25,012 bases of DNA, taken from positions 1-25,012 of IMG/VR virus record IMGVR_UViG_3300017769_000116; one strand, given 5' to 3'. Made by a program: the position numbers and the translations under genes. Numbering within the stretch: position 1 is the stretch's first letter; each line of letters opens with the position of its first letter. This document shows positions 1 through 25,012 of the stretch, piece after piece. Source of the DNA: a virus. The notes beneath the pieces are model-generated. The model was not told where the DNA came from and searched no databases. It saw only the letters and a program-made list of their open reading frames with translations.

Positions 1-2
1 AG

Positions 3-980
3 GTTTCGCAAAGGGGCACATCACAGACAGGAATTACAGGAGGCGGTTACAAAAAAGCACCTGATAGATACAACTTTAATGTTGAAACTGCTGGCACTTG
101 GACAGTATCACAAAGCACGACTGCGCCAGAAGGTTTTTCAAACTCATACAAAGTGGAGTGTACGACCGCAGATGCTTCTTTAGCGGCTAGTGATGTAGTT
201 AGGCTTAGACAGAGAATAGAGGGGCAAAATTTACAGCAATTAAAAAAAGGAACTAGTAATGCTGAAAGTGTGACTCTTTCCTTTTATGTTCGTTCTTCTA
301 AAACAGGAACATATATTGTCCAACTCAAAGACCAAGACAATAGCAGACATATAGCAAAATCATACAACATTACATCTGCTAATACTTGGCAGTATGTTTC
401 TATAACTTACGATGGCGATACAACAGGTTCACTAGATAATGACAATGCTGAAAGTTTAGGTCTTCAGTTTTTTCTGGCGGCAGGTTCAAATTTTACAAGC
501 GGTACACTAGACACTTCTTGGGCAACTACTACTGTAGCTAATAGTGCGGTAGGTCAGGTAAACCTTGCAGACAGCACCAGCAACGAGTGGTACATCACAG
601 GCGTACAGCTTGAAGTCGGCGATGTAGCCACGCCGTTTGAACACGAAAGTTTTGCGGCTACTTTGCAGAAGTGTCAGCGGTATTATCAACAAAGCTATGC
701 ACTAGGCACTGTTGCCGGAACCACAACTACAGTCGGTAGAGAAAGCGTGCAAGCAAGCGGTTCTACTTTGTCAACAACAACAAGACTCACTACTGAAATG
801 AGGGCGACCCCAACAGTTACTTGCTTTGGGATATCAACAGGCGCAACAGGCATTGATATTGACGGGTCGGATAGTGCTGGTTTTACTCTTGCAGACCAGT
901 CACCAACTTCATTCCGAGTTGCAAAGGGCGGAACCCCCAGTTATATGAACTACCAATTCACAGCTGCGTCGGAGTTATAA
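3..980 (+). CDS. Phage tail fibre / receptor-binding protein, C-terminal part (5' end outside window)
   Basis: The reading frame is open from base 3, so the first possible start inside the window (GTG at 153) is not the true start; about 325 residues are visible. The opening residues (SQRGTS, then GGGY..PDRYNF) match the RGTS...Y..DR region that commonly begins a beta-rich, carbohydrate-binding-like module at the end of phage tail proteins. The middle has strand-rich stretches typical of such modules (SFYVRSSKTGTY, WYITGVQLEVG), followed by the characteristic FEHESF...LQKCQRYYQQ segment. Family knowledge places these modules on tail fibres or appendages that touch the host surface. That it is the receptor-binding tip is inference. 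The next gene's ATG follows the stop after one base. Confidence 0.72.
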   Translation, partial: VSQRGTSQTGITGGGYKKAPDRYNFNVETAGTWTVSQSTTAPEGFSNSYKVECTTADASLAASDVVRLRQRIEGQNLQQLKKGTSNAESVTLSFYVRSSKTGTYIVQLKDQDNSRHIAKSYNITSANTWQYVSITYDGDTTGSLDNDNAESLGLQFFLAAGSNFTSGTLDTSWATTTVANSAVGQVNLADSTSNEWYITGVQLEVGDVATPFEHESFAATLQKCQRYYQQSYALGTVAGTTTTVGRESVQASGSTLSTTTRLTTEMRATPTVTCFGISTGATGIDIDGSDSAGFTLADQSPTSFRVAKGGTPSYMNYQFTAASEL

Positions 981-981
981 A

Positions 982-1149
982 ATGATTATTATTGCAAATG
1001 CAAAATATGCTGACCAAGAAGCCACATCTATTTTTTGTGAAATTGATGGAACCGAATGCTTTGTGCCTACTGACCCAGACAACACAGACTACGCAGAAAC
1101 CATGCGTCAGGTCGAAGCTGGCACGTTGACCATTGCGGATGCTGACTAA
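982..1149 (+). CDS. Small conserved-type phage protein, 55 aa, after tail fibre gene
   Basis: This short frame runs from ATG at 982 to TAA at 1147-1149. It begins MIIIANAKYADQE and contains a short beta-like segment (FCEIDGTECFVPTDPDN) followed by an acidic end. It fills the gap exactly: the tail fibre stop lies one base upstream, and its own stop shares its last A with the next gene's ATG (TAATG). A GGAG sits inside the end of the tail fibre gene, about 8 bases before the ATG. The short pattern 'I.G....VP.DP.N..Y' recurs in small proteins next to tail fibre genes of marine phages. The function is unknown; a role linked to the fibre is inference from position. Confidence 0.68.
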   Translation: MIIIANAKYADQEATSIFCEIDGTECFVPTDPDNTDYAETMRQVEAGTLTIADAD

Positions 1150-1355
1150 TGAAGATGGAACAGATTGTGGAACCAGCACTTAAAGTACAAATGGAATTAG
1201 ATGCACACGAAAAAGAGTGTGCAATGTTTCGTGAACTTGTACACGGTAAACTTGACGGTTTAGATAAAAGAATGTGGCGACTAGAGGCCATGATAATGTG
1301 TAGCACACTTGCTATGGTAGCTATGGTGGTTACAGTATTTATGGGAATGAAGTAA
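1149..1355 (+). CDS. Holin/XhlA-like small membrane protein
   Basis: The 68 residues form a charged, probably coiled-coil N-terminal half (about 5-47, rich in E, K and R with heptad-like leucines) followed by one hydrophobic segment (about 47-67: AMIMCSTLAMVAMVVTVFMG) ending in K. This layout resembles haemolysin XhlA-type phage proteins, which act with holins in lysis. Holins and related proteins are poorly conserved, so the match is by architecture only. The ATG overlaps the previous stop (TAATG), which suggests translational coupling. It could instead be an unrelated membrane-anchored virion or regulatory protein. The only other lytic gene seen, a SleB-type hydrolase, is at the far right on the other strand. 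Confidence 0.5.
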   Translation: MKMEQIVEPALKVQMELDAHEKECAMFRELVHGKLDGLDKRMWRLEAMIMCSTLAMVAMVVTVFMGMK

Positions 1356-1356
1356 T

Positions 1357-3240
1357 ATGATGCAGTTCAAAGCGTTTAAACCTGAAGCAATGAAGAAGAT
1401 AGCTGGTGCTATGGGTTACTCAGGTGACATGAACCAGTTCCAGCAATATGTGCAGCAAGACCCACAGCGTCAACAGCAGATGCAACAGTATAACAATGCC
1501 GCAATTCAGATGGCCCGTGGCGGTGTGGTTAAGATGAAGAAGGGTGGGGACACTAAGGGTACGAATAAAAATAGTGAAGTTAACATGGGTAATCTTCCTT
1601 CTTTTACAGCAGGTAGAATACTAACTCCCGGAGTTCCTGAAGGTGGTACAACAGTAGCTGCAGCAGTACCCGAAGATTCATCTCAATACATGCAAGAAGG
1701 TGCAGGACAGGTTACAGGTGCTGGTCCAGTAGATACCGCTTTAGCAAGTACAGCACAGTCTACTACACCTACTGTAACAGACCCAAATTTAGTAGACCCT
1801 AGACTGGTAAAAGATGACGTAGAAGATACTATAGCTGCTACTAATGCAGCACAGGCAAACCCTGATGACCCACGGGCGCAAGTAACTGCGGCAGAACAGA
1901 CTATATCCTCTGTAAGTAACTTAGAAGCAGCACAGGGTAATGCATACCTAATAGATAATCCTGTACAGAGAGACTTACAAGACGGTGAGTTGATTAGTGG
2001 TACAGGTGTAGATGCCGCAAGAGCCGCTAAACTTGCAGAGCAAACACAAGCTGCAGCAGTAACGGCTGACCCATCTGCAAAGGCTATGGTACAGAGCCAG
2101 CTATCCGGTCTTATGGAAGGCTTTGAGGACGGTAAGTCACCCGCATGGGCGGCAGGGGCTATGAGAGCAGCTACAGCAGCTATGGCTGCACGTGGGCTAG
2201 GTTCATCCTCTCTTGCAGGACAGGCTGTTGTACAGGCCGCTATGGAATCTGCTATGCCTATTGCTATGGCAGATGCACAAACAATAGCTAAATTTGAATC
2301 TCAGAACTTGTCAAACCGTCAGCAATCTGCTATGCTTGCAGCAGAGCAACGTGCTAAGTTTATGGGTCAAGAGTTTGACCAGACGTTTCAAGCTAAAGTA
2401 ATGAACGCTAGTAAGATTAGTGACATTGCTAATATGAACTTTACAGCAGAACAGCAGGTACAATTAGAAAACTCACGTGCTGTAAACACAATGAACTTGG
2501 CTAACTTAAATAATAAACAAGCTATGGTTATGGCAGAGGCTTCTGCATTAGCACAGTTGGATGTCTCTAATCTTAATAATAGACAACAAGCAGCAGTACA
2601 AAATGCAAATACTTTTTTGCAATATGATATGGCTAACTTATCTAATCAGCAACAGACGGAGATGTTTAAAGCACAGCAACGTGTGCAGTCTTTATTTACA
2701 GACCAAGCTGCTACTAATGCTGCGGCTCAGTTCAATGCTACTAGTCAAAATCAAGTTGACCAATTCTTTGCTAGTTTAGCTTCGCAGACTTCCCAGTTTA
2801 ATGCTGCTCAACAAAATGCACAGGCTCAGTTTAATGCAGGTCAGGTAAATACTGTAGAAAGATTTAATGCAGAAGCTATTAACCAGCGTGACCAATTTAA
2901 CGCTCAGAACCAGATGGTTATCTCACAGTCTAATGCTACTTGGCGCAGAGAGATTGCTACAGCAGACACAGCAGCAGTCAATCGTGCTAATGAATTAAAT
3001 GCCAATGCTATCCTAGATATATCTAAGTCTGCTTATGATAACTTGTGGAGTTACTATGCAGATACAATGGAGTGGGCATGGACCTCGGCAGACAATGCAC
3101 AGGATAGAATGAATAAACTGGCTATTGCAAAACTAACAGCAGACTCAGATGTTAACATACAAAAAATAAAAGGCGACCAAGAATCCAGTTCAGCATTAGG
3201 TGGCTTTGCGATGGACTTGTTTAAGACCTTTGCTTTTTAA
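1357..3240 (+). CDS. Putative internal virion protein with 11-residue helical repeats
   Basis: This 627-residue protein is very rich in A, Q and N. Its N-terminus (ATG-ATG start, one base after the previous stop) includes a MARGGVVKMKKGG stretch of a kind common in marine phage structural proteins. Residues about 80-260 are low-complexity and acidic. From about 318 to 550 there is a regular repeat: NL(S/N)N(R/K)QQ-like units recur every 22 residues (L or F at 318, 340, 362, 384, 406, 428), then QFNA-like units every 11 (459, 470, 481, 492, 503, 514). Eleven residues equal three helical turns, so this should be one long helix or helical bundle. The C-terminus (SSALGGFAMDLFKTFAF) is hydrophobic. 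No enzymatic motif is visible. A virion, ejection or tail role is inferred from position. Confidence 0.6.
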   Translation: MMQFKAFKPEAMKKIAGAMGYSGDMNQFQQYVQQDPQRQQQMQQYNNAAIQMARGGVVKMKKGGDTKGTNKNSEVNMGNLPSFTAGRILTPGVPEGGTTVAAAVPEDSSQYMQEGAGQVTGAGPVDTALASTAQSTTPTVTDPNLVDPRLVKDDVEDTIAATNAAQANPDDPRAQVTAAEQTISSVSNLEAAQGNAYLIDNPVQRDLQDGELISGTGVDAARAAKLAEQTQAAAVTADPSAKAMVQSQLSGLMEGFEDGKSPAWAAGAMRAATAAMAARGLGSSSLAGQAVVQAAMESAMPIAMADAQTIAKFESQNLSNRQQSAMLAAEQRAKFMGQEFDQTFQAKVMNASKISDIANMNFTAEQQVQLENSRAVNTMNLANLNNKQAMVMAEASALAQLDVSNLNNRQQAAVQNANTFLQYDMANLSNQQQTEMFKAQQRVQSLFTDQAATNAAAQFNATSQNQVDQFFASLASQTSQFNAAQQNAQAQFNAGQVNTVERFNAEAINQRDQFNAQNQMVISQSNATWRREIATADTAAVNRANELNANAILDISKSAYDNLWSYYADTMEWAWTSADNAQDRMNKLAIAKLTADSDVNIQKIKGDQESSSALGGFAMDLFKTFAF

Positions 3241-3252
3241 GAGGATATAAAT

Positions 3253-3459
3253 ATGGCAGATACAAGCGGCGCAAGACTAGCTATCAAACAAGAGCGAGAG
3301 AGTAGACAAAATCGCAAGAGTAATCCTGCGCCTGTTCAACAAAAAAATGCAGGTCTACTATCAAGAACTAGTATGTCTGAAAGTAAGGATGCAGAAGATA
3401 CTTTTTATTCAGATTTAATTATGCGTATTCAAAAAAATATGGGCGATAACAATGATTGA
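3253..3459 (+). CDS. Small hydrophilic hypothetical protein
   Basis: The 68-residue protein is strongly charged, with many K, R, S, D and E and no hydrophobic core or known motif. It starts MADTSGARLAIKQERESRQ. A good Shine-Dalgarno (GAGGAT) lies about 7 bases before the ATG. Its end overlaps the next gene by 8 bases, which fits coupled translation inside the late operon. I do not recognise the family. It is probably a minor virion or assembly protein, judged only from its neighbours. Confidence 0.6.
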   Translation: MADTSGARLAIKQERESRQNRKSNPAPVQQKNAGLLSRTSMSESKDAEDTFYSDLIMRIQKNMGDNND

Positions 3460-3970
3460 TAAAGAAGCACCTGCACCGTCTCTTGACTTACCTATTCCGG
3501 GGCAGAGTTTAACTGCACCTTTAGGTGAAAGACCGTGGCAAGCCCCACCTAGATTTAGTACAGTAGAGAAGACACTAGAGTATTATATTCCTAAACTAAC
3601 TTCTGACCGCATGGCTGGTCAGGCACTAGACTTGCTTGAGTCAGGCGTACCTGTAGATACTCTTGTTGATACTATTCAACTAGGAGGAGTTATGGAAGGT
3701 ATACACAGTGTGGATGTAGGTATACTAGCTTCTCCCGTATTAGCGGAAGTACTTCACCAGATGGCTAAATCAGCAGGTGTAAAGCATAAAATTGTAGGTG
3801 AAGAGATTGACCCAAATATTCCTGACTCATCTGAAATTTCTATGGCTATGAAAGAGGTAGCTAAGAAGAAAGGTGAAAGCATGGCAGAGGATACTACCCC
3901 TGTGGTAGAGGAAGTGCCTATGGATGAAATGGTAGAAGAGCCTAAAGGCTTAATGACACGGAGAGCATAG
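3452..3970 (+). CDS. Conserved marine phage virion-type protein (PGQSLT family look)
   Basis: This 172-residue protein begins with a proline-rich segment (LPIPGQSLTAPLGERPWQ.PP, residues 14-33), continues with a helical core (VEKTLEYYIPKL..., VMEGIHSVDVGILASPVLAEVL) and ends in an acidic tail (EEVPMDEMVEEPKGLM). The opening motif and the 'MEG.HSVDVG' block are familiar from uncharacterised proteins of marine podoviruses and cyanophages, encoded among structural genes. The function is not known. It overlaps the previous gene by 8 bases and its stop is one base before the next ATG, so it belongs to the same transcript. Confidence 0.62.
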   Translation: MIDKEAPAPSLDLPIPGQSLTAPLGERPWQAPPRFSTVEKTLEYYIPKLTSDRMAGQALDLLESGVPVDTLVDTIQLGGVMEGIHSVDVGILASPVLAEVLHQMAKSAGVKHKIVGEEIDPNIPDSSEISMAMKEVAKKKGESMAEDTTPVVEEVPMDEMVEEPKGLMTRRA

Positions 3971-3971
3971 T

Positions 3972-5132
3972 ATGGGTTTTGCAGGATTATCTTTTTTAGG
4001 CGGGGCAGCTAAACGTGGCTCTGAGATACTACAAGAAGAGCGTGATAATGTTGAGCGAGTTACTGACAGTGCGTTAAAGTTCTGGACAGAAACAGGTATT
4101 GGTAAATACAACGAAAGAAAAAACAAGCGTAAAGATTTGTCTATGAAGTTTGATACACTTGTAAACAATGGTTTTTCTGGGGACCAAATAGATGTCATAG
4201 CACGTGAAGGTGGTGTTGATAAGGTATTAAATCATATTGAAGCTATGAAGGCTTCAAAACTACCTGTAAAACCTGCTGATATTGTACGTATGTCAGGGGA
4301 TTATAAAGAAACAGGAAGAACCAAAGACGAAATTATCTCAGGCTACATGGGTAGAGTAAATCGTGGTATGAATATGTCTGATGCTCTGTCTGAATCAGGT
4401 GTTAAAAGTACAGGTTTTTTAGGACAAGACCTAACTAAAATTGCACGTAAAAGAGCAGAGGCTGTTGGTAGTGCTTTTGGTATGCCTATGGGTGAGTTAC
4501 GTGCATTAGCAACTGACGACATTACTATGGACCCTGCTGTAGTCACAGGACAACTATTTTTAGAAGACCCTGTAGCAGCAGCACGTGCTGAAACAACTAT
4601 AGAAGGTAAAGAAACAGGTGCATTTACACAAGGTTCTGCTATGAGAGCCTTGCAAAAACGTGCTGGTGTAGCATTAGGTGTTGACTTAGCCTTTGACCAA
4701 GCTGGAAATCCTATATTCTCAGCAGATAAAGCAGACCTTGCAGCACAAGCATTAGATATAGGAAGAAAAGCTACTGTTGGTTATCAATCTCGCAGAGAAG
4801 AAGATAAAAAAATAACGTCTATTCAAGCACTAGACGCTGCTACTGAAGATATGTTAGCAGGAATATCTAATGTGAGTAATAATCCCCCTTCTTCATCGTT
4901 GGTTGTACAACCGTCCTCTACTGTAGGAACAGGAGTGTATGGGGGCATGACTACTAGTTCTATTCAGGCTCAGGTATTAAAAGATGCTAAAGGTTTATCT
5001 TTACGGCAACAAGTACAAATACTAAATCAAGCTAGAAATGGACTGATACAGGACTTACAAAAGTCCATGACACCTGCAGATGCAGCAGTTGAAGCAGACA
5101 AAATAATCGACAGACTTGAGAGCCAGCTTTAA
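3972..5132 (+). CDS. Putative internal virion protein, helical, 386 aa
   Basis: A short glycine-rich, hydrophobic N-terminus (GFAGLSFLGGAAKRG) is followed by long charged helices (about 15-60 and 240-386). The middle (about 75-200) is of mixed character with no catalytic motif that I recognise. Genes in this position of HMO-2011-type and related podoviruses encode virion proteins of unknown detailed role, several thought to be ejected with the DNA. That assignment is inference from order and composition. The stop codon's last base is the first base of the next ATG (TAATG). Confidence 0.55.
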   Translation: MGFAGLSFLGGAAKRGSEILQEERDNVERVTDSALKFWTETGIGKYNERKNKRKDLSMKFDTLVNNGFSGDQIDVIAREGGVDKVLNHIEAMKASKLPVKPADIVRMSGDYKETGRTKDEIISGYMGRVNRGMNMSDALSESGVKSTGFLGQDLTKIARKRAEAVGSAFGMPMGELRALATDDITMDPAVVTGQLFLEDPVAAARAETTIEGKETGAFTQGSAMRALQKRAGVALGVDLAFDQAGNPIFSADKADLAAQALDIGRKATVGYQSRREEDKKITSIQALDAATEDMLAGISNVSNNPPSSSLVVQPSSTVGTGVYGGMTTSSIQAQVLKDAKGLSLRQQVQILNQARNGLIQDLQKSMTPADAAVEADKIIDRLESQL

Positions 5133-8100
5133 TGCTAAAAAATTATAATCAGATAGAAGAATTAGATAAAGAAACACTAGCATCCGACCCTGAGTTTTTA
5201 CAAGATGCTAGTCTTTTTTTGCGTGAACGTGAGAATATGGATGCTACTGCTTCTCCTGAAGAAGTGTATGATGCCTTCATGGAACACATGCGGTATCAGG
5301 ATGTCAATGAAGTAACTGCTATCCGTGACCTTGAATATGCACAAGGTGCAGACTTAGAGGGTAAGCAACGATTTGGTAGATTGATTGATGCTTATGATAA
5401 AGTAAATGAAGATGTATCAGGCCGTATGATGTGGGATTATGCAGCAGGGGTATTGACTGCACCATCTACTTACTTAGGTATTGTATCAGGTGGTACAGGT
5501 AAAGCTGCTTCTATGGCGGGTACACAAGCAGCAAAGCTAGGCATTCGTAAAATTCTTTCAGAAGGTTTAAAATCTGCAGGACGTGCTGCAGTTGTAGAGG
5601 GTGCTATAGGTACAGGACAAGGTGCTGTGCAGGGTGCTACTCGTGTTGAAACCGGAATGAAAGATGAGTCTGTTCTTGAGAGAGCAGCTATTACTGGACT
5701 AGGTTCTGCTATAGGTGGTGGTCTTATAAACTTTCCTATAGGTATGCTTGCCGCTAAAAAAGCAGCAAAAGCAGACGAACTTCTTGAAAGTTCTCGAATA
5801 GCCAGTTCTGCGAAAGCTAATGAAGCATCTAAAAAATCAGAAGAAGTACTTGCTAACGCATCTTCTGAAAAAGTAAGTGAAATAAAAGAAGTTCTTAATG
5901 CATTAGACCCTACCAAGGTTGCTGAAGGTAGAAGACTGAAGCAGGATTTAGAACCGGGAGATACTCTTGAATCTGCTCTGGGTTCTGATGTAGTTAATAA
6001 TATTGCAGCAGCAGCTATCAGTGTTAAAGATAAACTGAAGTTACAAAAGGGAGAAAGAATAACCACTGCTCTACATAGATTAATCAGTGAAGATAAACTA
6101 TCTGAATTAACAGAGGTAAATAAAATTCTTGAGGAACACAACCTTAATGCTGACCAGTTTTCATTAGTATATTTAGCTGAAATATCTGACGCAGGTAGAA
6201 CTCTTGGCGCACAAGCACGTGTTAAAAAAGCACTAGGCGCAACACGTACAGTTAAACAGCCAGCAGATAAACTTATAGAGGAACTAGACGGTCTAAATAA
6301 AGCAGGTGTTACACCGTTAACAGCAGCAGATGCTAAAGAATTAAGTAAAGGTAAACAGTTTTTCCAAGACTTAGATAGGTTACGGCTAGGTGCTATGACA
6401 TCCCAGCTTGCCACAACTATGCGTAATAATATAGGTGGTGGCTTTCGTGTAGCTGTTGACTCTACAACACGTGCATTTGATAATATTGTTAATCTTAGAA
6501 ATCCTTTTGATGGCACATTTGATGTAGCCAAATATATGCTAAACCCCTACGAAGGTAAGGTTATAAGGCAGATGTTTGCAGAAAACTTTCCAGAAGAATC
6601 TGCTAAACTATTTAGAGAAGCCGCTGACTTAGCTGCTAAGACACCTAATGAAACAGTATTAGCTAATATAGGAAGAAAAATAAATTTCTTAAATACAGCA
6701 TCCGATAATATGTTTAAGCAGGCTATGATTTCTGCCTCTATAAAACGTAGGTTATCAGATGAGGGTGTAGATTTATATGATGTTATTTCCAAAGGAGACT
6801 TTGGTAAAATAGATGATGACATATTGCAAAAAGCCATTGCCGATTCTTACGAGTTTACATATCAGTCTTCTATGAGGGGTGATGATTGGTTTAGTAAAGG
6901 TGCAAGAGGTGTGATAAAAGCACACCAAGAAGTACCGTTTCTTATATCTGCTGTGATGCCTTTTCCACGCTTTATAGCTAACCAGTTAAAGTTTACTTTT
7001 CAACACGCACCACTGATTGGTATGTTACCTTTAGATAGGTTAGGCTCAAAGCTACCTGCAAGAACAACAAAAGAATATATAAAGGACAAGGCACCCAAAC
7101 AATTAACAGGTGCATTGATGCTTACTGCAGCATATCAGTGGAGAGCACATCAAGGTGATACTAATTACTGGTATGAAATAGATGATGGACAGGGTAATGT
7201 AATTGATGGACGTGCTGTGTACGGTCCTTTTGCACCATTCATGCTTGCTGCAGATTTGCTGTATCGTTATCAGCGTGGCACTATGCCTACCTCAATCAGC
7301 ACATACGTAAAGGATACCACACAGGCTTTACTTGGTTCTACTTTCAGAACAGGTGTAGGACTGTATGCTATAGATAAGCTGTATCAAGATGCTGCTAGTG
7401 GAAAACCACAGAAGGTTTTAGCAGAACTCATAGGAGATGTAGCGAATACATATACATTACCACTCGCTGTAGTAAAAGATTTTTATGGTCAGTTTGACCC
7501 TGAATCTCGTAAGATACCAGAGACACGCAGTGGTAGTGAAAACTTCTTAGACATAATATACAATCGTGCTACACGTTCTCTTCCAGATTTTCCTCTTAAT
7601 GACTATGATACTGCTGCCTTATCTGCGTTTGAAACAGGTGACTTATCTGCCGTTAATCCCATGGAAAAACAAGTATTTGGTTTTGGTAAGAGAAAAAAGA
7701 ATACTCTCACAAAAGAACTAGCAAAGTTATCTTTTACGCCTTATGATTTATATAAGAGAGAGTCCAATGATACGTTTGATTTATATGCGAGGCAGGAATT
7801 ATCAAAGGATGGTAGCGAATTTAATTTAGAGCAGCAGTTAGAAAAGCTAATACTAAGTGACGAATATGATAGATTATCTATAGAGGAAAAAAGATACCAG
7901 CTTAAAGTCGCTGCACAGGATTTGATAAACAAAGCAAAAGATATGGCACGGGATAGAGTAGAACGTGATGCTGACCTTAAAGATTTACCATACAGCGAAT
8001 TAGATAGAGATGATTTCCAGAGTGCTAGTGCTTTACAGCAAGGTAGAATAAACTCTATGTATAGAAAACAATTCGGTGGTAAGTCTGTGTCTGAAGACAA

Positions 8101-8197
8101 AGATAAAACTATAATAATAAATGGTAGAGAAGTTAATGTTATGCGGTGGGCCGCTGATACACTACGTAGTTTGCAGGGTAAGGCAGGTAGACTATAA
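5132..8197 (+). CDS. Large internal virion / DNA-ejection-type protein, 1021 aa
   Basis: This is the largest gene of the window. The N-terminal 95 residues are acidic and helical (SPEEVYDAFMEHMRYQDVNE). Residues about 100-210 are rich in glycine and alanine with long weakly hydrophobic runs (GLGSAIGGGLINFPIGMLAA), of a kind that can insert in or cross membranes. The rest is a long, mostly helical region with few recognisable motifs and a charged C-terminus. Size, position after smaller virion genes and the amphipathic stretches resemble the very large internal proteins of podoviruses (the role played by T7 gp16), but no lysozyme-like motif was seen. It starts inside the previous stop (TAATG) and ends the same way. 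Confidence 0.58.
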   Translation: MLKNYNQIEELDKETLASDPEFLQDASLFLRERENMDATASPEEVYDAFMEHMRYQDVNEVTAIRDLEYAQGADLEGKQRFGRLIDAYDKVNEDVSGRMMWDYAAGVLTAPSTYLGIVSGGTGKAASMAGTQAAKLGIRKILSEGLKSAGRAAVVEGAIGTGQGAVQGATRVETGMKDESVLERAAITGLGSAIGGGLINFPIGMLAAKKAAKADELLESSRIASSAKANEASKKSEEVLANASSEKVSEIKEVLNALDPTKVAEGRRLKQDLEPGDTLESALGSDVVNNIAAAAISVKDKLKLQKGERITTALHRLISEDKLSELTEVNKILEEHNLNADQFSLVYLAEISDAGRTLGAQARVKKALGATRTVKQPADKLIEELDGLNKAGVTPLTAADAKELSKGKQFFQDLDRLRLGAMTSQLATTMRNNIGGGFRVAVDSTTRAFDNIVNLRNPFDGTFDVAKYMLNPYEGKVIRQMFAENFPEESAKLFREAADLAAKTPNETVLANIGRKINFLNTASDNMFKQAMISASIKRRLSDEGVDLYDVISKGDFGKIDDDILQKAIADSYEFTYQSSMRGDDWFSKGARGVIKAHQEVPFLISAVMPFPRFIANQLKFTFQHAPLIGMLPLDRLGSKLPARTTKEYIKDKAPKQLTGALMLTAAYQWRAHQGDTNYWYEIDDGQGNVIDGRAVYGPFAPFMLAADLLYRYQRGTMPTSISTYVKDTTQALLGSTFRTGVGLYAIDKLYQDAASGKPQKVLAELIGDVANTYTLPLAVVKDFYGQFDPESRKIPETRSGSENFLDIIYNRATRSLPDFPLNDYDTAALSAFETGDLSAVNPMEKQVFGFGKRKKNTLTKELAKLSFTPYDLYKRESNDTFDLYARQELSKDGSEFNLEQQLEKLILSDEYDRLSIEEKRYQLKVAAQDLINKAKDMARDRVERDADLKDLPYSELDRDDFQSASALQQGRINSMYRKQFGGKSVSEDKDKTIIINGREVNVMRWAADTLRSLQGKAGRL

Positions 8198-10197
8198 TGA
8201 AAGCAAGAGATTTACAAGAAGCTGATAGATTATCTGAATCTGACCGTGAATTAGAGTATTCAATAGATGCTATAGAATTACCGTCAGAACAAAAGTTTCT
8301 ACGTATGCGTCAGGCTGAACCACAGACACTTGATGAAACTATCTCTGACCTACCTATGGTGGCAGAGCAGGCACTAGACTTCACACCTGTAGTGGGTGAT
8401 GTCAAAGCTATGATTGAGATACCAGAAGATATGCGTATGGCACGTGACCTTATGGAACAAGGTTATGATGAGGGTAGCATTATTGATATGGGTCTGGGTG
8501 CTGGCCTTGCTGGTCTAAGTCTAGCTGGTCCTGTGCCTATCATTGGTGATATAGGTGGTGTACTCAAGAAGGGTGTTAAAGCAACAGCCAAGGAAAGACT
8601 AGCTGACCAAACAGAACAAGTGTTTGACAAAGGTATCTCAGATAGAGGCAGAACAACTACATCAGTTGAAGATGCTGAGTTTACTGGTAAGGGTAAACGT
8701 CCTACACCTAAAGTGTTTCATGGTGCCAAGAGCATGGGTCAAGCACGAGACGCCGATGCACAGAGGTATGAAAAGTTACGCCGTGATTATAATGATACAT
8801 ACATAAACAACCCCGTAGATACATTATCAAAAGAATTAGCAGATGACACTGGTTTTATAAATGTTGATGACTTACTTGAAAAACAAGAAGTCGGTGCAAT
8901 ACAACTACCCATAGGTAATGTGGATGGTGAATTAGATACGATACCTGTTATATTTAAAAGAGATGGTGATAAAGTATCTGCGTATGCTATTGATACAGAT
9001 ACCATGAAGATACTAGATGAGAAAGAACCCATAGCTTCTGTGGAAACATATGATGGGGGTAAACGTCTACGTCCTGTTGAGATGCAAATGCAACTTATGA
9101 TTGGTTCCGATGACCTTTCTGTTGCCTCAGACATGGTAGGTGAGAAACGTATTGATGCTATCAAGCGTGAAGGTTTTAGACCTTATGTTGCTGACTACGA
9201 TTACCCAACGGATGAAAGTTTTGTAAGTGAAGTAGGTTTAGGTGGTAGAACTACAGGTGAACACGCTGAACTGAAACAGAAGATGTTGTCTACTTCTCGT
9301 GACCCACTTGTGGCAATGAAGCCTAACTTTGGTGGACGGGATACAGGTAATGTTGTGTATGCTGACTTGCCTGAAGGTGCCACTAGAGATATGACACCTA
9401 GAGAGTATACACTAGTTACTAATAATGATGTCTCAGCGCAGGACATGGTGGATGACGTACCAACAGGGCGTGAAGCATTACCCCCACTAGAGGAGGGTCA
9501 AGTAGGCTACCGACTACCTAAGAGTATACACTTAGAAGCTGAAGAAGCTATCGTCATGCCAGAGAACCTGAACGTCAAGGTGTTAGAAGACAACCCTGAG
9601 TTAGCCGCAAAGATACAGCGCGGTCAGGATATGGTCGATAATATTATTAGTGACGTAAAAGGTATGAGTAATCTTACAGATGACTTAACTAAACCTGCTG
9701 TACAAAAACTAGCATACAACAAAGTAAGAGACACCTTTAAAAATCTACAATCTCTTGGTCAATACACAGAGCAGTATGGCGCACGAGGTACTTATGATGA
9801 CCTGCTTGAGTCTTTTCTTGATGATGAAGCTACCTACCCTTTCTTTAAGAGTATTATATTTGATATGCCTGAACAAATGAAGAAAGGCACAGAGATGTCT
9901 AATAATATGACAGGCCTTCGTGAAGTTATGTTACGGATAAAACAGCAACGAATGCAGGGTGCTAGAGGTAAAGCATCTACAAAGTTACGTAACGTACCTG
10001 ATGATGTTATACGTAGGGCAGTCTTTGGTGGTGGTAAGGTAACAGATACAGAAAACAAAATGTTACAGAAAGCTGGCATAGATGTATTCTTTGATAATAG
10101 TGTTAACTTAGAAAAGCTAGGATATACTGACCTAAAGAAAATACTATTTGTAGGAACACAGAAGTTCAACAGAGGTGGGTTAGCCTCTCGCAAATAA
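8197..10197 (+). CDS. Virion-associated protein with candidate ADP-ribosyltransferase domain
   Basis: This 666-residue protein has an acidic N-terminus, a hydrophobic Gly/Ala stretch at about 95-125 (GLGAGLAGLSLAGPVPIIGD), and then a region with features of ADP-ribosyltransferase folds. These are VFHG at 173-176 (as in the first-strand 'Y/F-HG' motif), STSR at 365-368 (compare the STS motif) and EAEEAIVMP at 447-455 (compare the E.E motif followed by a hydrophobic strand). Such domains occur in polyvalent phage proteins injected into hosts. The first and second motifs are unusually far apart (about 190 residues), which implies an insertion or a false match, so the enzyme call is tentative. 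The C-terminal third is helical. It is the last gene of the late block; a terminator follows within 10 bases. Confidence 0.55.
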   Translation: MKARDLQEADRLSESDRELEYSIDAIELPSEQKFLRMRQAEPQTLDETISDLPMVAEQALDFTPVVGDVKAMIEIPEDMRMARDLMEQGYDEGSIIDMGLGAGLAGLSLAGPVPIIGDIGGVLKKGVKATAKERLADQTEQVFDKGISDRGRTTTSVEDAEFTGKGKRPTPKVFHGAKSMGQARDADAQRYEKLRRDYNDTYINNPVDTLSKELADDTGFINVDDLLEKQEVGAIQLPIGNVDGELDTIPVIFKRDGDKVSAYAIDTDTMKILDEKEPIASVETYDGGKRLRPVEMQMQLMIGSDDLSVASDMVGEKRIDAIKREGFRPYVADYDYPTDESFVSEVGLGGRTTGEHAELKQKMLSTSRDPLVAMKPNFGGRDTGNVVYADLPEGATRDMTPREYTLVTNNDVSAQDMVDDVPTGREALPPLEEGQVGYRLPKSIHLEAEEAIVMPENLNVKVLEDNPELAAKIQRGQDMVDNIISDVKGMSNLTDDLTKPAVQKLAYNKVRDTFKNLQSLGQYTEQYGARGTYDDLLESFLDDEATYPFFKSIIFDMPEQMKKGTEMSNNMTGLREVMLRIKQQRMQGARGKASTKLRNVPDDVIRRAVFGGGKVTDTENKMLQKAGIDVFFDNSVNLEKLGYTDLKKILFVGTQKFNRGGLASRK

Positions 10198-10200
10198 ACA

Positions 10201-10226
10201 AGGGGGCAATTAAGCCCCCTCTTTTT
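10201..10226. terminator. Intrinsic terminator between convergent operons
   Basis: A 7-bp perfect stem (AGGGGGC / GCCCCCT) with a 6-base loop (AATTAA) is followed on the + strand by C and five T residues. It lies 4 bases after the stop of the late-block gene and 5 bases past the end of mazG. On the - strand the hairpin is followed by TTGTTTAT, a weaker U-rich run, so it may also stop the opposing operon. Confidence 0.88.
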
Positions 10227-10230
10227 ATGT

Positions 10231-10605
10231 CTATCGTTTGTCTCCGCTACCGCTTATTGTACCTTTCTGTTTGCGTTCAAGTAGCTTGTCTCTGTTCTGT
10301 GCAGCAATCAGTGATAGTGGCATACCAAGGTCATTGGCAAGTGCAGCACAGTACCACAACACATCCCCTATCTCACTGGCTAACTGGTCCTTCCAATCAT
10401 CAGGCATATTCTCTGGGCCATCACGGATAATCTTCTTGACCTTGTTAGCTACCTCTCCTGCCTCACCTGCCATGCCCAATGCTGGGTACAGGATACGATG
10501 GGTATCAGGGTAGATGGCAGTCTCAACTGCTGTCTCTTGGTATTTATTAAAGTCCATCTTGTATTTCTCCTTCATCCAGTTATCAGCCTCGCTTTGCAAA
10601 CTCAT
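10231..10605 (-). CDS. mazG: MazG-like nucleotide pyrophosphohydrolase
   Basis: The 124-residue protein is a single all-helical MazG domain. The metal-binding signature is visible as E48-A-G-E51 and, after a helix, E78-I-G-D81 in ASEIGDVLWYCAALANDLG. Family members hydrolyse nucleoside triphosphates to monophosphates and pyrophosphate. In phages they have been proposed either to clean up non-canonical dNTPs or to alter (p)ppGpp signalling. The latter is debated. The chosen ATG has AAGGAG 7 bases upstream, inside the previous gene. An internal ATG (codon 17, 10557), also with a Shine-Dalgarno, would give a protein starting MDFNKYQE, closer to the usual family N-terminus. It is the last gene of the replication operon. 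Confidence 0.9.
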   Translation of the reverse strand: MSLQSEADNWMKEKYKMDFNKYQETAVETAIYPDTHRILYPALGMAGEAGEVANKVKKIIRDGPENMPDDWKDQLASEIGDVLWYCAALANDLGMPLSLIAAQNRDKLLERKQKGTISGSGDKR

Positions 10606-11122
10606 TGAACAACTCCTTGGTCTTAGCTGTAGTAATCTTAAACCATTCTCCTCGTCTCTCTAATGCACTGTCTGTAAACAGGTGGTGCATTTCTCTTTCT
10701 GCCTCGTGTCTGTTCTCCGCTTTCAATGTAGTAAGTATTGTGTAGTTGCGGAATGGTGATGATGTTTGGTATCCGTTTAGTCTATCCTCTGCATCAACAG
10801 CCTTGCCTACCTTAACCCACTCAGGCCATGCATCATTAACAATGGCGTACACTTCACCCTCATTAACACTCTCAATCTTATTGTGTGACCATGCATCATC
10901 AAGAGATTTGTAACGTCCTGCTTTATGTAGTGGATGAGATGCTGGTATGTATTTACCATTAACAAACATCCTGTTTTTATTCTTGGCTGCATGAGTAGAG
11001 ACACGTTGCCTGTAGCCACTAGGACTGTAGTACCACAAGTCGCCATCTTCTCTGGTGGCTTTTTGTTTTGTGTAATTAGTTATGCTCACTCCATCTTTCT
11101 GCATGACTTTAGCTAGTACCAT
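10583..11122 (-). CDS. GIY-YIG-like (T5orf172 / MUG113-type) protein
   Basis: The C-terminal half carries the GIY-YIG-like pattern: GEVYAIVN at about 89-96, VKVGKA at 103-108, an arginine in 'DRLNGYQTSSPF', a conserved helix with E (HEAEREMHHLF), and GEWFKI at 158-163. This matches the T5orf172/MUG113 branch, whose members are found in phages and are presumed DNA-binding or nuclease-like. The N-terminal 85 residues look like a separate, basic region. The start at 11122 is preferred because AAGGAG lies 7 bases upstream; an ATG two codons earlier (11128) sits only 2 bases from that site. The exact role is unknown. It may be a homing-type or host-DNA-cutting enzyme. It overlaps mazG by 23 bases. 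Confidence 0.75.
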   Translation of the reverse strand: MVLAKVMQKDGVSITNYTKQKATREDGDLWYYSPSGYRQRVSTHAAKNKNRMFVNGKYIPASHPLHKAGRYKSLDDAWSHNKIESVNEGEVYAIVNDAWPEWVKVGKAVDAEDRLNGYQTSSPFRNYTILTTLKAENRHEAEREMHHLFTDSALERRGEWFKITTAKTKELFNEFAKRG

Positions 11123-11237
11123 CTTCATTCTCCTTTTCTTTCTGTTTCATCCTCATCCATTCTTCATATTGTGGATGTCCTTTGTGTGGATTATGCTGAA
11201 CCCAATCTTCTCTAGACTTCCACATAGCATTACTCAT
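11109..11237 (-). CDS. Small hydrophilic protein, 42 aa, between thyX and the GIY-YIG gene
   Basis: A short frame reads MSNAMWKSREDWVQHNPHKG through to ...EEWMRMKQKEKENEDGTS. It starts inside the last codons of thyX (8-base overlap) and ends 14 bases inside the next gene, spanning an otherwise empty gap of about 100 bases. The downstream gene's AAGGAG is within its coding region, as seen at most junctions of this operon. A weak GAG-type ribosome site lies about 8 bases before the ATG. It has no recognised domain; the W/H/P-rich first half followed by a charged helix looks protein-like. Confidence is moderate because the frame is short. Confidence 0.5.
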   Translation of the reverse strand: MSNAMWKSREDWVQHNPHKGHPQYEEWMRMKQKEKENEDGTS

Positions 11238-11871
11238 TTTCTGTACTCTTTATTAAAGCATTCCAGCAGTGCGGGAACAGTGTTAAACAATGGGCAGATA
11301 ACTGCCTAGCTATATCTTGTACCTCAATCTGCGATGTCTTGTCAAGCCTTAACTTACATACTCTTGAGAAAGCATACAAGCTACCCGACCAGTACCACTC
11401 AGTGTACATATTCTGTGGCAGTACCATACGTGCCATCTCAGGTGCCACACCCTGTATAATCATCTTGTCGTAGTTGTTCAGGGCTAACTCCGTGACATCT
11501 CCTAGATACAGATTAGGAAAGTACTGCGACTTAGCCTGTCCATCACTACCCTGCTTCACATTCTCTGGCTTACCTCTCCATGTATCTGGTTCATAGAACT
11601 CAGGCGGTGAGTCCACATACCTACGTGATACCTCATTCCATGATAAGCCTACCTGATGCTTGGCTAACTGCCTTGCAATAAAGATGGGTGCCTTAACACG
11701 AAACTGTACAAAGCAATGGCTAAAGGGCGACCAGTGATTATGTCTAGCTAAGTAGTTAATTAGCTTAATGTCCTTGTTGTCAAGCGTTGAGGATGTCTTA
11801 TCAAAGGACACCCTCGCTGCATTGACTACGGTAAGGTCACTACCCATGTGGTCAATTAAGTCTACCTTCAT
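11230..11871 (-). CDS. thyX: Flavin-dependent thymidylate synthase ThyX
   Basis: ThyX methylates dUMP to dTMP using methylene-tetrahydrofolate with FAD and NADPH. The 213-residue length is normal for the family. Recognised blocks are NAARVSFDK (17-25), HNHWSPFSHC (44-53), ARQLAKHQVGLSWNEVSRRY (66-85) and RMVLPQNMYTEWYW (148-161), followed by FSRVCKLRLD. The ThyX signature is usually RHRx7S; here the RHR position reads KHQ (71-73) while the SxNExSRRY half is intact. Phage ThyX proteins often vary here. A strong GGAAGGAG lies 5 bases before the ATG, and the ATG overlaps the stop of a small membrane-protein gene (ATGA). Confidence 0.94.
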   Translation of the reverse strand: MKVDLIDHMGSDLTVVNAARVSFDKTSSTLDNKDIKLINYLARHNHWSPFSHCFVQFRVKAPIFIARQLAKHQVGLSWNEVSRRYVDSPPEFYEPDTWRGKPENVKQGSDGQAKSQYFPNLYLGDVTELALNNYDKMIIQGVAPEMARMVLPQNMYTEWYWSGSLYAFSRVCKLRLDKTSQIEVQDIARQLSAHCLTLFPHCWNALIKSTENE

Positions 11872-11996
11872 GTTTGCTCCTTCCTCTTGAACCTATGTTT
11901 AAAGAACACTACTACATTGAGAAGTGTGTTTGTAGTGATGGCAACAAGTATCCACCATTGCCACCACAGTAAGTCTAATCCACTACACTCTATCAC
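11868..11996 (-). CDS. Small single-span membrane protein, 42 aa, between nrdJ and thyX
   Basis: This short frame starts with GTG, the only start available after an upstream in-frame stop. The GTG shares bases with the nrdJ stop (GTGA), and the frame ends by sharing its TGA with the thyX start (ATGA). It reads IECSGLDLLWWQWWILVAI..., with a tryptophan-rich beginning, a hydrophobic span (about 9-32, ending LLNVVVFF) and a basic tail (KHRFKRKEQT). By the positive-inside rule the tail should be cytoplasmic. The exact 4-base overlaps on both sides and the membrane-protein composition argue that the frame is real. No family is recognised. It may be a small holin-like, pinholin or membrane-targeting protein, but the position among nucleotide genes gives no firm clue. 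Confidence 0.72.
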   Translation of the reverse strand: MIECSGLDLLWWQWWILVAITTNTLLNVVVFFKHRFKRKEQT

Positions 11997-13936
11997 GCTG
12001 CTGTTAAGTCCACTACTTCACAGACCCCTGCAGTACAGGCTAACTCACGCCCACCTGATGTAGTGTCTTCCTTCTCAAAGTCACTCAGCTTGTTCCAGTT
12101 CACTGCCTTTGGCATCTTAGCAAACATCTCTTCGTACTCTTCCTTAGTACAGTCCTGATAAGGTGCCTGTGCATAAGTGTGGTCACTGAATGGTAGGAAG
12201 CTGATGCCTGACACTTCATCAAAGTGTTCATACACCCAAGACCCTACCGACATCCACTCATGTTCTTTGACAGAGATAGTGACTGACGGTTTGTGTTCAC
12301 ACCAATGACGCTGATACAGTAGCCACAAGTCTAGCTGTTCAATGGCTGTCATCTCAGTGCGTGTTACCGCAGCATTAGGTGACTTCATTGGGAAGCTGAA
12401 CACTGTAGTGCTATCTGGCTTCATTACGTCAGGCTCTGCTGGGATACCTTCACTAATTAAGAACTGTGTCAGTGGGTCTTTGTTATCGCCACGAACAGTA
12501 CGAATGTAGTGTGGGTTATGTCTAGCATGGATGCCTGATGCACTGTCAACTAATTGACTAACAGTACCAGAAGGCTTGACACAAGTGATTGCTGTAGACT
12601 GTGGGATACCTAGCTTCTTAGCCAGTACTTCATTAGTCTTGACAGCTTCATTGCGTAGCAGTTCAAGTGTAGCACCAATGTTCATGCCTAGTGTAGGGCT
12701 ATTGCCTGACAGCATTGCATTGTCCATGATGCCTGTTAGTGATACACCCAACAACCTCTCTTCCTCTGTGTTCTTCTGCCATACCTTACGCAGGTATTTG
12801 AAGTCTGTCAGAGTAGATTGGAATGTACCCAAGATTGTAGCCAAGCGTACCTTATTAGCTAGTGATTCCTCTGTATCACCTGCACGTGCTACTACCTCTG
12901 ACAAGTTACAGAACTGGTATGGACGCAAGATAATTTCACTGCAAGGGTTGCAACCGAAATCATGTTCCACATCACGTCTACCATTCTTAGCTGCTTGCTT
13001 CTTAGCAGACTCACGGTTGAAGATACCACGCTCACCAGACTTACTCTCGTACAGTGATACCCACTCACGCATGAACGTACCCATCTCAGGCTTGCCCTTG
13101 TACGCTACAGAGTTATTAGCCAATGCACGTTGACCTTCATTCTCCCACCACTGACCTGACTTAGCATGTGCCATCTGGTCATCGTTAAGATTAGACAAGC
13201 TGATGAGTGCTGAACGGCGTACACCACCGACAACTACAACCTCACCAATCTTACACATGATGTCGTGACACTCAATAGGATAAAGCCTACGTCCTGCGGC
13301 ACCCTTGAACTTACCGATTACAAACTGAAACAACTCTTCTAGTGGGGCAGGGCCAGAGGCACGTCCACCAAATGTCTTCAGTCGTTCACCAGCAGGGCGT
13401 ACAGCAGACACATCCCACTTAGGTATTTGCCCAGCATACAACAGAGAGATTAACTCACGTAAGGCACCAGCCCATCCGGGTCTGCTATCACCTACCTTGA
13501 TTACTGTATCTGTCTCATGCATTGCCTCATTAACAATGGGTAGCTTCTCAATGCTATGACGCTCAACGCTGAAGCCAACGCCAGTGCCACACATTAAGAT
13601 GTACATAGTCTCATCAAATGCACGTGGCGTATCTACTGCCAAGTAAGAACAGTTGAATGCTCCTACGTGGCAACGGTCTAGTGCAGGGCCAGATGTCATC
13701 AAGGCTCTCATGCTGGGCATGATGTCTTGGTTCAGCACCGCTTCCTCTAGTTCATTGCGTAACTTATTATCTAGCTTGTAACTATGGTGTTTCTTGAGGT
13801 GTTTAGATATATAATCAAAGTATCGTGTGACTGTTTCACTCCATGTCTCACGTCTTTGTTCATCTTCTTTCCACCTTGCATAACGAGATAACGCTATGAA
13901 GTTCTGGTAGTCTGTTGGTAAATGGTTACTTAACAT
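11993..13936 (-). CDS. nrdJ: Adenosylcobalamin-dependent class II ribonucleotide reductase (monomeric RTPR type)
   Basis: The enzyme reduces ribonucleotides to deoxyribonucleotides using a B12-derived radical. The 647-residue protein has the 10-stranded barrel features: active-site thiol partner C96 (FNCSY), the finger-loop CNPCSEI (329-335, with the likely radical cysteine followed by the conserved E334), KPSGT in the VKPSGTVSQLV block, and a C-terminal redox pair C634-x4-C639 (ELACTAGVCEV). The C-terminal CxxxxC spacing and size fit monomeric class II enzymes like Lactobacillus RTPR, not the two-subunit class I. No separate small subunit was seen nearby. A site AGGAG 10 bases before the ATG is inside the end of the previous small gene. 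It feeds dNTPs together with ThyX and MazG. Confidence 0.92.
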   Translation of the reverse strand: MLSNHLPTDYQNFIALSRYARWKEDEQRRETWSETVTRYFDYISKHLKKHHSYKLDNKLRNELEEAVLNQDIMPSMRALMTSGPALDRCHVGAFNCSYLAVDTPRAFDETMYILMCGTGVGFSVERHSIEKLPIVNEAMHETDTVIKVGDSRPGWAGALRELISLLYAGQIPKWDVSAVRPAGERLKTFGGRASGPAPLEELFQFVIGKFKGAAGRRLYPIECHDIMCKIGEVVVVGGVRRSALISLSNLNDDQMAHAKSGQWWENEGQRALANNSVAYKGKPEMGTFMREWVSLYESKSGERGIFNRESAKKQAAKNGRRDVEHDFGCNPCSEIILRPYQFCNLSEVVARAGDTEESLANKVRLATILGTFQSTLTDFKYLRKVWQKNTEEERLLGVSLTGIMDNAMLSGNSPTLGMNIGATLELLRNEAVKTNEVLAKKLGIPQSTAITCVKPSGTVSQLVDSASGIHARHNPHYIRTVRGDNKDPLTQFLISEGIPAEPDVMKPDSTTVFSFPMKSPNAAVTRTEMTAIEQLDLWLLYQRHWCEHKPSVTISVKEHEWMSVGSWVYEHFDEVSGISFLPFSDHTYAQAPYQDCTKEEYEEMFAKMPKAVNWNKLSDFEKEDTTSGGRELACTAGVCEVVDLTAA

Positions 13937-13943
13937 ATCTGTA

Positions 13944-14090
13944 TCACTCCTGTACTGTTCTTACGTTTTTAATATCTGCACCTTCTATATCATAGAAGTA
14001 CTCTCTTAGGCTGTCCTCAATCTCTTCACCCACCTGACCATCTGCAGGTATAGCATACTCTTCGGGGTCTATATCTATCGTGACAAACAT
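13944..14090 (-). CDS. Small acidic protein, 48 aa, upstream of nrdJ
   Basis: An uninterrupted frame reads MFVTIDIDPEEYAIPADGQV... and ends ...IKNVRTVQE. It starts one base after the stop of the DUF3310 gene (TAA-G-ATG) and its last codons (CAGGAG-TGA) form the Shine-Dalgarno of nrdJ. This fully explains the 155-base gap. Composition is acidic, with a beta strand (FVTIDID) then a helix (GEEIEDSLREYFYDI), so it can fold as a small alpha/beta unit. No family is recognised. Similar short acidic proteins are common fillers in phage replication operons. Confidence 0.68.
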   Translation of the reverse strand: MFVTIDIDPEEYAIPADGQVGEEIEDSLREYFYDIEGADIKNVRTVQE

Positions 14091-14091
14091 C

Positions 14092-14400
14092 TTAACTCTT
14101 ATCATCATACAGCCCCTCTACTTCTGTTGTCAATACGTTTAGATACCAAGCAGCTTTCTCTAAGTCTTGTGTGCCATTCTTATATCTGTACCGCCACAAG
14201 TACTTCATTACATTACCTTGTAGGTAGAAATCAAATCCCTCACCCAACGCAGCACGAAGGGCATCAATACATTCTATACCTGATGCATTGTAGTGTGGTG
14301 GACTGTTGACCATATCAACATTACCGTATACTTCTTTAGCGGCTTGCTCTGCCAGTTCCATCTGCTTCATATACTCTTCGTGTCTTAGCTGGTCCATCAT
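14092..14400 (-). CDS. DUF3310 protein (phage nucleotide-kinase-like annotation)
   Basis: The 102 residues contain the full DUF3310 pattern: NSPPHYN (32-38), GIECIDALRAALG (41-53), and GNVMKYLWRYRYKNG (62-76) followed by DLEKAAWYL. This family is widespread in tailed phages and is sometimes labelled nucleotide kinase, but no P-loop or other kinase motif is visible and its activity is unproven. It is helical, and the paired His/Glu/Asp residues suggest a metal-binding helical fold. ATG-ATG occurs at the start; the first overlaps the previous stop (ATGA) and a GGGAG lies 3 bases from the first and 6 from the second, so initiation may be at either. Confidence 0.85.
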   Translation of the reverse strand: MMDQLRHEEYMKQMELAEQAAKEVYGNVDMVNSPPHYNASGIECIDALRAALGEGFDFYLQGNVMKYLWRYRYKNGTQDLEKAAWYLNVLTTEVEGLYDDKS

Positions 14401-14753
14401 GCACTCCCTTCTGTTTTAGTGTTGAAATCAATCTTTATTACATTACCTTCTTCTCCTATAATCTTAGGCCCGTCTTCTAAGTCTACATCATATTCTATAT
14501 CTTTCATAGTCATAACATAGCGGTGTACCATTTCCCTAAAGTCTTCGTTTAATTCCATTACAGGTACAGTACTAGCTAACATCTTACAGAAGTGCATGAT
14601 TTGTGAGTAGTCTTCATCTCCTAGATTGTTATCCGGCTGTGTTATAATAGCCATGTCAATCTCACCTGTCCACTCACCATCTTCATCTGTCTCTGGACGT
14701 ATTCTTAATACAAAGTCTTCACCTTCAAGTGAGGTTAACTCTGGCTCTGTCAT
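14397..14753 (-). CDS. Acidic conserved hypothetical protein, 118 aa
   Basis: The protein is strongly acidic (many D and E, few basic residues) with a likely beta-rich first part (EDFVLRIRPETDEDGEW, IDMAIITQ) and a central helix (DYSQIMHFCKMLASTVPVMELNE kind of segment, about 48-72). The C-terminus includes IDFNTKTEGSA. No enzymatic motif is seen. AAGGAGA lies 8 bases before the ATG within the end of the endonuclease gene, and the stop overlaps the next start. Similar uncharacterised acidic proteins sit beside replication genes in marine podoviruses. The function is unknown. Confidence 0.65.
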   Translation of the reverse strand: MTEPELTSLEGEDFVLRIRPETDEDGEWTGEIDMAIITQPDNNLGDEDYSQIMHFCKMLASTVPVMELNEDFREMVHRYVMTMKDIEYDVDLEDGPKIIGEEGNVIKIDFNTKTEGSA

Positions 14754-14754
14754 A

Positions 14755-15228
14755 TTATTTTCTCCTTTTTACTTTGTTACCTTTGAACTTTATGAAACTA
14801 GCATGTGTATTCTTACCCTTTTCTTTTAGCCAATCTTCTGGAATGATGCGGTCATAGTATAAGAAGTTATACTTGATGCACCACTCAGCGTATGTAGACT
14901 TGGCACCTTTGCGTAGCTTACGTCTACTGTTTTCAAAGACAAACCTAATGTCTAAGTCAGGATGCTGCTTCTGTATAGCAAGATGTTTGCGTCTATCTGC
15001 AGCAGTGAACATCCCCTTGCTCTCAATTATGATACCATTTGGCAGAACAAAGTCTGGTGTATAGGTACGGTAGGCTAGGTCTTCCCATTCTATCTTAACA
15101 CATTCATAACCGAAGTCAATGTCTCTTTCTTTAAGATAGTCAGAAATCTTAACCTCTAAACCTGACCGATACCCATACTTCCTTGCCGCCTTAAACTGCT
15201 TTGCGTCAAGAGGCATTGTATTTCTCAT
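14755..15228 (-). CDS. T7 endonuclease I-like Holliday junction resolvase
   Basis: The 157-residue protein matches phage T7 gp3, which cuts branched DNA (Holliday junctions) and helps degrade host DNA. The catalytic set of the PD-(D/E)XK fold is visible in order: E25 in RSGLE, D59 in YTPDFVLPNG, and E69-x-K71 in IIIESKG. The spacing is almost the same as T7 E20, D55, E65 and K67. The C-terminal region is basic (KFKGNKVKRRK), suitable for DNA binding. The first ATG overlaps the previous gene by 23 bases; an ATG at codon 5 (15216) is an equally possible start, and neither has a strong Shine-Dalgarno. Confidence 0.9.
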   Translation of the reverse strand: MRNTMPLDAKQFKAARKYGYRSGLEVKISDYLKERDIDFGYECVKIEWEDLAYRTYTPDFVLPNGIIIESKGMFTAADRRKHLAIQKQHPDLDIRFVFENSRRKLRKGAKSTYAEWCIKYNFLYYDRIIPEDWLKEKGKNTHASFIKFKGNKVKRRK

Positions 15229-16072
15229 CCAACTCTACATAGTTCATAGTCTTAGGAGACTTTGCTTGTGACATAACTGCAGGTAGTTCCTTCAGTGTAG
15301 GCCAACAATCATAACGGTAAGAACAGAAGCCACAGTGTACACCTAGTACCTTGTTGCCAGTAGGCTTACCACGAAAGGTTTCTATCTCAGGCTCGTGACA
15401 CCGCTTGAACTCATTCTTCTCTACGGTATTATGTACTTCCTGTATCTTAGCAACCTCTGCATCCACATCTAATCCAGTAGCGGGTACGTACTTGAATGCA
15501 CCGTTAGCTTTGTTCACTACCCACCAGCCACCAGCTTTCTTACCAGATGCCTTTGCATAACCTGCAAGCTGTGCTATGTAGCCGAAGCTATCACCACTTG
15601 CTAGAGACTCAAAAGAATCAAACTTATTATTGTAAGACCAATTAGATGCGGATTTAATATCATCAACGGCACCGTCAATAACAATATCATACGTTCCATT
15701 AACGGATGCTTCCTTATCCAATTCCAAAGTAACGTGTTCCGGCTCTTCATACTTAACTCCTGCTTCCTTTAGTAGACCCTTGAATACAGCCTCGACTATA
15801 TCACCCAGCATCATGTTCATAATGAATGTTGTAGGCATAGGAAGAGCGACTTCCGGCTTGTTCTTATCATACCATAGCTGACAGGTAGACCTGCCAACAT
15901 TAGACATACGAAGCCGAAAGTCTCCACGCTTCTTCCCACTACCAAACTGACGTGACAGTGCTTCTTCAATGTCTGCAGCTACCTGTTTAATGGTAGTGTC
16001 AGCCATAGTGGACTTGCCTTTAACAGCATTGTCCATGTACTGATGTAACGCCAGTTCAGCAGGGTGGTTCAT
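15206..16072 (-). CDS. Cas4/RecB-like PD-(D/E)XK nuclease with probable Fe-S cluster
   Basis: The 288 residues carry the RecB-family nuclease motifs: GTYD with D129, D138-I-K140 (VDDIKSAS), and Q168-x3-Y172 (AQLAGY). Four cysteines are placed as in Cas4 and AddB: C64 (RSTC) in the N-terminal part and C247-x2-C250-x5-C256 near the end (HCGFCSYRYDC), which in the family bind a 4Fe-4S cluster that pins the fold. Such enzymes act as 5'-3' or ssDNA exonucleases in phages and probably process DNA ends for recombination alongside the resolvase. The ATG shares its first base with the previous stop. The start residues (MNHPAELALHQYMDN) look like a genuine helix. Confidence 0.88.
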   Translation of the reverse strand: MNHPAELALHQYMDNAVKGKSTMADTTIKQVAADIEEALSRQFGSGKKRGDFRLRMSNVGRSTCQLWYDKNKPEVALPMPTTFIMNMMLGDIVEAVFKGLLKEAGVKYEEPEHVTLELDKEASVNGTYDIVIDGAVDDIKSASNWSYNNKFDSFESLASGDSFGYIAQLAGYAKASGKKAGGWWVVNKANGAFKYVPATGLDVDAEVAKIQEVHNTVEKNEFKRCHEPEIETFRGKPTGNKVLGVHCGFCSYRYDCWPTLKELPAVMSQAKSPKTMNYVELDEKYNAS

Positions 16073-16971
16073 TATGCTACCTCTTCTTCGTCAATGTCAA
16101 TGTCAACGATGTCATCTACTACATCAACGTCATCCTCTTCCATGTGAGCATTTGCTTTCTTAGCCCACGTGTTAACGATGTATGTGTTGTAGTTGTCAAC
16201 CCACGCCACGAAGTCACTAAACAATTGCTGGTCATCCTCACTAAGTTCGATTGTCTTAGTGGCATCCACAGTAACTGTAGGCAAGAAGAAGCTACTACCA
16301 TTAGGTAACTTACGTTCTTCTGTACCAGACTCAATGTTATGTTGAACAGGTAGTCGTTGCATCTTAGTAAGTTTAGCTAAGATGTCACCGTAGGTTTTGA
16401 AGGCATCACGATTATCAATCTCCCAGATAAAGGAAGAAGTTGTGATGTCAACAGGATTACCCTTTTCGTCAGTAGGGTTAATCAATTCGACTGTACCCAT
16501 GAGGACACGCACACGTTTAATCTGTTTGATTAACTCTTGTGTCTTCTCAGGTAGAGCCTTGAAGTCTTGAATGTAACCTGCAGGTTTACCACAGTTGAAC
16601 CCGCCGGAGTTATCCTTTAGGTCTACATTAAGACTATCAGCCATCAATGTCTTGACAAACTGATTCGGTGTATCGCCATGACCCTTAACAAACTTCTTGT
16701 ACATAAACCGTTGCAGGAATGTACGAATGTTAACGGACTCAGCGTAGTAGGTAGGTCCATCTGGAATCTCAAGTTTGTATGTACCACCCGGTACTACTTC
16801 CATGTTAACCTTCTTGCCGTTAACATCTGCTGTACCCATGATAGGTGCATGATTGATTCTCAGACGAGGAAGGCTACTGGATTTCTCCTTCTTGTTAGCC
16901 TCACTTGCAATACCCATAGCCTGTGCCATAGCAGCAAAGTTATTGGTATCAATGGTAGTTACTTGTGTCAT
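16072..16971 (-). CDS. Probable single-stranded DNA-binding protein
   Basis: This 299-residue protein lies between PolA and the nuclease, the position of ssDNA-binding proteins in many podoviruses. It ends in a highly acidic tail (DDVDVVDDIVDIDIDEEEVA, 279-298), the hallmark of T7 gp2.5 and bacterial SSB, where it contacts partner proteins. The body has strand-like stretches (GKKVNMEVVPGGTYKLEI, TYYAESVNIRTFLQRFMYKKF) compatible with an OB-like beta domain carrying aromatic and basic residues. I did not recognise a precise family motif, so the assignment rests on location, size and tail. AGGAG lies 7 bases before the ATG. Confidence 0.6.
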   Translation of the reverse strand: MTQVTTIDTNNFAAMAQAMGIASEANKKEKSSSLPRLRINHAPIMGTADVNGKKVNMEVVPGGTYKLEIPDGPTYYAESVNIRTFLQRFMYKKFVKGHGDTPNQFVKTLMADSLNVDLKDNSGGFNCGKPAGYIQDFKALPEKTQELIKQIKRVRVLMGTVELINPTDEKGNPVDITTSSFIWEIDNRDAFKTYGDILAKLTKMQRLPVQHNIESGTEERKLPNGSSFFLPTVTVDATKTIELSEDDQQLFSDFVAWVDNYNTYIVNTWAKKANAHMEEDDVDVVDDIVDIDIDEEEVA

Positions 16972-17009
16972 TCTATTACTCCTATATTGTTGAAAGTTCC
17001 GTAGTTATA

Positions 17010-19052
17010 TCAGCTTACATCCTTTGTGTCAAGCCAATTATCACCTATTTTTGATTCGAGTAACAGGGGTACATTGAATTGTATGCCCCATCTTAGTGTA
17101 ATCAAATTAGGTAAGTCGTTGTTTGTCTGTTGAATAATGTCTAATACCTTTCTCTCTTCATCAGGATGTACGTCAATAACTATACTGTCATGTACTGTAT
17201 TTACCACACATGACTGCATAGTGTCAAGCAGTTTATCAATATGAAGTAAAGCAATTGGCACAATGTCTGCTGTAGCAAATGACTGAACAGGGTAGTTCTT
17301 TATCTGCGTAAAGTGTGACACCCTGCCGCTTGCCTTACGATATACATTAGGGAAAGCAAACTCTCTGCCAGAAGGTGTGGTTATCTTTAGTGTGTTCACA
17401 GCTTCTTTAGCCAGTTGGGTATGCCAAGACCCAACACCTTTGTACTTCTCTGTGAAGTGTTCATAGTACGCTGCTTCCGCTGGTGTTCTGCCGTATCCTG
17501 TTGCGCCGTAGAGTGGAGCAAACGTATGCGCTTTCGCATCCTGTCTACTCGTAGGCTGACCAGCATCACTAATAACTTTAGCGGTATATGAGTGTACATC
17601 AAATCCAGTAGATACTTCTTCAATTGCTACTCCATCTTGTGATAAGAAAGCGGCGGTACGAAACTCAAGCTGTGCCATGTCAGCTTCTAATACCTTGCCG
17701 CCCTTGAAACGTGATACGAATACCTTCTTAACAGGAAACGTACCACCCCGTGGCATGTTCTGCATGTTAGGGTTAGCACCTGATAGTCTACCTGTAGACG
17801 TGCGATGCTGTAATAAACTAACATGCAACTTACCATCACTCTTAGTGTAGTTGGCAATGCCGCCCACGAATGATGATAGGTATGTATCAACGGCACTCAG
17901 TCGGCTTACCTTGCCTAAGAAGTCAACCGCATCGTCCATACCCTTTGCTCTAGCTGAACTCTGTAGTAACTGTAGGTTCTGCTTAGAGGTACTGAAGCCA
18001 TTGGCACTAGCCCACTTAGCAGATGGTGGCTTAAACTTTAGCCCTGCCACATCACTAGTAGGTACGAAATTATAACCGCTAGTATTACATGCCACACATC
18101 TATTTGGCTTTGCAAAAGGAGTTCCATCTTTCTTTACCTTTCTAATATAACCAGTGCCACTGCAATCACCACACTGCTCTGCTTTGGTTTTGTATAATCG
18201 TGTTGTACCAGTAGCTGTTAGGCTACGGAAGGAAGCATCGTCCATGTATGGGTCAATGCTATTAGCCCAATGTAGTTTATCATCTACCTTACGAGAGTAT
18301 ATAACCCAAGAGAGTTGCTCTGGACTATTAAGATTAATAGGTGTATCACCCATAAGACTACGAACATGCTTTTGTAATGCATCAAGTAACTCCTTCTTCT
18401 CTGCTTCAAACTCTTGGCGTACCTCATCCAGCTTGGATATATCAACAGAGAAACCCCTGCTGTATATCTTAGCTAGGCATACAGCCACCTCATTAGTCAG
18501 GGTAACAGTAGGCATCAGCCCTGCATCCTCTACACTGTTAAGACGTAGCATTAGCTTGTCAGACAGTTGCTGTGTAGCATGAAGGTCAGCAGATAGATAC
18601 TCACACAACTCATTGTATGGTATGTCTCGTGTACTGTATCCCTTCTTGAAGTATTCCTTCAGGGTATCCTGCTTTTTAGTGTCTAACTCATACCGTTCAG
18701 CGCAAGCCTCAAGAGATAGCGGTTGCTTAATACCACGCTGTAGTACATACTCACCCAGCATAGTGTCAAAGACAGGGCCATCATACTTGAAGCCGGATTC
18801 CCATAGCCATGTCAAATCATATGCAGCATTATGCATGATTAATACCGTAGCTTGGTCAAGATACCACTGCACACGCTCATGGTAGTCAGCTTGACTAGGT
18901 ACATCTGCATGGTCAAAAGGGAAATGCTGTTCATGTCCTTGGTCAGTCAGTATACCTATCATAGTCAATGAGTTGTTAGGCTCAAAGGGGTCAAGGTGCA
19001 TCTTACCATCTCGTTCTGTTGTTGTATTCTCTACGTCTAGTGTTAGCTTCAT
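17010..19052 (-). CDS. polA: Family A DNA polymerase with DnaJ-like zinc-finger insert
   Basis: This 680-residue replicative polymerase has an N-terminal 3'-5' exonuclease: D6-x-E8 (LDVEN), N75...D79 (HNAAYDL) and D156 (LSADLHAT). The polymerase motifs are A with D458 (DMAQLEFR), B with R503, K507, F511 and Y515-G516 (RQDAKAHTFAPLYG), and C with H621-D622 (HDSIV). Between the domains lies an insert at about 290-326 with two DnaJ central-domain-like zinc motifs, C294GDCSGTG and C319VACNTSG. This arrangement is the known hallmark of HMO-2011-type phages. F511 aligns with E. coli Pol I Phe762. The start overlaps the helicase stop (ATGA), with GAGG 8 bases upstream. Confidence 0.95.
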   Translation of the reverse strand: MKLTLDVENTTTERDGKMHLDPFEPNNSLTMIGILTDQGHEQHFPFDHADVPSQADYHERVQWYLDQATVLIMHNAAYDLTWLWESGFKYDGPVFDTMLGEYVLQRGIKQPLSLEACAERYELDTKKQDTLKEYFKKGYSTRDIPYNELCEYLSADLHATQQLSDKLMLRLNSVEDAGLMPTVTLTNEVAVCLAKIYSRGFSVDISKLDEVRQEFEAEKKELLDALQKHVRSLMGDTPINLNSPEQLSWVIYSRKVDDKLHWANSIDPYMDDASFRSLTATGTTRLYKTKAEQCGDCSGTGYIRKVKKDGTPFAKPNRCVACNTSGYNFVPTSDVAGLKFKPPSAKWASANGFSTSKQNLQLLQSSARAKGMDDAVDFLGKVSRLSAVDTYLSSFVGGIANYTKSDGKLHVSLLQHRTSTGRLSGANPNMQNMPRGGTFPVKKVFVSRFKGGKVLEADMAQLEFRTAAFLSQDGVAIEEVSTGFDVHSYTAKVISDAGQPTSRQDAKAHTFAPLYGATGYGRTPAEAAYYEHFTEKYKGVGSWHTQLAKEAVNTLKITTPSGREFAFPNVYRKASGRVSHFTQIKNYPVQSFATADIVPIALLHIDKLLDTMQSCVVNTVHDSIVIDVHPDEERKVLDIIQQTNNDLPNLITLRWGIQFNVPLLLESKIGDNWLDTKDVS

Positions 19053-20272
19053 CCTTCATACCTCGCTGTCTTGTAGTCAAGTTGACAGTGTACCTTACCA
19101 TGCCAGCCTGACAATTTATTTTTCACCACGTTTAAGTGTCTCATGTTATCCTCTTCTTCATTGTTTTCCTGTACAGGCGGGTTCTTAGCAATCAATATCA
19201 TTAGGTCAGCCTCTGCCGCCTTACCTGTACGTGAGCCTTCCATCATCGACTGGTTCAATAGAACCTTACCCTCTGCCTCTGCTGATAGCTGAGACATATA
19301 GAACACAGCACACTCATGCTCTTTGGCAATCTGTCTAGCGTGTACTGCATTAGCCTTGAGTGATTCATCCTGTCTGGCGAAGCCACCTTTGGCAAACTTG
19401 TCGCCCATGTCCAGCAATACTACATCAGGTTTGTACGCTTTGCAAATGCTTTCTACCCAATTCATATCCCGACCAGTAGCATCCTTAATCTTGATGCGTT
19501 CCTTGACAGGGGCATACAACTCACGTGCCTTGGCAGGGTTCTGCTTAATCTCCTGCATCGTCATGCCTGTAGCTGCTGTCAAATATCTGGCACCCACACG
19601 GTGATAACCTTCCTCGTTACAGAGGATAATACAGTTGGCACCCTGCTGTGCAAAGCCGTTAGGACTAGCAATCAGTGATGCATGGAAGGATGTCTTACCT
19701 GTGTTAGGTCTAGCACCTACCTCAATCAGATGTCCTGCATTGACACCCTCTACCTTACGTGTAAGTACGGGTATGTTAAACGTCCACCGTGCCTCAAGGT
19801 CAGCCTTAGACATCAGAGTTTCTAGGTCAATGTCTTCCCACTCTACCTTTAGGTTAGGCGTGAAGTCATCACCATACATCTCCATCAAGTTACGTAGCGG
19901 TTCAAGTGTTGTCTTGTCACCGTTCACATAGTCAAAGCCAAGGTTGGCAATGTCCTCTCCCACTACCTGCTGGAATAGTTTAGACAGTACCTCTTGTGCA
20001 ATGTCACTACCCATTGGTGTTTCTTTCTTAATGCTACCGAACAAGGCAGAGTAGGCTTGCTTCTGTGCCGTAGTCATAGTCGGATTGTTTGACATGAACA
20101 ATGCCTCAATCTCATCAGGTGTTACAGTACGCTCATACCTATCCATTGCGGTATCAATCGTCTGCTTAATCTTACGTGCATCAGCACTGAATAGTCTGTC
20201 AGGGCAACGTGCGCCACGATGTTCTGTATAGAACTCTCTGTCCATTAGACTGCGTATTAGTGATAGTTCCAT
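19049..20272 (-). CDS. DnaB-type replicative DNA helicase
   Basis: The 407-residue protein has a helical N-terminal part (1-160) and a RecA-like ATPase core. Walker A is GARPNTGKT (186-194), followed by an E-containing strand (IILCNEE, about 215-221), Walker B VVLLDMGD (284-291) and a MSQLSAEAEGK block resembling helicase motif 3. It ends with an arginine- and lysine-bearing tail (HLNVVKNKLSGWHGKVHCQLD). It should unwind DNA 5'-3' ahead of PolA. Unlike T7 gp4 the primase is a separate protein encoded just upstream. AGGAG lies 7 bases before the ATG. Confidence 0.88.
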   Translation of the reverse strand: MELSLIRSLMDREFYTEHRGARCPDRLFSADARKIKQTIDTAMDRYERTVTPDEIEALFMSNNPTMTTAQKQAYSALFGSIKKETPMGSDIAQEVLSKLFQQVVGEDIANLGFDYVNGDKTTLEPLRNLMEMYGDDFTPNLKVEWEDIDLETLMSKADLEARWTFNIPVLTRKVEGVNAGHLIEVGARPNTGKTSFHASLIASPNGFAQQGANCIILCNEEGYHRVGARYLTAATGMTMQEIKQNPAKARELYAPVKERIKIKDATGRDMNWVESICKAYKPDVVLLDMGDKFAKGGFARQDESLKANAVHARQIAKEHECAVFYMSQLSAEAEGKVLLNQSMMEGSRTGKAAEADLMILIAKNPPVQENNEEEDNMRHLNVVKNKLSGWHGKVHCQLDYKTARYEG

Positions 20273-20274
20273 TC

Positions 20275-21042
20275 TTATTCTCCTATGCTGTGTAAGTTGG
20301 TCATGTCGTTAGGGTTACGGTACTTGAGGTCGTCTGTTAGTCTGAGTACCTTCACGTCAGATACATAGCCTCGTAATTCTTTTGCAAACGCTAGGGTCTT
20401 AGTCAGTGCGTCAGGGTCTAGCGCAATAATTGCTGTCGAGAACTGCATGAGATACCTCTTGTGTAATTCTGACAGTGACGTACCCAACACAGCTACCCCA
20501 ACTAATACATCACTACCAACAACTGCAGCACTCACGCAGTCCTCAACAACTACAGCGACTCTACCATACCCATACGAATAAGGCAAGCCACCATTCCCAT
20601 ATCGCTTCCATTTAGGTAAGCGACCAGAGAGTGAACGCCCCGTGGCATCCACCATCTCACCATTATGCATCACAGGGAATACAGCACGATGTTCTTTGAC
20701 ATCATACATAAGACCAAGTTCATCAGCATCTATCTGCCACTGGTCTGTCCATTGTATGACATCCTTGTTATTACCGTGTGGTACAATGTACTCAGGTAAT
20801 ACAAACTTAACTTCCTTCTTATCGGAAGTGCCACGAAGACTAGCACGTATGTCTTCGGATGTCAAGTGTACACGAGTACCACCTTTGATACCACAAGATA
20901 CCTTGTAACAATTCCAAACAAGATTACCCATGTTATTAGTCACAGTGAATGTCTTGTACCCTTTACAGTTAGGACAATTCATTCTCTTTGTACTACCATT
21001 AGGTATATTAATATCACTTATAATGTTATATATAGTATTCAT
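20275..21042 (-). CDS. DNA primase (zinc-binding + TOPRIM)
   Basis: The 255 residues correspond to the primase half of T7 gp4. An N-terminal zinc-binding domain has C23PNC26 and C45-x4-C50 (NCYKVSCG). The TOPRIM part shows E167 (VVVEDCVSAAV) and the D209-P-D211 pair (IIALDPDAL), the metal-binding residues for primer synthesis. The protein is shorter than bacterial DnaG, as usual for phage split primases. The preceding stop lies only 3 bases before the ATG; the Shine-Dalgarno (AAGGAA) is about 12 bases away, which is weak, so expression may depend on coupling with the integrase gene. Confidence 0.88.
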   Translation of the reverse strand: MNTIYNIISDINIPNGSTKRMNCPNCKGYKTFTVTNNMGNLVWNCYKVSCGIKGGTRVHLTSEDIRASLRGTSDKKEVKFVLPEYIVPHGNNKDVIQWTDQWQIDADELGLMYDVKEHRAVFPVMHNGEMVDATGRSLSGRLPKWKRYGNGGLPYSYGYGRVAVVVEDCVSAAVVGSDVLVGVAVLGTSLSELHKRYLMQFSTAIIALDPDALTKTLAFAKELRGYVSDVKVLRLTDDLKYRNPNDMTNLHSIGE

Positions 21043-21045
21043 GTA

Positions 21046-21963
21046 TTAATCACTTTCCTTTGCGGCACTTGCTATGCTTATAGCATGTATTTTTCTATCG
21101 GTCAATGCCCTATCTGCACTTGCCAATGTATTTTTTAGGTACGGCTGTACTGATTGTGGGTTAGCATGTCCTGTAACCGACATTATTTGTGCCATACCGA
21201 CACCTGCATCTACCATTTCTGTTGTACCTGTACGTCTTAGGTCAGACAGACGTAACTCTTTAGGTAATCCCGCAGCATCCATGACCTCACGTGCATATAG
21301 AGGCAGCTTGTACAAGGTATAAGGTTCGTACTTACCCCTGATAGGGCGTGGTCTTGGTGCCACATACTCTTGAAAGCCGAAGTCCTCTTGTTGTTGTACT
21401 AGCATACTGTGTAGTTCATCCGATATAGGCAGGAATACTTCTGCTCTACGCTTAGACTGCTTGATGTGTACTGTCTGTGCATCAAAGTCAATGGCATCCC
21501 ACGTAAGCATACGCATATCACCAAGACGTTGACACCATTCGTATGCCATCTGTGCTATCAAACCTATGTTACGGGTGCTAAAATCCGCATAGGCTTCGTC
21601 TAAGAACTTTTGTACATCACCCCTACCCCAGACAACCTTACGCCTCTCAGCGGCTCTCTTACGTACCGTAGCGAAAGGATTGGTCTGACACAGTTCTTCT
21701 CGCACCCCATGATTAAACAGGATACGAGTGACAGAGATAGCATGGTTAGCTAAGTGGATACCCCTGTCACACCATTCGTTGTATGCTGTCTTAGCCATGC
21801 GTGTGGTAACTTTATCACAGTCAAGCAAATAAAGTGCCTTGCCATCTACCTCTGTGTTCATCAAGATGTTGGCAAAGTATTTATACTGTGCTTTAGTTTC
21901 ATCCCGTAACTGTTTGTAATCATAGGAAGAAAGGTAGTCCTGTAATAGTTTATTTAGTTTCAT
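21046..21963 (-). CDS. int: Tyrosine recombinase / integrase
   Basis: The 305 residues have a helical core-binding domain (1-105) and a catalytic domain with R146 (YEWCQRLGDMR), a lysine in the beta-hairpin (IKQSK, 168 or 171), R243 in LSDLRRTGTTEM, H266 in SVTGHANP, and nucleophile Y275 (QPYLKNT). The position that is histidine in the HxxR motif of most family members is S240 here. This is tolerated in some related enzymes. The gene lies inside the replication operon, not beside an att site, and no repressor, excisionase or tRNA-like att site was seen. It may serve integration or resolution of concatemers. AGGAG precedes the ATG within the ADP-ribosylglycohydrolase gene. Confidence 0.9.
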   Translation of the reverse strand: MKLNKLLQDYLSSYDYKQLRDETKAQYKYFANILMNTEVDGKALYLLDCDKVTTRMAKTAYNEWCDRGIHLANHAISVTRILFNHGVREELCQTNPFATVRKRAAERRKVVWGRGDVQKFLDEAYADFSTRNIGLIAQMAYEWCQRLGDMRMLTWDAIDFDAQTVHIKQSKRRAEVFLPISDELHSMLVQQQEDFGFQEYVAPRPRPIRGKYEPYTLYKLPLYAREVMDAAGLPKELRLSDLRRTGTTEMVDAGVGMAQIMSVTGHANPQSVQPYLKNTLASADRALTDRKIHAISIASAAKESD

Positions 21964-21964
21964 G

Positions 21965-22819
21965 TCATCTCCTCATGTTATGTAATCTAAATGCTTGACT
22001 TACCAGCTTGTCATACCACATCAAGTTATCCTTGAAGTGAGATGGTATATCCTCTAGTCCGTAGTGTGCGCCAGCTATCATGCCAGCTACAGCACCACAC
22101 GTATCGCTGTCGTGTCCTCTGTTGACCGCCTTGATAACGCAGTCGGCAAAGTTATTCGTAGTTTGGTACGCCCACATAGCACACTGATATGTCTCTACTA
22201 CATAGCCACCTGACATAACATCCTTCCTATCTGTGTTAAAGGGTAGGTTGTATGACTGATACCTTTGTAGTGCGTCACCGTGCCACAGTTGATGGGCGAA
22301 TACCCTGCTGTACTCAATACATTTAGGGCTACCGTGTGTCAGTATAGTCGTAGCAATAGCCAGTTCCATAGCACGTTCAGGTGTGGCTGATGCAATCACT
22401 GCAGGTGCAAGTCGCATCAAGGCACCGTTACCCGAAGCATCGTCAAATGATACAGAGTTATATGAGTAACCAGATTTATTGTTAATCCATTTCTCTATAG
22501 CGTCTTGTGTTGTAGTACCAATGTCAAAGCATTTACCTCTTGGTATAAACTCACCCTTCATGTACCAGTTGTACCAGTTGTGCATCATATCTTCTGGATT
22601 GAACTCTGCTAGATGGGTTGACAGTGAATCAGCCATAGCTAATGCCATAGCTGTATCATCTGTCCACTCACCGATGGACATATCGTGATGCCCACCAGTA
22701 ACATACTTAGTTATATAATCATCAGGTTCTCTAGCGTCCATGAACTCAAGGGGTGCGCCAAGAGCGTCACCCACTGCAAGTCCTACCATCATACCTGCTG
22801 ACTTGTCAAGTGTCAACAT
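21965..22819 (-). CDS. ADP-ribosylglycohydrolase (DraG/ARH family)
   Basis: The family removes ADP-ribose from modified arginine or other targets, using two magnesium ions. The metal-binding signature is complete: GLAVGDALGAPLEF (13-26), W52-T53-D54-D55-T56, GNGALMRLAP (130-139) and RGHDSDTCGAVAG (234-246, with D237, D239 and T240). The chosen start is ATG 22819, which shares a base with the previous stop (TAATG) and has GAGG 8 bases upstream. An upstream ATG would add 14 residues, lying over the DUF932 gene. Phage copies have been proposed to reverse host ADP-ribosylation, including defence-linked marks, or to control modification placed by a phage enzyme. The specific target cannot be read from the sequence. 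Confidence 0.92.
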   Translation of the reverse strand: MLTLDKSAGMMVGLAVGDALGAPLEFMDAREPDDYITKYVTGGHHDMSIGEWTDDTAMALAMADSLSTHLAEFNPEDMMHNWYNWYMKGEFIPRGKCFDIGTTTQDAIEKWINNKSGYSYNSVSFDDASGNGALMRLAPAVIASATPERAMELAIATTILTHGSPKCIEYSRVFAHQLWHGDALQRYQSYNLPFNTDRKDVMSGGYVVETYQCAMWAYQTTNNFADCVIKAVNRGHDSDTCGAVAGMIAGAHYGLEDIPSHFKDNLMWYDKLVSQAFRLHNMRR

Positions 22820-23673
22820 TATGCTGCCTCTAGTTGTCTGAACACAGGGCTTGCAATCCACTGAGACACTTGGTTCTCACGATTGAACATGGACACAGCC
22901 TGTGTGTCATTGCCTGTGTTGCGTAGGTTAAAGCCGTTACGCTCATCCGCATAGGTTGCATAGTTAGTAAAGGCACTATACAAAGCAAACAGATTACGCC
23001 CTCTGGTACTCACCTCTTGGTTGTATAAGGTATACATCTTGGTAGCCTTAGTGTCTGACTTCATAAGGGTTTCAAGCAATGCCTTGACATCTACTGTGTT
23101 AAGGTCACGCCTTGCCCACGATTGTAGACGCTCTGACTGTGCATAGAAGTCCTGCTGTGAGTTACGTAAGTCAGAGATGAACCTGTCCATGCTAAAGTTA
23201 GATGTGTTCTTACGCCGCACCTTGTCATGCTCACCTCTAATCATACCATTGAGGCAGAAGAAGTCGATAGCCCCAAAGAATACTGTGTTAGAACAGCTAC
23301 CGTCAATCCCATGCAGTGCAATGATACGCTGTGAGATAGTAGTCTCATGCTTGTCAGTGGTGATAGTGGTGGACACGTTAGGCATACGCACATCCATCAT
23401 AGCCCATGCATTCTTACGTGCATACTTCCACTCAATTTGTGCGCCATCTGTCTCAGTACTTGTCAAGTTCTCTAGCATGGTATCTTGTACGCCATGAAAG
23501 AAGTCCTTGTGTGAGGCACAGTTGAAGCCCTCGCCTACAATACCAATGTATTCATCTGTCTCGCTGTTGATGACATACTTCTTATCCTTCACCTTGGTAG
23601 GCTCGTAAGCTACGGCAAAGTCTAAGTGTTCTGGAACCTGTTCAATTATTTGTGTTGTAAAATCTAATGGCAT
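22819..23673 (-). CDS. DUF932-family phage protein
   Basis: The 284-residue protein matches the DUF932 pattern of phage and plasmid proteins: a mixed alpha/beta N-terminus (KKYVINSETDEYIGIVGEGF), a block ALHGIDGSCSNTVFFGAIDF (119-138) and the conserved cysteine motif C140-L-N-G-M144, followed by a helical C-terminal half. The function is unknown; no catalytic motif is recognised. It is the first gene behind the sigma70-type promoter, with GAGGAG 6 bases from the ATG and a leader of only about 23 bases, so it should be among the earliest and best expressed genes of the operon. An early takeover role is inference. Confidence 0.8.
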   Translation of the reverse strand: MPLDFTTQIIEQVPEHLDFAVAYEPTKVKDKKYVINSETDEYIGIVGEGFNCASHKDFFHGVQDTMLENLTSTETDGAQIEWKYARKNAWAMMDVRMPNVSTTITTDKHETTISQRIIALHGIDGSCSNTVFFGAIDFFCLNGMIRGEHDKVRRKNTSNFSMDRFISDLRNSQQDFYAQSERLQSWARRDLNTVDVKALLETLMKSDTKATKMYTLYNQEVSTRGRNLFALYSAFTNYATYADERNGFNLRNTGNDTQAVSMFNRENQVSQWIASPVFRQLEAA

Positions 23674-23695
23674 TATATTCTCCTCTCGTTAAGTG

Positions 23696-23731
23696 ATACT
23701 ATCTTATACCATATGGTATAGGTGTTGTCAA
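23696..23731 (-). promoter_or_regulatory. Sigma70-type promoter for the replication operon
   Basis: Reading the - strand, a consensus -35 TTGACA (23731-23726) is followed by exactly 17 bases and a near-consensus -10 TATAAG (23708-23703). The start site is predicted at about 23696-23697, giving a 23-base leader to the DUF932 ATG. AT-rich sequence lies upstream, as in UP elements. The next gene upstream ends at 23769, so the promoter sits in the only real intergenic gap of the right block. Confidence 0.78.
23705..23720. promoter_or_regulatory. 16-bp perfect palindrome, candidate operator
   Basis: TATACCATATGGTATA is identical to its reverse complement over all 16 bases. It covers most of the -10 box and the adjacent spacer of the promoter, where a bound dimeric repressor would block RNA polymerase. 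I did not find a second copy elsewhere in the window. No gene in the window looks like the cognate repressor. Confidence 0.6.
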
Positions 23732-23748
23732 GTTATAGCTAGTATAAC
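23732..23748. repeat. Inverted repeat just upstream of the -35 box
   Basis: GTTATA and TATAAC form 6-base arms around CTAGC on the - strand, directly next to the -35 box. Followed by another AT palindrome (TTATTAATAA, 23754-23763). It could be an activator site or part of an UP element; no T-run follows, so a terminator is unlikely. Confidence 0.4.
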
Positions 23749-23768
23749 AATAGTTATTAATAATAAAG

Positions 23769-24296
23769 TCATGCTGCATTCTCCCTCATCCATTTAGGCA
23801 TACTACGTCCCTTGTTATACCTTGCGAACTTAGTCTTGTCAACCTTATAGAATGCACGGTACGCCATGATGGGCCACTTCTCATCTGTCTTTAGGTGGTC
23901 AAGCCCACTGAAACACTGAGGGTGTGGGGTCAGTTGTCCATCAGGTATGAAGTGTCTAGCCGCCAGCAAATGCTGTGGCCTTGCGTCTGGGTTAGTTGTA
24001 CTAGGATTACCTGCACCATGCCACTTGCCATACCTATGATGATACTCACCCAGCATGGATGTATATAGGTTGAAGGCATAGACAAAGTTTGCCCGTGTCT
24101 CCATAGCCCACAAGGTACATGGATGCTTCTGATGTACTGGTTTGTACAACTGGTGATGCTCTGCATACTCAGGTGCATGATGCCATATGCTAGTGCATAG
24201 CATCTGCGCTTCTTCCAACGGCATCTTGACTACATGCTGGTCACACAGTGACCGTGATATAGCGTCAGGATGATGGTCAATTAGAAATCTATTCAT
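23769..24296 (-). CDS. Conserved phage protein of the CD(K/Q)HVVKM type, unknown function
   Basis: From ATG 24296 the protein is 175 residues. This start has AAAGGA 7 bases upstream and overlaps the previous stop (ATGA); an earlier ATG at 24359 lies inside the preceding gene and is rejected. The N-terminus reads MNRFLIDHHPDAI, followed by C18DQHVVKM25, a helix with E and Q (PLEEAQMLCTSIW), HPC at 58-60 and EYHHRYGKWH at 84-93. The C/D/H-rich pattern recurs in otherwise uncharacterised proteins of many marine phages and suggests a metal site. Histidines are very abundant. The biochemical role is unknown. It is the last gene before the promoter gap. Confidence 0.68.
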   Translation of the reverse strand: MNRFLIDHHPDAISRSLCDQHVVKMPLEEAQMLCTSIWHHAPEYAEHHQLYKPVHQKHPCTLWAMETRANFVYAFNLYTSMLGEYHHRYGKWHGAGNPSTTNPDARPQHLLAARHFIPDGQLTPHPQCFSGLDHLKTDEKWPIMAYRAFYKVDKTKFARYNKGRSMPKWMRENAA

Positions 24297-24439
24297 ACTA
24301 AAATCCTTTCTATTATCCCGCCTATGGCTACATAAATCATGTATCCAAACGCAGACCATATTACAATGAAGCCAACAATGCTTGGGTCACAATAACCGTA
24401 ATCATCCTTTAAGCCTAGCTTCCTCATCATCTTATCCAT
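24293..24439 (-). CDS. Small single-span membrane protein, 48 aa
   Basis: From ATG 24439 the protein has a basic N-terminus (MDKMMRKLGLKDD), a hydrophobic span (about 18-42, including FIVIWSAFGYMIYVAIGG) and a short ERILV end. AAAGGATAAACAAG before this ATG provides the ribosome site; a longer frame from 24481 lies over the zinc-ribbon gene. Its proximity to the SleB-type hydrolase two genes upstream makes a holin-like role possible, but many phage membrane proteins of this size have other functions. Its stop overlaps the next gene's start (ATGA). Confidence 0.6.
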   Translation of the reverse strand: MDKMMRKLGLKDDYGYCDPSIVGFIVIWSAFGYMIYVAIGGIIERILV

Positions 24440-24605
24440 CTTGTTTATCCTTTCCTGACAGATACTTAGGTGTCTTAGCATCCTTGTCGTTCAGCTTATC
24501 AATAACATTGCCGCATACATAGCAGTACATCTTTGATGCTAACTGCCGCAGCTTATTAGATATGTACTGTGTATTCAAGCAGTGCTTACATATGTGTTTA
24601 ATCAT
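24432..24605 (-). CDS. Small zinc-ribbon protein, 57 aa
   Basis: A short frame starts MIKHICKHCLNTQY and has two CxxC pairs, C6-x2-C9 and C28-x2-C31 (YCYVCG), 18 residues apart, the layout of a zinc ribbon. The C-terminus is lysine-rich (KDAKTPKYLSGKDKQDG). The ATG shares ATGA with the stop of the SleB-type hydrolase and the end overlaps the next gene by 8 bases. It is too small for an enzyme; a nucleic-acid- or protein-binding adaptor is likely, for example in transcription, but that is inference. Confidence 0.72.
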   Translation of the reverse strand: MIKHICKHCLNTQYISNKLRQLASKMYCYVCGNVIDKLNDKDAKTPKYLSGKDKQDG

Positions 24606-25012
24606 TGGTCATGCTCCCATCTATAAAATATATGTTCACCTATTTGTACTACCTTTGTCTTTGTCTCAGCCCAATCAGGCCGCACATAGCTGGCGTGGTA
24701 GTGTGTTGCACCTTCAACAAAGTCATCCAAGTGTCCATTCATTACACCATGTGCAACTAACATAGACCTGTTGTGTGCCTCTACATCAGGTGTCTTGTCA
24801 CTCTTACCATCACAGTACCAACTAAACTGACAGCGATTGCGTACAGGAAAGTCTGTATCCCATGAGTATGTCTGGCCCTGTTTAACTACACCACACACAT
24901 CATCAGGGTAACGCTCATCACGTACTCTGTTCATCACTACCTGTGCCACAGCAACCTGCCCAATGAAGGGCTGGTCACGTGCCTCGTGATACACGTTGAG
25001 TGCTAGGCATAC
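24602..25012 (-). CDS. SleB-type cell wall hydrolase (5' end outside window)
   Basis: The frame is open to the right edge of the window; the visible 136 residues begin VCLALNVYHEARDQ, the usual core start 'LALN.YHEAR', so the true start is beyond base 25012. The Hydrolase_2/SleB pattern continues with VAVAQVVMNRV, VCGVVKQGQTYSW, CQFSWYCDG and GATHYHASYVRPDW, ending IGEHIFYRW. In the family a glutamate in the N-terminal helix (YHE) is catalytic and cleaves peptidoglycan glycan strands. In phages it acts as an endolysin or helps DNA entry. No signal peptide can be assessed because the N-terminus is missing. Confidence 0.88.
   Translation of the reverse strand, partial: VCLALNVYHEARDQPFIGQVAVAQVVMNRVRDERYPDDVCGVVKQGQTYSWDTDFPVRNRCQFSWYCDGKSDKTPDVEAHNRSMLVAHGVMNGHLDDFVEGATHYHASYVRPDWAETKTKVVQIGEHIFYRWEHDQ

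Follow-up and report, generated by a model that had tools for sequence, protein, structure and literature searches.

A predicted helical rod of quantised length in the protein that heads a putative ejection cassette of HMO-2011-type podophages

What does the long 11-residue (hendecad) repeat in a 627-aa phage protein build, and what keeps it in register? The protein (hereafter the rod protein; 1357..3240, plus strand; an open reading frame with tblastn support from phages) is encoded in the window, the whole 25,012-base stretch analysed here, which is an uncultivated virus record. A sequence-only reading had pointed to large residues at 22-residue and then 11-residue steps, and every residue that it named is in its place: L318, F340, F362, L384, L406 and L428, followed by F459, F470, F481, F492, F503 and F514, with S525 and L547. 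The repeat begins at 2308 (residue 318), as given there; the end had been put at 2998, one base beyond the last base of residue 547 (2997). Identity autocorrelation of residues 318-547 against 2000 shuffles gave z of 5.4, 5.7, 5.8 and 6.8 at lags 11, 22, 33 and 44, and residues 1-295, used as control, gave no lag-11 or lag-22 signal (z -0.3 at lag 11). The repeat is thus non-random, as claimed. When large hydrophobic residues were scored alone, the expected lag-11 signal was weak (z 1.8-2.2, p 0.02-0.06) and that at lag 22 strong (z 6.1), which indicates that the N half is a 22-residue repeat, a plain 11-residue one being confined to the C half. Residues 318 to about 449 repeat every 22 residues and residues 459-547 every 11, with a step of 31 between them. 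In 99 relatives of equal length, the hydrophobic spectrum of the C half peaked at 98 degrees per residue (three turns per 11 residues), and there was almost nothing at 103 degrees (heptad). The parts of the protein are as follows.

1357..2076, plus strand: variable N-terminal region, residues 1-240, whose length differs freely among relatives
2089..2307, plus strand: conserved predicted helical block ahead of the rod, residues 245-317, with the P301 anchor at 2257-2259
2308..2703, plus strand: N half of the rod (residues 318-449), made of 22-residue (2 x 11) units; z near 6 for hydrophobic residues at lag 22
2638..2733, plus strand: joint L428-F459, the sole phase step, 31 residues in 245/245 relatives listed
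2731..2997, plus strand: C half of the rod in 11-residue QFNA units, residues 459-547, with the W529 anchor at 2941-2943
3016..3237, plus strand: helical region at the C terminus (residues 554-627), to which some relatives add, or for which they substitute, an S74 chaperone domain or a different extension

Among relatives, position a of the C-half hendecad is F (large hydrophobic in 80% of cells), with N at b (83% N/Q), A at c (76%), N at g, V or I at i and Q at k; positions d, f and j are more variable. The N half is built of LxNxQQ-type double hendecads, hydrophobic at a, i and, on the opposite side, g. In the N half, one face (b, f, j, c) is amide-rich and poorly charged, consisting largely of N, Q, S and A, and the face opposite to it (d, h) carries R, E and D. 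Second-harmonic tests reached weak nominal p values (0.013 for hydrophobicity in the N half, 0.02-0.05 for conservation in the C half) on an axis of about 40/220 degrees in both halves. This is suggestive, and only suggestive, of two opposed seams, such as a helix with packing partners on either side might show. An AlphaFold2 model of the monomer was helical over most of residues 285-625 (pLDDT 38-78 in the rod, pTM 0.29), and Foldseek with this low-confidence model found nothing but unrelated coiled coils. When the rod protein and the family profile were searched against PDB sequences (E up to 1), there was no match except one irrelevant; matches to designed helical proteins were dismissed as compositional. 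The rod protein had no informative PHROG match and no S74 domain, and Pfam placed no domain above cut-off in any of the window's seven structural proteins.

Relatives were taken from phage records and from viral and genome contigs as best matches, with up to 80 loci per list. Over its whole length the rod protein is 62.6% identical (tblastn) to phage1322_25 of Puniceispirillum phage HMO-2011, and the C-terminal 77 aa of that relative occur in no other phage record. The replication genes too are of HMO-2011 type by sequence (family A DNA polymerase, B12-dependent ribonucleotide reductase, ThyX-like protein), and we class the virus as an HMO-2011-type podophage. The polymerase gene (17010-19052, minus strand) encodes a cysteine-motif insert (CGDCSGTGYI...CVACNTSGYN) such as has been reported for HMO-2011-type polymerases (PMC9038755). 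Close to the contig end lies a SleB-like cell wall hydrolase, again by sequence (24602-24994, minus strand). Two further products of the minus strand were recognised by sequence only: one is ADP-ribosylglycohydrolase-like (21965-22861, 298 aa), the other tyrosine recombinase/integrase-like (21046-21963, 305 aa). This phage group is usually regarded as lytic, and an integrase-like protein is therefore unexpected. The genes around the rod gene are these.

153..980, plus strand: C-terminal part of a tail fibre upstream of the cassette (phrog_4492 tail fiber protein, E 3.9e-44)
3253..3459, plus strand: small open reading frame of 68 aa between rod protein and partner
3452..3970, plus strand: acidic partner of 172 aa with the motif P.PG.SLT....W..P, a member of the downstream family
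3972..5132, plus strand: fast-evolving 386-aa cassette protein, by its position gp15/gp20-like among ejection proteins
5132..8197, plus strand: fast-evolving 1021-aa protein of internal-virion or polyvalent type (AlphaFold2 pTM 0.64; fold matches in BFVD)
8197..10197, plus strand: fast-evolving 666-aa protein, the final gene of the rightward block

The order rod, partner, mid-size protein, giant protein recurs in named relatives, the partner and sometimes one more gene lying between the rod gene and that of the mid-size protein. At 197 of 198 testable loci a member of the acidic partner family (about 170 aa) is encoded downstream of the rod protein; the family occurs in 26 of 50,697 phage records, a set nearly identical to that of the rod protein. 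BLAST found no homologue of the 68-aa frame. In BFVD the model of the 1021-aa protein matched large polyvalent phage proteins as well as a Synechococcus phage S-RIP1 entry named 'Internal virion protein' (E 3.5e-6), and Foldseek against the PDB gave nothing; PDB sequence searches with the partner and with the 1021-aa profile yielded nothing useful. A 353-aa frame antisense to the 1021-aa gene (5470-6531, minus strand) is probably a by-product of codon usage. In relatives on contigs with long rods, the last cassette proteins match the endolysin-bearing giant family phrog_7348, as would suit an ejection set that includes a murein hydrolase, and the genes upstream of the rod match tail, virion structural and fibre families. 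Three contigs encode a protein of 355-480 aa between rod and partner (L211 11360-12424, L223 12448-13545, L240 11308-12747); with its lysine-rich amphipathic N terminus and glycine-rich hydrophobic stretch (MGFFSKVWKGVKKGFKKIGKGIKK...) it is a possible membrane-inserting ejection protein.

The claim that the rod protein belongs to the virion draws its support from this gene context; a search for virion proteomics or a structure of any family member found none. The rod gene heads a cluster in front of mid-size and giant putative internal proteins, as genes of first ejection proteins do. It shares with T7 gp14, P22 gp7 and the gp7-like S74 proteins the place at the head of an ejection cassette and, in the family, the C-terminal S74 fusion. 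The large helical proteins encoded next to it are plausible counterparts of those that form periplasmic tunnels, T7 gp15/gp16 and DEV gp72/gp73, to which the window proteins showed no match in sequence or fold. Nor did the rod protein match any solved ejection protein in sequence or fold. First ejection proteins are also shorter, about 180-240 aa (PMC8954989), and the gp7-like ones compared here measure 270-410 aa; the rod protein is far longer, and no sequence homology with the gp7-like proteins was seen beyond the S74 region.

The S74 domain was found in 3 of 15 diverse rod-family members. In three Roseobacter phages it forms the C-terminus of the rod protein, and one of those S74 rod proteins (CRP-235, L093) has an N-terminal LysM region. 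The same domain is found at the C-terminus of annotated first ejection proteins (gp7-like, 'DNA transfer/injection') of P22-like marine podophages, among them the first of the three that are annotated in Pseudoalteromonas virus H6/1, and of a Vibrio phage 199E37-1 product annotated 'DNA transfer protein'. H6/1 gp17 (L264 4143-5219, 'putative ejection protein') resembles the rod protein further in a weak 11-residue periodicity (z 2.8, 4.1 and 5.2 at lags 11, 22 and 33), which was absent from the three other S74-bearing proteins checked. The 'DNA ejection protein' family phrog_4287 was matched by two relatives and phrog_6121 by three, mostly through the S74 domain. On the whole, the evidence tips the balance, by a modest amount, toward a first protein of a podophage ejection cassette whose rod assembles in register with its own copies. 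This class is absent from the sequence-only reading and fits better than the three offered there (fibre, tape measure, membrane-surface helix).

Among those three, an external fibre or tail needle has a small chance, although the gene order fits it less well. The rod would then be a parallel, for example trimeric, hendecad coiled coil serving as the shaft of a receptor-binding fibre, with S74 as its folding chaperone. S74 is indeed typical of fibres, and most S74 matches here are annotated tail fibres; moreover, the rod gene directly follows tail fibre genes, and rods of up to 130 nm would be more apt for a fibre than for an internal part. However, the rod is among the best-conserved parts of the protein, and it is the N terminus and the C termini past the conserved tail that vary. 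In fibres, variation usually lies at the receptor-binding tip. Also against a fibre, the rod gene heads an internal-protein cassette and has an almost obligate partner, S74 terminates annotated ejection proteins at that very position, and the conserved surface is largely N, Q and A rather than a large hydrophobic core. We therefore consider a fibre unlikely, if still deserving of attention.

To measure the rod across the family, two non-repeated residues placed by profile HMMs were used as anchors: P301, which is P in 244 of 245 listed relatives, and W529, which is W in 240 of 245. Among the matches listed, the distance from P301 to W529 equals 8 modulo 11 in 245 of 245 relatives. At least 20 different lengths were found, ten of them being 151, 162, 173, 184, 217, 228, 239, 250, 283 and 305 residues and ten longer ones 316, 338, 426, 448, 459, 470, 536, 646, 756 and 866, so that the rods of the listed relatives hold about 14 to 79 hendecads. 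Rod length thus changes only in units of 11 residues, or about 1.65 nm of helix. The single phase slip noticed between residues 428 and 459 also proved genuine and invariant, the step being 31 residues in all 245 relatives among the matches listed. As a control, the lengths of the N- and C-terminal flanks in 68 sequence clusters occupied all 11 classes modulo 11. An earlier anchoring by regular expressions had put 174 of 179 on the grid; the five off-grid lengths were rejected, one as a wrong W anchor (L004, 219 corrected to 173) and four as wrong upstream PIA matches. A figure of 1.6e-20 for the grid assumes independent lengths and is not taken as a probability. The repeat frame was kept in all relatives examined, which, with the helical model, bears out the extended, phase-conserved helix of the sequence-only reading. 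Neither of the outcomes named there as refuting the repeat, a signal no better than that of shuffles or a frame lost in relatives, was seen. Very probably, then, the rod is a helix held in hendecad register.

A count of repeats in relatives, to see whether length tracks tail or virion size, had also been proposed. The number does vary between relatives, and a link of rod length with host was sought and not found. Among phages of host strain FZCC0040, the rod measures 217 in CRP-207 and 162 in CRP-3 and CRP-235, which indicates that the host envelope does not set it. Rods of 426-866 residues would, if straight, be 64-130 nm long, more than a periplasm or a podophage head, so that the long members must fold back or act otherwise; an 866-residue rod (130 nm straight) can neither be one straight trans-envelope tube nor fit unbent inside the head of a podophage. 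L211 (6096-11357), L214, L218 and L231 encode rod proteins of 1400-1750 aa, whose 22-residue units keep perfect register and show a super-repeat of 110 residues. These lengths bear on another explanation, in which the helices are an internal head scaffold or spool, a core that organises DNA or ejection proteins and forms no tube. The internal position in the cassette, the N/Q-rich surface and the variation of length independent of host would agree with it, but rods above about 50 nm would need to fold back inside the head, and we give it a rather small chance.

Might the grid arise with no need for register at all? Neutral unequal recombination, by gain or loss of whole 33-bp units, would by itself yield multiples of 11, and the series 316, 426, 536, 646, 756 and 866, with its steps of 110 residues, suggests block duplication. 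However, the repeats are old and diverged (DNA self-identity in register 0.36-0.45, protein about 0.2-0.36), and 0 of 245 listed proteins are off the grid while the flanks are free to vary; gain of units accounts for the steps but not for the lack of every other indel. The neutral explanation thus seems very improbable. Because the units are old and diverged and no length leaves the grid while the flanks vary, we infer from these sequences that the helical register is kept by selection rather than produced by recent slippage; the pattern is hard to explain otherwise.

The closest known repeat to that of the rod is the F/W repeat of tape measures: 11-residue F/W repeats occur in about 5% of the long-tailed phage tape measures examined (PMC3271669; PMC5099701). 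In those of lactococcal p2, TP901-1 and staphylococcal phages a long predicted helix is marked by F or W at 11-residue intervals, and their lengths differ by repeat units, as in the rod, where an aromatic residue recurs every 11 positions from F459 to F514. They belong, in contrast, to long-tailed phages and their length is tied to the tail, whereas the rod comes from short-tailed phages and consists of N/Q-rich QFNA and NLxNxQQ units. HMO-2011 and Aeromonas phage MQM1 are described as podoviruses (PMC6256558; PMC10410586), and for named members electron microscopy without a long tail is already on record. On L211 and L223, contigs with long rods, the genes beside the rod are for short-tail and fibre-type proteins, and no tail tube family was recognised among the neighbour proteins scanned (window; L211, L223). 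That the rod is the tape measure of a long tail, as the sequence-only reading allowed, is therefore scarcely plausible. Equally faint is the chance of its third class, an amphipathic helix on a membrane surface like those of apolipoproteins, synuclein or perilipin, since for all its 11-residue periodicity and the single hydrophobic stripe of the C half, the rod is N/Q/A-rich with few lysines (K 2.1%, N+Q 32%), shows no lysine-flanked lipid-facing stripe, and has its conserved N, Q and A spread around the helix rather than confined to one lipid-facing side.

We return to the ejection-cassette protein, for which we infer the oligomer, its location and its contact with DNA. Heading a podophage cassette of internal or ejection proteins, it would form over residues 318-553 a long, nearly straight alpha helix of 11 residues per three turns. 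Multiple copies, aligned in exact register, would pack laterally into an elongated helical bundle or tube, which would be stored in or near the head and leave it with the other cassette proteins. The assembly might then line or extend the path of DNA across the envelope, in the manner of the H tube of phiX174 or the ejection proteins of T7 and P22, with its N/Q-rich, weakly charged face toward the DNA. Such a conduit role is possible, with the chances somewhat against it.

The closest working model for this function, by analogy, is phiX174 H, in which hendecads followed by heptads form a DNA tube with a lumen lined by N, Q and R (PMC7354561). Both proteins have hendecads in a long Q/N-rich helix and a register transition within the rod, and a role in DNA passage is hypothesised. 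phiX174, however, is an ssDNA microvirus, and its H protein has only three hendecads before the heptads (PMC7354561), whereas the rod family is all hendecad, with about 14-79 units, and belongs to a dsDNA podophage cassette, with a putative tube. PDB searches gave no sequence homology of the rod protein to phiX174 H, and by sequence the rod appears homologous neither to that protein nor to the tape measures.

HMO-2011-type phages have been reported to dominate in the ocean and to be widespread there (PMC9038755), and no study was found in the literature on how their DNA moves across the envelope. In the open-access papers searched, no account of hendecads or 11-residue repeats in internal proteins of podophages was found. 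The repeat, first seen in one protein, is widened here to a family-wide rule. The 11-residue length grid is an unusually sharp constraint, and it implies neighbouring helices in register over hundreds of residues; structure and function are directly testable. Our tentative proposal is a modular, length-quantised, all-hendecad helical DNA conduit or ruler, resembling a tape measure without a tail, in short-tailed dsDNA phages. If this is true, it would link the tape-measure repeats of long-tailed phages with the DNA-conducting helical tubes of tailless and short-tailed ones, so far separate ideas, and the rod would have come in evolution to span about 14 to 79 hendecads, always with the single invariant joint and with an exact 11-residue register obligatory throughout.

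What the first reader, a model, noticed from the sequence alone, without database searches (positions are those of the whole stretch)
8701..9567. Candidate ADP-ribosyltransferase inside a virion protein
VFHG (173-176), STSR (365-368) and EAEEAIVMP (447-455) occur in the order of ART motifs. Phages such as T4 inject ADP-ribosyltransferases to alter host RNA polymerase; a marine podovirus equivalent in the late block would be a takeover tool delivered with DNA. The wide gap between the first two motifs weakens the case.
Basis: inference. Interest (0 to 1): 0.62.

Follow-up and report, generated by a model that had tools for sequence, protein, structure and literature searches.

The report
Phage ADP-ribosylating cargo protein with eraser
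This marine virus gene most likely encodes an enzyme that is carried in the virus particle and chemically tags proteins of the infected bacterium, and the same virus also carries a gene for an enzyme that could remove such tags.

Summary
The "wide gap" is an inserted domain that relatives such as L163 lack. A compact relative (37% identical to the window over this domain) folds with pTM 0.75, and all 50 PDB chains listed are ADP-ribosyltransferases (ARTs) by title, although each match alone is weak. No Pfam or PDB sequence search finds it. The active site (H, SxS, ExE) fits neither the H-Y-[EDQ] nor the R-S-E clade.

The gene follows a gp16-like internal-virion-protein gene. This slot carries interchangeable cargo in relatives (ART, HExxH protein, others, or nothing); 40 of 42 distinct cargo proteins end in a GLM[AS]RR-like tag, which a conserved small late protein shares. 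In other contigs the ART is fused to a portal-adjacent head protein.

The window also encodes an ADP-ribosylhydrolase (21965-22861). Where its locus can be judged, 10 of 13 ART-bearing and 0 of 25 ART-less relatives have it. A 2022 paper reported this hydrolase in such phages without a partner.

Virion packaging, catalysis and targets are inferred.

The parts
8197..10197 (+). 666-aa protein: N-terminal hydrophobic module, ART domain with an inserted domain, C-terminal helical region, C-terminal tag
   Evidence: start codon overlaps the stop of the gp16-like gene
8338..8616 (+). N-module (aa 48-140), shared with proteins that carry other C-terminal domains or none
   Evidence: alignment A5 of 21 sequences; L110, L111, L036, L041, L052
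8713..8724 (+). ART motif 1, VFHG, with H175
   Evidence: H in 27 of 27
8749..9126 (+). inserted domain (about aa 185-310) between strand 1 and the next ART helix; most confident part of the full-length model
   Evidence: absent from L162, L163, L138-L140; pLDDT about 88
9289..9300 (+). ART motif 2, STSR (S365-R368)
   Evidence: S365 27 of 27, S367 25 of 27
9529..9561 (+). ART motif 3, HLEAEEAIVMP (H445, E447, E449)
   Evidence: all three 27 of 27
10165..10194 (+). C-terminal tag, FNRGGLASRK (variant of GLM[AS]RR)
   Evidence: 40 of 42 distinct complete cargo proteins carry the tag
10200..10221 (.). terminator-like hairpin on both strands, 3 nt after the ART stop codon
   Evidence: consensus match only
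5132..8197 (+). gp16-like (internal virion protein D-like) gene, 1021 aa, directly upstream
   Evidence: hit to LUZ100 'putative internal virion D', E 3e-10 over residues 9-179, and to CRP-2/CRP-13/HMO-2011 proteins
3452..3970 (+). conserved small late protein (172 aa) that ends in GLMTRRA, the same tag
   Evidence: 81 of 82 distinct homologues by synteny are tagged
21965..22861 (-). ADP-ribosylhydrolase (ARH/DraG type), predicted eraser, 298 aa, with TDDT and DSDT motifs
   Evidence: PF03747 E=3.6e-61; sequence

Best explanation
The ORF encodes a member of a so far unnamed family of ADP-ribosyltransferases made late by HMO-2011-type marine podoviruses, loaded into the virion with the gp16-like internal proteins (probably by its C-terminal GLM[AS]RR-like tag) and ejected into the host with the DNA, where it transfers ADP-ribose from NAD+ to a host macromolecule. 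The ADP-ribosylhydrolase in the replication block of the same genome then removes the modification, either to time it or to protect the producing cell. Shown by computation: family conservation, ART-type predicted fold, cargo slot, shared tag, head-protein fusion in relatives, association with the hydrolase. Inferred: catalysis, packaging, ejection, target and timing.
For: Invariant H175/S365/E447/E449 in 27 sequences. Compact homologue model: pTM 0.75; all 50 listed PDB chains ART by title, best VIA Z 7.9, rmsd 3.7 over 126 residues. BFVD: a polyvalent-domain phage protein, E 1e-5, prob 1.00; the same protein is also the top hit of the window's full-length model, E 0.017, prob 0.99. The N-module is joined to a partial ART-PolyVal-like domain in L111 (PF18760 E 0.0039). 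dN/dS 0.14-0.20 in the ART core of 4 of 5 pairs. Slot census: 30 ART, 9 N-module without ART, 8 other cargo, 27 none, of 74 testable loci out of 80. Tag: 40 of 42 distinct cargo proteins, 81 of 82 small late proteins, 0 of 85 gp16-like. Fusion to an HMO-2011 gp49-like protein next to the portal. ARH in 10 of 13 ART+ and 0 of 25 ART- records where its locus can be judged.
Against: Each Foldseek PDB match is weak alone (best E 0.24; none at or below 0.001). The window's full-length model has mean pLDDT 60.6 with a poor ART core, and its own PDB comparison returned only helical matches at aa 466-661. No Pfam ART family matches any of 27 members, and the PDB profile search found no ART. For window versus L001 the ART core has too few changes to show selection (dN 0.016, dS 0.009). 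Three ART+ records with a testable locus lack ARH (G006, G069, G074), and shared ancestry is not fully removed (3 independent pairs on supported branches, sign test not significant). No proteomics. All eight cultured relatives examined lack the gene.
Confidence: 0.62

Rival explanations
1. An active ART that is not packaged: it is made late in the infected cell and acts there, for example against superinfecting phages or as the toxin half of a toxin-antidote pair with the ARH.
For: ARH association; PMC9503650 (section read) describes an ART-ARG pair in some Aeromonas phages.
Against: Position directly after the gp16-like gene, fusion to a portal-adjacent head protein in several contigs, tag shared with a conserved small late protein, and cargo swapped for HExxH proteins in the same slot.
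Confidence: 0.2
2. A virion structural or scaffold protein with an inactive ART fold; the conserved residues serve structure.
For: R368 is lost in a subfamily, and one member (L103) has SAA instead of STS; large variable regions around the core.
Against: H and ExE are invariant while most other positions vary; the slot is empty in 27 of 74 relatives, so it is dispensable for building virions; tracking with ARH.
Confidence: 0.12
3. The ARH is unrelated to the ART and counters host ADP-ribosylation defences.
For: Three testable ART+ records lack ARH; phage ARGs could act on host adducts (PMC9503650, passages read).
Against: ARH never occurs without the ART: 0 of 54 ART-less records searched, 0 of 25 with a testable locus.
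Confidence: 0.25
4. No ART at all: three short motifs in order by chance.
For: No sequence-level family match.
Against: Motifs invariant in a diverse family; predicted fold matches ARTs only.
Confidence: 0.05

Closest known systems
Phage T4 Alt (virion-packaged ART, R-S-E clade)
   Same: ART of a phage, thought to be packaged and injected; SxS and ExE-type motifs
   Different: Strand-1 residue is H, not R; no detectable sequence relation; podovirus late block; an ARH gene in the same genome. Features of Alt are from PMC5512222 (section 9 read) or recalled.
ARTs of polyvalent proteins (ART-PolyVal, H-Y-D; prototype in Roseovarius Plymouth podovirus 1)
   Same: His in strand 1, phage virion-type cargo, swapping with other effector domains; L111 joins the same N-module to an ART-PolyVal-like domain
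   Different: No conserved Tyr in strand 2 and Glu (ExE) instead of Asp in strand 5; PF18760 matches none of 27 members
Diphtheria toxin / exotoxin A / PARP-type (H-Y-E) ART folds
   Same: Best structural neighbours, His in the same place at the start of the alignment
   Different: Strand-2 Tyr absent; about 10-16% identity; no relation in target implied
DraT-DraG and phage ART-ARG pairs
   Same: A writer and an ARH-type eraser in one genome
   Different: Writer sits in the late block and eraser in the replication block, about 12 kb apart on the other strand
DraG-like ARH of HMO-2011-type phages (PMC9038755, passages read)
   Same: The window's ARH is presumably of this kind
   Different: The passages read give the ARH no partner and call its function unclear

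Membership tests
ADP-ribosyltransferase superfamily | ART alpha/beta fold | tested here: met
   Homologue model pTM 0.75; all 50 rows listed by Foldseek and by VIA are ARTs by title, individually weak. Window full-length model itself inconclusive.
ADP-ribosyltransferase superfamily | H or R in strand 1 and acidic residue in the late strand, both conserved | tested here: met
   H175, E447, E449 in 27 of 27
ADP-ribosyltransferase superfamily | Active-site residues converge in one pocket | not testable with these tools
   no coordinates returned
ADP-ribosyltransferase superfamily | NAD+-dependent transfer activity | not testable with these tools
   needs an assay
H-Y-[EDQ] clade (PARP, diphtheria toxin, ART-PolyVal) | Tyr in strand 2 | tested here: not met
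   positions 363-367 hold M/L/A, L/M/I, S, T/F/A/L, S/A in 27 sequences; no Tyr
R-S-E clade (T4 Alt, VIP2) | Arg in strand 1 | tested here: not met
   His in 27 of 27
R-S-E clade (T4 Alt, VIP2) | SxS in strand 2 and ExE in strand 5 | tested here: met
   S365 27/27, S367 25/27, E447 and E449 27/27
ART-PolyVal (PF18760) | Match to the Pfam profile | tested here: not met
   0 of 27 members match at E up to 10
Virion-packaged phage effector | Encoded among or fused to virion genes | tested here: met
   after gp16-like gene; gp49-like fusion beside portal
Virion-packaged phage effector | Present in purified virions | not testable with these tools
   needs mass spectrometry
Writer-eraser pair (DraT-DraG-like) | ARH eraser in the same genome | tested here: met
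   PF03747 E=3.6e-61 at 21965-22861; 10 of 13 testable ART+ records
Writer-eraser pair (DraT-DraG-like) | Eraser acts on the writer's product | not testable with these tools
   needs an assay

The most novel reading that the evidence does not exclude
HMO-2011-type phages have a cargo-loading system: a C-terminal GLM[AS]RR tag, shared by a conserved small internal protein and by interchangeable effectors in one slot after the gp16-like gene, routes the effectors into the virion for ejection; one effector is an ART of a third active-site type (H / SxS / ExE), paired with an early-made ARH that ends its effect, so the phage writes ADP-ribose marks on entry and erases them later.
Probability: 0.35. 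Interest if true: 0.88.

Novelty: new variant of a known kind. Interest (0 to 1): 0.7.

Why it matters
HMO-2011-type phages are described as one of the dominant marine virus groups (PMC9038755, start of abstract seen). Packaged ARTs are known or predicted mainly from phages with contractile tails (PMC9503650, abstract passage and section 27 read). This family would extend them to these podoviruses with an unusual active site, would give a partner to the orphan ARH reported in 2022, and would offer a short peptide tag as a testable signal for loading proteins into a short-tailed phage.

Tried and rejected
Sequence searches that found no ART family: Pfam, PHROGs and PDB with the window protein (the only Pfam row was Z1 at E 0.17), Pfam over 27 members and PDB with the profile (best PDB row E 1.7, not an ART). 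No cultured phage carries a relative: tblastn of the window protein, L163 and L138 against 50,697 phage records gave nothing; a bacterial-genome scan gave 4 candidates, none confirmed. The full-length model was compared with PDB: only helical matches at 466-661, rejected as uninformative. hhalign of the family against L186 (DUF3990/ART-PolyVal-like) aligned only 12 residues at probability 0.4 and is not counted. A Macro-domain eraser was sought in 19 ART+ records: 0 of 19; genes beside the empty ARH locus of G006 have no ADP-ribose-related Pfam match. No Rfam family or tRNA in the window.

The HExxH "metallopeptidase-like" label for L048/L082/L262/L274/L277 rests on the motif and, for L048 and L082 only, on weak PHROG hits; L048 and L082 had no relevant Pfam match, the others were not scanned. 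The ParB-like label for L141 and L288 is by eye.

Literature: paper searches. No paper was found that joins HMO-2011-type phages with an ADP-ribosyltransferase: one search gave 0 papers, and the one hit (PMC9038755) mentions ADP-ribosyl transferases, in the passages read, only in explaining the ARH. For the tag only "GLMARR" was searched (1 irrelevant hit of 1894). The three-clade classification of ARTs is from PMC9503650; the 2015 review it rests on was not held.

Full report
What was checked. The finding lies inside one ORF, 8197-10197 (+), 666 aa. The window is a 25,012-base virus record of the HMO-2011 type: its DNA polymerase is 77.5% identical to that of Puniceispirillum phage HMO-2011.

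The family. The window protein had one direct match in viral contigs, L001 (best segment 93%). Relatives were then found through neighbouring genes and profiles. In the 27-member alignment A7, 17 of 309 window residues are invariant, among them H175, S365, R368, H445, E447 and E449. Departures: G176 is A in 2 of 27, T366 varies in 4, S367 is A in 2. Relatives fetched later form a divergent subfamily; in the three read (L278, L282, L285) R368 is L and the His, SxS and HxExE motifs are kept. In four of five pairs compared the core evolves with dN/dS 0.14-0.20; for window versus L001 the changes are too few to tell.

The gap. L162, L163 and L138-L140 have the His motif and STSR about 60-80 residues apart. 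In the window and most relatives an extra domain, about aa 185-310, sits between the first strand and the helix ending in EGF. L141 has a different insertion that looks ParB-like by eye.

Fold. The full-length window model is poor in the ART core (mean pLDDT 60.6); against PDB it matched only helical proteins at aa 466-661. The compact homologue L163 (37% identical to the window row), with the 27-row alignment, gave mean pLDDT 75.9 and pTM 0.75. Foldseek against PDB listed 191 matches with none at or below E 0.001; all 50 shown are ARTs by title, with the 8gug toxin and one insecticidal protein taken as ARTs from recall. VIA-align, a second look at the same matches, gave diphtheria toxin Z 7.9, rmsd 3.7 over 126 residues, and 50 of 50 rows ART. 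The first aligned residues (5 to 14, 2 to 430, 7 to 1026), read as ungapped, put the family's His on His21 of diphtheria toxin, His440 of exotoxin A and His1031 of tankyrase-2; those catalytic numbers are recalled. In BFVD a phage protein named "Large polyvalent protein associated domain" is the top hit of the compact model (E 1e-5, prob 1.00) and of the full-length window model (E 0.017, prob 0.99).

Active-site type. PMC9503650 (section 27 read) divides ARTs into H-H-h, H-Y-[EDQ] and R-S-E clades. This family has H in strand 1, SxS in strand 2 and ExE in strand 5, and no Tyr in strand 2. It is a member of the superfamily by fold and motif order, but not of either macromolecule-modifying clade by their defining residues.

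Context. The gene begins at the stop codon of a 1021-aa gene whose residues 9-179 match LUZ100 "putative internal virion D" (E 3e-10); a terminator-like hairpin follows 3 nt after its stop. Among 80 loci fetched by the gp16-like protein, 74 could be judged: 30 carry the ART there, 9 the N-module without the ART, 8 another protein, 27 nothing. An earlier set of 88 loci, fetched by another late gene plus eight cultured phages, had 60 that could be judged: 5 ART, 3 N-module alone, 52 neither, of which three (L048, L082, L083) carry the other cargo; all eight cultured phages have nothing there. In L099, L124, L127 and L130-L133 the ART is fused to the front of an HMO-2011 gp49-like protein that follows the portal gene, and in the four of these that reach far enough (L099, L124, L130, L132) the gp48 homologue comes next. 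The N-module is joined in L111 to a partial ART-PolyVal-like domain (PF18760 E 0.0039, below cut-off, contig end). The ART gene has been exchanged: window and L001 share it at 93% identity while their gp16-like proteins are 45.6% identical, and high DNA identity begins at 8352, inside the ORF.

C-terminal tag. The pattern G[LIM][MAV][SATGV][RKHP] in the last 14 residues occurs in 40 of 42 distinct complete cargo proteins from the second set; shuffled copies give 22 of 21,000. It is in 81 of 82 distinct copies of the small late protein two genes upstream of gp16-like, 6 of 98 of the gene between, 0 of 85 gp16-like, and 25 of 812 other ORFs, which look by eye like further copies of the first two kinds. 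In HMO-2011, which has no cargo, it ends 1 of 74 proteins, the small late protein. The window's cargo has the variant GGLASRK. Many ART copies share the tail by descent, so the independent support is that unrelated cargo types and the small protein share it. A role in loading is inference.

The eraser. Window 21965-22861 (-) is an ADP-ribosylhydrolase (PF03747 E=3.6e-61) with the TDDT and DSDT motifs (motif roles recalled). The family was sought in 100 records in three calls: 10 of 46 ART+ and 0 of 54 ART- had it. Most ART+ misses are short fragments. Counting only records that hold the primase homologue with at least 2.3 kb upstream of it, 10 of 13 ART+ and 0 of 25 ART- have it (Fisher p 6e-7). 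The room rule was set after seeing the hits, at the length of the shortest positive; G016, G034, G073, G078 and G091 were dropped for lack of room and G090 for a spurious match. The misses are G006, G069 and G074; the last two belong to the divergent subfamily. Relatedness inflates the p-value: on supported branches of a primase tree there are only 3 independent pairs, ARH going with ART in 2.8 on average and never against (the second set is not in that tree). In one close pair (replication DNA 86% identical over 4 kb) G001 has ART and ARH and G020 has the HExxH cargo and no ARH. PMC9038755 (passages read) reports a DraG-like ARH in five HMO-2011-type genomes with unclear function.

Mechanism proposed. 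Late synthesis, loading with the internal proteins, ejection, ADP-ribosylation of a host target, later reversal by the ARH. Only the sequence, predicted-fold and co-occurrence steps rest on results; the rest is inference.

Noticed in passing
window 21965-22861 (-): ADP-ribosylhydrolase gene, present in the window and nine other ART-bearing records, in none of 54 ART-less records searched.
   Followed up: yes
window 3452-3970 (+) and cargo genes in L048, L082, L262, L274, L277, L271, L288: Unrelated late proteins share a C-terminal GLM[AS]RR-like tail.
   Followed up: partly
L048:17115-19217, L082:10530-12878, L262:9207-11648, L277:7893-10634: Alternative cargo with HExxH motifs in the same slot; some end in a GYDP-RRG-FYDR-type domain.
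   Followed up: partly
L135:535-4146 and L136:4746-8357: 1203-aa proteins with N-module, ART and a second N-module.
   Followed up: no
L066:5866-9528: A gp16-like protein carries a stretch like the N-module at aa 207-283.
   Followed up: no
window 10583-11128 (-): T5orf172/MUG113 domain protein, E 3e-9 and 2e-10, between MazG and ThyX genes.
   Followed up: no
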